Origin: Neolewinella agarilytica
Lineage (GTDB): Bacteria; Bacteroidota; Bacteroidia; Chitinophagales; Saprospiraceae
Assembly (NCBI RefSeq): GCF_900110645.1
Contig: NZ_FOFB01000009.1
Span: 8,517 to 72,516, forward strand
DNA length: 64,000 bases
Reading direction: 5' to 3'
Shown: in pieces, positions 1 to 64,000 of the stretch
How the letters are laid out: each line of letters begins with the position of its first letter
How positions within the stretch are numbered: position 1 is the stretch's first letter
The notes under the pieces: model-generated
What the model was told of the DNA's origin: nothing
What the model saw: only the letters and a program-made list of their open reading frames with translations
Databases searched by the model: none
Made by a program: the position numbers and the translations under genes

Positions 1-3000
1 ACGGTAGCTGATGCAGACGTTCTCTGTAACGGAGATGCTGACGGCACGCTGACGGTAGTTGCTGACGGTGGTACTGCACCATACACTTACGCATGGAGCA
101 ACGGACAGACCGACGCTACGGCAACTGGCCTGGTAGCTGGCACTTACACGGTGACGGTAACTGACGCCAACGGTTGTACGGAAACTGCAGAAGGCACGGT
201 TAACGAGCCTACTGACGTAACGGCTACGGTAGCTGATGCAGACGTTCTCTGTAACGGAGATGCTGACGGCACGCTGACGGTAGTTGCTGACGGTGGCACT
301 GCAGACTACACTTACGAGTGGAGCAACGGACAGACCGACGCTACGGCAACTGGCCTGGTGGCTGGCACCTACACGGTGACGGTAACTGACGCCAACGGCT
401 GTACGGAAACTGCAGAAGGCACGGTTAACGAGCCTACCGCACTGACCCTGACGGGCACGACGGTAGAGGTTGGCTGTAACGGAGATGCTTCCGGTTCTAT
501 CGACATCACGGTCGGTGGCGGAACACCTGACTACACTTACGCCTGGTCTAACGGCGCTGCTACTGAAGACCTGTCTGATCTGACGGCTGGTACCTACAGT
601 GTTACTGTTACGGATGCCAACGGTTGTACGATCGATGAAACCTTCGAAATCGAAGAGTCTTCAGACATTGAAGCTACGGTAGCTGACACCGACGTTCTCT
701 GTAACGGAGACGCTGACGGCACGCTGACGGTAGTTGCTAACGGTGGCACTGCTCCATACACTTACGCATGGAGCAACGGACAGACTGACGCTACGGCAAC
801 CGGCCTGGTAGCTGGCACTTACACGGTGACGGTAACTGACGCCAACGGCTGTACGGAAACTGCAGAAGGCACGGTTAACGAGCCTACTGACGTAACGGCT
901 ACGGTAGCTGACACCGACGTTCTCTGTAACGGAGACGCTGACGGCACGCTGACGGTAGTTGCTGACGGTGGTACTGCACCATACACTTACGCATGGAGCA
1001 ACGGACAGACTGACGCTACGGCAACTGGCCTGGTGGCTGACACCTACACGGTGACGGTAACTGACGCCAACGGTTGTACGGAAACTGCAGAAGGCACGGT
1101 TAACGAGCCTACTGACGTAACGGCTACGGTAGCTGATGCAGACGTTCTCTGTAACGGAGATGCTGACGGCACGCTGACGGTAGTTGCTGACGGTGGTACT
1201 GCGGGCTACACTTACGAGTGGAGCAACGGACAGACCGACGCTACGGCAACCGGCCTGGTGGCTGGCACCTACACGGTGACGGTAACCGATGCCAACGGCT
1301 GTACGGAAATTGCAGAAGGCACGGTTAACGAGCCTACTGCACTGACCCTTGAAGGTGAGTCAACCGATGTTGGCTGTAACGGTGACGCAACCGGAACAAT
1401 CACCCTTACCGTAGGTGGTGGCACTGCGCCATACACTTACGCCTGGGCTGCTGCTACGGGTGTTGTCGTTGACGCGATGAACCAGACTGGCCTTGCCGCT
1501 GGTGACTATGCTGTAACGGTAACCGACGCCAACAACTGTACCATTGAAGGTACTTACACCGTCACTGAGACGGATGACCTGTCTGCTGAGATAGCTGACG
1601 CTTCAGTTGACTGTAACGGAGATGCCGATGGCGAACTCACGGTTACGGTTGAGGGTGGCACTGCGCCTTACACTTACCTCTGGTCTAACGGCCAGACGGA
1701 AGCAACGGCAACCGGCTTATCTGCTGGTGAGAATGGTGTAACCGTAACGGACGCTAACGGCTGTGAAACGACAGCAACAGGCACTGTTACTGAACCTGAA
1801 GTACTGGAAGGAAGCATTGCTACTGCAATTCTTGACTGTAACGGTGATGAGGACGGTGTACTGACAGTCACGCCAACCGGTGGTACTGCACCTTACACTT
1901 ACCTCTGGTCTAACGGTGATACGGGAGCTACGGCTACTGGCTTCGCTGCTGGCGAACACGATGTAACTATCACGGACGCTAACGGCTGTGAGAGAATCGC
2001 TACTGGTACGGTCTTCGAACCTGAAGTACTGCTGGGAAGTGTGATTCCTACTCCTGCCTCTGAGCTTGACTGTAATGGTGACGCCGACGGCGAGCTGACC
2101 GTAACGGTTACTGGTGGCACTGAGCCATACACTTACCTCTGGTCTGACGACCAGACAACTGCTACGGCTACTGGCCTCGTTGCTGGTGACTACACGGTTA
2201 CCATCACGGACCTTAACGGTTGTGTAACCTCTACCGGAGGTACGATCACTGAGCCTGACGCACTGACGTTGACCACTGACCAAACCGATATCGGCTGTAG
2301 CGGTGACGCTGCCGGATCCATCACCCTGATGGTAGGCGGTGGCACTGAGCCATACACTTACGAGTGGGCTGCAGCTGATGGTATCGATACGGAAGCCATG
2401 AACCAGACCAACCTGACGGCTGGTACTTACTCCGTTACTGTTACGGACGCGAACGACTGTACAATCAGTGAAACGGTTACGATTGACGAAGCAAGCACAC
2501 TAGATGCAAGCATCGTTGGTACGACCGTTGATTGTAACGGAGATACTGACGGCCAGCTTACCGCAGTAGTAACTGGTGGCACGGAGCCTTACACTTACGC
2601 TTGGTCTAGCGGTGATACAGAAGCTACGGCCACTGGCCTCGCTGCAGGTACCTACACGCTGACGGTAACGGATGCTAACGAATGTGAAGTGATCACTTCG
2701 GGAACCGTTACTGAGCCAGATCCGATCGCTATCGAAGTCGCTGGTATCGTTGAACTCGAATGTAACGAGATTGACGGTGCTGCCATCGACATCACCATCA
2801 CGGGTGGAACGGAGCCTTACACCTTCACGTGGACGGGAACCGGAGTCGATGTAGACGCAGAAGATCAGACTGATCTTGAAGCTGGTGCCTACTCTGTAGT
2901 AGTAACCGATGCCTTCAACTGCTCTGCTTCTGAAAGCTTCAACATTGCACCTGCGCCAGCGCTAATTGCTTCTATTGCTGATGATATCGTTTGTATCACC

Positions 3001-3190
3001 GCTACGGATGCCGGAACGCTCACGGCGGTAGTTGAAAGTGGCACTGGCCCTTACACTTACCTATGGGATAATGGAGAGTCTACGCCTACGGTTACTGATC
3101 TCGCGATTGGTGTTCACACCGTAACTATCACTGACGAAGCCACTGGCTGTGCTACCGTTGTAAGCGGTTCCGTACTTGGCCAGGCTGCTG
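1..3190 (+). repeat. SprB-type tandem repeat array, 225-bp DNA period
   Basis: Fourteen repeats of about 75 residues can be counted by their CNGD or equivalent cysteine. The motif acggtagctga recurs at 1, 226, 676, 901 and 1126, an exact multiple of 225 bp, and those copies are nearly identical in DNA, including silent positions. Copies 3, 7, 11 and 13 are a second subtype beginning ALTL or similar. Later copies (from about 1580) diverge progressively. Near-identity at the left suggests recent duplication or gene conversion. Confidence 0.9.
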
Positions 3191-6100
3191 CTTGTTCCGA
3201 ACTGGGTAACTTCGTTTGGAACGACCTCAACGGTGACGGTCTCCAGACCGTTGGTGAGCCTGGTGTTGAAGGTGTTGTTGTAAACCTCAAGGATGAGGAT
3301 GGCAACATCATCGCAAGCACTACTACTGATGAGAACGGATTCTACAACTTCTCACTACTTGCACCTGGAACCTACAGTGTTCAGTTCGTACTGCCTGACG
3401 GCTTCGAATGGGCACCACTGGGCGCAATCGCAGGTGCAAACGAAGCTTCTGACAGCGATGCAGATCCTGCCATGAATGGTATGACCGAAACGGTTGACCT
3501 GGAAGCTGGTGAGTCTTACCTCGACCTCGACGCAGGTATCATGTTCATCCCAGTCTGTGACCTCACGGCCACGGTGACGGCTGAACCTGTCTGTGACGAT
3601 AATGGAACTGGCGCTGATCCTGCAGATGACTTCTACACCGTAACTATCCTGGTGGATGGTGTTAGCCCAAGTGGCCGCTGGAGAAGTAGCATCCAGGGAA
3701 CTAACGGTAATCCGGTTGAAGGAGTCGTTGGAACGCCTTACACTTTCCGTCTACCTGCCGTTCAGGCGGGTGATGAGGTGGAAGACATTACGATCTTCTT
3801 CTCTGACCTGGAAGACGCAACCTGTGAAGTATCTGTTGACCACACGCCAACGGAAACTTGTTCCGATGACTGTTTGCTGCAAGCTGCCCTTACCTCTTCA
3901 CCACAGTGTGATGATAATGGTACACCAACTGACCCAAGTGATGACTTCTTCACGGTCGGTGTAACGGTAGAAGGCCTGAACGGAAACGGTTCCGGATGGA
4001 CAATCTACAATGCTGACAACGAAGTAGTCGGTACTGGAATCTTTGGTGAAGAAAACCCAAGTGTGGGGCCATTCACGCTCAGTGACCTAAACGACAACGA
4101 CCAGTTGATCATGACGGTACGGGACAATAACAATGCTAATTGTGATTACGTCCTCCGCCCAACGATCAATACAGCTATACTGCCTTGTTCTGATGAGTGT
4201 CTGATCTCTCTCGAACTGGATGAAACTTACTGTGATGACAACGGTACGCCTACCATCGGTTCTGACGATGTATGGTATGCAGTTGTTCGGATCAACGGTG
4301 AAAACGTTGACTTCTGGACCTCTGATGCTCCTGGCGGAGGTGGTCAGAACAGAATTGACCGTTTGGTGACCTTTGGCCCATTCACGGGTGGTGATAAGAT
4401 GATCACCATCATGAGTGTCAATAACGATACGGAGTGTGAGGCGGAAATTTTCCTCCCCGCTCCAGAAATGCCATGTTCTGATGAGTGTGAGATTGACGGC
4501 CAGATCCTGGATATCTTCTGTGATGATCTTGGAAACAATGATCCTACGGATGATGTCATCCGCATCCTAGTTACCGCCAACCGCGTTGGTGAGAACAACG
4601 GCGATGAGGGATGGCTCGTCCGCGAAGGCACTGACCGCCTTGATCCGGTAATTGGCGTAGGACCGATCTTCGGTAATACCTACCCCTTCACACTGGCTGC
4701 TTACGATGCTAACGGCAACCGCCGTACGGAGACTAACCTCCGTATCGAGGATGCTTCCGGCTTCTACTGTCGCGTGGATACGCTGATCGCGATCCCTGCT
4801 TGTGATCCGATCGCAGAATGTGATATCGTTGCTGAACTGAGTAATGAAACTCTCTGTAATGACAATGACACGCCATCAAATGATAGTGATGACTTCTTTA
4901 CGGTAGACCTTGCAGTGACCGGTGATAATACTGGCGCAGGTTGGACGGCTACGGTAAATGGAGAAACTGTTGCTACAGGAACCTATGGTGCTGCTCCGCA
5001 GACACTAAGATTCCTGACCGGAACGGCAGATCTTACCCTGGTGGTAACGGATACGGAAAATGGTAACTGTACTGACGTACTGACCATTGAGGTTCCACCA
5101 AGCTGTCCTACGGACGAGGAGTGTGACCTTGCAGTTGCAATCATTGAAACGATCTGTAACGACAATGGCACACCGTTTAATGGTGACGATGATACGTATG
5201 ACATTATGGTTCTGGCTACAGGTCTTGAAGGTGGTTACACCATCGATCTGACCTATAATACTGGTACGATTACCGCACGCGGAGTCTTTGGTGAACCTGG
5301 CCGCTTTGGTCCGATTCCGGCCGACTCTGATGTTGCTGGTACTGTAGTCCCTGATGATGTTAATTGTACTAGTATAGGTGCCCTCTTCGGTACTGCAACT
5401 GGTCCATGTACTGCTTGTCGCCTGGATGTTGTTGAACTCTCTAACGTATGTGACGACAACGGCACGGCTGATCCTTCTGATGATACCTTCACGGTATGCG
5501 TGCAAATCACCAGTGAGGAAGGCGGTGCAGGCTACATGGTAGAAAATGTACCTGTAGAAGGAACGGTCGTAGGCCTCTTCGATGAAAATGGCGTTGCAGA
5601 ACGTTGCTTCACCTTCCCATCAGCTGGTGGTGATGTAACACTCCGCTTCATGGATCTTGGTGATGACCGTTGTTTCGATGACATTACCTTCGAAGCCTCT
5701 ACCTGTAGCCCATGTGAGATCACTGGTGTACTGAGCAATCAGTCGGAGTGTGATGCCAACAATACACCGACTGACGGAAGCGATGACTTCTTCACCGTAG
5801 ACCTTACGGTGACGGGCTTCAATACCGGTGCAAGCTGGGGAGCTTTCGTTGACGGAGAACGGATCGCAGCTGGTAGCTATGGTCAGACACAGGAACTGGA
5901 GTTCTTAACCGGAACGGGCACCTTCACCATCGAGGTGATGGATGTTGACAACGGCGACTGTATCGACGTACTGACCATTACTGCTCCTGAAAGCTGTCCT
6001 ACGTTTGAACCATGTGACATTACTGCGGTACTGAGCAATCAGTCTGAGTGTAACGACAATGATACCCCAAGAGACGGCAGCGATGACTTCTTCACCGTAG

Positions 6101-9100
6101 ATGTTATGGTAACTGGAGTTGGTACTGGTCCAAACTGGATAGCTTACGTTGACGGAGAGCGGGTTGGTGCAGGTAGCTACGGCGAGATGCAGCGACTGCC
6201 CTTCGCACCAGGAACAGGTACTTTCACTATCGAAGTGAGAGACGCTGCTGACGGTAATTGTATTGACGTACTGACCGTTACGGCTCCTGAAACTTGTGTT
6301 ACGACTACTCCATGTGACATTACTGCAGAGCTGAGTAATCAGACAGGCTGTGATAATAATGGAACGGAGGAAGACGGAAGCGATGACTTCTTCACCGTAG
6401 AGCTTACCGTAACTGGTGTAGGCACTGGTGCAGGCTGGACGACAACTGTTGACGGCCAGACCATCACCGGAGACTACGGTGTAACGGAAGTATTGACCAT
6501 CTCAACTGGATTGGGTACGTTCAATATCGAAGTGATGGACGTTGACAGTGTTAGCTGTATCGCCGTACTGCCGATTACTGCTCCTGAAAGCTGTGTTACC
6601 GGAACGGTTGGTATTGACTGTCCGATCAGCAACCACTACTGCCCAATCCTTGAGGAGAACATCATGCTCTTCCCAATGGACCACTTTGATTGTGTTGCCA
6701 ACTTTGACGTTGCTATTCCAGTCGTAACGAATGTATGTTCTGAAAACTGGACGCTGCTGACGCAGATCGTTGACCTTGACGGTACCGTAATTGCTACCAT
6801 TGAAAATGACGAAGCTGACCGCAACGTAACGCTTGAAGCAGGTGACTACTTCATCCGCTACACCGTAACGGACGACTGTGGTAACACGGGTACACAAGAC
6901 TGTAGAATCCGCGTGGCGGATACACAGGAGCCTGCTGCTATCTGTATCAGCGACATCAACGTAAGTGTGGGTGGCTACGGCCTGGCTCGCATCTACAGCC
7001 AGATGATCGACCTGGGTAGCTACGACAACTGTGGTCTGGATAGCATCCAGGTACGTCGCCTGATCCTTGTTGATCCGGTAACCATGGATACGCTTGACAC
7101 ACCAGTCTGGAGTGCATGGGGACCATACGCAACGGTTGACTGCTACGATGCTGGAAGCATTGTTACCATGCAGTTGCGCGTAATGGACTTCGGTGGCAAC
7201 ACCAACATCTGTACGACCAACGTATCTGTTGTTGACAACACGCTGCCTTACTGTACTGGTCTGGAAGATCTCTTCCTGAGCTGTACGGAAGTATCTGCTG
7301 ACTTCAACCCGAATGACACGCTGAGCCTGCAAACACTCTTCGGTGTTCCGGATGTAATTGACAACTGTGCTGCTACGGCCATCGAGCTTGACCCGATCGT
7401 TAACATCGATGAATGCTCCGGAGCCGGACAGGTTACCCGTCGCTGGTTAGCTGTTGACCGCGTAGGAAACGTAAGCGCTCAGGAATTCTTCCAGGTGATT
7501 ACCATCACCCGGGATATGGGCTTCACGCTCGTAATTCCTAAGGATACGCTGACGGACTGTATCGAAGTTGCTCAAGGCTTTGAAGTACTTGGCGAAAGCT
7601 GTGCTGACCTGAGCGTTACCTTCCGTGATACTACGGTTGAAGCGACTGCTGCTGACGGCGAGGCTTGCCTGGTCATCGAGCGGACCTACACGGTTATCAA
7701 CAACTGTACGTTCGACCCCGCTACGGACGAGATCCTTGAGATCAGCCGCGATGAGAACTGTAATGGTGAGGAAGGAGAATCTGTCCTCTACGCAATTGTA
7801 ACGGGTGACTCTACCTTCATTGACATTGACACGGACTTCAACAACGCCCTTCCGGTTGCCGGAACGCGTGGTGATGAGTGTGACGGTGAAACGAACCGTA
7901 CGGGTTACTTCCGCTCAGTAGCTAATACCGGAGCCTGGACTTACACCCAGCGGATCTCGATCTTCGATGACACGCGCCCAACGCTTGTATTCGAAGCTCC
8001 TGAAGCATTCTGTGCTACGGAAGATGGTGATTGCGATGCAATGATCAACATTCCGATCACGGTATCTGACGAGTGTACTGCTGTCGGTTCTAACTGGCTG
8101 GTACTGGTTGACCTTGGAAGAGACGGCTCTCCGGAGATGCGTCTGCCAAGCGAACTGGCTGTCCAGGGTGAATTCCCGAACTACTTCATTGAAGCTGCGC
8201 TGCCAATTGGTGAGCATACGCTGATGCTGCGTTACGTGGATGGTTGTGGTAACTCTACCGCTGCTTCCGTACCGTTCGAAGTAATTGACTGCAGTATCCC
8301 TGATCCAACCTGCTACAGTGGCCTGATTGCTGACCTCGAAGAACTGGAAACTCCGGTAACCGATGAGGATGGTAACCTGGTTGAAGTAGGTGTACTGGTA
8401 GATGCCGGCCGACTGGCTAGCTGTAACATCGAAGACTGTAGTGGTGCTCTCCGCTTCTCCGTCAACCGTGTTGGTGATACGGTAAACATTGACAGCACGA
8501 CAGTTCTACTGACCTGTGAAGACCGTTACCGCGTAGACCTTGAAGTCTACATGTGGGACGGTGCCTTCAACCCGAACGCTGTTCAGCCTGACGGCACCAT
8601 TGGTGGCCCGAACTGGAAGATGTGTGTGGTTGAAGTACTCGTACAGGATCCGAAGGAACTCTGTGACGACTGTAACGCTGACGGTTCTCTAACCCTGGGT
8701 GGTAATGTTACTACCTTCCGTGGTGTGGTTCTGCCAAACGTTGAAGTTGAACTGAATGGTGATAACGACGGCTTCGAGCTGACCAACGACGATGGCAAGT
8801 ATGCCTTCTCCGGTGTTGATGCTGGAAACTACGTGATCAAGCCTTACAAAGAGGACGATGCCACGAACGGTGTGTCTACGATTGATGAATTGATCCTCCA
8901 GCGTCACCTCCTCGGTATCGCTCCGATCACTGATCCTTACGTATTCATGGCTGCTGACCTTAACGGAAGCGGAACCATTACCGTACTGGACCGTCTGCTG
9001 CTGCGCAACATTATCCTTGGTAATACGGAAGTACTGCCAGGAAATGAAAGCTGGCGCTTCGTACCTGCCCGCTACATGGAACAGGCCGGAGCAGAGCTTG

Positions 9101-9972
9101 CCAGCATGATGGATGCACCTCGTGAGATCAAGCTGAGTGAAGTTGAAGCCTGTAACCTGGGCCATGACTTCGTAGCCATCAAGCTTGGTGATCTGAACAA
9201 CTCCGTATTCATTGAGAACACGATCGGGCATATCCTTAATGGTACCCGTGGAAGAAGTTCCAATGAAACGCACCCACTGGAAATCGAAGAGCACCGTCTG
9301 CGTGGCGGTGACCTCTTCGACCTTCCGGTTCGGTCCGGTGATCTCCAGCGACTGGAGGGTATGCAGTTTACGCTTGCCTTCGATCAGGATGCTGTTCAGA
9401 TTGAGGAAGTTGTTCCCGGACTCTTAGCTACTGACCAAATGGGACTTAGCCAGGTGGAACGAGGACTTGTATCCGCCAGCTGGACCAGAGAGAACGATTC
9501 CGTTCAGGACGAAGAGATTCTCTTTACCGTTCGGGTTCGTGTACTGAGTAATGTTTCTGTAAGTGAGGTCGTGTCTTTCGAAGACAACCCAACCTTCACG
9601 GAAGCTTACCTCCGCGAGACGGAAGAGTTGATGGGGCTTTACCTGAACTTCCCGCAAGGAACGGAAGCTCCATTCAACCCTGAAATTGTTACCGGAGAAG
9701 AAGCCGGGTTTGAGCTCGAAGCTGCTTTAGAGCAGAACTTCCCGAATCCGTTCATCACTGAAACGACAATTTCCTTCCACTTACCAGAAGCTGGTGAAGC
9801 AACCCTGAGTATCTATGATCTTAACGGTCGGGTGCTTAAGGACTTCTCCGGTGAGTTCAACCAAGGTGTAAACTCTGTGAAGCTTAACGCCAGAGATTAC
9901 GCTGCAGGAACGTTGGTTTATACGCTGAATTACAAAGGTCAACTCCTTACCCGGACGATGATTCGGCACTAA
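1..9972 (+). CDS. Giant T9SS-exported SprB-repeat surface protein (5' end missing)
   Basis: The reading frame is open from the first base, so the N-terminus and signal peptide lie outside the window; 3323 residues are visible. Modules in order: 14 SprB-type repeats (residues 1 to about 1063, core CNGDADG...PYTYxWSNG); one SdrD B-like repeat (about 1065-1184, GNFVWNDLNGDGLQ); ten four-cysteine repeats of about 100 residues (about 1185-2204); HYR-like Ig domains beginning at an HYCPI motif (about 2207-2890); a dockerin-like segment with acidic loops such as DLNGSGTITVLD (about 2890-3075); and a C-terminal T9SS sorting domain (about 3239-3323, FPNPF, then SIYDLNGRV). SprB is the mobile gliding adhesin of Flavobacterium and many relatives carry these repeats; a role in adhesion or gliding is inference. 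The C-terminal half resembles that of the next gene, so the two look like tandem paralogs. Confidence 0.93.
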   Translation, partial: TVADADVLCNGDADGTLTVVADGGTAPYTYAWSNGQTDATATGLVAGTYTVTVTDANGCTETAEGTVNEPTDVTATVADADVLCNGDADGTLTVVADGGTADYTYEWSNGQTDATATGLVAGTYTVTVTDANGCTETAEGTVNEPTALTLTGTTVEVGCNGDASGSIDITVGGGTPDYTYAWSNGAATEDLSDLTAGTYSVTVTDANGCTIDETFEIEESSDIEATVADTDVLCNGDADGTLTVVANGGTAPYTYAWSNGQTDATATGLVAGTYTVTVTDANGCTETAEGTVNEPTDVTATVADTDVLCNGDADGTLTVVADGGTAPYTYAWSNGQTDATATGLVADTYTVTVTDANGCTETAEGTVNEPTDVTATVADADVLCNGDADGTLTVVADGGTAGYTYEWSNGQTDATATGLVAGTYTVTVTDANGCTEIAEGTVNEPTALTLEGESTDVGCNGDATGTITLTVGGGTAPYTYAWAAATGVVVDAMNQTGLAAGDYAVTVTDANNCTIEGTYTVTETDDLSAEIADASVDCNGDADGELTVTVEGGTAPYTYLWSNGQTEATATGLSAGENGVTVTDANGCETTATGTVTEPEVLEGSIATAILDCNGDEDGVLTVTPTGGTAPYTYLWSNGDTGATATGFAAGEHDVTITDANGCERIATGTVFEPEVLLGSVIPTPASELDCNGDADGELTVTVTGGTEPYTYLWSDDQTTATATGLVAGDYTVTITDLNGCVTSTGGTITEPDALTLTTDQTDIGCSGDAAGSITLMVGGGTEPYTYEWAAADGIDTEAMNQTNLTAGTYSVTVTDANDCTISETVTIDEASTLDASIVGTTVDCNGDTDGQLTAVVTGGTEPYTYAWSSGDTEATATGLAAGTYTLTVTDANECEVITSGTVTEPDPIAIEVAGIVELECNEIDGAAIDITITGGTEPYTFTWTGTGVDVDAEDQTDLEAGAYSVVVTDAFNCSASESFNIAPAPALIASIADDIVCITATDAGTLTAVVESGTGPYTYLWDNGESTPTVTDLAIGVHTVTITDEATGCATVVSGSVLGQAAACSELGNFVWNDLNGDGLQTVGEPGVEGVVVNLKDEDGNIIASTTTDENGFYNFSLLAPGTYSVQFVLPDGFEWAPLGAIAGANEASDSDADPAMNGMTETVDLEAGESYLDLDAGIMFIPVCDLTATVTAEPVCDDNGTGADPADDFYTVTILVDGVSPSGRWRSSIQGTNGNPVEGVVGTPYTFRLPAVQAGDEVEDITIFFSDLEDATCEVSVDHTPTETCSDDCLLQAALTSSPQCDDNGTPTDPSDDFFTVGVTVEGLNGNGSGWTIYNADNEVVGTGIFGEENPSVGPFTLSDLNDNDQLIMTVRDNNNANCDYVLRPTINTAILPCSDECLISLELDETYCDDNGTPTIGSDDVWYAVVRINGENVDFWTSDAPGGGGQNRIDRLVTFGPFTGGDKMITIMSVNNDTECEAEIFLPAPEMPCSDECEIDGQILDIFCDDLGNNDPTDDVIRILVTANRVGENNGDEGWLVREGTDRLDPVIGVGPIFGNTYPFTLAAYDANGNRRTETNLRIEDASGFYCRVDTLIAIPACDPIAECDIVAELSNETLCNDNDTPSNDSDDFFTVDLAVTGDNTGAGWTATVNGETVATGTYGAAPQTLRFLTGTADLTLVVTDTENGNCTDVLTIEVPPSCPTDEECDLAVAIIETICNDNGTPFNGDDDTYDIMVLATGLEGGYTIDLTYNTGTITARGVFGEPGRFGPIPADSDVAGTVVPDDVNCTSIGALFGTATGPCTACRLDVVELSNVCDDNGTADPSDDTFTVCVQITSEEGGAGYMVENVPVEGTVVGLFDENGVAERCFTFPSAGGDVTLRFMDLGDDRCFDDITFEASTCSPCEITGVLSNQSECDANNTPTDGSDDFFTVDLTVTGFNTGASWGAFVDGERIAAGSYGQTQELEFLTGTGTFTIEVMDVDNGDCIDVLTITAPESCPTFEPCDITAVLSNQSECNDNDTPRDGSDDFFTVDVMVTGVGTGPNWIAYVDGERVGAGSYGEMQRLPFAPGTGTFTIEVRDAADGNCIDVLTVTAPETCVTTTPCDITAELSNQTGCDNNGTEEDGSDDFFTVELTVTGVGTGAGWTTTVDGQTITGDYGVTEVLTISTGLGTFNIEVMDVDSVSCIAVLPITAPESCVTGTVGIDCPISNHYCPILEENIMLFPMDHFDCVANFDVAIPVVTNVCSENWTLLTQIVDLDGTVIATIENDEADRNVTLEAGDYFIRYTVTDDCGNTGTQDCRIRVADTQEPAAICISDINVSVGGYGLARIYSQMIDLGSYDNCGLDSIQVRRLILVDPVTMDTLDTPVWSAWGPYATVDCYDAGSIVTMQLRVMDFGGNTNICTTNVSVVDNTLPYCTGLEDLFLSCTEVSADFNPNDTLSLQTLFGVPDVIDNCAATAIELDPIVNIDECSGAGQVTRRWLAVDRVGNVSAQEFFQVITITRDMGFTLVIPKDTLTDCIEVAQGFEVLGESCADLSVTFRDTTVEATAADGEACLVIERTYTVINNCTFDPATDEILEISRDENCNGEEGESVLYAIVTGDSTFIDIDTDFNNALPVAGTRGDECDGETNRTGYFRSVANTGAWTYTQRISIFDDTRPTLVFEAPEAFCATEDGDCDAMINIPITVSDECTAVGSNWLVLVDLGRDGSPEMRLPSELAVQGEFPNYFIEAALPIGEHTLMLRYVDGCGNSTAASVPFEVIDCSIPDPTCYSGLIADLEELETPVTDEDGNLVEVGVLVDAGRLASCNIEDCSGALRFSVNRVGDTVNIDSTTVLLTCEDRYRVDLEVYMWDGAFNPNAVQPDGTIGGPNWKMCVVEVLVQDPKELCDDCNADGSLTLGGNVTTFRGVVLPNVEVELNGDNDGFELTNDDGKYAFSGVDAGNYVIKPYKEDDATNGVSTIDELILQRHLLGIAPITDPYVFMAADLNGSGTITVLDRLLLRNIILGNTEVLPGNESWRFVPARYMEQAGAELASMMDAPREIKLSEVEACNLGHDFVAIKLGDLNNSVFIENTIGHILNGTRGRSSNETHPLEIEEHRLRGGDLFDLPVRSGDLQRLEGMQFTLAFDQDAVQIEEVVPGLLATDQMGLSQVERGLVSASWTRENDSVQDEEILFTVRVRVLSNVSVSEVVSFEDNPTFTEAYLRETEELMGLYLNFPQGTEAPFNPEIVTGEEAGFELEAALEQNFPNPFITETTISFHLPEAGEATLSIYDLNGRVLKDFSGEFNQGVNSVKLNARDYAAGTLVYTLNYKGQLLTRTMIRH
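3555..6612 (+). repeat. Ten four-cysteine DNGT/DD protein repeats
   Basis: Each unit is about 100 residues and has the pattern C, about ten residues, then C(D/N)DNGTP or similar, a short acidic stretch ending DDFFTV, a beta-rich segment, then two more cysteines near the end (for example NGDCIDVLTITAPESC). The last three units (about 5711-6600) are the most alike. The acidic DNGT...DD stretch could bind calcium and the cysteines could pair as two disulfides; both are inference. I do not recognise a named domain. Confidence 0.8.
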
Positions 9973-10010
9973 AAATAGTGCTTTTGTAACCAGTCTTTAG
10001 CGACTGAAAG

Positions 10011-10047
10011 AAAGGGAGAATAGCACGCTTGCTGTTCTCCCTTTTAT
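10011..10047 (+). terminator. Rho-independent terminator after the first giant gene
   Basis: AAAGGGAGAATAGCA pairs with TGCTGTTCTCCCTTT across a six-base loop, with one G-T pair, followed by a T-rich stretch. It lies 39 bp past the stop codon at 9972. Confidence 0.85.
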
Positions 10048-10281
10048 ATCAGACAGATTATTAGTAACTTCGTGTACTACTTCAGCCTACACACAGAGTT
10101 ATTTGATTTTTCGTTATATATAATTAAGCGATTTACAGTTTAGTCTTTCCAGAATATCGCAACATACTATTTACGTGCCAGAAGAGCCCGTTAAACGCTA
10201 TCAATCCCGTATTTAAGAATAAGGATAGTGTCTTTGCGGACATTTTCACGTCAGATTTAGCAACGCTTGAACAACAACATT
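10048..10281 (+). promoter_or_regulatory. Upstream region of the second giant gene
   Basis: This AT-rich stretch has no gene. The best promoter-like hit is TGTCTTTG at 10229-10236, one mismatch from the Bacteroidota -7 box TAnnTTTG, but no clear TTTG lies at the right distance upstream. The preceding terminator implies that the downstream gene has its own promoter here. Confidence 0.3.
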
Positions 10282-13200
10282 ATGTCTTTCCTAAGTACCT
10301 TAAACAAGCATCTGCTTGGGCTTTGTAGTATTTTACTAATAGCCTGCGGATTATACACGCCCCTTCATGCCGAAGGGACTCCGAATCTCCGAACATCGAA
10401 CGGTGATCCGGTTCTTCTATTTATAGGCTCTGATGATTTTGGGAACTTCGCCAGCTATGATGGCCCGGAGGAAAGCCGACTGAATTTTAGGATTGCTGAA
10501 GCGGGAGAAGTCGTCTATTTCGGCATGTCCCGACTCTATCAAAATTCTGGGACACCAGAAAATTTTGGTCAGTATGAATACCGGGTAAGAAGCGCAGCGG
10601 ACGGCTCCATTGTATTCGGGCCAATTACCGTAAATGCTAATAATGAAAACCTAAGTACTTACGAGCAGGCCGAATTGGGCCCAGCCGTAATTACTCCTGG
10701 TGGATATCCTACTGATGGCACTTCAACTTTTGTTGCACCAGCAGCCGGTGACTACTACGTGGAGTTTGAGCAAAACCGTGCCGGGCGGGCTCGCTATATC
10801 GGCCTGTGGGACATTACAGTAACCAATAATAATGTTACTCAAAACGGACGGGTGTACTCTAAGAACTGGGCATTTCGTGTTCCAGAGCTGAACCCGGAAC
10901 AACCGGAATGTGCTTTTGGTGCCGAACTGAGTACCGTATTCTACTCTTATACGGCTGACGGTTTCGTCACCATGATTGATTTTACAGACTCCGGCTTTCA
11001 GCCACTTTCTTTTAACCTGGCCTTTAACCGGACCGGACCCGGTGAGACTGGTGACCTGTTGATAGATCGTCAGTCTGTTGCTGATCAGAACAGCACTGCT
11101 AACGCTGCCGAGCACCTTATCTTCCTGTCTGAGCCTGACGCCACACTTTTCCCTGACGGGCAATGCGGTAACGTCTCGGTAACGGGAGAAATTCGTTGTC
11201 AGGGCAATGAAACTTTTTGTATTCCTCTTGTCGCTACCTTACCCGGTCAGGCTGAAATCATTCTTGATTTTAACGGGAATGGCGTTTTTGATGAAGGTCT
11301 GGATCGAATTTTTGCCTACCGTTTTACGGACATGGATAATTTGGAAGCCTGTGTTCCGTGGGACGGCATGCTTGGCACCGGTGTTCGCCCCGAAGAGGGA
11401 GCCACTGTGGATATTCTTGTAGAATACACACAGGGTGTTCAGCACTGGGCTCTCTACGACGGAGAGTTTATGAAAAACGGGTTTTGTGTAACGCCCATTC
11501 GCCCTTTGTGTGGCGATGGAGGTAGTACTCCTCTCTACTACGACGATTCGAATATCCCCGATCTTCCAGGTACCGGAGCACCACAGCGGGTGCTGAGTGG
11601 TTGTGAGTGTCGAACAGGTGTTTGTCGTACCTGGAACAACTTTGAAGCAAATGCGAACGACGCTTGTACTGTGGTTGATGCCAATACTACGGGCTACGGT
11701 GATAAGAATACGCTAAATACCTGGTGGTTCGCCTCCAGCACCAGCGCGGCCTCTTTTGATGTTCCCGTTGAAGCAACGATGCTTAATGGCCCGGAAGACC
11801 ATTGTCCTGGTCAGGCAGTAGGCTTAAACCTAACGTACAATTCAGCAAATACGATTAACAGTATTGAGTGGACCGGTCCGGCTGGACCAATTGGTTCTGC
11901 TTCCGGCCAACAGAACATTATGGTAACAGAGACGGGCTTGTATACCGTTTCTGTAGTTGATGAGTTTGGCTGTGAAAGCACCTCGGAGTATACACTGATG
12001 GATGTATCCTGTATGCTCAACATCAGCATCATCAATGTTGAGTGTCAGGACAATGGAACAGATACTGACGCAACAGACGATGTTTTCTTTGCGACCATTA
12101 CCGTAAGTGGAGAGAACAGTAGTGGCTTCCGGTACAATGGAGTTACCCGCCAGTATGGAGAAGAGTTTCAGATTGGGCCATTCTTTGTGATTGACGGTGA
12201 CGTAACCTTTACGGCCACGGACAGTTTCTATGATTGTTGTACTGAAAGTATTACCATCCCCGCCCCGATGGCATGTAGTGATGGCTGTGCGATTACTTCC
12301 GGAGCTATTCTGGAACGAATCTGTATGGATAACGGTACGACTACGAACCCGGACGATGACCTGTACACCTTTACTATGATCGTTGATGGTGTCAACCTGA
12401 GTGACCGCTGGATTAGTGACCGGGGTGACGAAGGCGCCTACGGGGTTCCCACTACTTTTGGTCCCTGGCCGATCTCTGCAGGGACGCAAAACATGACCTT
12501 TACCGATTCTGAAGATGAGTCCTGCTCACTCGTCGTAACGGTACAGCCACCGATGCCTTGTTCCAATGAATGTGAGCTGGTCCCAACGGTGACTAATCTC
12601 GTTTGTTCTGACAATGGTACACCCTTTGACCCCAGTGACGATACGTACACTTTTGATATGTCAGTGGCGGGCTTAAATGTTCCTTCAGTAGCTTACAGTG
12701 TAGACGGCGTCGGAGCAACATTATACGACCAAACCGGAAGCTTTGGCCCATTCCCCATTAGTGGAGGAGATTTTACCTTCCTTATCGCTGACCTTGGCGG
12801 TGCTGGCTGCCAGCTGGAGTACACGCTTGAAGAAACACCTACTTCCTGCTCAGATGCTTGTGGCATTGACATTGCTGATGCAATGATTGTGTGTGATGAA
12901 GATCAGAACGTCCTCTACACTGAGGTGTTGGTCAATAACCCTAACCCTAACTCTACGGGATGGACCTCTGGTAACGGAACGGTAAACCCTTACGGAGAAT
13001 TTGTCCGGGTGGGCACCATTTCACCCGGAGGATTTACGGCAACCATAACCATAGCCGATGCTGTCAACCCAGGTTGTACTTCGAGTGTTGATCTCACCTC
13101 TCAGGAAGTGTCCGTCAGCTGCCCGGATAATGCCTCAGAAGCAGGACACGCCGCCAGCTTGCAGACTTTTGGTGGAGAACTGATTGGAACCGGAGACTTT

Positions 13201-16200
13201 ATCCCCGGTGACCAGGAGATCTGCTGGATGCAGGAAGAAACCTATGGGGGAGAGGCTCGGTACACGGAACGATTTACGCTGCAGCGTACAGCGGATGCAG
13301 ACGCAAATATTGGCCTCTTTAGCTTCTACCTCTACGCTCCGGAAGGAACTCAGTTCTTGGGGGCTGTTTTCAGCCAGCCGGCAGAGGAAGCCATCGACTG
13401 CTGTAACCTGACGAACGACGGTGCTGTCGTGCCAAACCCGACGAACCCATTGTCTATGCCCGGCCTGCCCGATAACCTCCTTCCTGAAGGAATGGAGCTT
13501 CAGCAGCGGTTTTCTGTAGTGCTGCGTGCCAACCAGGTATACAGCCTGATGACCAGCAGTCGGGTTCCCGGCACCACCGGAGAATTTCAGTGGCTAATTG
13601 TTTCTGCCGACAGTGAAGAACTGGCGGTTGATCTTGCCGACGGACCTGCTCCCGCGAGCACTTTTGAAAACATCTCCGCGATCTACGACCTGCTTAACTT
13701 TGAAATAAATAGCTACCTGAATGTGAGCAGTTCTGTGGAGTTGTTCGGCGCTCCGGCGATTGACGACATTTGCGGAGACTACACCATTGCTTTCAACGAT
13801 CAGACTGCTGGCACCTGCGTCAGCGCCCAAATCCAACGAAGCTTCGATGTTGACCTTGGAGACACTACGCTACTGGCCGCTTGTAACCAAACCATCCAGT
13901 TCCGTTCTCTTAGCCTGAGCGATATCAGCTGGCCGGAAAACCAACTACGTTTCGGCTGTGGCGATGAATTTCCCATGCTGGAAAACGGACACCCATCACC
14001 AGCTTACACGGGATACCCCTACGTTTATCGCGGAGGTGTTGCCACTATGCTTGATGGCAATGAGCTTGACGATCTTCGGATCGTTTACCAGGACGAAGAG
14101 ATTCAACGTGCAGATGGAGGAACGGATGTAATACGTACCTGGACCGTGGCGGATATTTGCCGCTCAACAACGGCGACTTACGACCAGCTGTTCAAGCTGG
14201 AAAGCAACGGTGCCCCCTTCCTGAGCTGCCCGGTGAATAACCACTATTGCCCCATTGTCGAAGAAGATATCATGCTGTGGGCCGTAGGTGAATTTGAGTG
14301 TACTGCTGACATCACTATCCCGGCACCAGAACTCAATAATGTTTGTGATTCTACCAGCTGGACCTTCATCACCGAAGTCCTGAGAATTACCGCTGCTGGA
14401 GATACTGTTCTCTTCACTACGCTTGAGCTTGATGATGACCGGCTGATTGAAGGTCTGGAGCCAGGAGATTACCTCCTGCATTACATGGGAAGCAACCCAA
14501 CGGAAACGATTGAGGACCGGTACTGCCGCATTCGCGTAGCGGATCTCACGGCTCCGGTAGCAGTTTGTAAGACAACAGTCAACCTCTCTATTCCGGGCTC
14601 CGGTGCTATTCAGGTACCCGTTCGGGTCGTTAATCAGGGTAGCTACGATAACTGTGGCATTGAAACGGAGGATCTACGCCGCCGTTTACCCGATGGCTCG
14701 CCGGATGCTGACAGCCTCGGATGGTCTTCCTGGACCCCCCGCCTCATTTTTGACTGTGAAGACGTGGGAACAGAAATTGAAGTACAGCTTCGCCTTATTG
14801 ACTTTGCGGGCAACGTAAACTACTGTACCTCCTACATTACAGTGACCGATAATACAGACCCTTACTGTACCGGGCTGGACGAGCAATTCATCAGCTGTGA
14901 TGATCTGCCCAATAACTTCAGCCCTACGGATACGACTCAGTTACGTATGCTCTTTGGTATGCCGGAAGTTATTGACAACTGTTCTGCAGAGGCAGTTGAG
15001 TTAACGCCTGTTGTAACCGGTGACATTTGTTCTCCGGAACGTATCCGCCGCCGTTTCCAGGCGATTGATCAGCACGGTAACAGGAGTGCTGGTACCTTCA
15101 TTCAGGATATTAACGTGACGCCATCGCTTAACTACGCTATCCGCTTCCCGATGGATGCTTCCACGGACTGTACGGATCTGATTGATACACTACTGATTTC
15201 CGGAGCCGGTTGTGACTCTATCACCTTTGCAATGGTAGACATCAGCCTTCCCACGGAGGGCGACGAGTGTCGCTACATTCAGCGAAACTTCGTGGTGACC
15301 AACTGGTGTGAATGGGACGGTGTCTCCGAATCCATCCGGATTAACCGGGACGAAAACTGTAGTGGTACTGAAGGCGATGCTGAAGTATGGCTGGTCCGTA
15401 CGGAAAATGGCATCTTCGTTGACGGAGATAGCGAGGCTGACAATACCTTCCCCGCAGCTGATAGCCGGGGAGCTTCCTGTGGTGGCGAAAACCCGGAAGG
15501 CTACTGGCGTCAGATTGATGAATTACCCGGCGGCCGTTACGTCTACAGTCAGCGTATCCGTATTTTTGATACGGTTGCTCCACAATTGAACCTGACGAGG
15601 ATCGATACGATTTGTGTTGATACCAGCCTCTGCCGGGCTCCGGTAACCATCGGTATCAACATCGAGGATGCTTGTCAGATCGATGAAAGTGAAATCCTCA
15701 TTGGCGTCGACTATAACAGCAATGGTACGGTAGAAGCTACCAGCGCACAGATCGGTACACTGGAAGGTTCTTACCCCAATTACACTTACACGGTTAATCT
15801 GCCGATTGGAGATCACCGCTTGTTCTTCACCGTAACTGATGATTGTGGAAATACCCGACAGGAGGATCACGCCATCCGGGTGAATGACTGCTATGTTCCC
15901 GCACTCGTTTGCCGCGATGATCGTATCTACAACCTGCAGCCTCTGCTGGAAGAAGGCGACGTTGACGGTGACGGAATTGTGGAAGAGGCTGCCGTTCTGG
16001 TGGAAGCTGTGGACCTGGCCCAGTGTAACTTCGAGGATTGTAGCGGAGAACTGACTTTCTCCATCAACCGGGTGGGAGAAGCCTATGACCGCAACCAGAC
16101 AAGCATGTTCCTCGACTGTGATGACCGCTACGAGGTGTATCTGGAAATTTACGTCTGGGACCAGGCCGATAATCCTTTCGCCGTACAACCCGATGGATCC

Positions 16201-17520
16201 ATCGGAGGAAACAACTGGCGGATGTGTGTGGTGAAGGTTCGTCTTCAGGACCCCAACCAGGTGTGTAACGGCTGTGAAGTTGGTGGAAACCTGACCATCA
16301 ACGGAGAAGTTTCTACCATAGAGGGGATTGATATGGAAGGAGTAACGGTATTTACTGGTAGCGGTCACTCGGTCACGAATCTTTCCGGCGTTTACCAATT
16401 AGGAGTGGTTAGGGGGAGTGACATTGTCCTTAACGCTGTTATGGAAGACGAGCCACTGACTGGTCTTTCAACGCTTGATATGGTTCTTCTGGAACGCTAT
16501 CTTTCGAGTGAGGAAAGCCTGAATCCCGCGCAGATTCTCTCCGGAGATGCCAATAAAGGTGGATTGGCTACATTCGATGATATTGAGCTGATACGGAAGG
16601 TATTCCTGGGTACCTCTGAGAATTACCCCGGAGGCTCTCCCTGGAGATTCATTGATGGATCCTGGGACGGTGTGTCAGAACCAGCTAGCGAAATTACCCT
16701 GACCAACCTCGACGAATGTACTTTTGGTAAAGACTTTACGGCCATTCGCCTGGGAGACGTTAACGGTAGCTATGGCGTGGACGCAGGTGCAGTGGAGGGA
16801 TCGCCGAGCAATGAGGCAATCGGCCCACGAATTAACCTGAAAGCTGGCAATACTTCTTTCTCCGCTGATGAAGAAGTCAGTGTTAGCTTCAAGATTTTCC
16901 AGGGAGCGGATTACGCAGGTGGTCAGGCTGAATTACTCTGGGATGAATCCAAGCTGGAGATGATCTCCGTTAAGGAAGAGTCCTCCCTGACGGGTAATAA
17001 CTTCCATACCTGGGATAATCGCGTGCGCCTGAGTTGGTCCTCTTCCCTGATGGCTGACGAAGTCATCACGGTTCGTTTCCGTACTAAAGCTGCTGGTCAG
17101 TTGAAAGATCACGTTCGTCTCGTCACGGATAACTTCTTCCAGAACGAACTGTACGCAGCCGAAGACCTTATGGTACATCCCCTCGGGCTTGTCTGGACGG
17201 AGAGAACTACCACAATTGTGGATACAGAGATAAATGATGTAGAGGGCGGCTTTGATAACAACCGGGTTGATCCGCTCATCGGTGTTACGCCTAATCCGAT
17301 TCGTAATATTGGTCAACTGGGTCTTCGCCTTCAGGTTGAGCAGCAAGTCGACATCTCGATCACGGACCTTAACGGCCGCCTCATGACGAGCTCAAGCCCA
17401 ACCCTTGGGTCTGGTGTTCAGTGGGTGGAAATCAACGCAGAAGACTGGCCCGCCGGAGTTTATCTCTTTACTGTGAAAACGGTGGATGGACCCCTTAGTG
17501 GAAAGATTATTCGTCAGTAA
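10282..17520 (+). CDS. Giant T9SS-exported multidomain surface protein, paralog of the preceding gene
   Basis: 2412 residues from the ATG at 10282; an in-frame TTG at 10267 is possible, but the ATG gives a clean start before a hydrophobic signal segment ending LHAEG. Modules: a beta-rich N-terminal region (about 25-505) with an acidic DFNGNGVFDEG loop; a PKD/Ig-like domain (about 507-575); four of the same four-cysteine repeats found in the upstream gene (about 577-947); a region of about 370 residues without a recognised fold; HYR-like domains starting at an HYCPI motif (about 1314); a dockerin-like segment (about 1997-2164); and a T9SS sorting domain (about 2330-2412, TPNPI, then SITDLNGRL). 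It has no SprB array. It probably sits on the cell surface after T9SS export; ligand and function are unknown. Confidence 0.92.
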   Translation: MSFLSTLNKHLLGLCSILLIACGLYTPLHAEGTPNLRTSNGDPVLLFIGSDDFGNFASYDGPEESRLNFRIAEAGEVVYFGMSRLYQNSGTPENFGQYEYRVRSAADGSIVFGPITVNANNENLSTYEQAELGPAVITPGGYPTDGTSTFVAPAAGDYYVEFEQNRAGRARYIGLWDITVTNNNVTQNGRVYSKNWAFRVPELNPEQPECAFGAELSTVFYSYTADGFVTMIDFTDSGFQPLSFNLAFNRTGPGETGDLLIDRQSVADQNSTANAAEHLIFLSEPDATLFPDGQCGNVSVTGEIRCQGNETFCIPLVATLPGQAEIILDFNGNGVFDEGLDRIFAYRFTDMDNLEACVPWDGMLGTGVRPEEGATVDILVEYTQGVQHWALYDGEFMKNGFCVTPIRPLCGDGGSTPLYYDDSNIPDLPGTGAPQRVLSGCECRTGVCRTWNNFEANANDACTVVDANTTGYGDKNTLNTWWFASSTSAASFDVPVEATMLNGPEDHCPGQAVGLNLTYNSANTINSIEWTGPAGPIGSASGQQNIMVTETGLYTVSVVDEFGCESTSEYTLMDVSCMLNISIINVECQDNGTDTDATDDVFFATITVSGENSSGFRYNGVTRQYGEEFQIGPFFVIDGDVTFTATDSFYDCCTESITIPAPMACSDGCAITSGAILERICMDNGTTTNPDDDLYTFTMIVDGVNLSDRWISDRGDEGAYGVPTTFGPWPISAGTQNMTFTDSEDESCSLVVTVQPPMPCSNECELVPTVTNLVCSDNGTPFDPSDDTYTFDMSVAGLNVPSVAYSVDGVGATLYDQTGSFGPFPISGGDFTFLIADLGGAGCQLEYTLEETPTSCSDACGIDIADAMIVCDEDQNVLYTEVLVNNPNPNSTGWTSGNGTVNPYGEFVRVGTISPGGFTATITIADAVNPGCTSSVDLTSQEVSVSCPDNASEAGHAASLQTFGGELIGTGDFIPGDQEICWMQEETYGGEARYTERFTLQRTADADANIGLFSFYLYAPEGTQFLGAVFSQPAEEAIDCCNLTNDGAVVPNPTNPLSMPGLPDNLLPEGMELQQRFSVVLRANQVYSLMTSSRVPGTTGEFQWLIVSADSEELAVDLADGPAPASTFENISAIYDLLNFEINSYLNVSSSVELFGAPAIDDICGDYTIAFNDQTAGTCVSAQIQRSFDVDLGDTTLLAACNQTIQFRSLSLSDISWPENQLRFGCGDEFPMLENGHPSPAYTGYPYVYRGGVATMLDGNELDDLRIVYQDEEIQRADGGTDVIRTWTVADICRSTTATYDQLFKLESNGAPFLSCPVNNHYCPIVEEDIMLWAVGEFECTADITIPAPELNNVCDSTSWTFITEVLRITAAGDTVLFTTLELDDDRLIEGLEPGDYLLHYMGSNPTETIEDRYCRIRVADLTAPVAVCKTTVNLSIPGSGAIQVPVRVVNQGSYDNCGIETEDLRRRLPDGSPDADSLGWSSWTPRLIFDCEDVGTEIEVQLRLIDFAGNVNYCTSYITVTDNTDPYCTGLDEQFISCDDLPNNFSPTDTTQLRMLFGMPEVIDNCSAEAVELTPVVTGDICSPERIRRRFQAIDQHGNRSAGTFIQDINVTPSLNYAIRFPMDASTDCTDLIDTLLISGAGCDSITFAMVDISLPTEGDECRYIQRNFVVTNWCEWDGVSESIRINRDENCSGTEGDAEVWLVRTENGIFVDGDSEADNTFPAADSRGASCGGENPEGYWRQIDELPGGRYVYSQRIRIFDTVAPQLNLTRIDTICVDTSLCRAPVTIGINIEDACQIDESEILIGVDYNSNGTVEATSAQIGTLEGSYPNYTYTVNLPIGDHRLFFTVTDDCGNTRQEDHAIRVNDCYVPALVCRDDRIYNLQPLLEEGDVDGDGIVEEAAVLVEAVDLAQCNFEDCSGELTFSINRVGEAYDRNQTSMFLDCDDRYEVYLEIYVWDQADNPFAVQPDGSIGGNNWRMCVVKVRLQDPNQVCNGCEVGGNLTINGEVSTIEGIDMEGVTVFTGSGHSVTNLSGVYQLGVVRGSDIVLNAVMEDEPLTGLSTLDMVLLERYLSSEESLNPAQILSGDANKGGLATFDDIELIRKVFLGTSENYPGGSPWRFIDGSWDGVSEPASEITLTNLDECTFGKDFTAIRLGDVNGSYGVDAGAVEGSPSNEAIGPRINLKAGNTSFSADEEVSVSFKIFQGADYAGGQAELLWDESKLEMISVKEESSLTGNNFHTWDNRVRLSWSSSLMADEVITVRFRTKAAGQLKDHVRLVTDNFFQNELYAAEDLMVHPLGLVWTERTTTIVDTEINDVEGGFDNNRVDPLIGVTPNPIRNIGQLGLRLQVEQQVDISITDLNGRLMTSSSPTLGSGVQWVEINAEDWPAGVYLFTVKTVDGPLSGKIIRQ
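12013..13125 (+). repeat. Four four-cysteine DNGT/DD protein repeats
   Basis: These units match the family in the upstream paralog: C, about ten residues, CxDNGT, an acidic run, a beta segment, then two C-terminal cysteines. The first three are canonical; the fourth has lost the DNGT acidic loop (CDEDQN) but keeps the cysteine spacing. Confidence 0.75.
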
Positions 17521-17583
17521 TCTGATCCCAGTCTTAATCAGTGCCTTCCAAAGGTGTTGATCAGGACTTTGATACCAGATTGT

Positions 17584-17646
17584 AAAGCGGTCAGCTATTA
17601 ATAACAGGTGTTCCAAACCTGTTGTTAATGGCTGACCGCTTTTTTA
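17584..17646. terminator. Bidirectional terminator between convergent genes
   Basis: AAAGCGGTCAGC, then TATTAATAACAGGT, pairs with ACCTGTTGTTAAT, then GGCTGACCGCTTT, around a seven-base loop, with A-run and T-run flanks on both sides. It lies between the convergent stops of the giant gene (17520) and the TonB receptor (17693) and can serve both strands. Confidence 0.9.
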
Positions 17647-17692
17647 TCGGGCCAATATGATGTTTAATGGCAAAGGCAATAACTTCATCCGC

Positions 17693-20119
17693 CTATTCTT
17701 TTCCGGGCCGGAAAGTAAACTTATACGCCAAAGAAAAAACAGGCGCACCAAAAATACTCAGCCGGTAAGCGGCGAAGGGGCTGCCGCCAAAGATACCCAG
17801 GGCCGGAGTGCCGGCATTGCGGGGCTGGAAGAATACGTTGTAGGCGTTGTCTCGCCCGTAGACGTTGTAGATGGTGAACACCCAGTCGCCGGTCCATTGG
17901 CGGCGTTGCCGACGGAAGTTATGGATGGTCCAGCTAAAATCCAGGCGGTGATAAAGCGGGAGGCGGGCGTTGTTTCGCTCCAGGAAGAGTGGAACGTCAC
18001 TACCGTTAATTTGTACGAAGCCATTGGGGATCGTGGAGGGTCGATTGGACTGAACAATCAGGTTGAAGCCTAACTCATGTGTCTTCCCTTCATCCAGGGT
18101 AAGATTAGCCGAAAAGGTATGCGGCTGGTCAAAGTAGCCGGGATACCAATCGCCCCGGTTAATGCGGGACCCAAAGCTGTTACCATTTACCTGATTCTCA
18201 ACCCTGGCGTAGGCATAGTTAATCTCTCCGGTAAGGCGGCCGGTCCGGCGGGCGGCCGTTAGCTCTAGCCCGTAGGCGCGGCCGCTGCCGCGCAGCAAAT
18301 CGGTTTCTACCGCCGGGTTAAGGAAAAAGTCTGCTCCTGGCTTGTACTCCAGCAGGTCATTTAACCAGCGGTAGTAGGTCTCCAGGCGGAAGGCATAATT
18401 TCCATCTGGGGTAACGTGGCTTATTCCCGCAGAGACCAGGTCGGCTGTTTGAGGAACAACATTGTTGTCAGCCACTTTCCACCGACTGGTGGGTAATGGC
18501 GTAGTGGCGTTGTAGATATTCTGCAGGTATTGCCGTGAACGGGCGTAAGAAGCCTTGAAGCTACTATTAGCGGTGAACGCCCAACTGAGGCCCAGGCGTG
18601 GCTCCAGGCCAGCATAAGACTGTAAAACTTCTCCCGCACCGAAAAGGAGAACGCTCTCCAGGGTACGATCCGTAATCTCATCACCCTGTCCATACAGGCG
18701 TTGCTCTCCGGGGCCAAGCTGACGGTACTGTACGTAGCGAAGACCACTGCCAATGGTTAAGCGGTCTCCGATTGTCCATTCATCTTCCAGGTAAATGGCG
18801 GCCTCTATGCCGCGCTCCCGTTCCAGTAGGGTAGGGAGTACGTTGGTACACTCTCCGGGGTCTAAATCTCCCGGTTTGATGGTGTAACGGTCTAGCTGCA
18901 GGCCGATGGAGGTGGAGTGATTCCCTACACCACCCCTGCTCAGTGCCGTTCGGAAAGACTGTTGGTCGATGCCTGAAGCGAAGGTGATCAGGCTTTCGTC
19001 CACTTGTGGAAACCGGAGCTCTGGCGCAAAATGTGCGTTGGTCAGTCGGGTGGAGAGAGAATAGTTTTCTCCCAGAAGCCGTGTCCATTCCAGTCCGCCA
19101 TTCAGGGTCAGGTAGGCGTATTGGTTGACGGTAGCGGCTACTCCCCCCACGCTGGAGAGTAAATCGACCTGGTAAAAGTCTCCCGAATAGAACCCGCTTA
19201 GGGTAATGAGGTCATTATCTGTAGGCCGGTAGCGGAGCTTTAGGGTAGCATCTCCGAAACGGCTGCGGGTATTCTCGAGTCGTTTGATTAGGGAGAAGGC
19301 AAAGTCATTGAAGCCGCCGCGGGCGGCGGCGAGGAGTTTCCACTTGCCGGATTGGCCGATCGGCGTCTCGATGCCAAGGTTGCTGGATACTAGACCAATA
19401 CCACCTTTAATGATCGGGCTGTCTGAAGAGGGGGTTTTGGACTGAACGTCCACTACTGAGGAAACCCTGCCGCCGAAACGAGCGGGAATATTCCCCCGGT
19501 AGAGATCAATGCCCCCGACGGCATCCGGGGTGAAGACCGTAAAGAGACCGAATAGGTGAGTTGGCGTGAAAACGGGAGCCCCGTCTAACAGTAGGAGGTT
19601 TTGGTCAATGGTGCCACCACGGACCGATATGCCATTACTCGCCTCCCCGGCGGAGGTGACTCCGGGCATCAATTGCAAAGACCGGAGCACATCCCGCTCC
19701 CCCAGAACACTGGGGATGGATTCCAGTTCTTTGGCCGTCAGGCGCTCTACGCCCATTTGTGCGCGTTGGAGTTCGAGCCGATCGTTCTGATCCGTAACTA
19801 CGATGGTTTCCAGTAGCTCGGCTTCCGGCTCCATACGGATGGTAAGCTTCCGGTCTGCGTCGAAGAGTATGACTTTCTCGTAGATAGCGTAGCCCGTAAA
19901 GGACGCGCGGATGGTATAGCGGGCGGGGGCGAGCATCAGGCGAAGCTTGCCCTGCTCGTCAGTGGTGCCGCTGGCACCGCCGGGTGAAACCTGAACGGGA
20001 ACGAAAGTGAGGCGGTCTCCGGTTTCGGTGTCGATGACGGTGATGTCCAGTTCTGATTGTTGTGCCAATATGCAGATCGGGACTAAAAACACCAGAGCGA
20101 AAAAAAAGGAGTGCTTCAT
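17693..20119 (-). CDS. TonB-dependent outer-membrane receptor with N-terminal carboxypeptidase-like regulatory domain
   Basis: 808 residues. A signal peptide (about 1-20) precedes a CarboxypepD_reg-like beta domain (about 23-100, containing GGASGTTDEQGKLRL), a TonB plug (about 120-240, with RGGTIDQNLLLLDGAPVF) and a beta-barrel to the C-terminus ending in an aromatic-rich strand. Such receptors import bound ligands across the outer membrane using TonB-ExbBD energy. It is the last gene of a likely three-gene operon with the DUF4249 lipoprotein 78 bp upstream and an MbnP-like protein before that. The plug lacks the long N-terminal extension typical of SusC, and no SusD is present, so polysaccharide uptake is unlikely. 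The ligand is unknown; metal or metallophore is a guess from the MbnP-like neighbour. Confidence 0.9.
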   Translation of the reverse strand: MKHSFFFALVFLVPICILAQQSELDITVIDTETGDRLTFVPVQVSPGGASGTTDEQGKLRLMLAPARYTIRASFTGYAIYEKVILFDADRKLTIRMEPEAELLETIVVTDQNDRLELQRAQMGVERLTAKELESIPSVLGERDVLRSLQLMPGVTSAGEASNGISVRGGTIDQNLLLLDGAPVFTPTHLFGLFTVFTPDAVGGIDLYRGNIPARFGGRVSSVVDVQSKTPSSDSPIIKGGIGLVSSNLGIETPIGQSGKWKLLAAARGGFNDFAFSLIKRLENTRSRFGDATLKLRYRPTDNDLITLSGFYSGDFYQVDLLSSVGGVAATVNQYAYLTLNGGLEWTRLLGENYSLSTRLTNAHFAPELRFPQVDESLITFASGIDQQSFRTALSRGGVGNHSTSIGLQLDRYTIKPGDLDPGECTNVLPTLLERERGIEAAIYLEDEWTIGDRLTIGSGLRYVQYRQLGPGEQRLYGQGDEITDRTLESVLLFGAGEVLQSYAGLEPRLGLSWAFTANSSFKASYARSRQYLQNIYNATTPLPTSRWKVADNNVVPQTADLVSAGISHVTPDGNYAFRLETYYRWLNDLLEYKPGADFFLNPAVETDLLRGSGRAYGLELTAARRTGRLTGEINYAYARVENQVNGNSFGSRINRGDWYPGYFDQPHTFSANLTLDEGKTHELGFNLIVQSNRPSTIPNGFVQINGSDVPLFLERNNARLPLYHRLDFSWTIHNFRRQRRQWTGDWVFTIYNVYGRDNAYNVFFQPRNAGTPALGIFGGSPFAAYRLSIFGAPVFSLAYKFTFRPGKE

Positions 20120-20197
20120 GAATTACTGGCTGAAAGTATGGAGAATAACGGGTGCCTTGTTTTTGGTTTCGGGTATACGGCTGCTGCCGTCAGGTCG

Positions 20198-21307
20198 CTA
20201 TTCCGGCCAGCCTTCGGGGCGTTCTGATGAGCGGCCGGGTATGTTACAGGGAGCCAGAGGAGGGACACCGGGAGGGGGAATGGGTTCGGTGAAAATGTTG
20301 TTGTCAAAAGTCAATGGTGAACCGATATCCAGAGTGCGGAGAATAAAGCTTCTGCGACGACCAGAAGCTGCTGCGCCCAGATAACCGAGTACCGTTCGTC
20401 CTTCGGGGTTCGCATTGCGAACGTTCCCGTTCAGGGCTGCAGGAATAGTTGGGTTTAAGCCCGAGCTGCCGGTAACCAGGTCCTGGATCACTTTCCCGTA
20501 ATCAAAAGCGGCCTCGGTAATACTTCTCAGTTCTGCTTCTACTAACAAACCGCCAATGGCGTCAAAGGTCACGCCTCCGATGGGTACATCCCGAAGGGCG
20601 TTGCCATCGTACAGGGCGTCCGAAGAATAGGTAGTTGCCAGGCCTTCGGTCAGGGAATAGCATTCATCGGTGTCACAGTAATAATCATACCGTGGCCGTA
20701 CGCTTGGGTCGGAAACACACACAACACCATTGTACCTGCCCCGGGGGCAGGAAATGCAGACGATCACCTCTTCCCAGAATCGAAAGTCGTAGGCGTAATA
20801 GTTTTTTTCTCCGGCGGGATCCTGGTAGTCAATGAAAATTTCAAAGCGGGGGATGAACCGGTTACGCCCTTCATCAAAAATGGAATTTTGCTTAAAGAGA
20901 AGGTTGACAGCATCCACTTCCACGGGCATCGGTATGGTCTCAGGTTCGGAGATAATCGATGTGCCATCGGGAAGGGTAATGTCAAAAGACCAGCGCTCGC
21001 CGGGGCTGGTTACAAAGTCCTCCGGAGGAGCATATTTTCCTTTTTCAGCATCGGTCAACTGCCAACTTACGCTCCTGCCATCTGACCTTACACTAAGGAC
21101 CTCCGCCCCTTCAATCCCTTCGAAAGTAAGGTCCGCAGTTTCAAACCGGCTCTCGCTAAGCCTGATCTCACTACCGCTGCCACCTGCCAGGATATTTCCT
21201 TCTGCCAGGTAGAAAGCTTCATTTATCCGGAACTCCGGTGTAGTGGGCTCCAGGCAGGAGGGAAGGGCAACTGCGACTAGCAGCAGAGAGAAAAAGTGTT
21301 TTAGCAT
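20198..21307 (-). CDS. DUF4249-family outer-membrane-associated lipoprotein
   Basis: 369 residues with a lipoprotein signal ending ALPSCLEP (lipobox cysteine at about residue 17). The body matches DUF4249 in layout: an early beta domain, ERWSFDITLPDGTSIISEPETIP, and a cysteine-rich central segment (CISCPRGRYNG, then CDTDECYSL) with about six cysteines. DUF4249 proteins commonly sit next to a TonB receptor in Bacteroidota and are thought to act as its surface partner; the biochemical role is not established. It is 58 bp downstream of the MbnP-like gene and 78 bp upstream of the receptor, all on one strand. Confidence 0.8.
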   Translation of the reverse strand: MLKHFFSLLLVAVALPSCLEPTTPEFRINEAFYLAEGNILAGGSGSEIRLSESRFETADLTFEGIEGAEVLSVRSDGRSVSWQLTDAEKGKYAPPEDFVTSPGERWSFDITLPDGTSIISEPETIPMPVEVDAVNLLFKQNSIFDEGRNRFIPRFEIFIDYQDPAGEKNYYAYDFRFWEEVIVCISCPRGRYNGVVCVSDPSVRPRYDYYCDTDECYSLTEGLATTYSSDALYDGNALRDVPIGGVTFDAIGGLLVEAELRSITEAAFDYGKVIQDLVTGSSGLNPTIPAALNGNVRNANPEGRTVLGYLGAAASGRRRSFILRTLDIGSPLTFDNNIFTEPIPPPGVPPLAPCNIPGRSSERPEGWPE

Positions 21308-21323
21308 GATCGGGGTGTTACAC

Positions 21324-21331
21324 TAAAGGTA
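21324..21331 (-). promoter_or_regulatory. Possible -7 box before the DUF4249 gene
   Basis: Read on the - strand this is TACCTTTA, one mismatch from TAnnTTTG, 16 nt before the start codon. It could be an internal operon promoter; no -33 TTTG was seen at the right spacing. Confidence 0.3.
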
Positions 21332-21365
21332 ACGCCCGGGAATGAAATTCGCGGCTTAGGCTGGG

Positions 21366-22178
21366 TTAGCGGACCCCGATGATGGTAAACATCCCCGGCA
21401 AAAATTCCCCAATCCGCTCAGGCTCGGTGGCCAGGTTTACGTTGCCAAATACCGTTTGGTAATCAGCCGCTAACTCAACGGTCAGGTTACTGCCACGAAC
21501 GGGTTCTACGGCGGTCGGGAAATCCAGCAATAAGGGAGCGGTGTCGTAGAGGTCGACCCGGACGGTATCGTTCGTCTCCGTCAGCACAAATTCAGCACTG
21601 GCCGTCAGGTAACCATTCCCGTCGTTGAAATTGAGCAGGTTGATTTGGGTGGACAGCGGTGAGTCAGAGGGAGCTGAGGGTGGGTAGACGTCGTTAAAAA
21701 CATCGCTCATTCCCACCAAACCCTGCACCTGCGTCAGCGCCTCCGACCCCGTCCGCAAAGTTCCTACGGACGCGGTCGGAGAACCCGAGGAAGAAGCCAG
21801 AATGAGATTGGCGTTCAGCTCCGTTGTGATGGTGTCCGTTCCGGAAATGACGCCTACTTCGACGACATTTTCTGGTGTGGGCAAAAAGTTGTCTCCGGCC
21901 ACCAACTCCAGTTCACTCAGGTAGACCCGGAAGCGAATGATGCGAAATTGATTCAACGCTCCGTCCGTGAAAGTGTCCGCCAGGGTGAATATCTCATCGC
22001 CCCAGAATCGCTGCGGATCGAGGCTAAAAGTAGGGTAGGTGCAGCAGTCGTCCGGACAGGCTTCGTCAGCACGCAGGTCATAGTTCGTTGCATCGGGGTC
22101 GAGGCAATCGATCCGGTCTTCGTAACAGCTGGCAGCAAGGAGGGGAAGAAAGAGGAAAAGCAAAAAACGACGAGGCAT
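21366..22178 (-). CDS. MbnP-like lipoprotein (putative metal-binding)
   Basis: 270 residues with a lipoprotein signal ending LAASCYED. Residues about 22-48 form a short cysteine motif of the DPDATNYD...CC type that often precedes other domains in Bacteroidota lipoproteins. The rest resembles the MbnP family (RIIRFRVYLSELELV near the start, then a beta-rich body). MbnP proteins are periplasmic or outer-membrane partners in copper/methanobactin systems, where they bind copper through an oxidised tryptophan; an MbnH peroxidase would be the usual partner, and none is in this window. It is first in the operon with DUF4249 and a TonB receptor. Family assignment is from memory of the motif and is moderately sure; metal binding is inference. 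Confidence 0.6.
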   Translation of the reverse strand: MPRRFLLFLFLPLLAASCYEDRIDCLDPDATNYDLRADEACPDDCCTYPTFSLDPQRFWGDEIFTLADTFTDGALNQFRIIRFRVYLSELELVAGDNFLPTPENVVEVGVISGTDTITTELNANLILASSSGSPTASVGTLRTGSEALTQVQGLVGMSDVFNDVYPPSAPSDSPLSTQINLLNFNDGNGYLTASAEFVLTETNDTVRVDLYDTAPLLLDFPTAVEPVRGSNLTVELAADYQTVFGNVNLATEPERIGEFLPGMFTIIGVR

Positions 22179-22201
22179 GAAGATTGGCTTTGGGAGAAGC
22201 G

Positions 22202-22209
22202 CAAAGTTA
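22202..22209 (-). promoter_or_regulatory. -7 promoter box for the MbnP-DUF4249-TonB receptor operon
   Basis: On the - strand this reads TAACTTTG followed by C, a perfect TAnnTTTGC, 23 nt before the start codon at 22178. No TTTG was found 19-21 bp upstream. Confidence 0.5.
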
Positions 22210-22274
22210 GCCGATTCGGTGGTGGTAGTGTTTTAGGAAAGGGTTAAATGAAGTAAAAAGCTGCTTTACGTAAA

Positions 22275-22305
22275 ATGCGAGAATGACCTTTGGTCATTCT
22301 CGCAT
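22275..22305 (-). terminator. Perfect 14-bp hairpin downstream of cysN
   Basis: ATGCGAGAATGACC pairs perfectly with GGTCATTCTCGCAT over a three-base loop. On the - strand it is followed by TTTTACG, a weak T-run, so it may terminate the cysCDN transcript; it could instead be a stabilising or dispersed hairpin. Confidence 0.5.
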
Positions 22306-22375
22306 CTACAGAAGGCCGTCTATAAGAAAAAGGAGCGCAGCAACCTTTTTCGTCTACGAGCGCGCAGCGAATCTA
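22306..22375 (-). repeat. Stop-codon-anchored repeat after cysN
   Basis: Read on the - strand: TTTAGATTCGCTGCGCGC, then TAGACGAAAAAGG, TGCTGCGCTCC and TTATAGACGGCC. It aligns with the elements after dcd (26838) and ilvE (45443). The cysN stop TAG is the first part of the repeat. Confidence 0.6.
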
Positions 22376-23635
22376 AATCACCATGCCCGCAGCCACCGTT
22401 TCGTTCGTCTGCTCATTGATGAGAATAACGGAACCGGTAATGCGGTTTTTGCGGTAAGGATCGGTGAATAGGGGAGCCGTCGTCCGCAGCAGTACGCGAC
22501 CGATGTCGTTCATCTTGATGTCCTTGTTCTCTTCGTCACGGGAGAGGCTGTTGATGTCCAGCCGGTAGCGGACTTCTTTGATTTTACAGCGAGCTTCCTT
22601 GGTGGTGTGCATGATGGCATAAGTCCCACCGGGTTGGAGAGGCTTTTCGTTGAACCAACAGAGCATTACCTCTACATCCTGACCAACGTCTGCCTGGTTG
22701 TTGTCGCGAACGATCATATCACCGCGGCTGATGTCGATATCGTCTTCCAGCAGTAGCGTAACGGACATCGGCGGGTAAGCCTCTTCCAGTTCGCCATCGA
22801 AGCTGTCGATTTTAGCAATGGTAGAGCTGAAACCACTGGGTAGTACGGTTACTTTGTCACCTTTTTTCCAAACACCACCGGCAATCCGACCGGCGTATCC
22901 ACGGTAGTCATGGTACTCGTCGCTGTAAGGGCGAATGACCGTCTGCACGGGGAAGCGGCAGTCAATGAAGTTGTTGTCGGAGCCAATGTGAACGTTCTCC
23001 AGCGAGTAGAGCAGGGTAGAGCCGCCGTACCAGTCCATGTTCGTGCTTTCTTCCACTACGTTGTCTCCGAGGAGAGCAGACATCGGGATGAAGTCAATGT
23101 CTTTGACGTCTAAGCGGTGGCTGAAAGTCTGGAAATCTTCCTTGATCTTGTTGTAGGCTTCTTCCTTGAAGTCCACCAGGTCCATCTTGTTAATACAGAC
23201 GATCAGGTGAGGAATCTGCAGCAGGCTGGCGATGAAACAGTGGCGCCGGGTCTGCTCTACTACGCCATGGCGGGCGTCGATAAGAATCAAAGCGACGTTA
23301 GCCGTACTGGCACCCGTTACCATGTTTCGGGTGTACTGAATGTGGCCGGGAGTATCGGCAATGATAAACTTCCGCTTTGGCGTAGCGAAGTAGCGGTAAG
23401 CTACGTCAATCGTGATGCCTTGTTCGCGTTCGGCTTTGAGACCGTCCGTTAGCAGAGCGAGGTTAACGCCTTCCTCTCCACGCTTGGAGCTCGTGGTGGC
23501 GATTTGCTCGTACTGGTCTTCAAAGATGGACTTTGAGTCATACAGGAGGCGGCCGATAAGGGTTGATTTTCCATCGTCGACGGAGCCGGCGGTGGTGAAG
23601 CGGAGAAGTTCCGTATTTTCTATATGTAAGCTCAT
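22373..23635 (-). CDS. cysN: Sulfate adenylyltransferase subunit 1 (GTPase)
   Basis: 420 residues from the ATG at 23635. An upstream in-frame start at 23722 would add 29 residues of low-complexity repeat DNA and is rejected because the conserved N-terminus begins just before TAGSVDDGKSTLIGRLL. CysN is an EF-Tu-like GTPase: P-loop at about 16-23 (GSVDDGKS), switch II DTPGH (about 93-97), NKMD (about 148-151), followed by two beta-barrel domains. With CysD it makes adenosine 5'-phosphosulfate from ATP and sulfate, GTP hydrolysis driving the reaction. It has no fused APS kinase domain; that activity is the separate cysC. It is the last gene of cysC-cysD-cysN. The stop codon lies in a dispersed repeat. 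Confidence 0.97.
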   Translation of the reverse strand: MSLHIENTELLRFTTAGSVDDGKSTLIGRLLYDSKSIFEDQYEQIATTSSKRGEEGVNLALLTDGLKAEREQGITIDVAYRYFATPKRKFIIADTPGHIQYTRNMVTGASTANVALILIDARHGVVEQTRRHCFIASLLQIPHLIVCINKMDLVDFKEEAYNKIKEDFQTFSHRLDVKDIDFIPMSALLGDNVVEESTNMDWYGGSTLLYSLENVHIGSDNNFIDCRFPVQTVIRPYSDEYHDYRGYAGRIAGGVWKKGDKVTVLPSGFSSTIAKIDSFDGELEEAYPPMSVTLLLEDDIDISRGDMIVRDNNQADVGQDVEVMLCWFNEKPLQPGGTYAIMHTTKEARCKIKEVRYRLDINSLSRDEENKDIKMNDIGRVLLRTTAPLFTDPYRKNRITGSVILINEQTNETVAAGMVI

Positions 23636-23767
23636 TGCTGAGTATATTTTGGGGTTGGGGGGAATGAGGGCGCCGGAGCGCGGGTGCAGGGGGAGTTGTA
23701 GAAAGCAGTGGGGCGCAAACATATATCACGCCTCCAGCATGCGGGAGCCTATCAGACTGCTGAACTA
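23636..23767 (-). repeat. cysD-cysN spacer made of two dispersed repeats
   Basis: Positions 23668-23713 (GGCGCCGGAGCGCGGGTGCA, then GGGGGAGTTGTAGAAAGCAG) are a diverged copy of the element at 27794-27836. Positions 23732-23766 (GCCTCCAGCATGCGGGAGCC, then TATCAGACTGC) are a diverged copy of the arm at 26226-26279. The spacer thus looks repeat-built rather than regulatory. Confidence 0.55.
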
Positions 23768-24679
23768 CTAGAAGTACCCTGCCTTCTTACGGTCTTCCAT
23801 AGCGGTTTCGGAGCGCTTGTCATCCGCACGTCCGCCACGCTCCGTCTGGCGAGCCATGGAAACTTCAGCGATAATGTCTTCCAGTGTGGAAGCCTCTGAG
23901 CGCCAAACACCGGTAGTCGTAATGTCACCAATGGTACGGCAACGTACCTTGAGGGTTTCTACTTTCTCTTCTTCCCGGACGGGGATGAGGCCTCCTTCCG
24001 TAGCGAGGAGCATTCCATCACGGTGGATAACTTCACGTTCGTGGGCGAAATAAAGGCTGGGTAACTCCACCTTCTCCATGGCGAGGTACTGCCAAACGTC
24101 AAGCTCCGTCCAGTTAGAGATGGGGAAGATCCGGAAGTGCTCACCGTAGAGCTTACGACCGTTGAAGAGGTTCCACAGCTCGGGGCGCTGGTTCTTGGGG
24201 TCCCACTGTCCGAACTCATCGCGGTGGCTGAAGAAGCGTTCTTTAGCGCGGGCCTTCTCTTCGTCCCGGCGGCCACCACCGAGGGCAGCATCGTATTTTC
24301 CGTCTTCGAGCGACTTCAGCAGTACGGCCGTCTGGAGGTAGTTACGAGTGGCGTTGAAGCCGGTTTCTTCGCGAACCATGCCGCTGTCAATGGCTTCCTG
24401 AACGGAACCCACTACGAGCTTAGCACCGATGCGCTCAACCAAAGCGTCCCGGTAATCCAGGGCTTCTTGAAAGTTGTGGCCCGTGTCAACGTGTAGTAAC
24501 GTGAAGGGGATCTTTGCCGGATGGAAGGCTTTTACGGCCAGGTGAACCATCAGGATGGAGTCTTTACCACCGCTGAAAAGCAATACGGGATTTTCAAATT
24601 GAGCGGCTACTTCGCGTAAGACGAAGATTGACTCAGACTCTAATTCCCGTAGGTGATTAAGTTGGTAGGTGGAGGACAT
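23768..24679 (-). CDS. cysD: Sulfate adenylyltransferase subunit 2 (ATP pyrophosphatase)
   Basis: 303 residues, the usual length. The PP-loop SGGKDS (about residues 36-41) and LHVDTGHNFQEALDYRD are diagnostic of CysD; the C-terminal part contains GRRDEEKARAKER and RCRTIGDITTTG. It catalyses formation of APS and pyrophosphate from sulfate and ATP together with CysN. The ATG at 24679 directly precedes SSTYQLNHLRELESESI, the conserved start. It is 48 bp after cysC; the spacer contains the direct repeat GTAGTATTG...AGTCTGGTAG. Confidence 0.97.
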   Translation of the reverse strand: MSSTYQLNHLRELESESIFVLREVAAQFENPVLLFSGGKDSILMVHLAVKAFHPAKIPFTLLHVDTGHNFQEALDYRDALVERIGAKLVVGSVQEAIDSGMVREETGFNATRNYLQTAVLLKSLEDGKYDAALGGGRRDEEKARAKERFFSHRDEFGQWDPKNQRPELWNLFNGRKLYGEHFRIFPISNWTELDVWQYLAMEKVELPSLYFAHEREVIHRDGMLLATEGGLIPVREEEKVETLKVRCRTIGDITTTGVWRSEASTLEDIIAEVSMARQTERGGRADDKRSETAMEDRKKAGYF

Positions 24680-24727
24680 GGTGTAGTATTGTAGTCTGGT
24701 AGTATTGAAGTCTGGTAGACTGCTATG

Positions 24728-25324
24728 TCAGAGAGATAATTTTTGCCGAATGGCCTGAACAACTTCAGCGGCGGAAGCTTCCACCGTTTGATTTTCTGTT
24801 TTTAGATCGAGGAAGGGGTTTTCCGGAGCTTCGTAGGGGCTGTCAATTCCGGTGAAGTTTTTAATCTCACCGGCGCGGGCCTTTGCGTAGAGGCCTTTAA
24901 CGTCCCTTGCTTCGCAAACGGCCAGGGGAGTATTGACGAAGACCTCGAGAAAGTCTTCCTGGCTGATGATATCGCGGGCCATCGCGCGGATCGCGCGGGT
25001 AGGACTTACGAACGAACACAGCACCTGCGCGCCGGCGGCCGCAAAAAGCTTAGCCGTTTCCGCAATCCTGCGGATGTTTTCCTGACGATCTTCAATGCTG
25101 AAACCCAGATCTCCGCAGAGACCCGTTCGTACATTATCCCCGTCGAGCAATACCACAAAGTGGCCCGCTTCGAAAAGCTCCCGTTCTACTGCCGCTGCAA
25201 TGGTACTCTTACCGCTTCCGGAGAGCCCCGTCAACCAGATTACACCGGCACGGTGGCCGTTGCTGGCTTCCCGCTCGCTGCGTTGAACAATCCGATCGTG
25301 GATGGGGTGAATGTTTTCAGCCAA
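24728..25324 (-). CDS. cysC: Adenylylsulfate (APS) kinase
   Basis: 198 residues. It has a P-loop GLSGSGKS (about 33-40), the DGDNVR motif (about 60-65), the APS-binding [15 protein letters not shown], and the C-terminal lid with [23 protein letters not shown]. It phosphorylates APS to PAPS in the cytoplasm. It is the first gene of the operon, with a promoter box just upstream. No PAPS/APS reductase or sulfite reductase gene is in this window, so whether PAPS feeds cysteine synthesis or sulfotransferases cannot be told here. Confidence 0.97.
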
Positions 25325-25347
25325 TTGGACTTAGTTTTAAAGTGGCG

Positions 25348-25380
25348 CAAAGATACGCCGGGTCTATCCGATTAACCCAA
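25348..25380 (-). promoter_or_regulatory. Promoter of cysC-cysD-cysN
   Basis: On the - strand TATCTTTGC (box at 25355-25348) is a perfect TAnnTTTG box, with TTG at 25380-25378, 22 bp upstream. The predicted leader to the ATG at 25324 is about 15-20 nt. Confidence 0.6.
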
Positions 25381-25485
25381 TAAAACACTAGGTTTAAGCA
25401 TGTTCAAGAGTTCATATGAAGAAGTCTATGGCTCTTGATTCCTTTAAACGCGGCTTTTTTGGCAACTAGCCACTACCTTGGGCGA

Positions 25486-26145
25486 ATGAAAACTGCCTTT
25501 TCTTATTTTGGTCGGCTTCTGCTTTTTGTCATTGCCTTTCTTGTCTTATATGTCGGCCTTTCGTTTCTGCTTTCTTACATCCCAACCAGTGATAAGTCCG
25601 CAAAAGGGAACGGATCCCGCACCATTTACCTTTTCTCCAATGGTGTGCACCTGGATATTGTCGTTCCGGTAGGCATGGTCCCCACTGACCTGCGGCAGCA
25701 GCTGCGGCCCGCCAGCAGCACGGAACTGCTGGCTTTTGGCTGGGGAGACAAGGGCTTCTATCTCGATACACCTACCTGGGCAGAACTCCGGGCAAGTGTT
25801 GCCGTCAAGGCCATGTTTTTGCCCAGCCCCACGGCCATGCACGTTACGGAGCACCAGCAGGTGCACAGCACCTGGTCTAAAGCAGAGATCAGCCAGGAGC
25901 AGTTAGATCAACTGTTTACCTACATTCTTTCATCGTTCAAGACAACAGCCAGCGGTGAGATTATCGAAATCAAAGATGCTGGCTATACCCCGCAAGACCG
26001 TTTTTACGAAGCGCACGGAAATTACTCCTGTTTTAAAACCTGCAATACCTGGGTAAACAAAGCCATGAAGGTGATTGGCGTGAAGACGGCCATTTGGACA
26101 CCGATGGATAAGGGGGTGTTACGGTATTTGGAGGAAGTGAGGTAG
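25486..26145 (+). CDS. DUF2459 / TIGR02117-family membrane-anchored protein
   Basis: 219 residues from the ATG at 25486; an upstream TTG at 25435 is rejected because the ATG precedes a single N-terminal membrane helix (about 6-28) and a promoter-like TACCTTG box ends 5 nt before it. The conserved body contains YLFSNGVHLDIVVPV, LAFGWGDKGFYLDTP and a C-terminal CFKTCNTWVNKAMK. This family (once called urease-region proteins) is annotated as unknown; the cysteine/histidine pattern suggests a papain-like or hydrolase fold, which I cannot confirm. It stands alone between cysC and dcd. Confidence 0.8.
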   Translation: MKTAFSYFGRLLLFVIAFLVLYVGLSFLLSYIPTSDKSAKGNGSRTIYLFSNGVHLDIVVPVGMVPTDLRQQLRPASSTELLAFGWGDKGFYLDTPTWAELRASVAVKAMFLPSPTAMHVTEHQQVHSTWSKAEISQEQLDQLFTYILSSFKTTASGEIIEIKDAGYTPQDRFYEAHGNYSCFKTCNTWVNKAMKVIGVKTAIWTPMDKGVLRYLEEVR

Positions 26146-26146
26146 T

Positions 26147-26279
26147 CTTTCGGTTCGTCAGTTCTCTGGTCTTTTGGGCTGCCGCACGTTGGAGGCGGCA
26201 ATGGAACACCAATTCACGCTTGTAATGCCTCCAAAATGCGGTAGCCCAACAGACTAACGAACCAACAGACTAATGAACC
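26147..26279. repeat. Long imperfect inverted repeat (46-50 bp arms)
   Basis: The left arm (26147-26197, containing GGTCTTTTGGGCTGCCGCA and TTGGAGGC) pairs with the right arm (26226-26279, GCCTCCAAAATGCGGTAGCC and then CAACAGACTAACGAACC). It could form one large hairpin. Related single arms occur at 23732-23766 and 46634-46665. Confidence 0.75.
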
Positions 26280-26291
26280 AACCCCGCTACT

Positions 26292-26299
26292 TATATTCG
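26292..26299 (+). promoter_or_regulatory. Near-leaderless -7 box before dcd
   Basis: TATATTCG, one mismatch from TAnnTTTG, ends 4 nt before the dcd ATG at 26304. Confidence 0.4.
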
Positions 26300-26303
26300 C
26301 CCC

Positions 26304-26840
26304 ATGATTTGGAGTGATAAAAAAATACTGGCGGCTATTGAGAAAAAGGAGATCGTAATCGAGCCTTTTGACCGCTCAAATTTGGGCACGAACAGCTACG
26401 ATGTTCACTTAGGTAAGTACATCGCCAGGTATAAGGACCATATTCTCGACGCCCGCAGCCACAACGAAATCATCCACGATGAAATCCCGGAGGAAGGTTT
26501 TCTCCTGCACCCGAACACCCTCTACCTGGGCGTTACGCTCGAGTACACGGAGACGCACAGCAGCGTTCCGTTTCTGGAAGGCAAAAGTTCGGTTGGCCGA
26601 CTGGGTATCGACATTCATGCTACGGCTGGAAAAGGAGACGTTGGGTTTTGCAATCACTGGACACTGGAAATCAGCTGTACTCACCCCGTACGCGTTTATG
26701 CCGGAATGCCAATCGGGCAGCTCATTTACTTCGGCGTAGAGGGGGACATTGAAAACTACTACAACAAAAAGGCCAACGCCAAGTATAATAAGGTGCAGGT
26801 GCGCCCCATGGAGTCGATGATGTGGAAGAATAAGTTTTAG
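26304..26840 (+). CDS. dcd: dCTP deaminase
   Basis: 178 residues, family-typical. The core FLEGKSSVGRLG (about 93-104) followed by GDVGF and WTLEIS holds the trimer active site with the catalytic glutamate. It converts dCTP to dUTP and ammonia for dTMP synthesis. Dcd belongs to the dUTPase fold; the missing dUTPase motif and the TLEIS glutamate favour deaminase rather than dUTPase, and the bifunctional form cannot be excluded. The stop TAG at 26838-26840 is also the first part of a dispersed repeat. Confidence 0.95.
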   Translation: MIWSDKKILAAIEKKEIVIEPFDRSNLGTNSYDVHLGKYIARYKDHILDARSHNEIIHDEIPEEGFLLHPNTLYLGVTLEYTETHSSVPFLEGKSSVGRLGIDIHATAGKGDVGFCNHWTLEISCTHPVRVYAGMPIGQLIYFGVEGDIENYYNKKANAKYNKVQVRPMESMMWKNKF

Positions 26841-26908
26841 GCGCTGCGCTTTTAGACGAGAAAGGCGCTTCGCTTCTTTCTCTTGTAGACGGCCTGCGGC
26901 CTTTTAGT
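26838..26908 (+). repeat. Stop-codon-anchored repeat after dcd
   Basis: TAGGCGCTGCGC, TTTTAGACGAGAAAGGCG, CTTCGCTTCTTTCTC, then TTGTAGACGGCCTGCGGCC and TTTTAG. It matches the elements after cysN and ilvE. It contains two small hairpins (AGAAAGGCG...CGCTTCTTTCT and GGCCTGCGGCC). Confidence 0.65.
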
Positions 26909-26930
26909 GTAATCCTCTAAGTATTCAAGT

Positions 26931-27785
26931 ATGACAACGCTGCAGCTTACCCAGCACCTGGTTGATGAAATAGCCCCACTCCTTGGCATGGGGGAAGCGA
27001 ATAGTATTGCCCGCCTGGTGTTGGAAGACGTATTCGGCTGGCGGCGAGGGAGCCACCCACGCAAACTGGATCAGGATGAGCAAATCCTGGCCTGGACAAC
27101 CATCAACAGGCTGAAGGCCGGTGAGCCGGTTCAATATGTGACGGGTGTCGCGGACTTTTACGGGCTACAGCTAAAGGTTACACCAGATGTCTTGATTCCC
27201 CGTCCAGAGACGGAGGAATTGGTGGAATGGGTGTTGGAAGAAAACGGAAGCACTACGCAGCAGGTGGCATTTGACCTGGGAACCGGGTCAGGTTGTATCC
27301 CACTGGCACTGAAGGCACGAAGACCTGGCTGGAAGTGCTTCGGTGCGGATGTTAGCGAGCAGGCACTTGAGCTTGCCCGGGAGAACGCAGAAAAACTGGG
27401 ACTGGAAGTAGGCTTTAGCCGGTTTGACTTGTTGGCGGAGGGGGAATCGATCCCTGCTCCGGTGAGCCTCCTGATTTCTAACCCGCCTTACATTCCGCCT
27501 TCGGAGCGGGAAAAAATGGGGGCATCTACTTTGGCGCATGAGCCGGAGCTGGCACTTTTTGTTCCCGAAGAAGACCCGCTGCTCTTCTATCGCAGGATCC
27601 TTGAGATTGGCCATTCGGCCTTAGCGCAGGGAGGGAAGGTTTACGTCGAAACGAATGAGTTTAACAACGAACGGGTCGCTGCGCTGTTTTCGGAGGCAGG
27701 CTATACTGACGTGGAGCGCCGGCAAGACCTGCAGGGGAAATGGCGAATGGTGCGCGGCAGCAGAAGGGTGAGTGCAAATACCTAG
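26931..27785 (+). CDS. prmC: Peptide chain release factor N5-glutamine methyltransferase
   Basis: 284 residues. An N-terminal helical domain (about 1-85) is followed by a Rossmann SAM-binding domain with motif I FDLGTGSGCIPLAL (about 109-122) and the substrate-glutamine motif NPPYIP (about 184-189). It methylates the GGQ glutamine of RF1 and RF2. RPETEELVEWVLEE, typical of PrmC, comes just before motif I. It lies 90 bp after dcd, separated by a dispersed repeat. The gene is convergent with the next one. Confidence 0.95.
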   Translation: MTTLQLTQHLVDEIAPLLGMGEANSIARLVLEDVFGWRRGSHPRKLDQDEQILAWTTINRLKAGEPVQYVTGVADFYGLQLKVTPDVLIPRPETEELVEWVLEENGSTTQQVAFDLGTGSGCIPLALKARRPGWKCFGADVSEQALELARENAEKLGLEVGFSRFDLLAEGESIPAPVSLLISNPPYIPPSEREKMGASTLAHEPELALFVPEEDPLLFYRRILEIGHSALAQGGKVYVETNEFNNERVAALFSEAGYTDVERRQDLQGKWRMVRGSRRVSANT

Positions 27786-27793
27786 GCAGGCTT

Positions 27794-27836
27794 GGCGCGG
27801 CCGCAGGTGCAAAGGGAAGTTAGAGAAGGCAGTGGC
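27794..27836 (-). repeat. TTTGCACCTGCGGCC dispersed repeat, copy in a convergent gap
   Basis: The + strand reads GGCGCGGCCGCAGGTGCAAA, then GGGAAGTTAGAGAAGGCAG. The core is identical to copies at 44299 and 62612, and the flank matches the copy at 23668. It fills the 52-bp gap between two convergent genes. Confidence 0.7.
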
Positions 27837-27837
27837 C

Positions 27838-29268
27838 CTAGCCACCGGCAAACTCCTGAATTTTTTCCTCCAGCCAGGGGCGGGAGGCGACGTACTTTTT
27901 TTCCGCAAGATCGGCCTGTAGCTGAGTGATCGCTTTTTCATCGCCGGGTAACATTCTGGTCAGCCTACGGGTGAAGCTCACCAGGTTTCGGAAGGCTTTT
28001 TGCGCCGTAAGGGGGAGCTCTTTGTGCCGGTTGAGGTAGGCGGTGATAGAATCGAAGAGCGAATCGAGCGCAATGTCTGCCTCCGTTTCGTAGTAGATCG
28101 CCAACAGCATCGTTTTAGCGTTAAGGTTATAGGTAGTGTTTTCGTATTCTACGTCACGGAGAAAGTCGAGGGCTTTGTCGTAGTTTTTTTGGTAGAAATA
28201 GAGGGTGGCGGAGTTGTAATTGACGGCGTTTGTCCGTTGCTTTTTGGGTAAACGCTCCTGATAGTTATTGATGTAGTGCTCCGTCCAGTCATAGTCCCCA
28301 TTGCGCAGAGCGATGAGGATGGTGTTACGAAACTGTAGCGGGTCCAGCGTACCGTCATCATACACCAGGTCTCTTTCCAGCGCATAACGGTAGACTTCCA
28401 GGTACTCGTTGAGGAATTCTCTGCGGCCTTCGTTGATTCTTCGCCGGGAATAATTTAACGCAGGTTTGAAAAGCTCGGAGGTCTGTTCAGCGGGCAAATC
28501 ATCCGTTTGCCCCATGATGAGACTCTTGTATTTATAGTAGGGTTCCTCATCATCGTGGACGGTGAGCATCTTATACATGTAGTAGTGAATCGCCACCGGA
28601 GTACGATCAAGATATGACCCCGTTTGCTCAAGAAATGTGACAATCTCAGGTACCAGCTTTAGGTCATATTGATGTTTTTCAGTTTGCATTCTGCTCTGAG
28701 CATCAACGGCTGATCGTAGTTTTACTACGATGTAATAAATGTCAAGAGAGGTACTGACTTCCTCCACGTTTGAGCGGTCGTAAGGGCGATGCTCGTAATT
28801 AAGCAGTGATTGTTTTCTCCGCTCCAGTAAGTGTCGGTAGAGGTATCGGTTATAATCAGCATCATTGACCAGAGAGGTCATTTGAGACCAGTTTCTTTCT
28901 ACACCCCTTATAATTTTGTCGGGGCTCTGTTTTTCTAATGCAGCCAGGTAGAGATATTGCTTCAGCTCTGGTTCCAATTGAAGCATCTCCTGGGTTAGAA
29001 ACTCACGGACAAGCTTGAACAAATCAGAAGTGTATTTCCGAAAACGAACGTCGTTGAACGCCTTGGATTTACCCACGACGGCTTTCCAGAGTTCCTTCTT
29101 GTCGAGGCTTTTTCCTTTGTCCAGCCGTAGGGTGATTTCATCAAAAAAATCCAGCAGGTCAGCGTTGCCCGAGAACCATGGAGACTGGATTAGCTTACGA
29201 CAGGAACGTCTTTGAGCACGGTCCAGGCCCGTAAGCAGGCTAATTAACTTATTAGATTTTTCATTCAT
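27838..29268 (-). CDS. Conserved hypothetical all-helical protein
   Basis: 476 residues, no signal peptide or membrane helix. It is rich in Leu, Tyr, Arg and Glu with heptad-like helical stretches and late segments (about 340-400, NAVNYNSATLYFYQKNYDKALDFL) that look like TPR units. Similar proteins of unknown function occur repeatedly in Saprospiria genomes, as far as I recall. A scaffold role is a guess. A TACTTTTG box ends 6 nt before the start codon, suggesting a nearly leaderless mRNA. Confidence 0.75.
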   Translation of the reverse strand: MNEKSNKLISLLTGLDRAQRRSCRKLIQSPWFSGNADLLDFFDEITLRLDKGKSLDKKELWKAVVGKSKAFNDVRFRKYTSDLFKLVREFLTQEMLQLEPELKQYLYLAALEKQSPDKIIRGVERNWSQMTSLVNDADYNRYLYRHLLERRKQSLLNYEHRPYDRSNVEEVSTSLDIYYIVVKLRSAVDAQSRMQTEKHQYDLKLVPEIVTFLEQTGSYLDRTPVAIHYYMYKMLTVHDDEEPYYKYKSLIMGQTDDLPAEQTSELFKPALNYSRRRINEGRREFLNEYLEVYRYALERDLVYDDGTLDPLQFRNTILIALRNGDYDWTEHYINNYQERLPKKQRTNAVNYNSATLYFYQKNYDKALDFLRDVEYENTTYNLNAKTMLLAIYYETEADIALDSLFDSITAYLNRHKELPLTAQKAFRNLVSFTRRLTRMLPGDEKAITQLQADLAEKKYVASRPWLEEKIQEFAGG

Positions 29269-29274
29269 TGTTCA

Positions 29275-29282
29275 CAAAAGTA
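29275..29282 (-). promoter_or_regulatory. Near-leaderless -7 box
   Basis: On the - strand TACTTTTG, a perfect TAnnTTTG, ends 6 nt before the ATG at 29268. Confidence 0.5.
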
Positions 29283-29429
29283 AGCGCTAAAGGCTTAGCT
29301 ATCAGGCTTAGAGTGAATAATTGATACCTGGATGTTTTCACGTGGTGACCGTAAAAAATACTAAAGTGTAGTAGTACGTCCAATCAAATTCATATATTGT
29401 GCTTCCAACCGATTTAATACATCCCACTC

Positions 29430-31910
29430 ATGAATAAACGGCTACTTAAAATGGCCATGTTGTTTTTGATGATCATCGTCGTTTCCGACGTATGGGCTCA
29501 GGGTGGGGAAGAGGATCTCTTCGTTATAAAGAATGAATCCCAATCGGTCACTTTCCTTTCTCGTTTCGAACCCGTCATCGGGCAGGATCCCCTCCACGGT
29601 ACGGTTGAGATGGTTCAGGACCCAATCCATAACTATACGCTGACCTATACCCCCGATCAGGATTACCTGGGCAATGATGAGTTTCTGCTCGTTAGTTTCC
29701 CCTTTGACGTAAGTGTTTCTTTCCTGCGTTTTAAAGTGACGGTTAAAGAAGCTGATATCCGGGCCCGCCATGATTTTGGCGTCACGGCTTCCGGTACGGC
29801 TGTAAGCATCCCCGTTCTGGAGAATGATTTTTCGAACGTAGGCAGCATTGAACTGGTAATGGCTCCCGTGGTCAATGCCGGAACGGCAGAAATCGTTAAC
29901 AACGAAATCATTTTTACCCCAACGCCCGGCTTTGTGGGGCTAACGGATCTCAACTACGTGATCTGTGTTGGCGGCGGCCAGGCTTGTGATCTGGGAACAG
30001 TCAGTATTAACGTCCTTCCTGAAGCAGGCTCCATGTCAGATGACACGGTTCGGGTGTTTACAATTAAAGACCAACCGCAATTCATCTTTGCGCCGGAAGG
30101 GGCTACCGCCTTGTCCTCGCCGGTCTCCGGCACAATGGTAGACTCTAACGGAGTCATGGCTTACCTGCCAAATGAAGATTTTATCGGCGAAGAATATCTC
30201 GCCTATTCTCTTCCTGAATCTGAAGGAACCACCGTTTTTCACGTTACGGTACTGGACCTCGAACGCAACCGCTTTGCTACCGAAGACCGTGCTTACACCG
30301 CAGTTGATGCCAGCGTGCGGGTAAATGTTTTGAATAACGACCTGTACAGTGTCTTTGCGGACTGTGTAACCTTCGGCGTACCTCAGTTTGGATCTATTCG
30401 GGAAACAGGAATCAACGGACAAGTAGAGTATACACCGCCTGCAAACTGGTCGGGTGTTGACCGCTTTTCTTATTCTTCCAAAGCACCGGGCTGTAATGGC
30501 GAAGCTGAAGTCGAAACGGTTTATGTATTCGTTTCCAATTTTGCCCCTGCGTCAGGTGAAACTATGCTCACCACTCCCGCGGGAACTCCCGTTGACCTTA
30601 CTTACGAAACACCAGGTGGCGAAGCCTCCTGGTCCGTACTTACGCCACCATCTGCGGGTGCAGTTATCCAGGACCCGATCACCGGCACGCTTAGCTACCT
30701 TCCGCTTGCCTCCGCTGCCGGACAAACAGATCAACTTACCCTTACCTACTGCCTGAATGAAGATGCTGAAGGTAACTGTGGTTTTACCTCAGATGTGACC
30801 GTTAGTATCCAGGTAACTTCGGCAGACGTGAACGCTTGCGTCGAAGAAGATTGTGTATGGCCCGGTGACACCAATAATGACGGTGTTGTTGATGTTAGTG
30901 ACTTGCTCCCTATCGGCCTTGCTATGGGGCGTACGGGAACGCCACGCTTAAGCGGCGCGCCTTCAAACTGGTCTGCTCAATACAGCGAAAGCTGGGAAGA
31001 CGACCTGAATGGCCTTGACCTGAAGCACATTGATGCCAACGGTGATCAGGTGATCAGCTCTCTGGATACTCAGGTGGTAATGGCTAATTTAGGCCTGGCT
31101 CATCGCCTTCGTCCGGAGCCACAGGTATTCTCTACGTTCGAACTCAGTCTGCGTGGAAGCCTGGAAGCCGAACCGGGAGATCGTGTTGTCCTTGATATCC
31201 TGGCGGGAAATAACGTCGTGATTACGGAGGATGTATATGGATTCCACTTCCCCTTCGTTTATGACCCGGCTAACGTTGATCCCAGCGGGGTGGAAGTTGT
31301 CTATGACGAAAGCAGTTGGGCCAGCTATGACAGTCCGATTCTATCCATCAGCAATAACAATCCAGGCCGTGGTGTGCTGAACACCGCTATGACCCGGACA
31401 AACGGTGAAGGCATAAGTGGCTTTGGTAAAATTGGTACACTCAGCGTAGTGATTACCGAAGATGTCTACGGTTTCCATGAGGAAGTCGATGATAACGGAA
31501 ACATCATTGAAACAACGGAGGTTGTTCTTGGCGGAGAGGCCGGCGCAGCCATGACGGCCAGCGGCCATCTGAACGCCGTTCGGGTTAATCCCCATACGTT
31601 ACGGATCAACCGCCGGCCGGCTACGGAAGTTGGCGATTTTAACCCGGTAGAAGCTGCAACCTACCTGGAAGGTAAGTTACAGGCTTATCCTAACCCCACC
31701 AGTGATCGGCTGGTTGTTCACCTCAACGGACAACAGCGTTTCACCGCATTACAACTCATTGACCTCACCGGTCGGACGCTCATCAATGAGCAGGGACTGA
31801 ACACTAACCATCGCGAACTCACCCTCGGGCAGTTGCCTAATGGCATCTACACGCTGACGCTGACGACGGAAGATGGTGTGGTGAACCGGAAGGTGGAGGT
31901 GCTGCGGTAA
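29430..31910 (+). CDS. T9SS-exported protein with Ig/cadherin-like, cohesin-like and dockerin-like parts
   Basis: 826 residues. A signal peptide (about 1-24, ending VWAQG) precedes several beta-sandwich units with the VLxND...YTPxxxxxGxDxFxY signature of VCBS/cadherin-like domains (about 30-450). A dockerin-like double EF-hand follows: DTNNDGVVDVSD (about 487-498) and DANGDQVISSLD (about 533-544), spaced as in many Saprospiria exoproteins. A cohesin-like beta region (about 570-700) repeats VVITEDVYGFH twice. A T9SS sorting domain closes the protein (about 745-826, YPNPTSDRLVV). It is secreted or surface-bound; the partner is unknown. Confidence 0.88.
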   Translation: MNKRLLKMAMLFLMIIVVSDVWAQGGEEDLFVIKNESQSVTFLSRFEPVIGQDPLHGTVEMVQDPIHNYTLTYTPDQDYLGNDEFLLVSFPFDVSVSFLRFKVTVKEADIRARHDFGVTASGTAVSIPVLENDFSNVGSIELVMAPVVNAGTAEIVNNEIIFTPTPGFVGLTDLNYVICVGGGQACDLGTVSINVLPEAGSMSDDTVRVFTIKDQPQFIFAPEGATALSSPVSGTMVDSNGVMAYLPNEDFIGEEYLAYSLPESEGTTVFHVTVLDLERNRFATEDRAYTAVDASVRVNVLNNDLYSVFADCVTFGVPQFGSIRETGINGQVEYTPPANWSGVDRFSYSSKAPGCNGEAEVETVYVFVSNFAPASGETMLTTPAGTPVDLTYETPGGEASWSVLTPPSAGAVIQDPITGTLSYLPLASAAGQTDQLTLTYCLNEDAEGNCGFTSDVTVSIQVTSADVNACVEEDCVWPGDTNNDGVVDVSDLLPIGLAMGRTGTPRLSGAPSNWSAQYSESWEDDLNGLDLKHIDANGDQVISSLDTQVVMANLGLAHRLRPEPQVFSTFELSLRGSLEAEPGDRVVLDILAGNNVVITEDVYGFHFPFVYDPANVDPSGVEVVYDESSWASYDSPILSISNNNPGRGVLNTAMTRTNGEGISGFGKIGTLSVVITEDVYGFHEEVDDNGNIIETTEVVLGGEAGAAMTASGHLNAVRVNPHTLRINRRPATEVGDFNPVEAATYLEGKLQAYPNPTSDRLVVHLNGQQRFTALQLIDLTGRTLINEQGLNTNHRELTLGQLPNGIYTLTLTTEDGVVNRKVEVLR

Positions 31911-31936
31911 TCCCTAATGGCCATCTCTTCGGGCTG

Positions 31937-31952
31937 TCCGGCTAAAGCCGGA
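31937..31952 (+). other. Short hairpin after the T9SS gene
   Basis: TCCGGC and GCCGGA pair over a TAAA loop 27 bp past the stop codon. A following GAAGCTCTTCGAGC stretch can also fold. There is no T-run, so it is not a clear terminator. Confidence 0.35.
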
Positions 31953-32009
31953 GCTGCGTTACGAAGCTCTTCGAGCTGTTTCCTACTTTACTCCCTTCTC
32001 CTTCCCCCT

Positions 32010-33314
32010 TTACGCTTCTACAAGGCCCATTCCTGTGATGATGCTCAGGGGTAAAATCTGATAGCCATCAAATTCCCCGAACAGGGCCATGGCTCCGCCG
32101 CCGCTAACGGCCAGGATCGCGTAAAAATTTTGGTATTCAGTGTGCAGTGGAATGACTTCCCCTGTGGCATCAACGAGGAAGCGCTTCAGGCCATCCTTTA
32201 CGGGGCGGACATCCGTCAGATAGACGGGGTAAGAATAGAGCCAGGGGTTTACGGCAAGGGCTTTCTGGTAATTGTTGCGCATGTCCGTAAAGGAGGCGTA
32301 GCCCATAAGTCCGTCGTAAGGCCGGCCACCGGGGATTGGGTTCGGGAAGATGGCGCGCTGAGGGTAACTGCCCGGGTAATAATGAACGACTCCCTGAAAG
32401 GAAGCTGCCAGCGGCCAGGAACGTTCGAATGGGCGCTCCCCGAAGGCATAGTCCACAATCAGGGCGAAGCGGCGGCTTTGCTCTCCCCGTAGCCAGACAC
32501 GACGGAAGCGAAGTTTCTCCTCGGCCCCCTGCACAATGCCCATCACTAACCAATGATCTTCCCGACCCGGGCGGGACAGAATGTCCTCCTTGCGGGTCGT
32601 CATTCCGGCGAATTGTAGTAACTCGTCATGTCGGTCAGGAGAAAGTTCTTCGCGGTTTTTCCAGGCCCGGACGAAGAGGTAAAGGTCCCCGAGGGTACGG
32701 GCCACTTCGGCTTCGGTGCCATCGGCACCGAGGGAGGCGAGCCGACGGAACTTCCCCGCAGGGCCGGGAAGTTTAGCATCCGTGAGCCGGGCGGCGGCGG
32801 CGTGGAACTGGTCCGGGCCCTGAGCCAGTGTATCAGCAATGCCCCGGCGGGTAATGTCGAGCAGGCGAATTTCCAGCTCTTCGACGCCGCTGCCCATCAG
32901 GTCGAGGCGGTCGCTCTGGCGGCTGTCAGCAGAGCGCTGGCCTTCCAGGGTCTTTGCTTTGGCTTTTGCCGTACGCTCGGCCTGGAATTGTACGGAGCGC
33001 ACCCAGTTAGGCGGTTGGATGACGGTGATGCGGTCCTGCGCATTCTTGAGCATCAACACGAGCGCAAGCCCGTGGGCGCAGGGGCGCTGCCGGGCGCGAC
33101 AGGTACAAACGAAGCGTCCGGTCGTTAGCTGAACGGCCGATTCAATCGCCTTGCCGTTGGGGTTAGGTCCGTAGACGAACTCTCCCCACAGCCATTGACC
33201 ATCACCTCCCACGAGCCGCCAGCGGCGGCTGTAGAAGAGCTTGCGGCCAGCCTCCAGGCTTTTAGCGTCCGGGGCCAGGCGCAGGAGGTCATCGGGGGTG
33301 GTAATTCTCGGCAT
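32010..33314 (-). CDS. SWIM zinc-finger domain protein
   Basis: 434 residues. A CxC...CxH zinc site, CTCRARQRPCAH (about residues 69-80), sits in the N-terminal part, as in bacterial SWIM proteins. The remainder is mixed alpha/beta, with no recognised domain. In many bacteria SWIM genes lie in an operon with MoxR-type AAA ATPase and VWA genes; here none is adjacent, so the gene is an orphan. SWIM domains bind nucleic acid or protein; the role is unknown. TATCTTG ends 5 nt before the ATG. G+C is high compared with neighbours. Confidence 0.8.
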   Translation of the reverse strand: MPRITTPDDLLRLAPDAKSLEAGRKLFYSRRWRLVGGDGQWLWGEFVYGPNPNGKAIESAVQLTTGRFVCTCRARQRPCAHGLALVLMLKNAQDRITVIQPPNWVRSVQFQAERTAKAKAKTLEGQRSADSRQSDRLDLMGSGVEELEIRLLDITRRGIADTLAQGPDQFHAAAARLTDAKLPGPAGKFRRLASLGADGTEAEVARTLGDLYLFVRAWKNREELSPDRHDELLQFAGMTTRKEDILSRPGREDHWLVMGIVQGAEEKLRFRRVWLRGEQSRRFALIVDYAFGERPFERSWPLAASFQGVVHYYPGSYPQRAIFPNPIPGGRPYDGLMGYASFTDMRNNYQKALAVNPWLYSYPVYLTDVRPVKDGLKRFLVDATGEVIPLHTEYQNFYAILAVSGGGAMALFGEFDGYQILPLSIITGMGLVEA

Positions 33315-33319
33315 GAGGG

Positions 33320-33326
33320 CAAGATA
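33320..33326 (-). promoter_or_regulatory. Near-leaderless -7 box before the SWIM gene
   Basis: On the - strand TATCTTG ends 5 nt before the ATG at 33314. Confidence 0.4.
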
Positions 33327-33398
33327 CTGGTCGCTGCGCGACTTTTAACCACAGATTTACACAGAGGGACACTGATTGGTCGCTTTACGACGGCACCC

Positions 33399-33490
33399 TG
33401 GTCGAAGGTGCCTCCGGCAGCGAGGGGTGGTGAGCAAGCTCTGGTTGCGAATTGACTGACGTGTGCGGGCTTTCCGGGCAGGGCGCTGCA
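33399..33490 (+). repeat. 90-bp dispersed repeat, intergenic copy
   Basis: CTGGTCGAAGGTGCCTCCGG, then CAGCGAGGGGTGGTGAGCAA and onward. It aligns base for base with 36043-36138, with scattered substitutions. Here it is entirely non-coding. Confidence 0.8.
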
Positions 33491-33690
33491 TGGTTTTTAA
33501 CCACGGATTAATGCCACAATTTTGGTCGCTGCACGATGGGATTTTTTTCCGGAGGAGCTGGAGGAGAAGAGGAGAGGGAGGAGCTCACTGCGTGATTTTA
33601 AACCACAGATTTACACGGGTGTAGGTCGCTGCGCGATGAATATATCAGTCCGGAGAGGAGCTGTTCAAATCCATTGCTTCCGAAAGCATT

Positions 33691-33713
33691 CCTTGCACCT
33701 GCGTTCAGCGCCC
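33691..33713 (+). repeat. TTGCACCTGCG dispersed repeat copy
   Basis: CCTTGCACCTGCG, then TTCAGCGCCC, 11 bp past the 3' end of cdsA. It is preceded by TTGCTTCCGAAAGCA, as in other copies with a TGCTT-type upstream block. Confidence 0.6.
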
Positions 33714-33723
33714 AAAAAGTTCT

Positions 33724-34560
33724 CTAGCGCAGGTAAAGCAAATAGGCCGTAGCGAAAGGAACCACGAAGATGAAGGCATCAAAACGGTCTAGCAGGCCTC
33801 CGTGACCGGGAAGGAGGTTGCCGCTGTCTTTGACGTTGACGCTTCGTTTGAGCATACTTTCCACCAGGTCTCCGAGACTGCCAAAGATGGCGACGATGAC
33901 GGCAAGTCCCATCCACTGAGCCAGTGGTATTTCGGTAAAGACGAGACTGAGCAGGTAGCCAAACACGAGGGTGGTGATGAAGCCTCCACTACTTCCTTCC
34001 CAGGTTTTATTGGGGCTGATGCGGGGAAAAAGCGGTGTTTTACCGATCATACTGCCGGTCAGGTAAGCGCCGGTATCGTTGACCCAGGTTAAAACGAGAA
34101 GGCCAAGGACAATCCGGGAGTTGAAGCTGTCCCCATCGTAAGCAATGAAGTCCACAAGCGCGAAAGGAACCCCGATGTAGAAAAGCCCCAGGATCATGAA
34201 GGCGATATTAGCAAAGGGTTCTTTGCTGTGGCTGTAGAGCTCGTAAATAAAAATAGTGAAGACGAAAGGGGAGAAGAGCAGGCTCGAGAGCGTGATGAAG
34301 TTCTCCGGGTCATTGATTTTAAGTAAGCTCAGGGTGGTAACGAGCACGAAAGGCATGAGGCCTAATGCTACTGCAATGGTTTTCCGGATTTTGTCGCGGC
34401 GGGTGTGGAGATCCAGGGTCAGACCAAAAAATTCCCATAAGCACCCTGCAGCAATAATGAAGAACAACAAGCTGAAGGTGTAGACACCTGTGTAATGACC
34501 CGCGACCATGATGATCACGAAAATAATTGCGGTGGTTAGCCTTCTCCAGAGTCCTTGCAT
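33724..34560 (-). CDS. cdsA: Phosphatidate cytidylyltransferase
   Basis: 278 residues with about eight predicted membrane helices. The C-terminal signature SLGDLVESMLKRSVNVKD followed by LPGHGGLLDRFDA (about 225-260) is the CDP-diglyceride synthase motif. It makes CDP-diacylglycerol from phosphatidate and CTP in the inner membrane, the branch point of phospholipid synthesis. It is divergent from the merR-type gene; its upstream region carries a dispersed repeat. It is not in an operon with frr or uppS here. Confidence 0.96.
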   Translation of the reverse strand: MQGLWRRLTTAIIFVIIMVAGHYTGVYTFSLLFFIIAAGCLWEFFGLTLDLHTRRDKIRKTIAVALGLMPFVLVTTLSLLKINDPENFITLSSLLFSPFVFTIFIYELYSHSKEPFANIAFMILGLFYIGVPFALVDFIAYDGDSFNSRIVLGLLVLTWVNDTGAYLTGSMIGKTPLFPRISPNKTWEGSSGGFITTLVFGYLLSLVFTEIPLAQWMGLAVIVAIFGSLGDLVESMLKRSVNVKDSGNLLPGHGGLLDRFDAFIFVVPFATAYLLYLR

Positions 34561-34633
34561 GTGACCTAATCGGTTTTTAAGCGCGACGGTAATATAAGCC
34601 GGAACAAACTAATGCCGGTTTTGGAGAGTAGAC

Positions 34634-34660
34634 GGGCGCGGTCGCAGGTGCAAAGATTGA
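34634..34660 (-). repeat. TTTGCACCTGCG dispersed repeat upstream of cdsA
   Basis: On the - strand AATCTTTGCACCTGCGACCG, then CGCCC. It lies 74 bp upstream of cdsA in the same direction as the gene. Confidence 0.65.
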
Positions 34661-34696
34661 TCGAAATATTACTTTTTACCGCTGCTGGCGGCCTGA

Positions 34697-34731
34697 TTTG
34701 GGTAGCATCAGCATTAATCCTTACCTTTTTG
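34697..34731 (+). promoter_or_regulatory. Promoter of the MerR-type gene
   Basis: TTTG at 34697-34700, 21 bp, then TACCTTTTTG at 34722-34731, close to the Bacteroidota consensus. It ends 21 nt before the ATG at 34753. Confidence 0.55.
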
Positions 34732-34752
34732 CTCTAATTAAGCAGCAAAGCT

Positions 34753-35082
34753 ATGGCCTCCAAGCAAGATGATGACCTTAAACTCTACTACGCTATTGGC
34801 GAAGTAGCCGAGCGGCTTGGCGTCAATACATCTCAGTTGAGGTTTTGGGAAAATGAATTCAGCCACATCAAACCCAATAAGAACAGCCGCGGAGAACGTC
34901 GTTTTACAAAAGAGAATATCCGTCAGCTGGAAGAAGTGCAGTATCTGCTCAAAGATCGGGGCTTTACCATCGAAGGAGCCCGCAAAGAAGTGGCGGCCCG
35001 CAAGAAGCCCAGGGCCGACAAACAGGAAATTATTGACCGTCTGCAGGAGATGAAGAGCCGCTTGCAGAAACTGATTGATTAG
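34753..35082 (+). CDS. MerR-family transcriptional regulator
   Basis: 109 residues. An N-terminal winged helix-turn-helix (about 10-80, YAIGEVAERLGVNTSQLRFW, then RRFTKENIRQLEEVQYLL) is followed by a short basic coiled coil (about 85-109). It lacks an effector-binding domain, like the single-domain MerR-type proteins common in Bacteroidota, so its signal is unknown. It is followed 36 bp later by the acyltransferase gene, which has its own -7 box within the gap. Confidence 0.88.
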   Translation: MASKQDDDLKLYYAIGEVAERLGVNTSQLRFWENEFSHIKPNKNSRGERRFTKENIRQLEEVQYLLKDRGFTIEGARKEVAARKKPRADKQEIIDRLQEMKSRLQKLID

Positions 35083-35104
35083 TAACTAATGTAGCCAGAC
35101 TGAT

Positions 35105-35112
35105 TACCTTTG
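35105..35112 (+). promoter_or_regulatory. Near-leaderless -7 box before the acyltransferase gene
   Basis: TACCTTTG (perfect TAnnTTTG) followed by C ends 6 nt before the ATG at 35119. No TTTG lies at the usual distance; the nearest TTG is 27 bp upstream. Confidence 0.5.
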
Positions 35113-35118
35113 CCGCCG

Positions 35119-36099
35119 ATGGGCTACCTTATATACTACCTGGTTTTGTTGCCACTCAGCTGGCTGCCGATGTTTGTTCTGTACGGTATCGGGCGCTTGC
35201 TTTATCTAATCGGATTCCATGTCTTTGGCTACCGGAAAAAGGTCGTCCGAGAGAACATCCGGGGGAGTTTCCCGGATTGGACCAACGAGCAGGTGGACGC
35301 CCAGGTTCGACGGTTTTACCGCTATTTTTTCGATTCCCTGGCGGAGTCCATTAAGCTCTTCTCGATGTCTGAAGCGGAGACCGTCGTTCGTTGTCGCGTC
35401 GAAAACCCAGAGCTGGTGGCTCCTTTTGCTGCCGCCGGGAGAAGTGTAATTGCCTACGGAGCACACTACGCCAACTGGGAAATTGCGGCCCTGTCTTTCT
35501 CCTCGCAGTTTCCGGGCATGACGGTGATGGGCATCTATTCTCCGTTAAAGAATGAGGTGATGGATCGCCTCATCAAGGCCAACAGAGAACGAACGGGAAC
35601 CTACGTTCTCAGCCGTCGGAAGGTGGAGCAATACTTTGAAGAAAACCCGGTTCGTCCTTCTCTAGACTTCTTCGTGGCGGACCAATCTCCCAGCAATCAC
35701 GCCTGGTATAAACTGCATTGGACACATTTTCTGGCCAGAACGACCAGCTTCCTTGCCGGGCCGGAGCGATATGCGGTCCGTTACGACCGACCGGTCTTTT
35801 ACATGAGTCTGCGAATGGAAAAACGCGGACACTACGTGGCCAGGTTGCACCCCGTTACGGAACATCCGAGGGAGACTGCTCCAGGCTTTATTACGGAGAC
35901 TTTTGCCCGGAAACTGGAAGAAGAGATCCTCCGGGACCCAACCCCCTGGCTATGGACTCACCGCCGCTGGAAGCGGGGCGTTGCCCCCGAGGCTGCGGAG
36001 GCCCTGAAGGGGAAAGCATTCGTTCCGCCGGAGTATGAACGCTGGTCGACGTTGCCTCCGGCAACGAGCGGTGGCGAGCAAGCTCCGATTGCGGGTTGA
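35119..36099 (+). CDS. LpxL/HtrB-type lipid A acyltransferase family protein
   Basis: 326 residues from ATG 35119; the TTG at 35110 lies in the -7 box. An N-terminal membrane helix (about 5-30) precedes the acyltransferase core with YGAHYANWE (about 116-124), which has the catalytic HX4(D/E) pattern, and later VADQSP (about 181-186) and the C-terminal TPWLWTHRRWKR. These enzymes transfer a secondary acyl chain to lipid A at the inner membrane. The last residues (LPPATSGGEQAPIAG) are read from a dispersed repeat that is non-coding at 33399; the likely ancestral end is before that tail. The repeat supplies the TGA stop. Confidence 0.9.
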   Translation: MGYLIYYLVLLPLSWLPMFVLYGIGRLLYLIGFHVFGYRKKVVRENIRGSFPDWTNEQVDAQVRRFYRYFFDSLAESIKLFSMSEAETVVRCRVENPELVAPFAAAGRSVIAYGAHYANWEIAALSFSSQFPGMTVMGIYSPLKNEVMDRLIKANRERTGTYVLSRRKVEQYFEENPVRPSLDFFVADQSPSNHAWYKLHWTHFLARTTSFLAGPERYAVRYDRPVFYMSLRMEKRGHYVARLHPVTEHPRETAPGFITETFARKLEEEILRDPTPWLWTHRRWKRGVAPEAAEALKGKAFVPPEYERWSTLPPATSGGEQAPIAG

Positions 36100-36138
36100 C
36101 TGAGGTATGCGGGCGGTTTGGGCAGGTCACTGCGCGAC
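36043..36138 (+). repeat. 90-bp dispersed repeat overlapping the end of the acyltransferase gene
   Basis: CTGGTCGACGTTGCCTCCGG, then CAACGAGCGGTGGCGAGCAA, aligned with 33399-33490. The first 57 bases are translated, ending at the stop codon 36097-36099. Confidence 0.8.
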
Positions 36139-36216
36139 CGGGGGGGGAGTTTGATGGCTGCTGCGCGGCTCGAGAATTTTCCGCGCGGAGACCACAGAGG
36201 GAAGGAATGGCGAGGA

Positions 36217-36270
36217 GGTCGCTGGGCGACTTTTAACCACAGATTATCACGGATTTACACAGATTCCAAG
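36217..36270 (+). repeat. GGTCGCTG and CCACAGATTATCACGG repeat unit
   Basis: GGTCGCTGGGCGAC, TTTTAACCACAGATTATCAC, GGATTTACACAGATTCCAAG. It is the same composite arrangement as at 33329-33366, and is followed by another ATCGCTACGCGAC. Confidence 0.65.
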
Positions 36271-36327
36271 ATCGCTACGCGACTTGTTTTCGAGAAGTAT
36301 GTGGGGTGATTCATGTCGTTGCCCGCC

Positions 36328-38112
36328 CTAAAACTCGAAACCTGACCGCGCCGTATTCCACCGTACACCAAAATTGAGGATGGTCGTTTCCAGATCAAGA
36401 GCGTCGTTCTGGGAGTCTTTGTTCCGGGAAAGTAGTTCTCCTTCAATCCAGAGATTAGGCTTGAGTTCGTAGCTGGCGCGGAGCGTCAGCAAAGTGTTGG
36501 TGTAATTGATGCCTTGCCCGATTTCGTTGCCGAAATCCATCTCCCGCAGCCCATGAGGTCGATTGAGGTTTTCCCCGACTACCCTGGAGGTCGTGCCTTG
36601 TCCCTGTTCGATGAGAAAGAGGCGCGCGCGCAGGTGCAGGCGGGGAAGGGGCCGATAGTCAGCCCCCACCAGGTTTTCTTTAAAATTAGCGCCCAGCGGA
36701 TGCGCCAAAGGCATGGCAAAATGGGTGTAAGAGCTGAGGCTGCGATGAGTGTAGGTATAGGGGCGGGCAACATTGCGCTCGACGACGAGGTCGAGTTGAT
36801 CGAGCCCAAAAGCATCCGCGTAGCGCAGTCCGGCCTGGTAGGCCCATTTATTGGCCCACCATCCCCGGCGTTCGATGAAGAGTTCGTCGAACTTGAACTC
36901 ATCAAGGATAAACTGGCCATAGGCTTCAATTCGCCAGGGGCTTCGGTAGCGGGCGGTTAGACCCACCAGGGCATTGTCCGGGCTGCCCACACTTTGCTCG
37001 ATCGTCCGATAGAGGATAATGGGATTGAGGTAGGCCAGGTCAAAGCCGTTTTCGCGCGTCATAATGACGGACTCGAAGAGGCCGAAAGTGAAGCGTTTGC
37101 CCAGATTGATGGACAGGAGGTGGGTGGCCATGTATTTTTTAGTCAGTGGGATTCCATTGGCCTGAGCTCTTGCCGGGCCGGAGGTGAGCTCGGCAAATAT
37201 GTTCCGGTAATGGAATTTCCAGATGCGCCAGTTGAGCTCGAGGTAAGGGTAATTATTGCTGAAGTTGCTCAGCAGCAGAGAGCGTTCCCCGTCGCCGAGG
37301 AAGTGAGTCCCATAGCCCAGGCGTGCCCCTACGTGCTTACTGATGTCAGCAGAGACGTACCCCTGGCCGTTAAGGAAATCATTGCCATTGCTGATGTTGA
37401 AAGCGTCCAGCTCATACTCTTTCAGGAAGCCAGCTCCGGGCAGGGCGCGGAAGCGATCCCGGAATTGCCGGACAAAGTCCGGCAGGCCAATCTGTGTCTC
37501 CAGAATTTCAAAGTTGAGGAAAATCCGGTCATCAATGCCCGCGCGCATTCTCAGTCCTCTGCGGTTGAAAAAATAATCTTCCGGATCATTTTGCTGTTTA
37601 CCGTAACGGACGTCGATGACGGGGTTAAAGCGGAGGTAAAAGTTGGGTTTATTAACTTCAAGAAACTGAGCTGGCGTATTATAGAAGAGGTTGAAAACAG
37701 GCTCACTGCTTCGATGAAGGGGGCTGTCTTCAGCAAGCAGGGCAAAATCGTCGTTAAGCGAAAAGACAGCAGGATCGTTGTCTTCCGTAGGAGAAAATGA
37801 GGGGAGTGCCAGCCATTCGTTGTTGTTGTCGAAAAAGCGTTGCAGGCGAGCCTGATCGACCCGGCTCATACTTTCACCGTAAAGGTCAAGATAGGTTTTG
37901 GCCAGGCGAACGAGGCCGGCCCGCCCGGTAGGGCGGAGGCTGATGTCGGTTGCCGGCCGTTCAAAACCGTCGTAGCCATACCGAAGGGTCAGTCTGCGGA
38001 GTAAATCGTAGCCGTCCGTTTCCTCAGTCGGTAAGGGGCTTCCCTGGGCGGAGAGACCGCTTACGAGAAGCAGGATCATAAAAATGGTAAGGGGAAGTCG
38101 CACAATTTTCAT
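36328..38112 (-). CDS. Outer-membrane beta-barrel protein, Wzi/RemB-like
   Basis: 594 residues with a signal peptide (about 1-22, ending LSAQG). An N-terminal domain of about 150 residues is followed by many alternating strands and a C-terminal aromatic end (LNFGVRWNTARSGFEF). Segments such as GYGTHFLGDGERSLLLSNFS and YLNPIILYRTIEQSVG are typical of the capsule assembly Wzi family, which includes RemB of Flavobacterium gliding. It probably spans the outer membrane and helps polysaccharide attachment or motility; that is inference. It is divergent from the next barrel gene. Confidence 0.75.
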   Translation of the reverse strand: MKIVRLPLTIFMILLLVSGLSAQGSPLPTEETDGYDLLRRLTLRYGYDGFERPATDISLRPTGRAGLVRLAKTYLDLYGESMSRVDQARLQRFFDNNNEWLALPSFSPTEDNDPAVFSLNDDFALLAEDSPLHRSSEPVFNLFYNTPAQFLEVNKPNFYLRFNPVIDVRYGKQQNDPEDYFFNRRGLRMRAGIDDRIFLNFEILETQIGLPDFVRQFRDRFRALPGAGFLKEYELDAFNISNGNDFLNGQGYVSADISKHVGARLGYGTHFLGDGERSLLLSNFSNNYPYLELNWRIWKFHYRNIFAELTSGPARAQANGIPLTKKYMATHLLSINLGKRFTFGLFESVIMTRENGFDLAYLNPIILYRTIEQSVGSPDNALVGLTARYRSPWRIEAYGQFILDEFKFDELFIERRGWWANKWAYQAGLRYADAFGLDQLDLVVERNVARPYTYTHRSLSSYTHFAMPLAHPLGANFKENLVGADYRPLPRLHLRARLFLIEQGQGTTSRVVGENLNRPHGLREMDFGNEIGQGINYTNTLLTLRASYELKPNLWIEGELLSRNKDSQNDALDLETTILNFGVRWNTARSGFEF

Positions 38113-38117
38113 GCGGT

Positions 38118-38124
38118 GAAGGTA
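38118..38124 (-). promoter_or_regulatory. Near-leaderless -7 box before the Wzi-like gene
   Basis: On the - strand TACCTTC ends 5 nt before the ATG at 38112. Confidence 0.35.
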
Positions 38125-38211
38125 CGGCAGCAGGTGGGGCTCTAAAATAATCAGCCGGTCAGAATAGTTTTAGGGGGGCAAAGTTTTCAGTCTTCCCCCA
38201 AGATCACGTGT

Positions 38212-38910
38212 ATGTCCAGATTGTTTTTCGTTCTCTTGTTTTTTTTACCCTTACTGCTAATCGGTCAAACCTATGAGCGAAGCTATGGGATTGAGTTCGC
38301 CCCTCATCACGGAAGCCGGCGCATCAGCGCCGGACAGAACGTACCTTTTACGGAGGTGGAGCGGCAGGATAGTCTGGAGACAGGTCGTGGTGGGTTCTCG
38401 GCCGGCATTGTGTTTGAAAGCCGGGCCGATAAAATTGGCTTTACCACCGGCTTACGCTACCTGCAAACCGGTTATGCAGTGGATGAGCAGACGACGGGAT
38501 CAACCTCCGGCAGAACATTTACCCAAGCCATCAAGGCCAGCTATATCTCGGTCCCCTTCGAGTTGAACTTCCATCAGGACATCACCGAGAAAGATCGGGT
38601 ACACTTTATTCTGGGGGTAGCGGCGCACCTGCACTTGCAAACGACCAATACCCAGACGGTCTTTCAGGACGGAAACGAGGTGGAAAAGATTATTATCAGC
38701 GACGACCCCGACAAAGATTACCGCTCGCCGGTGGTTTCCCTGAACACGGGGATTGGCTTTGACCGTAAGCTGAGCGAAAACTGGGCGATACGGCTACAGC
38801 CTAATTTCCAGTTCTTTCTGCAGGGCAACCTACGCGATAGTTTTAACCAGACGAACCGGAATTACTATCAGCTGGGGTTCAGGCTGACGGTGAGGCGGTT
38901 GTTTTTGTAA
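38212..38910 (+). CDS. Small outer-membrane beta-barrel protein (PorT/OMP_b-brl-like)
   Basis: 232 residues. A signal peptide (about 1-19, LLLIGQ) leads into an eight-strand-type barrel with alternating hydrophobic residues, for example GFTTGLRYLQTGY and SVPFELNFHQDI, ending in the strand YYQLGFRLTVRRLFL. It belongs to the PorT-like outer-membrane beta-barrel class; T9SS PorT itself is only one member, so no specific role is claimed. It lies divergent to the Wzi-like gene and convergent with the ferredoxin gene, 13 bp away. Confidence 0.8.
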   Translation: MSRLFFVLLFFLPLLLIGQTYERSYGIEFAPHHGSRRISAGQNVPFTEVERQDSLETGRGGFSAGIVFESRADKIGFTTGLRYLQTGYAVDEQTTGSTSGRTFTQAIKASYISVPFELNFHQDITEKDRVHFILGVAAHLHLQTTNTQTVFQDGNEVEKIIISDDPDKDYRSPVVSLNTGIGFDRKLSENWAIRLQPNFQFFLQGNLRDSFNQTNRNYYQLGFRLTVRRLFL

Positions 38911-38923
38911 GGATAATACACTC

Positions 38924-39271
38924 TTAGGCATGCAGCGTTTCCTGCCGTGCCGCCAGGACGGCCTCTTCTTCCTCCCGTTCCGGGTCGGGCACGCAGCAGT
39001 CTACGGGGCAAACGGCCGCGCACTGCGGTTCTTCGTGAAAGCCGACGCACTCTGTGCATTTGTCAGGGACGATGTAGTAAAACTCATCACTGACCGGTTC
39101 GCGTTCTTCGCCCGGAGCAACAGTCTCCCCCGTTTCAATCGTGTATGGCTCGGAGATGGTGGTTCCCTCGTCGATGGTCCATTCCACTCCGCCTTCGTAG
39201 ATGGCGGTGTTGGGGCACTCGGGTTCACAGGCTCCGCAGTTGATGCAATCGTCAGTAATCATTATGGCCAT
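38924..39271 (-). CDS. 2[4Fe-4S] ferredoxin, YfhL-like
   Basis: 115 residues. Two cluster motifs: [12 protein letters not shown] (about 9-20) and [20 protein letters not shown] (about 73-92), the second with the long YfhL-type spacing. Between them lies an acidic insert of about 50 residues usual in Bacteroidota homologs. It is an electron carrier in the cytoplasm; the partner is unknown. The acidic C-terminal tail (PEREEEEAV) is ordinary for the family. A TAACTTC box ends 8 nt before the ATG. Confidence 0.92.
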
Positions 39272-39442
39272 GGGGAGAGGAAGTTAGTATAGTTGTCTGG
39301 TCGTATGTCGTCGGGCAGATGACTTTTACCGTTATCATTTGCCCAGAAAACAATATGAGGGGGGGAAAGGGTTTTCTAAGGGAGGCTCAAAATTACGCAG
39401 AAATAGTAAAAGTGTCCTTTTTGTTTGCTCTTCGTCCCATAC

Positions 39443-39462
39443 ATTGCACCTGCGGCCTCGCC
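39443..39462 (+). repeat. TTGCACCTGCGG dispersed repeat copy
   Basis: ATTGCACCTGCGGCCTCGCC, preceded by TTTGCTCTTCGTCCCATAC, an upstream block like those at 62590 and 44281. Confidence 0.65.
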
Positions 39463-39567
39463 TGATCTTGCCGAAGGGCTCCGCGGCCCGAAAGGCGAAA
39501 GAGAGTCTGCAGTTGCCAAAATCTAAGTCAACTTTGTTTCTCTTGAGACCTTTACCTAGAGCGACAA

Positions 39568-39598
39568 TTTGCATAACTGGAAAAAATATGTATCATTG
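39568..39598 (+). promoter_or_regulatory. Promoter of the DksA/TraR-like gene
   Basis: TTTG at 39568-39571, 19 bp, then TATCATTG at 39591-39598, one mismatch from TAnnTTTG. The predicted leader is about 60 nt. Confidence 0.5.
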
Positions 39599-39664
39599 GG
39601 GATATACCAACAGCGTTAATCTCAACGAATAGCCTCCCCCAACAGCGGATACACCACGCTACCC

Positions 39665-40213
39665 ATGGAAAGATATAGTGATAAAGACTTCGCGATCTTC
39701 GCGGAAAGAATCAAGTCAGAGTATGCTCTGGCAAAAGAAGAACTGCGCCTACTGCGCGATCAGGTCAACGAGCTCAGCGAGACAATGTCGCAGAACTTCG
39801 GCGCTGATATGGGAGAGGACAGCAGCTCTGTAAGCTCTCTGGAACTGCTGAACGAACAGGTTTTGCGTAAGCGGGACCACGTGCAGGCCCTACAGAACGC
39901 TATGCTGCGGATCAAGAATAAGGTGTACGGAACCTGTAGCGTTACGGGTAAACTCATTGACCGCCAGCGGCTGGAGGCCGTCCCTACCACCACCAAGAGT
40001 GTAGAGGGAATGCGGCTGGAAGCCAGCGGGCAACTCGACATTACCGCTCAGGACATTGCCCGCAGGGCCGTAGAGCGCCGGGAAGGTCCCAATAAAATTA
40101 TTTCCAAGATCAAGAAGCCGCCTCCACCACCGCGCAAGGCACAGCCTAAAAAGCGGAAGAAGCCCGGGCGGAAGCCACGTCGGCCAGTGGAGGAAGATGA
40201 TGATCTTATCTAG
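39665..40213 (+). CDS. DksA/TraR-family protein with degenerate zinc site and basic tail
   Basis: 182 residues. A coiled coil (about 10-90) is followed by YGTCSVTGKLIDRQRLEAVPTT (about 96-117), the DksA/TraR finger region in which only one of the four cysteines remains; this reduced form is common in Bacteroidota. DksA binds RNA polymerase through its secondary channel and modulates initiation. The C-terminal 45 residues are a Pro/Lys/Arg tail (KPPPPPRKAQPKKRKKPGR) ending in acidic DDDLI, unlike E. coli DksA, which could bind nucleic acid. Role here is inferred. Confidence 0.85.
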   Translation: MERYSDKDFAIFAERIKSEYALAKEELRLLRDQVNELSETMSQNFGADMGEDSSSVSSLELLNEQVLRKRDHVQALQNAMLRIKNKVYGTCSVTGKLIDRQRLEAVPTTTKSVEGMRLEASGQLDITAQDIARRAVERREGPNKIISKIKKPPPPPRKAQPKKRKKPGRKPRRPVEEDDDLI

Positions 40214-40518
40214 GTGGAGCGTCAAATAGTCTGTGAGTCAAGTAGTCAGATAGTAGCTGCCGCTGTTGTGGTGCACGCTGCTGCGCAGCTGGTTTTAAGT
40301 CAGTCAGAGAGTATAGCTGCCGCTGTTGTGGTTTGTACTGCTGTGTAGCTGAGAAAACTCGCTTTGCGAGTTAAAGACCTGACACAAAGGGAACACAGCC
40401 ACAAAGAGCACAAAGGCTTACCCCCCTTGGTCTTTTCCGGATCAAGTGTATCTAGAACCCAGTCCCGAGGCGGCGTGAATTTTTTTGTGATAGCTACTCT
40501 TTGACTGCTTGACTCTCC
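40214..40518. repeat. 305-bp repeat-rich intergenic region
   Basis: Two tandem degenerate units of about 54 bp (40237-40291 and 40299-40351) share TAGCTGCCGCTGTTGTGGT and then CTGCTG(C/T)G(C/T)AGCTG. A hairpin AACTCGC-TTT-GCGAGTT lies at 40356-40372 and a CACAAAGGGAACACAGCCAC stretch at 40383-40402. No gene was found. Confidence 0.65.
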
Positions 40519-41745
40519 TTACGCGGAGCGTAAAGTCAAGACTGTTACTTCCGGTAAAATGCCCACACGCCCCGGATAGCCCAGAAAGCCCAGCCCCCGA
40601 TTAACGTAAAGAGACTGGTTTCCCTCTCGATACAGCCCGGCCCATTGCTTGTATACGTACTGGGCGGGGCTCCATCTAAACCCCGGGATTTCGATGCCAA
40701 ACTGGAAACCATGGGTATGACCACTCAGGGTCAGGTCAATATCCGGATAGCCCGGGCGGACTTTTTCATCCCAATGCGTCGGGTCGTGGCTTAGCAGAAT
40801 CTTACAATCAGACTGTTCGGTTCCGGCATAAGCTTTAGCGAGGTCTCCTTTTTTAGGGAACCGGAAAGCCGCGCCCCAGTTTTCTACGCCCAGAATGGAG
40901 AGCTGATGACCATTAACGTTTATCTGTCGGTTCTCGTCCCTGAGTAGATCCCAGCCCAGGTCGGCATGAATGCCGTAGAGCTGTTCCATGTTGGCCTGCT
41001 TGGCCTCGGGGCTGTCCCATTCGACGTAGTCGCCATAATCGTGGTTCCCCAGAATGCTGAAAACGCCGTATTTGCCGCGGACTTCGCGGAAGATATCTAC
41101 GTAGGGGAGCATTTCTTTTGCTTCGTTGTTGACGAGGTCTCCGGTGAAACAGACGATGTCAGCAGCTTCATCGTTGATCATTTTTACGGCAGCTTTGAGG
41201 GGCTCGGACCTGGTCCAGCTACCCGAATGCATATCGCTGATCTGAACGATTTTGAGCCCGTCCAGGCCGGCCGGCAGGCCGGCTACCGGTACATCTGCAG
41301 TCATCCGCCGGTAACGATAGGCATTACGGACGACGCCATAGGTCAGCGTAGCCAGCGGTACCCCGCCCGCTATTAGTGCAGCCATTGACATAAAGCGGGA
41401 GCGACTGGTGTCCCGCTCCGTAACCGGGCTGATTTTGTTGGCGACCCAGGTAACGCCCCTCCGAAGATCATCAATGCCAAGCAGCAAAACGATGGGCAGC
41501 TTGCAGAGCCAGAAAAGGAATAGAAAGACCCGGAGAAACATCTTGGCGGATTTACCCCAGCTATCGGCTACTTCAAAAACGTTGAGTAGTAAGAAGCTGA
41601 AGGCAATCAGGGAGAGACCCCAGTAAATGGCGTAGCCTACCTTTCTTTTGGTCGCCGTATAAGGAGACAACCAACTGCGAATAGCCTGGAAGGCGTAAAT
41701 GTCTAGTGCCAGGAGGATGGCAATAAAAGTTAGAAGTCGGAGCAT
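40519..41745 (-). CDS. Membrane-anchored metallophosphoesterase
   Basis: 408 residues. Four N-terminal membrane helices (about 1-120) lead into a calcineurin-like domain: ISDMHSG (about 172-178), CFTGDLVNN (about 205-213), LGNHDY (about 237-242) and SGHTHG (about 341-346), which hold the two-metal site. It resembles the YkuE/YaeI group of phosphohydrolases acting near the membrane, sometimes on UDP-diacylglucosamine or phosphodiesters; substrate unknown. Stands alone on the - strand. Confidence 0.92.
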   Translation of the reverse strand: MLRLLTFIAILLALDIYAFQAIRSWLSPYTATKRKVGYAIYWGLSLIAFSFLLLNVFEVADSWGKSAKMFLRVFLFLFWLCKLPIVLLLGIDDLRRGVTWVANKISPVTERDTSRSRFMSMAALIAGGVPLATLTYGVVRNAYRYRRMTADVPVAGLPAGLDGLKIVQISDMHSGSWTRSEPLKAAVKMINDEAADIVCFTGDLVNNEAKEMLPYVDIFREVRGKYGVFSILGNHDYGDYVEWDSPEAKQANMEQLYGIHADLGWDLLRDENRQINVNGHQLSILGVENWGAAFRFPKKGDLAKAYAGTEQSDCKILLSHDPTHWDEKVRPGYPDIDLTLSGHTHGFQFGIEIPGFRWSPAQYVYKQWAGLYREGNQSLYVNRGLGFLGYPGRVGILPEVTVLTLRSA

Positions 41746-41850
41746 TGTGGAGAGGCTTGGAGTGTTGTAACGCTTGGGAGCGGGAATGTTTCAGGGGGGC
41801 GGGGAATTAAACCACAGAGGTGCTCAGAGGGCGGCTAGGCCGCAGAGGGG

Positions 41851-41932
41851 AGGAGGGAGGCGGAGGGATTGTTGGCTGCTTCGCAGCGGGTGGTTTCTCA
41901 CGCAGAAGGACGCGGAGGGAGCAGAGGGGAGA
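41851..41932 (+). repeat. 82-bp direct repeat, left copy
   Basis: AGGAGGGAGGCGGAGGGATT, GTTGGCTGCTTCGCAGCGGG, TGGTTTCTCACGCAGAAGG and on. Its counterpart is at 42197-42277. Confidence 0.8.
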
Positions 41933-41988
41933 TTGGGTCGCTTGAGGACGGGGATTTTGCGCGCGGAGGCCGCAGAGGGGAGGAGGGA

Positions 41989-42190
41989 GGGCTAACGCAT
42001 ACTCACCGGACGCTCAAAGGAACTCAGCAATTTCGCCTCCGGCTCCATGGCTGAGCACACTTCGAGGTCCTAGACTGCCAATTTAGGACCTCGAAGTGTG
42101 CATTTTCCGTAGCGGAGCGAAGGATAAAATGTTCCTTTCCCTTCGGGGCTGCTTCGCGGTGAGGGTCCGGCTCCGAGTATGCGTTAGCCC
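41989..42190. mobile_element. MITE-like element, 202 bp, with terminal inverted repeats
   Basis: The ends GGGCTAACGCATACTC (41989-42004) and GAGTATGCGTTAGCCC (42175-42190) are perfect 16-bp inverted repeats, extended imperfectly inward (CCGGAC and CTCA, with a bulge). A perfect internal hairpin has arms at 42055-42072 (GCACACTTCGAGGTCCTA) and 42084-42101 with an 11-base loop. The direct repeat GGGGAGGAGGGAGG abuts both sides (41977-41990 and 42193-42206), as a target duplication would. It has no transposase gene, so any movement would need one supplied elsewhere. Confidence 0.7.
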
Positions 42191-42196
42191 TGGGGG

Positions 42197-42277
42197 AGGA
42201 GGGAGGCGGAGGAATTGTTGGCTGCTTCGCAGCGGGTGGTTTCTCACGCAGAAGGACGCAGAGGGAGCAGAGGGGAA
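42197..42277 (+). repeat. 82-bp direct repeat, right copy
   Basis: Near-identical to 41851-41932, reading into the 3' flank of the DUF4340-like gene. Confidence 0.8.
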
Positions 42278-42289
42278 GCGAGGGAGGTT

Positions 42290-43096
42290 TTATTCAACAA
42301 TTTTGTCGGCTCCGAAAAAGCGATTGGGGAAATCTTCCCCGACCAGCACGTAGGGTTGTGGCCATAGCGAGTCCAGAAATACAGTGACGGTGTGTGGCTG
42401 TCCGGCGGTAAAGAAGGAGAGGGTAGCGTGGTATTTGTCGCGGTCGGCGATTTCATCGAAGTGGTCAGCGTAGCTGGGCGCAGACGCAGGTGCAAGGATG
42501 GTTTGCGCCACTTCGCCTGCTTCCGTAGGGCCAAGTCTCCAGAGGAGGCTGTCGTTTCTGGTGGCTACGATGCTGTCTACGCTCGCGGCGGCCAGGTGGA
42601 GTAGCTCTTTGCCCCGGAAGTGATCAAAGGACAGAGCGGGCAGGACGTCCGTTACTGCCTCTGGCTGCAGGGCGAAAATGTCTCCGGTGCTGGAAATACG
42701 GGCCAGCGCCGGCCCTCCGGCGCCGGCATACATCCGCAGCTCTTCTTCTCCGTATTCATCGGAGCTAAGGGTGATGGTGGTAAAGTCCTGATCCGGCAGG
42801 CTGTTGACGACGGAGTCTGTTCGCAGTTCCGTTAGTGCCCGAACAAAGTCTTCGGCCCGCGCTGACTGGTCCAGGATCTGACGATTGTCGCGGCTAACAA
42901 CCCATTGCTTATCCTCCAGGCGTGTCAGCTGGAAAGGGTGGGGCTGGCCCGGTGCGGTAACCCGCACCTGAGTAAGCTCGTCGGCCGCCGATAACAACAA
43001 CTTCTCCCGCAGGGGAGCATCGGTATACTCCTGCCAGTAGAACCAGCTGACGTAAATGAGGACTGCGAACAGAACGATGGGGATAAGACGCCGCAT
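42290..43096 (-). CDS. Membrane-anchored DUF4340-like protein
   Basis: 268 residues. An N-terminal membrane helix (about 3-20) anchors a beta-rich exported domain. The pattern PFQLTRLEDKQWVV, then a helical stretch, then VNSLPDQDF resembles DUF4340, which in some Bacteroidota is linked to gliding ABC transporter genes; that link is not seen here. The start ATG overlaps the rdgB stop (TAATG), so the two are translationally coupled. Codons for ILAPASAP (about 199-206) coincide with a copy of the TTGCACCTGCG repeat at 42476-42501. Confidence 0.65.
   Translation of the reverse strand: MRRLIPIVLFAVLIYVSWFYWQEYTDAPLREKLLLSAADELTQVRVTAPGQPHPFQLTRLEDKQWVVSRDNRQILDQSARAEDFVRALTELRTDSVVNSLPDQDFTTITLSSDEYGEEELRMYAGAGGPALARISSTGDIFALQPEAVTDVLPALSFDHFRGKELLHLAAASVDSIVATRNDSLLWRLGPTEAGEVAQTILAPASAPSYADHFDEIADRDKYHATLSFFTAGQPHTVTVFLDSLWPQPYVLVGEDFPNRFFGADKIVE
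42476..42501 (-). repeat. TTGCACCTGCG repeat inside a coding region
   Basis: On the - strand CCATCCTTGCACCTGCGTCT, then GCGCCC, translated as ILAPASAP. It could be an inserted copy that kept the frame or a chance match. Confidence 0.4.
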
Positions 43097-43686
43097 TAGT
43101 CAGTAGCGTTTTTACGGAGGAAGTCCTGCAGCTTGGCCATCGCCCGGGCGCGGTGGCTGAATTGTCGTTTCTCCGCGCCGGACATTTCGGCGAAGGTGCG
43201 CCCGTCGCCTTCGGCCGGAATAAAAATGGGGTCGTAGCCAAAGCCCTCCGCTCCGCGCAATTCCGTACTGATCGTCCCTTCACAGCGCCCTTCAAAGAGG
43301 TGCTCCTCACCCTGGAGCAACAGACAGATGAAGGTGCGGAAGCGAGCCGTACGCACGGCCTCTCCCGTCAGCCCGGCGAACACCTTGGCGTTGTTGGCTT
43401 CTGCGCTTCGCTCCGGCCCGGCGTAGTGCGCCGTGTCTACCCCCGGCGCGCCGCCCAGGGCGTCGATCTCCAGCCCGGTATCCTCACTGAAACAGTCGTA
43501 GCCGTAGTTGTCCTTCACGAAGTGGGCCTTTTGGCGGGCGTTACCGGGGATGGTGCCCGTCGTTTCGGGAATTTCCTCCAGACAATCAATGTCCTTCAGG
43601 CTCAGGAAATCGTACTCGCCGCCGAGCTGGGCTTTGATCTCGGCGATCTTGTGGGGGTTATTGGTGGCAAAAACTAGCTTGGACAT
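43096..43686 (-). CDS. rdgB: XTP/dITP diphosphatase (non-canonical purine NTP pyrophosphatase)
   Basis: 196 residues from ATG 43686; an in-frame start at 43827 adds 47 residues of basic, non-conserved sequence and is rejected. It starts MSKLVFATNNPHKIAEIKAQL (here the Ham1 TxNxxK motif is TNNPHK at about 8-13) and contains CFSEDTGLEIDALGGAPGV, GFGYDPIFIP and SHRARAM at the usual places. It hydrolyses ITP, XTP and dITP to monophosphates, keeping them out of nucleic acids. It overlaps the DUF4340-like gene and follows the psi-like gene by 49 bp. Confidence 0.96.
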   Translation of the reverse strand: MSKLVFATNNPHKIAEIKAQLGGEYDFLSLKDIDCLEEIPETTGTIPGNARQKAHFVKDNYGYDCFSEDTGLEIDALGGAPGVDTAHYAGPERSAEANNAKVFAGLTGEAVRTARFRTFICLLLQGEEHLFEGRCEGTISTELRGAEGFGYDPIFIPAEGDGRTFAEMSGAEKRQFSHRARAMAKLQDFLRKNATD

Positions 43687-43735
43687 TTTGGTTCTTTGGT
43701 TCTTTGGGCGTTGGAGGCGTTGGAGGGCGTGGCTT

Positions 43736-44182
43736 TTATGCCTCGCGAAGGAAGCCGTCTTTGATGGAACCCCAGAGCGCTCCGGCGGGTTTGTTGTTGC
43801 CATTGGCCTTCGCCTGGGCGATGACATCGACCGACTGGGCTACCAGATAGCGGCAGCCGGCGACTTCCACGGGAGCGTAGGGGTATTCCAGAAAGTGCAG
43901 GCCAAGATCCGGAAGCCGTTGACCGAAGAGAATCACTTTGGATACGCCCAGCTGGCGGATGAGGGCGGAGAGGTCCAGCCCGCCCTTCTCTTCAGTCCAC
44001 TCGAGTAAGTGAAGTTGTTCGGCGGGGCTGTCGTAGCCCGCCGCGTTCAGCACCCTGGCGAGGAAGTCCAGATTGCCATCGTAGAGGACGAGTAACTCGT
44101 GACCGGCTGAAGCGTCGAGCGCCGCCAGGGCGGCGGCGTTATCGGGCAGACCGATGAGGTGGAGGTTGGGGAAGGTGGGCAT
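43736..44182 (-). CDS. Small protein resembling DNA polymerase III psi
   Basis: 148 residues, no signal. Secondary structure appears alpha/beta with VSKVILFGQRLPDLGL (about 84-99) and a C-terminal NNKPAGALWGSIKDGF that recalls the ALW ending of HolD/psi-like proteins of Bacteroidota. Psi bridges the clamp loader to SSB; if this is a homolog it would act in the replisome. This rests on motif resemblance only. TATCTTC ends 6 nt before the ATG. It precedes rdgB on the same strand. Confidence 0.55.
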   Translation of the reverse strand: MPTFPNLHLIGLPDNAAALAALDASAGHELLVLYDGNLDFLARVLNAAGYDSPAEQLHLLEWTEEKGGLDLSALIRQLGVSKVILFGQRLPDLGLHFLEYPYAPVEVAGCRYLVAQSVDVIAQAKANGNNKPAGALWGSIKDGFLREA

Positions 44183-44188
44183 GGGGGG

Positions 44189-44195
44189 GAAGATA
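44189..44195 (-). promoter_or_regulatory. Near-leaderless -7 box before the psi-like gene
   Basis: On the - strand TATCTTC ends 6 nt before the ATG at 44182. Confidence 0.35.
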
Positions 44196-44298
44196 CGGAG
44201 GGGGAAATATTTAAGGAGCTTTCAGCTTTTTTATTCCGCAAAATAAAATTTGCCCTCCCCACTTTTTATCCCCAACTTTGCTTTCCAAGGGAATTCTT

Positions 44299-44322
44299 CC
44301 TTGCACCTGCGGCCGCGGCACC
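44299..44322 (+). repeat. TTGCACCTGCGGCCGCGG repeat upstream of ilvE
   Basis: CCTTGCACCTGCGGCCGCGG, then CACC, 62 bp before the ilvE ATG and in the same direction. The upstream block TTTGCTTTCCAAGGGAATTC is like other copies. Confidence 0.65.
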
Positions 44323-44383
44323 ACATTATGCGTCCGCAGGAATTGTTTGCCCCAACCATTGTTAACCAGAAAACTATACGCTC

Positions 44384-45445
44384 ATGATCGCCACTCAGAT
44401 CCGTACCGAAAAAGTTCAACAAAGCCGCGTAGACAGCGTGGACTGGAACAACCTGCCCTTCGGCAAAATTTTCTCCGATCACATGTTCCTCTCCGATTAT
44501 AAGGACGGGGAGTGGACGAACGATCGTATCGTCCCTTTTGGTCACTTCACCATTCACCCTGCCAGTATGGTCCTGCACTACGGGCAGGCGATTTTTGAGG
44601 GCATGAAGGCCAGTAAGCTTAACGACGGTACGCCCGTGCTACTGAGCCCTATCGAGCACGCCAAGCGAATCAACGCCAGTGCCCGCCGCATGATGATGGC
44701 CGAGTTCCCCGAAGAGCGTTTCGTGGAGGCGGTCAGCCAGCTCGTGGCACTCGACAAAGACTGGATTCCGCCAGCTGAAGGCAGCGCGCTTTACCTGCGC
44801 CCTTACATGTACGCGACGGACGAATTCATCGGTGTGCGCCCCAGCGAAACCTACACTTTCTGCATCTTCACTGCTCCGGTGGGCCCTTACTACGCTAAGC
44901 CGGTTCGCCTGCTGGTGGAGCAGCACTACGTGCGCGCCGTGCCCGGTGGCACGGGAGAGGCCAAAGCGGCCGGCAACTACGCCGCCAGCCTGCGCCCGGC
45001 CTTCGAGGCCCAGCAGAAGGGCTTTGATCAGGTCGTCTGGATGGGCGGACCGAACATGACGCAGATTCAGGAAGTTGGCACGATGAACATCTTCTTCGTC
45101 ATCGACGGAGAGGTGATTACCCCGGCTACCGACGGTGCCATTCTGAAGGGGATCACCCGTAAGAACTTCATTACCATTCTCCGCGATCAGGGCTATAAAG
45201 TTACCGAGCGGGTGATTGAGATCGACGAGATCGTGGAAGCCTACGATGCCGGTAAACTGCAGGAAATGTTCGGCGCCGGAACGGCGGCCGTAGTCAGCCA
45301 CGTCGCTGAGCTGCAATACCAGGATAAACTGATGACGCTGCCCGCCGTGGAGGATCGAAAAGTTGGCCCCATGCTGAAAAAGTACATCGACGGACTGCGG
45401 TCTGGTGCGGTGGAAGATAAGTTTGGGTGGCTGGTGAAGCTTTAG
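44384..45445 (+). CDS. ilvE: Branched-chain amino acid aminotransferase
   Basis: 353 residues, the length of the class II (about 350 aa) branched-chain aminotransferases. The PLP lysine lies in GGTGEAKAAGNYAASLRPA (about 187-205); further motifs are YGQAIFEGMKA (about 66-76), LYLRPYMYATDE and FGAGTAAVVSHV (about 296-307). It interconverts leucine, isoleucine and valine with their 2-oxo acids using glutamate. Its stop TAG begins a dispersed repeat. It is convergent with the Gfo/Idh/MocA gene. Confidence 0.96.
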   Translation: MIATQIRTEKVQQSRVDSVDWNNLPFGKIFSDHMFLSDYKDGEWTNDRIVPFGHFTIHPASMVLHYGQAIFEGMKASKLNDGTPVLLSPIEHAKRINASARRMMMAEFPEERFVEAVSQLVALDKDWIPPAEGSALYLRPYMYATDEFIGVRPSETYTFCIFTAPVGPYYAKPVRLLVEQHYVRAVPGGTGEAKAAGNYAASLRPAFEAQQKGFDQVVWMGGPNMTQIQEVGTMNIFFVIDGEVITPATDGAILKGITRKNFITILRDQGYKVTERVIEIDEIVEAYDAGKLQEMFGAGTAAVVSHVAELQYQDKLMTLPAVEDRKVGPMLKKYIDGLRSGAVEDKFGWLVKL

Positions 45446-45588
45446 GCGAAAAACGCGCTTCGCTTGTTTTTCTTTTAGACGGTCGCTTCGCTTCCTTTTA
45501 GGCTTCGCCTTCGGTAAAGATTTGACATAACCGAAGGCGAAGCCGCGTCTAAAAGGAGCGTCAGCAACATCTAAAAGCGAAGCGTCTA
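45443..45588. repeat. Back-to-back stop-anchored repeats between ilvE and the oxidoreductase gene
   Basis: From the ilvE stop: TAGGCGAAAAACGCGCTTCG, CTTGTTTTTCTTTTAGACGG, TCGCTTCGCTTCCTTTTAGG. From the other side, the oxidoreductase stop TAG continues ACGCTTCGCTTTTAGATG. Between them GGCTTCGCCTTCGGT (45501-45515) and ACCGAAGGCGAAGCC (45530-45544) form a perfect 15-bp stem that could end both transcripts. Confidence 0.75.
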
Positions 45589-46629
45589 AGAATCGCTCCG
45601 CGATTCCCCCGGATATACCACCCCGATCTGTTCCCGTATGGCCGTTAGTGTCCGGTGCAGGGCGAGGGAATGGTCCAGTGACCAGTATTCGTTTTCGGTG
45701 CGGCCGGCTTGTACGTCGGCCATCACGGCTTCAGCTTCGTAGCGGTAGCCGTTGGCGCCTTCGTAGTCGAAATAGAAGTTTTCGGGCGGATCGTTCTTTC
45801 CGCGCAAGAGGCTGAAACTGCTGGGCTCATGCCAGCGGGGGTGCCAGTGGAGGCTGGCCTCGGAGCCGATGATGAGGGCTTCGGTTTTGGTGCGGCCCAG
45901 TACGGTGCTGTAGTTGTGGGACAGTTTTCCGCCGGTGTGGCGGCAGCTGACGTGGGTATCCAGGTCAACGCCCTGTGGCGAAAGGCGGGCGGTAGCGTGA
46001 ATTTCCTCCGGCTCACCGAGCAGGAATTGAGCGAGGAACTGGGGGTAAATACCGATATCAAGCAGGGCGCCGCCGCCGAGCCGGGGATCAAGAATGCGGT
46101 TTCTGTTCGGCGCTTCCGCGGGTGCAGAGGAGGGTTCTCCAAGCGCAAGGTGGAGGTCATTGGCCCGGAAACCGAAGTCAGAGCGGATGCTCTGCACCTC
46201 CCCGATGATGCCCGTGTCGATCATCTCCTTGAGCTTTAAAGTGGAGGGGAGGAAGCGGGTCCAGAGGGCTTCCATCAGGTAGACCTTTTGCTTGCGGGCG
46301 GCGGCGACCATCGCCTCCACCTCCGCGAGGTTCAGCCCCAGGGGCTTTTCACAGATGACGGGTATGCCACGCTGCAGGCAAAGCAGCGTCAGCTCCTTAT
46401 GGCTGACGTGGGGGCTGGCCACATAGACCGCGTCAACGCGCGGCCCGTCAAAGGTAGCTTCGTAGCTGCCGGCGGCGTGCTCCGCCCCAAAGTCAGCGGC
46501 AAAAGCTTGCGCCCGCTCCAGCGAGCGGGAGCCTACGGCAACGAGGGTAGCGTCAGGAATCAGGGCAAGGTCTTCGGCGAATTTGCGGGCAATATTACCG
46601 AGGCCCAGGATGGCGAAGTGGAATGGCAT
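45586..46629 (-). CDS. Gfo/Idh/MocA-family oxidoreductase
   Basis: 347 residues from ATG 46629; the upstream start at 46728 would translate repeat DNA and is rejected. An N-terminal Rossmann fold with AILGLGNIARKF (about 5-16) binds NAD(P); EKPLGLN (about 94-100) carries the family catalytic lysine. The C-terminal domain has GGGALLDIGIYP. Family members oxidise sugars, cyclitols or related alcohols; the substrate is unknown. The tail SRSDS is coded by the flanking repeat. Confidence 0.92.
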   Translation of the reverse strand: MPFHFAILGLGNIARKFAEDLALIPDATLVAVGSRSLERAQAFAADFGAEHAAGSYEATFDGPRVDAVYVASPHVSHKELTLLCLQRGIPVICEKPLGLNLAEVEAMVAAARKQKVYLMEALWTRFLPSTLKLKEMIDTGIIGEVQSIRSDFGFRANDLHLALGEPSSAPAEAPNRNRILDPRLGGGALLDIGIYPQFLAQFLLGEPEEIHATARLSPQGVDLDTHVSCRHTGGKLSHNYSTVLGRTKTEALIIGSEASLHWHPRWHEPSSFSLLRGKNDPPENFYFDYEGANGYRYEAEAVMADVQAGRTENEYWSLDHSLALHRTLTAIREQIGVVYPGESRSDS

Positions 46630-46832
46630 GTTGGTAGTTTGGTCTTTTGGTTCGTTGGTCTTTTGGGCTACCGCAAAGGACAGGCGGCAAGGTACGGCGT
46701 ACGCGGCGCTCCGCGCGCGACCGGCCAAAGCGGCTTCCAGCCGCGCTACCTAACCATTCCATTCCGAGTGACAAATTTTCAAAATTCTATCATGCTACTC
46801 GTTTTGTCATTCTAATCCTTTTTTTGAGGAAC
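46630..46832. repeat. Repeat-built gap before the oxidoreductase gene
   Basis: Positions 46634-46665 (TTGGTCTTTTGGGCTACCGC) match the 26147-26279 inverted-repeat arms. Positions 46692-46752 (GCGTACGCGGCGCTCCGCGC, GCGACCGGCCAAAGCGGCTT) match 47717-47774 and 47913 on. Confidence 0.7.
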
Positions 46833-47675
46833 TCATCTGCTTAACGGTCGCCCTGTTACCTCCGAAAACAATTTCCGAATACTGCTCAGGTCATTCGTCA
46901 TGTCATTAAGTTCATGAATGTAGGGGCCGACCTTTATGCGGACAATGTCGATGTTTGCGTTACCAGGTGACAATCTTATTTTTTGAGCCGACTGAATGGC
47001 AGCCAGTGCTTTGCGTGGGAAGCTGTCAATGGAGGTCAATGACGTCTCTTCTCCATATCGTTGGCCATACTCCAATTGAAGAGGGGCTTTTGATGACCAC
47101 TTCAGAGTTTCTTCGGAGCTTAAAAAACAACCGATAGATTCGTAGCTGATGTATATCTCCTTATTACCACCGTGTTTCGTTGGAATTCGGCCTCTTTCAT
47201 AGCCCGCTAACCGGTCTAGTTTTCTGGGATTCACACATATTTTTCCCTTTGATACATTTCGTTCACTAACGGTAACAGAATCGCCAAAAAGTGAATAGAA
47301 GGTCAGTTGAAGGCTATCAAAACACATATCCTGATAAATAAGGGAGAAGGGCTGTTCGGCAGTTTCAAAATCACTGAAAACAGGAGAATATCCGTCCATT
47401 GATTTCACCTGCGGTCGGTGGTTCCAGAAATTGAACATAGAAGGTTGGCAGGAAAAGTCGACGATTAGAAACGGAGCTTCCAACGTATGCGGGTAGTAGC
47501 TGGACGGAGAGAATTCCTCTTCAGGATTATCGATAAAGCCAATCTGGCCATGCTGAAATTCAGCCTCTTGAATAGTAGACTGCTGAAGTTGCCAATAGTT
47601 ATAAGCCTTCCAGCAAGTGAAAGGTAACAGCGTCAATAAGGTAGGGAAGACAAAGGCCTTTGTGATAGGAGACAT
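46833..47675 (-). CDS. Hypothetical membrane-anchored protein
   Basis: 280 residues. An N-terminal hydrophobic stretch (about 5-22, AFVFPTLLTLLPF) suggests a signal anchor; the rest is polar with several scattered cysteines and no domain I recognise. G+C is clearly lower than that of neighbours, which, with repeats on both sides, is compatible with acquisition. The ATG at 47675 is the first triplet of a dispersed repeat that also occurs at 47869, so the start or its upstream region was set by the repeat. Confidence 0.65.
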   Translation of the reverse strand: MSPITKAFVFPTLLTLLPFTCWKAYNYWQLQQSTIQEAEFQHGQIGFIDNPEEEFSPSSYYPHTLEAPFLIVDFSCQPSMFNFWNHRPQVKSMDGYSPVFSDFETAEQPFSLIYQDMCFDSLQLTFYSLFGDSVTVSERNVSKGKICVNPRKLDRLAGYERGRIPTKHGGNKEIYISYESIGCFLSSEETLKWSSKAPLQLEYGQRYGEETSLTSIDSFPRKALAAIQSAQKIRLSPGNANIDIVRIKVGPYIHELNDMTNDLSSIRKLFSEVTGRPLSR

Positions 47676-47774
47676 TCCTGAAGTAGTTTCCGGTCAGATG
47701 CCAACTCAGGGTGAACTGGCGTACGCGGCGCTCCGCGCGCGACCGGCCAAAGCGGCTTCCAGCCGCGCTACCAG
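47673..47774 (-). repeat. Dispersed repeat copy supplying a start codon
   Basis: The + strand reads CATTCCTGAAGTAGTTTCCG, GTCAGATGCCAACTCAGGGT, GAACTGGCGTACGCGGCGCT and so on. Its first triplet CAT is the reverse complement of the hypothetical gene's start codon. Confidence 0.75.
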
Positions 47775-48008
47775 TTTGTACAAACCTGGCGATATGGTTT
47801 CGAGAATCCTACTATCCTCGTTAGCCAACAATTCTAATCCGCGCTTTTGATTGTTTATCTGCTATACGTCATTCCTGAAGTAGTTTCCGGTCAGATGCCA
47901 ATTCAGGGTGAACTGGCGTACGCGGCGCTCCGCGCGCGCTACGGCAAATGGATAGCGCGTGCAGAGCACGCTTGGGCCGGTCGCTGCTGGAAGCAGCGTA
48001 CGCCGGGG
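47676..48008. other. 333-bp gene-free region with two direct repeats
   Basis: It is filled by the copies at 47673-47774 and 47870-47942 with a 95-bp AT-rich spacer; the end holds an imperfect palindromic tail (GCGTGCAGAGCACGC, GCTGCTGGAAGCAGC) up to the small membrane gene. The + strand ORFs here are repeat readings. Confidence 0.7.
47870..47942 (+). repeat. Dispersed repeat, second copy
   Basis: CATTCCTGAAGTAGTTTCCG, GTCAGATGCCAATTCAGGGT, GAACTGGCGTACGCGGCGCT; one base differs from the first copy over about 65 bp. Confidence 0.8.
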
Positions 48009-48227
48009 CTATCCCTTACTCTTCCGGAAAGTAGTAACCCCCAGGCCCAAACAAACCAGTGCCAATACGCCATAGAGCGCTGCGGTCATTTGCCCGCCTT
48101 CGTCGCTGGCGGAGAGGTCGATGCCCAGGAAGCTGACGTTGGCGGTCGCTGCCTGGAAGGTCGTGATGGCCAGGTAGGCGAAGGCCAGTCCGGCGACAAC
48201 GAGAATAATGGGGAGGATAGATTTCAT
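48009..48227 (-). CDS. Small two-helix membrane protein
   Basis: 72 residues. Two hydrophobic helices (about 4-24 and 47-65) flank a short acidic loop (DLSASDEGGQ), with a basic end TFRKSKG, so the topology is probably both ends inside. No known family is recognised. Convincing coding pattern and a clear ATG, but no neighbours on the strand. Flanked by repeat DNA. Confidence 0.6.
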   Translation of the reverse strand: MKSILPIILVVAGLAFAYLAITTFQAATANVSFLGIDLSASDEGGQMTAALYGVLALVCLGLGVTTFRKSKG

Positions 48228-48463
48228 AGTTGATCGATAGTTTGACGATAGGAGCGTAAATGGGGTAGGGGAAGTTCGTTGCGGGGTGAAACGAATGCAC
48301 TTAATTCTGCCATAGAATTTCCTTTTTCAGGGGGCTCTTCTTTTATTTTATTCCGTGTCATTAATACACAGTGTGTATCTTTCCACCCCGTAACTATCTT
48401 TAGGAGACGTTTACCTACCTTGCTCATCGATTATGCACATTGAACCTGCGCGCCGTCGCCCAC

Positions 48464-48472
48464 TATATTTTG
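48464..48472 (+). promoter_or_regulatory. Near-leaderless -7 box for the TRAP operon
   Basis: TATATTTTG, one base longer than TAnnTTTG, ends 5 nt before the ATG at 48478. Confidence 0.45.
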
Positions 48473-48477
48473 CCAGG

Positions 48478-49446
48478 ATGAACTACCTGCTGGCGTTGCT
48501 TCCATTGCTCTTGCTTTGCTCCTGCGGGAGTGATCAAAAAGTGCAGACCTTACGCCTGGCGCACACGCTGAATACCACTCACCCCGTCCATAAAGGAATG
48601 GAGAGAATGGCCGAAGCACTGGATTCTATCAGCCAGGGCAGCATGCAGCTGGAGATTTACTCCAGTGGTCAGCTCGGTAGTGAAAGCCAGTGTCTGGAAT
48701 TACTGCAAATTGGTTCTCTGGCGATGACAAAGGTGTCCGCAGCCGTCATGGATCGTTTTGCGCCCAGCTACAGCGTCCTCGGCCTGCCATATCTTTTCAA
48801 GGATCGGGAAACCGCCTTTAAGGTTTTTGACGGCCCCATCGGGCAGGAGATTCTGGCCGACGGGGCAGCGTTTCGGCTCCGCGGACTCACTTTTTTTGAT
48901 GCGGGTACGCGCAGTTTCTACACCAAAGACGGACCGGTAAGAACACCGGCAGATATTGTGGGCAAGAAAGTCCGGGTGATGAACAGCCCGGTGTCCGTCC
49001 AGCTCATCAAAACTCTGGGCGGATCCCCTACGCCCATCAGTTTCGGAGAGCTTTACACTGCCCTGCAGCAGGGGGTGGTGGACGCGGCAGAAAACAATCT
49101 GCCCAGCTACTTTAGCAGCCGCCACTATGAAGTAACGCCTTTTTACAGCTACGACCGTCATAGTGCGGTGCCTGACGTACTCATCATCGGTACGGCCACC
49201 TGGGATAAGCTGAGTGAGGAGCGAAAAGCCTGGCTGCGTGAAGCTACCCGCATTGCAACTGATTATCAACGCAGCCTCTGGAAGGGCGCCCAGGAGGAAG
49301 CCGTAGCCGCCATGGAAAAAGCGGGTGTCACATTCACGGAAGTAGATAGCGAAAGCTTCATCGCCGCCGTACAGCCTATGTACGAAGCGGCCAGGAAAAA
49401 CCCCGTGCAGTCCGGCTTGCTGGCCCGTATTCAGGCGGTGGAGTGA
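48478..49446 (+). CDS. dctP: TRAP transporter solute-binding lipoprotein (DctP family)
   Basis: 322 residues from ATG 48478. The ATG at 48433 is rejected because it precedes the promoter box and a basic stretch. The signal peptide ends LLLLCSCG, a lipobox, so this binding protein is predicted to be a lipoprotein rather than free in the periplasm. The DctP signature region VMNSPVSVQLIKTLGGSPTP, then FGELYTALQQGVVDAAEN (about 180-207), is present, with LRLAHTLNTTHPVHKGMERM near the start. It delivers a carboxylate-type ligand (often sialic acid, C4-dicarboxylate or sugar acid) to the DctQM permease; which one is unknown. Confidence 0.93.
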   Translation: MNYLLALLPLLLLCSCGSDQKVQTLRLAHTLNTTHPVHKGMERMAEALDSISQGSMQLEIYSSGQLGSESQCLELLQIGSLAMTKVSAAVMDRFAPSYSVLGLPYLFKDRETAFKVFDGPIGQEILADGAAFRLRGLTFFDAGTRSFYTKDGPVRTPADIVGKKVRVMNSPVSVQLIKTLGGSPTPISFGELYTALQQGVVDAAENNLPSYFSSRHYEVTPFYSYDRHSAVPDVLIIGTATWDKLSEERKAWLREATRIATDYQRSLWKGAQEEAVAAMEKAGVTFTEVDSESFIAAVQPMYEAARKNPVQSGLLARIQAVE

Positions 49447-49578
49447 AAACGAGCGTTTAACTTTCCAAGTTGATAAAAATGAATTTTCGAATCAAGGCTC
49501 TGCCCCAAAAACGCATAGCGTTTTATATAGCCACTCCCCTGTGGGGAGGGGTTGGGGAGGGGGTTTCAATATAATTCC

Positions 49579-50034
49579 ATGACCAAACTCTCCCGATTTC
49601 TCGGCTATTTCTGTGCCTTACTGCTGGCCGTTCAGGTTAGTGTGGTGCTCTGGGGCGTTCTTACCCGCTATGCTTTCAGTAATCAGGCAGGCTGGACGGA
49701 GGAACTCGCCCGCTACCTGCTCATCTGGATCAGCCTGCTGGGCTCTGCCTACGCCGTTTCGACCCGGAGCCACATTGCGATTACTTTGTTTCCTGATAGT
49801 CTGGAGGAAGCGAAAGTCAACCGCCTCAACCGGTTTATTGATGTGTTGGTCCTGATTTTTGCCGTTGCCGTCATGATCATTGGAGGCGGCTACTATGTCT
49901 GGTTGACCTTTAGCCTGGGGCAGACCGCTCCTGCGCTGGGGCTGCCGGTTGGCATAGTTTACCTGGCCGTACCACTGGCCGGTCTGTTTATTACTTTTTT
50001 TCAGCTAAAAGATATTCTCCATGGACGGCCTTGA
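49579..50034 (+). CDS. dctQ: TRAP transporter small permease subunit (DctQ)
   Basis: 151 residues from ATG 49579; a TTG at 49552 lies in the preceding G-run. Four membrane helices with TEELARYLLIWISLLGSA (about 39-56) are typical of DctQ. It pairs with DctM in the inner membrane. The gap after dctP (132 bp) contains a CCCCTGTGGGGAGGGGTTGG inverted stretch. It overlaps dctM by 14 nt, so the two are coupled. Confidence 0.92.
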   Translation: MTKLSRFLGYFCALLLAVQVSVVLWGVLTRYAFSNQAGWTEELARYLLIWISLLGSAYAVSTRSHIAITLFPDSLEEAKVNRLNRFIDVLVLIFAVAVMIIGGGYYVWLTFSLGQTAPALGLPVGIVYLAVPLAGLFITFFQLKDILHGRP

Positions 50035-51316
50035 AGTAGCGATAATGCTCGTTAGTTTTCTTTTATTTCTCAGCATTGGCGTGCCCGTTGCCTGGACCCT
50101 GGGGCTGACGGCGCTCATTACCCTGATGACGACGATGGACAGCCTCGTTGCCGCCGGTACCGTTGCTCAGCGAATGGCTACGGGCCTGGATAGTTTCACC
50201 CTGCTGGCCATTCCGTTTTTTATACTGGCGGGGCAGTTAATGAACCGCGGCGGGTTGGCCCGCCGGTTGATTGACTTTGCCAAATCAATGGTTGGTCCGC
50301 TTCCCGGCGGCCTGGCGGCCGTTAACGTCGTCGCGGCAATGCTTTTTGGCGCCATTGCGGGCTCCGCCGCTGCGGCGGCTTCTGCCATCGGCAGTATTAT
50401 GACGAAAAGGATGGAGGATGAAGGATATCCACGCCCGTTTTCAGCGGCGGTGAACATCACTTCAGCGACTACCGGCCTGATTATTCCACCGAGCAACGTA
50501 CTGATTGTTTACAGTCTGGCTTCTGGTGGCGTCAGTATTGCGGCGCTCTTCGTGGCGGGTTACGTGCCGGGCATCCTTACCGGGCTGCTGCTGATTGTTG
50601 CTGCCGCTGTCTACGCCAAGCGAAAAGGATATCCGAACGGAGAGCCCTGGAAACTTTCCCAGATCGTAAAAGACTTTCTGGGGGCACTGCCGAGCCTGTT
50701 GCTGCTGGTTGTTGTCATCGGTGGCATCATTGCAGGTGTTTTTACTGCTACCGAGGCCAGTGCCGTTGCAGTAGCCTACTGCCTCATTCTGGCATTCCTC
50801 TATAAAGAGTTGAGCTGGAAGGACCTCCCCGGCGTTTTTGCGGAGAGCGTTAATACGACGGCTATTGTCCTAACCCTGGTGGCTACATCTTTGGCACTGA
50901 GCTGGGTAATGAGTTACGAAAATTTGCCGCAGGCGATTACCTCGGGACTGCTGGGCGTTAGTAACAATCCTATTGTCATTCTGCTGCTCATTAACCTGAT
51001 CTTACTGGTTGTCGGCATTTTTATGGACATGACCCCCGCTGTTTTGATCTTCACCCCCATCTTTTTGCCCGTGGTTATGGAGCTGGGTATGGACCCCGTT
51101 CACTTCGGTATCATGATGGTGCTTAACCTGTGCATCGGGCTGTGTACGCCACCGGTTGGGGCAGTACTGTTTGTTGGTGTTGGGGTGGCGGAGATCAAAC
51201 TGACACAGGTATTACGACCGCTAACGCCACTTTTTTTAATGATGCTGATTGCCTTGCTTCTGGTCACGTTCGTTCCGCAATTAACGCTCTGGTTACCGGG
51301 CGCTCTATTAGATTAA
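50021..51316 (+). CDS. dctM: TRAP transporter large permease subunit (DctM)
   Basis: 431 residues with about 12 membrane helices, the family-typical length. It contains MNRGGLARRLIDFA, a conserved region IPPSNVLIVYS (about 156-166) and MDMTPAVLIFTPIFLPV (about 337-353). It forms the Na+-coupled transport channel with DctQ, using substrate from DctP. It starts inside dctQ at 50021. No regulator or catabolic gene is adjacent. Confidence 0.96.
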   Translation: MDGLEVAIMLVSFLLFLSIGVPVAWTLGLTALITLMTTMDSLVAAGTVAQRMATGLDSFTLLAIPFFILAGQLMNRGGLARRLIDFAKSMVGPLPGGLAAVNVVAAMLFGAIAGSAAAAASAIGSIMTKRMEDEGYPRPFSAAVNITSATTGLIIPPSNVLIVYSLASGGVSIAALFVAGYVPGILTGLLLIVAAAVYAKRKGYPNGEPWKLSQIVKDFLGALPSLLLLVVVIGGIIAGVFTATEASAVAVAYCLILAFLYKELSWKDLPGVFAESVNTTAIVLTLVATSLALSWVMSYENLPQAITSGLLGVSNNPIVILLLINLILLVVGIFMDMTPAVLIFTPIFLPVVMELGMDPVHFGIMMVLNLCIGLCTPPVGAVLFVGVGVAEIKLTQVLRPLTPLFLMMLIALLLVTFVPQLTLWLPGALLD

Positions 51317-51835
51317 TCTCGTCGGGCAACTATCTTTTGTCGCCTCTTTTTGAAAGCTTGTCGGTGGTTTGTTGCGGGAAAGGTGTGTTTTTTTGCGGGA
51401 TCGGTTGTTTTTGGCGCGAACGCGGGTGCTGGCTTTTGTTGGTAGCAAAGAGGTTCCAGGGCTCAATGATTTGACCTTGCGGCAGAATAATTGATTCTCA
51501 TGGCCAGGCTAGAAAAGAGGTTTAGCTTTTGGAATTTAGTCCCTAGATTAGTTATGTTTGTAACCTAATTATTCCAATCGGGCTTACCCGAACAGGCGAT
51601 AAAGCTTTCGCCCACACACGTTTATTACACTTACACCTGAGTAAAACGGATCTAGTTGTTTATCTGCGTTCATAGCCACCGGCTATGCGCGCTGGCTTTG
51701 TATTGTATTGGATTGAAAACCAACGAACAACCACAAGAAACATCAGCTTCGGCTGTCTATACCTATTCCATTAATCGCTTCAACCCAAATTCCCGTCTTT
51801 TTATTGACGATCATCCTGAACAAATCGTTTTCCCT
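51317..51835 (+). other. 519-bp gene-free upstream region of a giant T9SS gene
   Basis: It is AT-rich and has no convincing gene; the frame continuing upstream of the ATG at 51836 has no signal peptide. It contains the promoter at 51527-51560 and a 275-nt leader with a CCACCGG/AGCCACCGGCT hairpin (51674-51684). No terminator with a clear T-run was seen after dctM. Confidence 0.55.
51527..51560 (+). promoter_or_regulatory. Promoter of the third giant T9SS gene
   Basis: TTTTG (51527-51531), 21 bp, then TATGTTTG (51553-51560), a perfect Bacteroidota promoter pattern. The leader would be about 265 nt. Confidence 0.6.
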
Positions 51836-54800
51836 ATGAAGAATTTTACCCTTTTGGGCAGACTACCATTGCTGGTGGTTTGCTTCTTTAGCCTGATGGC
51901 TACTTCGCTGCAGGCGCAGTGCGATAACCTTACGCAGACGAATGTCGAAGTGATGGTTAATAGCACCTGTGGCGAACAGGTTCCTACCATTTTTGTAGCA
52001 TTCGACGCTCCAAACCCTAACCTGAACGGTCCTGCGATCATCAAGTACGAGATCCTCTTTAATAGTGGTTTTACTATTAACGGAAATTTTGAAGCGCAGG
52101 TAGAACTGATTAACGGAGATGCTTCTTTTGCCGCTAATGGACATCCGATATTCTACGGATTTTTCGGCCTCAACAGCCGGGTTAGGATTTTGCGATTGGA
52201 TGTTGCCGGAGGCTGCTCCAAGAGCTGGGAAGCAAATGTTGCAAACGCACCCATCAGTAACTTTTTCGACCTGCGGGATACGCCTTCGGGCTTGACCATG
52301 CCTCCGCCTAATGAAAGTATTGTTAACCCGCCTTGTGCCGGTCAACGCGGCGGTTCAATCGAATTTAATGTTGAACCAACTTCCGGACCTCGTCCCTTTG
52401 ATCGCTTTACGGTACGGCAGTTGCCTTTCGATCCGACTATTACGACCAGACTTATTCCAATGGGCCCTGACCCAAACAATGTCACGACTTATCAGCTATC
52501 AACGAACAGCCAACTGGAAGCTGGTGTCAACTACCGTTTTCTTGTTTACGACCGGATCACGGACTGTGAAGTGAGCTATGAGTATACCCTCAGTGGCTCC
52601 AGTAATTTTGGTGTGACTGCTTCTACGGCAGCCAACGCCGCATGTTTTGGTGGCACTGGTGCGGTTAACATTACCCCTTCGGCGGGTACTTCCAACGGTA
52701 CCTTGGGATATCAACTTACGGGTAGCAATACTGGTATGACTCGTACTGGCGTAATAATTGTTAACAATGGTGGATATCCAACCATCACGGTTTCCGCGTT
52801 ACCCGCTGACTTTTACACCGTCGAACTGTTTTCTACCACCACCGGTTGTTCGGCTGCCTCTTTTGCTAACGTTACGGAGCCAGATGAGATTACTGCCACC
52901 ATTGATATGGTGCCGGATGTTTGTGCAGATGCCACGGCCTTCACGGTTGACATCTCAGGGGTGAATGGCCTGCCTGACCTGACCTTCAGCAGCAACTTCA
53001 ATGAGTATTCTTTTGAAGATACTGCTGTTCCCTCCATCAGCTCCTGTTGGGGGCCCTACACTTCTTACCCACTCGACCTCGATGCGGTTTCCAATAACGA
53101 CGGCACCTATAGCCTCGAGGGCTTCCTGCCTTCCACCGGCTTCTGCCGTCCGGCAAATCAGGACACGACGGTAACCATCAACCTGATCCTGATTAACGGA
53201 AGCACGGGGTGTACGGAAACCTTTCCGTTTGATCTCGTTATTAACGCGCAACCAATCGCTCCCACAGTACTGGCCTACTCCGTCAGTGGCACGGATTCAC
53301 TAACCTCCTCCTTTTGCTCCGGTGATGAAGTCGAACTCTGGGTTACTGATTACGACGCAGACTTGGACTACACCATCTCGCGTACGGCAGCCCTTCCGGC
53401 AAATGTATCTGGAATGGGTGCCTTTGCTGATTCGACATTCAGCTACAATGGTTCACCAGTAACGGGGATGTTTGAAAACGGAACCAATAGTGCGGTATCC
53501 ATCACCTATGATGTGGTGGCAACGAGTGCTGATGGATGCCCGGTTTCTTCAAGTGTAACGCTGGATATCGAGCCAAGACCTTACTTCACAGCCTTTGCTG
53601 CTGGTACAGCGACTGATACGGTTTGTTCCGGTCAAAGCTACCAATCTCCCAATGTGCGTCTTAATGGCTCCAATGGCGCAGCTGGTGGTAATCCAGATAT
53701 GCGCTGGAATTACGAGTGGACATTACCTGCTGAACTTACTTACAGTGGCCCACTGGCACTCTCTGCGGAGGGCTTGCAAAACAATGCGACCACCGGAAAT
53801 TTCGCCTTTACCAACACCAGCGATGTCCAACAAGTGGCCACCCTGACACTTACCCCCGTATTACCTCGCACGGTTACGATGCTTTCGGGTAACACTACTG
53901 TAGCTGATACTTGCTTCGGTGAAGCGTACATAATCTCGGTTACGGTAGATCCAATTCCGGCCATCTCGGTTTCGGCTAATAATGTCGATGCCGTTGCCAG
54001 TGGATCTGCAAACACGCCCGTAATCACTATCTGTAGTGGAAGTACGGTCGACTTTATGACGGAGATTACTGCTGCTGGTAGCCGCGTATTTGTGGAGCGC
54101 CAACAAGCAGGGCCAAACAATACCATTTTTAATGTTGGAAATATCCCGCTGCAACAGATTACCCGCAACTTTCTGCCAACGGCTGGCCTGAGCGAAACCC
54201 TCATCAATACCGGCAACGTTGCCGATACGGTGACTTACCGTTTTAACGGCTACACTTACGGCCCGGACGGAACAGAGGCTGGGGGTGATGATTGCTTTGG
54301 CCAAGGACGGGAAATAAAGGTTCGAGTTCTTCCTGATCTGTCTGATCCTGCTGACCTTCAGTTGAATCTATTCTTAGGAGGGGCTTTTGTAAGCCTGCCC
54401 AACGATGTGAATACCGTTTGTTCGAATACGTCTGTTTGGATCGACCCCGGAACAGCGCTCGACCCGTCTACGGATTTCGGCTTTGTAATGGTTCGATCGA
54501 ACGATGCAAACACTTCTACGACCACGACTTCTCGTGAGTTCAATTACTCCTTTGGCGGGACTAATTTCGGGCCTCGAATTTTTGACCTCCTCATTAATAC
54601 CAGTTTGACTCCCGTTACCTATACCTACAGCGTTCAACTGTTCACTCCTGGCCCGGATGGAGTATTTGATGGAGGTGCTACGGGCTCTGACGACTGCCCT
54701 GGCCCGGTAAAAACTATAACAATTACTGTTGAGCCCGAACCCGTTCTCACCGCAGACGCGGTGCTTGGAACACCCATGCCCCTCACGTCCGGCGATGAGG

Positions 54801-57800
54801 TCTTCATGGAGCTCTGTAGCCAGGATGACTTCAGCATCAGTAACCTGAACTTCTCAACTACCGGTGTTAGCGGTCGGTTGATGGAAGTAGAAGCCACCGT
54901 GACCGGTGGCTCCGCTGCAGAGTTCCTGAATATCCCTGATGGAACGCAAGTGGTAGATATTAATGGGTACCAGATTGGTGCTTCGAATGTCCTCAATACC
55001 AGTGGCTCTCCCTATTTTGCTGAAATTATCCTCACGCCTCGTTACACGAATTCCTCTATTGGAGGAGGTTTCTGTGAAGGAGCCCCAATCAAGATAAATG
55101 TTGTTCTCAACCCAGAAGTGACGACTGTTACTGCTGCTCAGACTTTCACGTCTTGTAATAAAACACCTTTCGATTTTGACATCATGGGCGGTACCAACCA
55201 GTTTGAGTCTGCCGTTATTGGCTCACAGAACTTTGCGGTAGGAACACAAGACTTTGTCTTCCCCGTAGGAGCTGCCCGAATTGAGAATGTGGTGTTTACT
55301 CTTTCTGGTGCTGATGGTGGAGCTGCTACAAATGGTAATCTCCCCGGTGGACGTGGTGCCATTGTTTCAGGAGCGTTTCCGGTCGGTACGGTACTTGCAG
55401 GGGACACGATTCGAGTACAAAGTGGTAATGCGGGAGCTGATTTTGCTGCCTATGGTAACGGTGGTGACGGTTCTGTCCTCTACCTGATTGCCGGCCCTAA
55501 CCGCGGCGCTAGTCAAGGCAATATCGTTGCAACTGTCATCGCTGGTGGCGGTGGTGGTGCAGGTAACATTGACCCAGGTGTTAGTGTATTACCCGCGTTC
55601 TCGACTTCAGGAGCATCTAACGGGGTGACGGGAACAGGAGCTGGTGGAAGTAACGGCGGTAAAACAACGCCTTCTCTTGCTGGGGGGATTGGCTTCAACG
55701 TCGGTGGCGGCGGTGGCGGCGGCCATAATGGTGGAGATGGAGGTAATAGTGGTGGCCCTGCGGGAACCCTTGGCGGCTCCTCTGCTCCGGGCACTGCAGG
55801 CTTGCCAGGTACCTCTTTCGTTGATGGTGCAGGCTTGCCAGGTAGTGTGCCAAATCCATCCATTAAGAATGGTATGGATGCAAATGGAGCTGGTTCTATT
55901 GCTTACCGCATTGTATATGATGACGTCCGCTTTACGCTCACCAGCGTAGACCCTGACCCAGGGCTTACTGCGGGGCCAGATAATGATGCTATCGGGACCA
56001 CAGACACGGCTACGATTCTCAATGGTGAAAGCTGGACGAACCCAACGGACGGCCCACTCAACGTAGTTTATGTTTTCAGCACCAGCACGGAAGCCAGCTG
56101 CCCCGGTGGTCAGGTTACCGTTACTGCTACCATCGAGCCAACTCCCCTGGCCGAATTGGTTTCCAACACGGTGACCCCCGGTGGAACAATGGTGACAAAA
56201 GTTTCCGACACCCAATACACCGCCACCGTTTGTAGCGGAGATAGCCTCAGTGCTTACCTCTTCTCCAGTGTAACACCCAGCCAGGGAGACGCTGCTCAGT
56301 ATTATCTGGTCGATGCGGTCACCAATGGTGTTGATATTATCGTTACCACGGGAGATACTGGAAATGCAAGCGGATCTGATTTGTCCACTGTAAGCCAGGT
56401 TACTTCTGCGGCAGACTCTGTTCTATTCTACGAAACAGCCCTGGAAAACTTTGCTCCCACTGCCGGAACAGTGACCTACACGATCACCCCTTACATTGAA
56501 CACCCCAATGGCGACTGTGCCGGTGAGCCCGTCACCCTTACGGTGACGGTTGATCCTGGGTTTGACCCAGGACCATTGACAACAAGCCCTTCCGCCATTG
56601 ATGTCTGTTCCGGACAAACCTTTGGCGATGCCGGATTCGATCTGATGGGCACACAGCCAAACTCCATCGACGCTAATACGGATTCCATCATGGTCATGGG
56701 GTATACTGTAGCTCTCGATAATGCCGTTAACCCCGCTGATTTTGATACGCTAGTGACTCCTGCTATGGGCCGCCTTGGTGTTAATGCTCTGAACGAGATT
56801 AACTTCCGTAACCGTACGGGCAAGCAAGCTGATATTGAGGTACTGGTACGCCTGGTTTCCCCTTCCGGATGCTTGAGTGACGTGATTACCTTTAAGTTTA
56901 CCAGCCGTGGAGAGCCCATCATTGATATCGTTGAGTCTGCTACTAATCAGATTGATACCACTATTTGTAGTGGCCAAAAGACAGGCCTGGTTGTTCGTGG
57001 AGCTGACAACTCTGCCTTCAGAGACCAGTTCGATCAATCAAATGACGGCTCCAATCGTATTGAGTTTTACTACGAACTCATGCCCTTACCGGATGGGGTG
57101 ACGAAACAGAATATGACTGGTAGCAGCTACCCAGGTATTTATCCGGACAGCGCGCGCATGGCAAATGACACCTTCATTAACAAAACAGATGCTGCCCTTG
57201 AGGTTGTATATCGCGTCGCCCCAATTGCCACTCTTTATGGTTGTGTTGGTGATACGGTGAATTATACTATTATCGTTCAGCCAGAGCCCATCGTTAACCT
57301 TGAGCTGGTTGTTGGCGTCGATCGGGACACATTCGGACTTGATAACAGCCGGATGTTCCTGGACCCCAACCCCGCAGATACGGTTTGTTCCAATCAGGCA
57401 CTGACGGTTAATATCGTCCGGGCTTCTGCTTCCAGTGCCGGTTCTATGCTGATGGCAAACGTAACCATTACGGAAAAGAACCTTGTTAATCCTGCTAACC
57501 TGGTTGACAACTGGTTTACCAGCGGAGCATCGTTTACTGTTCCTGTGGCTACACTGGCTGATACACTTAGCTTTATGGCGGACAGCCTGGTTAACCTATC
57601 CGGCATGGTGGATACCTTCACCGTTTCCTACTTCACGTTCTTCAACAATCCCGGAGTGGCTAATTGTGGTGCAAGCGGTACGGTTGAATTTGATATTGTC
57701 GTCTTACCAGTCAACGAAGCAGTAGTGGAAGTTCGGCCAAATGACGGCTCTATTCCTCCGATTTCCCCTAATACGGTACTTTGTAGTGGAGAATTATTCG

Positions 57801-60145
57801 ATCTCGCCGTTAAGGCATTCGGTAATAACCCTACTCCACTTATTGATAGCTTCGTTGTAAAGATTGATGTTCCTGCCGGATTAGTTGCGGGTGATACCAC
57901 CTTTGTTACTGATACAACTCTCCTGAAGGATGATTACTCTAACTCAAGTGCACAGTTTACTCGTATACTTGGTATGAGTTTCGTCAATACTACGCCTGGA
58001 ATTAAGACGGTGACCTACATCGCTACTCCCTATACGGAAGATTGTGCAGGCATCCCGGATACCACTACGGTTAGTTTCGAGCCTGAGATCGTGCTTACCT
58101 TAAACAACCTTTCTGTTATCTGCGCAGAAGCAGGGGTCACCGTTGAGCTTGAGTTAGAAGACGTCAATGGGCGGGATCTCAATGATGTCCCAGGACAATA
58201 TCGCTGGGAAATGATTGGTGGAACAGCGAAAAAGTTTGCACTACAAGCTACTCCTAATAGCCAGTCGATTCTAATTAATGATGCAGAAACGAATACCTTT
58301 ATAGCAAATAACCGCCAATTCATTTACGTCACACCTCAATCTGACCTGGAGGAAGGATATGTGGATTTTGCCATCGAGTATGATAACACCGGTGGTTGTA
58401 TTATGGAATTTGATACCGTTCGCCTGACGCTAAGCGGGGAGGTAGAACCTGGAGTACTTGATACTGACTTTGGCGTGCAGTGCGATGGCGCCACCATTAT
58501 TTTATCGAATGCTCTTCTCGGAGAATCTGCAGGAGGTGTCTTCACATTTGCTAACGGTGACCCTCTCATGAACGGGCAGAATTTCACGCCATCCATTGGT
58601 GGTACAAGCTCAACGCCAGTGGGTGTCGACTTTAAGTACGTTGTTGGTGGCGGCGATAGCGGCTGTGATAAAGACTCCGTAATGTTTACCATTATGGTTG
58701 AGCCAGAGCCAAACTCCGGAACCTGGAACAACATTCCTGGCGAGGCCTGTCAGGGTGCTGGTGATTTTGATCTTTTTTCCATGATCCCTGGTGCGACAGA
58801 TTTTGGCATCTTCAATCAGGAAGCAGGACCAGGTTTCGCTGTGATCAGCAATGAAGGCACCATAACGCCATCTGATATTGCCACTGGCCTCTACACTTTT
58901 TCTTATACTGCCATGAGTCAGCACGGCTGTATGGATGATGACGCAGTCCAGTTTCAGGTTTTGGTTAATTCCGCCAGCGATTGTTCTACGCCGATCCCAT
59001 GTGATGAGGTATCTCTTACTGCAGGGTTCAACGTTATTAGCTTCGATGTAATTCCCGAAGATGCAAGTATTGAAAGTGTCTTTGCTGACCTGATCGCTAC
59101 CAACAACCTTCAGTCGGTAATCGCTATCTATCCTGATGAGCAAACTTCATCGCAATCGTGGACTTTTTTCCCCGGTCTTGGTGGAATTAACTTTATCCCC
59201 AGCGGTGTTCGAGGTGGATACGGCCTTGCGGTGGAAGTAGTAACCGATGCAACCGTAAGCGTTTGTGGTGTTCTGGTCGATACTACAATGGAGGTTCAGC
59301 TTCAATCAGGCCTGAATATCGTCGGTTACCCTAAGCAGGAGCCTACTTCATTAAGTAATTACTTTAGCACACTGATTTCTGACGGTAACCTGGTCGACGT
59401 TCGTACGATTAAGAACGGACAATTCCAGCAAAGCCTGATCACTAACCTCGGCCCATTTGGCCCTATCCGGGAGCTTGAAAACGGTTTTGGTTATCTGATT
59501 AACCTGAGGGCCAGCTACGCTGCTAATAGTTGGAGGAGTGGCGAAACAATGCCAACCTCTAATTTCGATCGCCTTTATGGCCAGATTTCTGATGTGGATG
59601 AATACGCTGGAGAAACCCTTTACTTCACTGACGAGGCAGGCAATGTTATGGGTACTGGAGAAGTGCGTGAAGATGGTTACTTCCTTAATGTATTCCTTTA
59701 CGGTGACCTGGCGGAAACGCCACGTATAAGCGAAGGTTTCCAGCCAGGCGAAGAAGTTTTTGTTCGACTGCGTAACCAGATCTACACTACCGGAATAACC
59801 TTCAAAGGAGATTGGAGTCTGCGTAAAATCGAACTTATCCTTAGTGAGACGACGAGCGTGATTGAAACATCGGAGAACAGTGACTTTACGCTCGCGGTTT
59901 TCCCTAATCCTTCAGAGGGGCAAATTACAGTTAAGATGACCGTTGCCGAAGCGCAACACGAGAATGTAACCGTGCAGGTCATTAACGCCCTTGGCCAAGA
60001 GGTAAGTAGGTTCAGGCAGCCCGAACTGCTCACGGGCCAGAACATGCTTCCCCTAGACCTTGTTAACCTTCCTGCCGGAAATTACTACCTCCGCGTTGTC
60101 GGGAGTTCTGGAGTACTAGGAACAGAAGGCTTTATACTGAAATAA
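51836..60145 (+). CDS. Giant T9SS-exported protein with PKD-like and glycine-rich domains
   Basis: 2769 residues from ATG 51836, where a signal peptide ends SLQAQCDN; the longer frame back to 51656 adds 60 residues without signal features and is rejected. Repeated PKD-like units, each with a VCSGxxx start motif (for example FCSGDEVELWV and VCSGQSYQ), fill most of the chain. A glycine-rich block (about 1150-1350, up to GGGGGGGHNGG) resembles the secreted Gly-rich domain. A GFNVISFDV segment (about 2400) precedes a T9SS sorting domain (about 2685-2769, VFPNPSEGQ). It is secreted and probably surface-exposed; function is unknown. Confidence 0.9.
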   Translation: MKNFTLLGRLPLLVVCFFSLMATSLQAQCDNLTQTNVEVMVNSTCGEQVPTIFVAFDAPNPNLNGPAIIKYEILFNSGFTINGNFEAQVELINGDASFAANGHPIFYGFFGLNSRVRILRLDVAGGCSKSWEANVANAPISNFFDLRDTPSGLTMPPPNESIVNPPCAGQRGGSIEFNVEPTSGPRPFDRFTVRQLPFDPTITTRLIPMGPDPNNVTTYQLSTNSQLEAGVNYRFLVYDRITDCEVSYEYTLSGSSNFGVTASTAANAACFGGTGAVNITPSAGTSNGTLGYQLTGSNTGMTRTGVIIVNNGGYPTITVSALPADFYTVELFSTTTGCSAASFANVTEPDEITATIDMVPDVCADATAFTVDISGVNGLPDLTFSSNFNEYSFEDTAVPSISSCWGPYTSYPLDLDAVSNNDGTYSLEGFLPSTGFCRPANQDTTVTINLILINGSTGCTETFPFDLVINAQPIAPTVLAYSVSGTDSLTSSFCSGDEVELWVTDYDADLDYTISRTAALPANVSGMGAFADSTFSYNGSPVTGMFENGTNSAVSITYDVVATSADGCPVSSSVTLDIEPRPYFTAFAAGTATDTVCSGQSYQSPNVRLNGSNGAAGGNPDMRWNYEWTLPAELTYSGPLALSAEGLQNNATTGNFAFTNTSDVQQVATLTLTPVLPRTVTMLSGNTTVADTCFGEAYIISVTVDPIPAISVSANNVDAVASGSANTPVITICSGSTVDFMTEITAAGSRVFVERQQAGPNNTIFNVGNIPLQQITRNFLPTAGLSETLINTGNVADTVTYRFNGYTYGPDGTEAGGDDCFGQGREIKVRVLPDLSDPADLQLNLFLGGAFVSLPNDVNTVCSNTSVWIDPGTALDPSTDFGFVMVRSNDANTSTTTTSREFNYSFGGTNFGPRIFDLLINTSLTPVTYTYSVQLFTPGPDGVFDGGATGSDDCPGPVKTITITVEPEPVLTADAVLGTPMPLTSGDEVFMELCSQDDFSISNLNFSTTGVSGRLMEVEATVTGGSAAEFLNIPDGTQVVDINGYQIGASNVLNTSGSPYFAEIILTPRYTNSSIGGGFCEGAPIKINVVLNPEVTTVTAAQTFTSCNKTPFDFDIMGGTNQFESAVIGSQNFAVGTQDFVFPVGAARIENVVFTLSGADGGAATNGNLPGGRGAIVSGAFPVGTVLAGDTIRVQSGNAGADFAAYGNGGDGSVLYLIAGPNRGASQGNIVATVIAGGGGGAGNIDPGVSVLPAFSTSGASNGVTGTGAGGSNGGKTTPSLAGGIGFNVGGGGGGGHNGGDGGNSGGPAGTLGGSSAPGTAGLPGTSFVDGAGLPGSVPNPSIKNGMDANGAGSIAYRIVYDDVRFTLTSVDPDPGLTAGPDNDAIGTTDTATILNGESWTNPTDGPLNVVYVFSTSTEASCPGGQVTVTATIEPTPLAELVSNTVTPGGTMVTKVSDTQYTATVCSGDSLSAYLFSSVTPSQGDAAQYYLVDAVTNGVDIIVTTGDTGNASGSDLSTVSQVTSAADSVLFYETALENFAPTAGTVTYTITPYIEHPNGDCAGEPVTLTVTVDPGFDPGPLTTSPSAIDVCSGQTFGDAGFDLMGTQPNSIDANTDSIMVMGYTVALDNAVNPADFDTLVTPAMGRLGVNALNEINFRNRTGKQADIEVLVRLVSPSGCLSDVITFKFTSRGEPIIDIVESATNQIDTTICSGQKTGLVVRGADNSAFRDQFDQSNDGSNRIEFYYELMPLPDGVTKQNMTGSSYPGIYPDSARMANDTFINKTDAALEVVYRVAPIATLYGCVGDTVNYTIIVQPEPIVNLELVVGVDRDTFGLDNSRMFLDPNPADTVCSNQALTVNIVRASASSAGSMLMANVTITEKNLVNPANLVDNWFTSGASFTVPVATLADTLSFMADSLVNLSGMVDTFTVSYFTFFNNPGVANCGASGTVEFDIVVLPVNEAVVEVRPNDGSIPPISPNTVLCSGELFDLAVKAFGNNPTPLIDSFVVKIDVPAGLVAGDTTFVTDTTLLKDDYSNSSAQFTRILGMSFVNTTPGIKTVTYIATPYTEDCAGIPDTTTVSFEPEIVLTLNNLSVICAEAGVTVELELEDVNGRDLNDVPGQYRWEMIGGTAKKFALQATPNSQSILINDAETNTFIANNRQFIYVTPQSDLEEGYVDFAIEYDNTGGCIMEFDTVRLTLSGEVEPGVLDTDFGVQCDGATIILSNALLGESAGGVFTFANGDPLMNGQNFTPSIGGTSSTPVGVDFKYVVGGGDSGCDKDSVMFTIMVEPEPNSGTWNNIPGEACQGAGDFDLFSMIPGATDFGIFNQEAGPGFAVISNEGTITPSDIATGLYTFSYTAMSQHGCMDDDAVQFQVLVNSASDCSTPIPCDEVSLTAGFNVISFDVIPEDASIESVFADLIATNNLQSVIAIYPDEQTSSQSWTFFPGLGGINFIPSGVRGGYGLAVEVVTDATVSVCGVLVDTTMEVQLQSGLNIVGYPKQEPTSLSNYFSTLISDGNLVDVRTIKNGQFQQSLITNLGPFGPIRELENGFGYLINLRASYAANSWRSGETMPTSNFDRLYGQISDVDEYAGETLYFTDEAGNVMGTGEVREDGYFLNVFLYGDLAETPRISEGFQPGEEVFVRLRNQIYTTGITFKGDWSLRKIELILSETTSVIETSENSDFTLAVFPNPSEGQITVKMTVAEAQHENVTVQVINALGQEVSRFRQPELLTGQNMLPLDLVNLPAGNYYLRVVGSSGVLGTEGFILK
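55300..55900 (+). repeat. Glycine-rich coding segment
   Basis: About 200 codons are glycine-dense, with runs such as GGGGGAG and GGGGGGGHNGG, then PGTAGLPG. The DNA is G/T-rich and imperfectly repetitive. Confidence 0.75.
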
Positions 60146-60164
60146 ACAACTTGCATAATCCATT

Positions 60165-60202
60165 TAGTAGCGGGCCTGCCCCGCAGGCCCGCTACTATTT
60201 TT
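60165..60202 (+). terminator. Perfect terminator after the third giant gene
   Basis: TAGTAGCGGGCCTGC pairs without mismatch with GCAGGCCCGCTACTA over a CCC loop, followed by five T. It starts 20 bp after the stop at 60145 and ends just before the next ATG, so the next gene may depend on readthrough or a hidden promoter. Confidence 0.92.
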
Positions 60203-60213
60203 AATACAATCCA

Positions 60214-61251
60214 ATGAAACATATTTGCCGTTTTTCAGTCCTTTGTGGGCTGCTTATTTTTACTACAGGACTTTTTGCTCAACCAGCAGAATTTGGCTTT
60301 CAGGCCGGTTGTAATGAGCCAGTGATCAACGCTGGCTTTGGCATGATCGGCATCGTTGCCGTCGACGGAAGTGCCCCCCCCGTGGGCTCCTGGATAGCGG
60401 TATTCAATTCCGCCGATGAAGTTGTCGGGCGAGGGCAACTGCAAGAATTCGAATTCCCGGCTGGAAGCGGAACCTTTGCCGTTGGATTCAGCATTAACGT
60501 GCAGGATTCGCCAGCCGGTGCATCATGCCCGATTCATACGCCAAACTTGCCGCTTCAACTAAGATATTATGATGCTGCAAATAGTGAAGTGTTAGCAACT
60601 ACCCCAGCTTCCTTTCCCGGCACGGTTACTACTGGTAACATTGACGGACCTGATGGAGATGCTGCAGATGTTGACATTTACTCTTTTTCAACCTCCCTCC
60701 CCGTTTCCCTCGTTGATTTTACCGCTACGCCTAATGATCAGCAGGTTAACCTTAACTGGGCCACCAGCGAAGAAACGGACAACAGCCACTTCGAAATCGA
60801 GCGTAGTGCTAACCCGGAGTCTGGTTTCGAGAACATCGGCAAAGTATTGGGCAACGCCACCACGGGCGCCTTCAATAACTATGCTTTCACTGATGAGGTA
60901 CCCACCAGTGGCGTGAATTACTACCGCCTGCGCCAGGTGGATTTTGACGGTGGCTTTGAGTACAGTGCCGTCATTTCTGTGGAAATGAATATCAGCAGCG
61001 ATCGTCAGCTGGCCGTATTCCCCAACCCCGCGGCCTCTAATGGTCGATTAACGATCAACCTTCAGGGAGACTGGGCAAAGGGAGCTACTGAAATCCGCCT
61101 CGTTGATGCGGCTGGTCGCCTCGTGAATGAATGGAAAAACGTTACCGTAGGTAGTACCAACACCCAGCTTCCGGCTCTGCCTGCAGGCATGTACCAACTA
61201 ATCGCTAAGGATGAGCAAGAGCAGAAGGCCGTCCGCCTGATGGTTCGTTAA
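60214..61251 (+). CDS. T9SS-exported protein
   Basis: 345 residues. A signal peptide (about 1-22, GLFAQP) is followed by a beta domain (about 25-160, with GSWIAVFNSADEVVGRG) and a linker region LPVSLVDFTATPNDQQVNL...NYYRLRQVDFDGG, which commonly precedes T9SS sorting domains in Bacteroidota. The sorting domain ends the protein (about 264-345, VFPNPAASNGRL). It resembles the C-terminal part of exoproteins of this class. Unknown function. It is 11 bp after the terminator that ends the preceding gene. Confidence 0.88.
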   Translation: MKHICRFSVLCGLLIFTTGLFAQPAEFGFQAGCNEPVINAGFGMIGIVAVDGSAPPVGSWIAVFNSADEVVGRGQLQEFEFPAGSGTFAVGFSINVQDSPAGASCPIHTPNLPLQLRYYDAANSEVLATTPASFPGTVTTGNIDGPDGDAADVDIYSFSTSLPVSLVDFTATPNDQQVNLNWATSEETDNSHFEIERSANPESGFENIGKVLGNATTGAFNNYAFTDEVPTSGVNYYRLRQVDFDGGFEYSAVISVEMNISSDRQLAVFPNPAASNGRLTINLQGDWAKGATEIRLVDAAGRLVNEWKNVTVGSTNTQLPALPAGMYQLIAKDEQEQKAVRLMVR

Positions 61252-61276
61252 TCTGAGATTAGCCCTTTAATTGATT

Positions 61277-61334
61277 AGCGGTCAGTAATCCGCCTCCGGA
61301 GGTTTTCGGGAGGTGGATTATTGGCCGCTTTTTT
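61277..61334 (+). terminator. Terminator after the 345-residue T9SS gene
   Basis: AGCGGTCAGTAATCCGCCTCC region (61277-61297) pairs with GGGAGGTGGATTATTGGCCGCT (61308-61329), ending in a T-run. Confidence 0.8.
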
Positions 61335-61365
61335 ATTGGCACTGGGTTGCGATAAAACAAAAGAA

Positions 61366-61419
61366 CCCGAAGCCCCTCCCGCCATCCGGCGCAGTACGGC
61401 CGGGCGGGAGGTCTTCGGG
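61366..61419 (-). terminator. Terminator for the - strand gene
   Basis: On the - strand CCCGAAGACCTCCCGCC pairs with GGCGGGAGGGGCTTCGGG, followed by TTCTTTTGTTTT. It lies 37 bp past the SH3b-like gene stop. Confidence 0.75.
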
Positions 61420-61455
61420 TAAGATATCTTTAGGGGGTGTTTATTTCCGGGCTGT

Positions 61456-62433
61456 TTAGCAACAGCCAAAGTCCAGCAAAATGGCGGCTGGCTTGCTGGC
61501 GCGGCCAGGCTGCGCCTGGCTACTGAGGTGGAGAACCTCAATACCTGATTCGGATTCCTGATAAGTGAGAAAATCGGGCTGGCCATCGCCATCGATATCA
61601 CCGATGGCAGAGAGGTGGACAACAGACCCCAGGGGCTCTACGGCCAGCGAATAAGAGCCCGAACGATGGTTGACGTAAGTATCCGTCACAAATTCCTGAC
61701 CGTAGCGTTGCTCGCAGTTGACGCCGATGCGGTCCTTCAAGACAGCCTGAAGATCATTGATGGTGGAGCAGGTTACTTCCAGGGTTTCAAAGAAACCATA
61801 ACCGGCAAAATGGTGCTCCCGCAGCGCTTGCTTTGCTCCGATGATGAGGTGTAAGTGGGCAAAGTCTTCTACTACGTAGGTGAGGTAACTATAACCCGGA
61901 GCATGAACCGTTACGTAAGACAGGGTAACTTCCCGGAGCTCAAACTTCCCCTCGGTACCATAGACGCCGTAGTAGCGAAAATTGACGGGTAGTACGTCTT
62001 CGAGTTCATAGCCGGCGCGAAAAGCGATAAAGTCGCGGCCACGATCAATCAGGTTTCGGGGTGCTGCAGGCAGGCTGTGGAGATAGGCATTGAACAGGAA
62101 ACCGGTATCCTGGCCGTAGGCGGCCATGATCCAGACACCCGTAATCGGGGTGTCGTGAAAGATAAGCTCGTCATCAGCTCCCTGCCGCTCCCGGTGAAGG
62201 TTACGGAGCGAGCCAATGGTGTCATAACCCATATCACAGGTGGAGAGAACGCTGACGGTTTCGTTAAAAGGAATGAGCGCCAGCGAGGCAGAGGCCGTGC
62301 TCGGGGCGCTGCGCAGTTGCAGGCCCGAGCGGGCAATTACACGGTTGAATGCCGGATCTACTGTGTCTGCATGGGCGCGGACGCAGGTGCAAAGGAAGAG
62401 AACCAGGAGCAGGGGGGGAATACGCATCTTCAT
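61456..62433 (-). CDS. Secreted SH3b-like protein with FG-GAP-like calcium loop
   Basis: 325 residues; start at 62433 or at the next ATG two codons on. The signal peptide (about 1-23, LVLFLCTCVRAHAD) is coded partly by a TTTGCACCTGCG repeat copy. An SH3b-like domain (about 34-113, LQLRSAPSTASASLALIPF then VWIMAAYG) follows, then a middle region with three cysteines, and an IGDIDGDGQPDFLTY calcium-loop motif (about 276-291). The last residues are LDFGCC. Bacterial SH3b domains often bind cell-wall or surface ligands. No other family is recognised. Confidence 0.72.
   Translation of the reverse strand: MKMRIPPLLLVLFLCTCVRAHADTVDPAFNRVIARSGLQLRSAPSTASASLALIPFNETVSVLSTCDMGYDTIGSLRNLHRERQGADDELIFHDTPITGVWIMAAYGQDTGFLFNAYLHSLPAAPRNLIDRGRDFIAFRAGYELEDVLPVNFRYYGVYGTEGKFELREVTLSYVTVHAPGYSYLTYVVEDFAHLHLIIGAKQALREHHFAGYGFFETLEVTCSTINDLQAVLKDRIGVNCEQRYGQEFVTDTYVNHRSGSYSLAVEPLGSVVHLSAIGDIDGDGQPDFLTYQESESGIEVLHLSSQAQPGRASKPAAILLDFGCC
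62373..62398 (-). repeat. TTTGCACCTGCG repeat inside a signal peptide
   Basis: On the - strand CTTCCTTTGCACCTGCGTCC, then GCGCCC, read as FLCTCVRA. It has the same upstream block CTGCTCCTGGTTCTCTTCC as other copies. Confidence 0.5.
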
Positions 62434-62611
62434 AGGTATACTTTTTCAGTACACTACAAAAGTGCGCCCCGCTGACCGGGGAAATGGGGAGAATTAGAAT
62501 TTGCGGGAGTATGGGGAGAATTCGTTTTTATTCTCAGGTATTCGTGCAGCGGAAGGCTGAATACAGCCTGAACACCAGGGAAGGGAGCCTCTTTTGCTCC
62601 TTCAACATCCT

Positions 62612-62632
62612 CCTTGCACCTGCGGCCGCGCC
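62612..62632 (+). repeat. TTGCACCTGCGGCCGCGCC repeat upstream of the 5'-nucleotidase
   Basis: CCTTGCACCTGCGGCCGCGC and C, preceded by TTTTGCTCCTTCAACATCCT; 69 bp before the ATG at 62702, same direction. Confidence 0.7.
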
Positions 62633-62701
62633 CTGAACTATGGAATTGCCGGATTCCAACGTCTCTACCGTAAATTGTACCCACCACCAATTAAGATACC
62701 C

Positions 62702-64000
62702 ATGCGCCAGCTATTTCTACTTCTCTTTGCCCTGTTGATCACGGCCTGTACGGCACCCACCGTAGCGACGGTTGTCCGGGAAGCTCCCGTTGAATTCATT
62801 ATACTTCAGCTCAACGATGTATACGAAATTGCGCCGCTGGAAGGTGGTAAAGCCGGCGGCCTGGCCCGGGTTGCTACCGTCCGTCAGGAGCTGTTGCGTG
62901 AAAACCCCTATGTGATTACCATGCTGGCCGGCGATTTCCTAAGCCCCAGCTTTCTCGGCACCATGAAGTTTGAGAATGAAGCGGGAGAACGCGAAAAAAT
63001 TGCCGGATTACAAATGGTGGAAACCCTGAACGCCATGGGGCTGGACTACGCTACTTTCGGTAATCATGAGTTTGACATCAAAGACCGTGCACTACTGGAA
63101 AAACGGCTCGCCCAGAGTGATTTTCAGTACACTGTCTGCAATGCTACTGCCGTTGTGGATGGACGGGAAAGGGCCTTTATGCAGGGGAATAAACCGGTGC
63201 CGGAATATCTGATTCACGAAATTCCCGTGGCGAATGGTGCCCCCTTGCGGCTGGGCCTGCTGGGCGTCGTGCTGCCATTCAACCAGATCAATTACGTAAA
63301 GTATACTGACGTTACGGAATCTTTTCGCAGCACCCTGAAGCAGCTGCAACCCGTCAGCGATCTCGCCGTGGCCATTACCCACCTGAACGTGGACGAGGAC
63401 GAGGCGCTGGCCGCTGATGTGCCCGGCGTACCACTCTTCGTGGGCGGCCACGACCACAGTCAACTCAGCCGCTACGTAGAGCGCACCGTGATTGCTAAAG
63501 CCGACGCTAATGCCAAGACCGTCTACATCCACCGGATTTCTCATGACCGGAATAGCGGCAAAACCAGCATTAGCTCCACCATCCGAAAAATCGATGATAC
63601 CATAGCCGACGAACCGGCCACTAAAGCGGTCGTAGACAAGTGGCTGGCCAGGGCCTTCACCGTTATGGAAGACATGGGCTTTGAACCCCGCAGGGAAGTC
63701 GCTGAAATCGACGAGCCGCTGGTCTGTAAAGAATCGCTCATCCGAACAAGCCAAACGAATTACGGCCGCCTGACGATGGACGCTATTGCCGCCGCCATGC
63801 CCGGTGCAGACGTATATTTTATCAATTCAGGAACCATGCGACTGGACGATAACATCTTCAATGTTGTAACGGAGTACGACATCCTGAGAACTTACCCCTT
63901 TGGCGGCAAGTTGGTGCGTATCGAGCTGCCCGGTGAGGTGCTGGAGCGTGCGCTCCAGACCGGCATCCGGGATAACCTCGGCGAAGGGGGCTACTTGCAA
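62702..64000 (+). CDS. 5'-nucleotidase / UshA-family lipoprotein (3' end outside window)
   Basis: 433 codons are visible with no stop; the gene continues past 64000. The signal ends LLITACTA, a lipobox. The metallophosphatase domain shows LNDVYEIAPL (about 36-45), MLAGDFLSPS (about 78-87), FGNHEFD (about 119-125), TXLNVDED after AVAITH (about 222-232) and VGGHDH (about 246-251), the two-metal site. The second part (about 340 on, with NSGTMRLDD and the following helices) is the C-terminal 5'-nucleotidase domain. It probably hydrolyses nucleotides outside the inner membrane. No operon partner is visible. Confidence 0.93.
   Translation, partial: MRQLFLLLFALLITACTAPTVATVVREAPVEFIILQLNDVYEIAPLEGGKAGGLARVATVRQELLRENPYVITMLAGDFLSPSFLGTMKFENEAGEREKIAGLQMVETLNAMGLDYATFGNHEFDIKDRALLEKRLAQSDFQYTVCNATAVVDGRERAFMQGNKPVPEYLIHEIPVANGAPLRLGLLGVVLPFNQINYVKYTDVTESFRSTLKQLQPVSDLAVAITHLNVDEDEALAADVPGVPLFVGGHDHSQLSRYVERTVIAKADANAKTVYIHRISHDRNSGKTSISSTIRKIDDTIADEPATKAVVDKWLARAFTVMEDMGFEPRREVAEIDEPLVCKESLIRTSQTNYGRLTMDAIAAAMPGADVYFINSGTMRLDDNIFNVVTEYDILRTYPFGGKLVRIELPGEVLERALQTGIRDNLGEGGYLQ

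Follow-up and report, generated by a model that had tools for sequence, protein, structure and literature searches.

The window analysed here, a 64,000-nucleotide stretch of Neolewinella agarilytica DNA, contains a short inserted element between two genes on the minus strand: a phosphoesterase-like gene at 40519-41745 (Pfam Metallophos) and a gene at 42290-43096 whose protein is weakly like DUF4340 (24.4 bits, cut-off 25). No transposase-like frame was seen inside the element, and the ORF at 42096-42353 is a mechanical frame that leaves it. The features are listed in Table 1. In the following, G000 denotes the own genome (6.2 Mb, 74 contigs) and G001-G020 its congeners; L numbers are loci and C numbers are contigs. 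Two copies of a G-rich intergenic repeat with CGCAGAGG-like units occupy 41831-41930 and 42193-42285, and the element lies inside the second of these.

Table 1. Features of the element, its flanks and the related RAYT gene.
Feature	Position	Strand	Basis and remarks
Whole element (MITE)	41988..42192	+	Ends of other copies; 205 bp, left terminal C absent in the window copy
Left terminal inverted repeat	41988..42004	+	Inverted-repeat search
Right terminal inverted repeat	42175..42191	+	Inverted-repeat search
Target-site duplication, left copy GGGGAGGAGGG	41977..41987	+	Flank comparison
Target-site duplication, right copy	42193..42203	+	Flank comparison
Un-inserted intergenic repeat copy (internal empty-site control)	41831..41930	+	Alignment with the joined flanks
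REP doublet (REPIN-like core) in the shell	42006..42170	+	R1 hit; halves match those beside the RAYT gene
Outer helix P1, 5' arm	42006..42023	+	Alignment columns
Hairpin A	42024..42054	+	Alignment
Long central arm P3 (18-bp perfect stem, 11-base loop)	42055..42101	+	Alignment, inverted repeats
Hairpin B	42102..42130	+	Alignment
P1, 3' arm, split by a 22-nt insert (42139-42160)	42131..42170	+	Alignment
C33 RAYT gene (198 aa)	L306:1363-1956 (G000:C33)	-	Found via the G001 protein, 51% identity

The terminal inverted repeats of the window element matched at 100% over 17 bp, one base more than the exact inverted termini claimed in the original prediction, and comparison with other copies set the true ends of the element at CAGGGC...GCCCTG. 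The same 11 bp, GGGGAGGAGGG, were present on both sides, with 11/11 agreement once the missing left C was allowed for. A 14-bp direct repeat had been described as abutting both ends; the repeat exists, but it does not sit exactly at both of them, as it consists of the 11-bp duplication and three chance bases, the extra AGG on the left being the element's own end. When the flanks were joined after removal of one 11-bp copy, they aligned with the un-inserted repeat copy across the junction, with 2 mismatches and one 2-base gap elsewhere. The direct repeat is not pre-existing low complexity, a possibility that had been raised, but a duplication made within the G-rich intergenic repeat. The perfect 18-bp stem with its 11-base loop was found as predicted (42055-42072 and 42084-42101), and the inverted-repeat search returned this central stem as 23 nt at 91%.

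The own genome yielded 64 matches to the element, a figure in which both strands of one place were often counted, and the objection that the segment might be single-copy was dispelled by these many copies. Twelve copies were full-length (L001-L012, of which L001 is the window copy; approximately 206-bp form) and were 94.7-100% identical to each other; diverged and partial copies occurred besides. A perfect 11-bp duplication flanked six of the twelve (L002, L003, L004, L006, L008, and L011) and a 10/11 duplication three more (L009, L010, and L012). L005 had no duplication (6/11), and L007, whose ends are degenerate, had 12/12 at 12 bp. Among older copies, the duplication was 10/10 in L024 and 9/9 in L023. 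L002, L003, L004, and L011 are inserted in copies of a single repeat and have their 11 bp in common; therefore, 13 of 132 mismatched pairs also agreed fully at 11 bp. The target site of L008 differed from all others. For eight copies selected because their targets differ, the two flanks of each copy agreed at 6, 11, 11, 10, 10, 10, 11, and 6 of the 11 bp, compared with a mean of 3.5 and a maximum of 11 for the mismatched pairs of those eight. Because of its copies at differing sites, their common ends, the duplications in most full copies and the empty-site copy, the window element is a MITE, in support of the MITE-like interpretation first proposed, and every MITE feature tested was present, parent transposon aside. 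The comparison of these sequences suggests that the unit is mobile. One insertion, L024 on contig C42, has the same flanks as L135/L161 on contig C178 of G018, a second species; the 10/10 duplications of the two are therefore one shared insertion and not two, and this is an old inherited copy.

Within the shell, a search with R1, a model of the module, matched the core of the element over 42006-42146 (127 bits, E 7.5e-29; 66.9 bits on the other strand), the only match in the window at E below 0.1. The 22-nt insert stops R1 early, and the core end at 42170 was taken from the alignment; the insert was absent from copies L015-L017. As RNA, the 206 nt folded at -118.5 kcal/mol, compared with an average of -67.9 for shuffled sequences (z -11.3; none of the 200 shuffles reached this value), and z values of -9.9 and -9.4 were obtained for the other-strand RNA and for DNA, respectively. 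In the predicted RNA fold of the window element itself, A was paired with B and the two hairpins were not formed. Related modules lie between other ends in congeners. Of 28 collected sequences, five (L018, L021, L025, L027, and L141) were set aside as partial, odd or duplicate, leaving the 23 rows of alignment A1. Alignment A2 contained 15 modules from the own genome and four congeners; eight sequences, most of them insert-bearing, were left out of it for register (L001, L019, L020, L121, L122, L124, L129, and L132), and the window copy itself thus stands outside A2.

The structure applied to A2 was drawn from L028, which folds so alone, and was tidied by hand, which favours it over the slid versions, in which 27-43% of cells were paired. 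With this four-helix structure, 91.0% of cells were paired (82.8 in shuffles), both-side changes occurred in 20 of 53 pairs (13.3 in shuffles), and 67 cells had double changes (24.0 in shuffles); none of 500 shuffles was as high on any of the three measures. The number of further pair types, 43 against 40.2, was not unusual (69 of 500 shuffles). RNAalifold on A1 returned 25 pairs, located in P1, the tip of hairpin A and P3, with no hairpin B and a covariation term of -0.81. Each half was also able to fold alone, outer with inner arm: 93.2% of cells were paired (85.0 in shuffles; slides at most 57%) and 16 cells had double changes (3.6 in shuffles), with unremarkable values for pairs with double changes (4 against 2.6; 88 of 500 shuffles) and for further types (9 against 10.4). 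That the two ways of pairing are both maintained is in keeping with a pair of REP units recognised jointly as well as one by one. With inverted halves that fold separately or with one another and show compensatory changes, the core has the form of a REP doublet; RNAalifold alone saw less of this. The module provides a covariation-supported fold for a Bacteroidota REP type.

Matched changes of this kind could also arise by mutation, if template switching evened out the imperfect palindromes with no selection acting on the fold. Quasi-palindromes are known to be corrected in this way, and all arms of the module are alike. However, outer and inner arms differ within an element and yet match within each helix, and the between-half and within-half pairings are both kept. 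We consider it unlikely that the covariation as a whole has this origin; template-switch correction may contribute to it.

The doublet is related to the flanks of a REP-associated tyrosine transposase (RAYT) gene on contig C33. The C33 protein gave E 3.1e-12 and 46.6 bits with the NCBIfam REP-associated tyrosine transposase model, under its curated cut-off of 80, and 20.5 bits with Y1_Tnp (cut-off 23); HFH and Y131 were invariant across the three RAYT proteins compared. A bare module is present on either side of the gene (90.5 and 90.1 bits), and its immediate flanks are the two halves of the adjoining bare module (left, 65/65 identical; right, 59/61); therefore, the gene is placed within the long-arm loop. 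This gene-bearing unit and the neighbouring modules are without the shell. When the C33 halves were compared with those of the window element, scores of 57 and 44 were obtained against maxima of 32 and 31 for plain letter shuffles, with 50/60 and 41/45 aligned bases identifying a related, not identical, module subfamily. The RAYT-flanking position expected of a REPIN is thus occupied by a subfamily related to that of the window element, not by its exact one. A second own RAYT, on contig C45 (L307), matched the C33 protein at 49% and the NCBIfam RAYT model with 32.4 bits; its flanks are shorter and are inverted copies of each other (56 vs 25). The window element scored 61 with the C33 arms and 30 with the C45 arms. 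In contrast, all 11 of the small type-I elements L077-L087 scored higher with the C45 than with the C33 arms, and with the C45 arms 10 of the 11 were above every shuffle (L082 was not). Shell contents of two classes are matched, one by each of the two own RAYTs.

Elsewhere in the genus, the RAYT of G001 (L272, protein P0015), which carries the RAYT name in the public source, has halves that match module L167 of G009 (61 and 63 against 33 and 34). Against the window element, these halves did not beat the shuffles (25 vs 28 and 16 vs 32), and R1 gave no hit at E<=1 on L272. When 53 genus loci with PF01797 genes (33, five of them own, and 20 new) were scanned by R1, the one hit at E below 0.001 was L240 (26.7 bits), and the PF01797-found RAYT genes were rejected as module hosts; the link is therefore to one RAYT subfamily. 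Across the family, 41 of the 110 genomes drawn, own included, had a homologue at E<=1e-6; in 31 loci from other genomes of this search (L277-L305, L308, and L309), the best R1 score was 14.2 bits (E 0.21, L277). In L240, from G020, a long branched hairpin at 1247-1373 lies directly upstream of a Y1_Tnp gene and corresponds to the weak R1 match. Five further Y1_Tnp genes were present in the own genome (L223-L227), where R1 gave just 17.9 bits, in L227; by eye, each gene of L224-L227 is surrounded by repeated hairpin elements of its own, which differ from gene to gene.

The element thus works like a MITE outside and like a REPIN inside, and the internal hairpin, whose nature had escaped the original prediction, belongs to a second mobile element, a REP doublet of RAYT type. 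It has the form and the RAYT link of a REPIN and lacks the GTAG/CGTC tag; no such unpaired tag was seen by eye at the foot of any of the 15 A2 modules. We regard a composite as the very probable explanation, with a non-autonomous cut-and-paste shell outside and a REP doublet (REPIN) inside. The outer layer, with its ends CAGGGC[TA]A[TA]CGCA... and 9-11-bp target duplications, would be moved in trans, probably by a DDE transposase. The inner layer would represent two RAYT element ends whose long-arm loop lacks the gene, and the folded module is presumably what the RAYT recognises. In this species, the doublet now appears to spread largely as cargo of the shell.

R1 matches at E<=0.001 were found in 14 of the 21 genus genomes, own included. 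The best E was below 1e-10 in ten of these (G000, G001, G003, G004, G008, G009, G013, G015, G017, and G018); the weak matches in G006, G007, G012, and G020 (best 3e-7 to 3e-5) may represent other hairpin repeats. With both strands counted, matches numbered 92 in G000, 79 in G001, 106 in G009, and 103 in G017; surroundings were viewed for one module copy in G009 and about ten in G017. The ends of the window element, here called type I, were also present in G018 and G015. In G001 and G008, modules lie between type-II ends, CA[CT]ACTACTGGACATTTTC, which were found 65 and 19 times, respectively, at <=2 mismatches, compared with 0 and 1 for the reversed pattern; in G001, the type-II shells have 9-bp duplications (9/9 in L162 and L184). 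The shells around the modules are of at least two kinds, which differ in their ends and in the length of the duplication, and several modules of G017 (L196-L201), which by eye are bordered by CGTGAGGTTTG-like repeats, perhaps have a third shell type. Four contig ends of G001 (L206-L209) stop approximately 94 bases into an element with type-II-like ends, CA[CT]ACTACTAGACATTTT, perhaps a collapsed insertion sequence that is the parent of the type-II shell.

These surroundings bear on a simpler explanation, namely that the interior is a remnant of the shell's own autonomous transposon and that RAYT genes later took up the palindromes as flanks. The interiors of MITEs are often palindromic remnants, and shell and core occur together, with both type-I ends (<=3 mismatches of 12), in 18 of the 30 own places listed. 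One end was found in four places, of which one had lost the other end, two were truncated at an IS110 junction close to a contig end and one was degenerate. However, the core is without a recognised shell in eight of the 30, two of which adjoin a RAYT; related cores lie between quite different ends in G001 and G008; and the two own RAYTs correspond to the two shell-content classes. This explanation appears improbable to us.

Alternatively, a RAYT might insert doublets into palindromes, the shell being merely a favoured target palindrome. REP dimers inserted in long palindromes have been reported from A. variabilis (GTAG-15), H. neapolitanus (CGTC-1), and T. roseum (GTAG-23), and REP-free palindromes of that kind were not found in two of the three (PMC3733652). 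As in the window, the doublet there is enclosed by a longer inverted repeat outside the REP; the enclosing repeats are read there as target palindromes, in a section that does not speak of target-site duplications, and the words "target site" are absent from the main text (PMC3733652). In contrast, the repeat that encloses the window doublet has 9-11-bp duplications and travels as a unit: near-identical whole units at many places, bordered by duplications outside the shell, imply that the unit moved in its entirety. There is little to recommend insertion into a palindrome as a general account, although it may describe the first entry of the doublet into the shell.

The composite of shell and doublet also has to be weighed against the view that the fold reflects an RNA with a cellular function that happens to be mobile. 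The covariation in four helices would agree with such an RNA; however, no Rfam family came near its gathering score for the element, and the RAYT link accounts for the fold, so that we give this view a very small chance. Least credible of all is that the outer repeats belong to the RAYT element itself and that the whole unit is moved by the RAYT, since the own gene-bearing RAYT element and its adjoining modules lack the shell and HUH Y1 enzymes are not known to make target duplications. RAYT-type genes flanked by long terminal inverted repeats have been described, as TIRYT/TIRtron elements (PMC3733652). These resemble the present case in that the gene is flanked by self-complementary repeats that are also dispersed, and some of them in Pseudomonas join degenerate REPs to unrelated stem-loops (PMC3733652); they differ from it in that the gene-bearing RAYT unit found here has no shell, and in that the shell has duplications.

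Among known systems, the composite element shares with bacterial MITEs its small size, the absence of genes, terminal inverted repeats, target duplications and many copies; unlike in those, its interior is an identifiable second mobile element. REPINs, which according to the legend of Figure S11 adopt a long hairpin or "clover" fold, likewise consist of two inverted REP units with compensatory changes, each type being tied to its own RAYT (PMC3116915). The window module differs in its length of about 145 nt, its two side hairpins, the lack of a visible tag and its location mostly inside a transposon shell. TnpA-REP subclass 2.6 is also found in Bacteroidetes, with "atypical secondary structures" near the gene and no GT[AG]G consensus, and has the motifs NH[LIV]H, WQ and YIH[QN]NP (PMC6006769); the RAYTs examined here have DHFH or NHFH, WT/WS and Y-x-HRN, which do not match these motifs exactly.

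No REP doublets inside MITE shells were found among the titles and opening lines of abstracts listed by a literature search, in which PMC3733652 was the nearest precedent, nor did we find a published account of target duplications around palindrome-enclosed REP dimers. What this case adds is that target duplications, together with near-identical whole units, are evidence that the enclosing repeat is a transposon shell, which offers a new reading of the REP dimers reported inside palindromes elsewhere. The spread of REP sequences is an open question because RAYT units seem not to move as a whole, as stated in PMC6006769, and a second way of spread is suggested here, as the content of a cut-and-paste shell. 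With REP doublets that bear a different transposon's target-site duplications, a doublet whose loop houses a RAYT gene, and two RAYTs that match two classes of content, the question of who moves what becomes testable. More tentatively, and as a possibility that we would not yet favour, the REP doublets of the genus may be a substrate of both single-strand RAYT and cut-and-paste transposases. They may have been enclosed more than once in mutually unrelated shells, of type I in G018, G015, and the window species, of type II in G001 and G008, and perhaps of a further type in G017. DDE transposons would then now account for a large share of their spread, and the REP dimers described elsewhere as "inserted in palindromes" might be unrecognised cases of this kind.

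A transposase for the shell was sought in the longer contigs of the own genome. PF13808 (ISAs1-type) had 0 matches there, which lends no support to an ISAs1 source, although ISAs1 ends begin with CAGGG; no end pairs 1-3 kb apart around a gene were seen by eye among the end matches listed for these contigs. A wider contig scan with the exact 18-base end returned three records (two Acidobacteriaceae and one Oscillatoriales). Integron attC sites were also discarded as a candidate, since by eye their core-site pattern does not fit. At three contig ends, C62 (L031), C15 (L074), and C40 (L032), 28 bp of the shell end are followed by other DNA. At 79%, this DNA resembles the upstream region of an IS110-family gene in C32 (L102; Pfam DEDD_Tnp_IS110, E 5.7e-28), and the three ends were rejected as an autonomous partner. 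C72 (L013) and C33 (L014) contain the rest of the module from the same breakpoint and then GTGCTATG, the other border of the C32 element. As the borders agree, at least three copies of the module have been invaded at one and the same site by an IS110-type element, a count that rests on the three left ends, since the two right ends may belong to the same copies. REPs have been described as targets of insertion sequences (PMC1525189).
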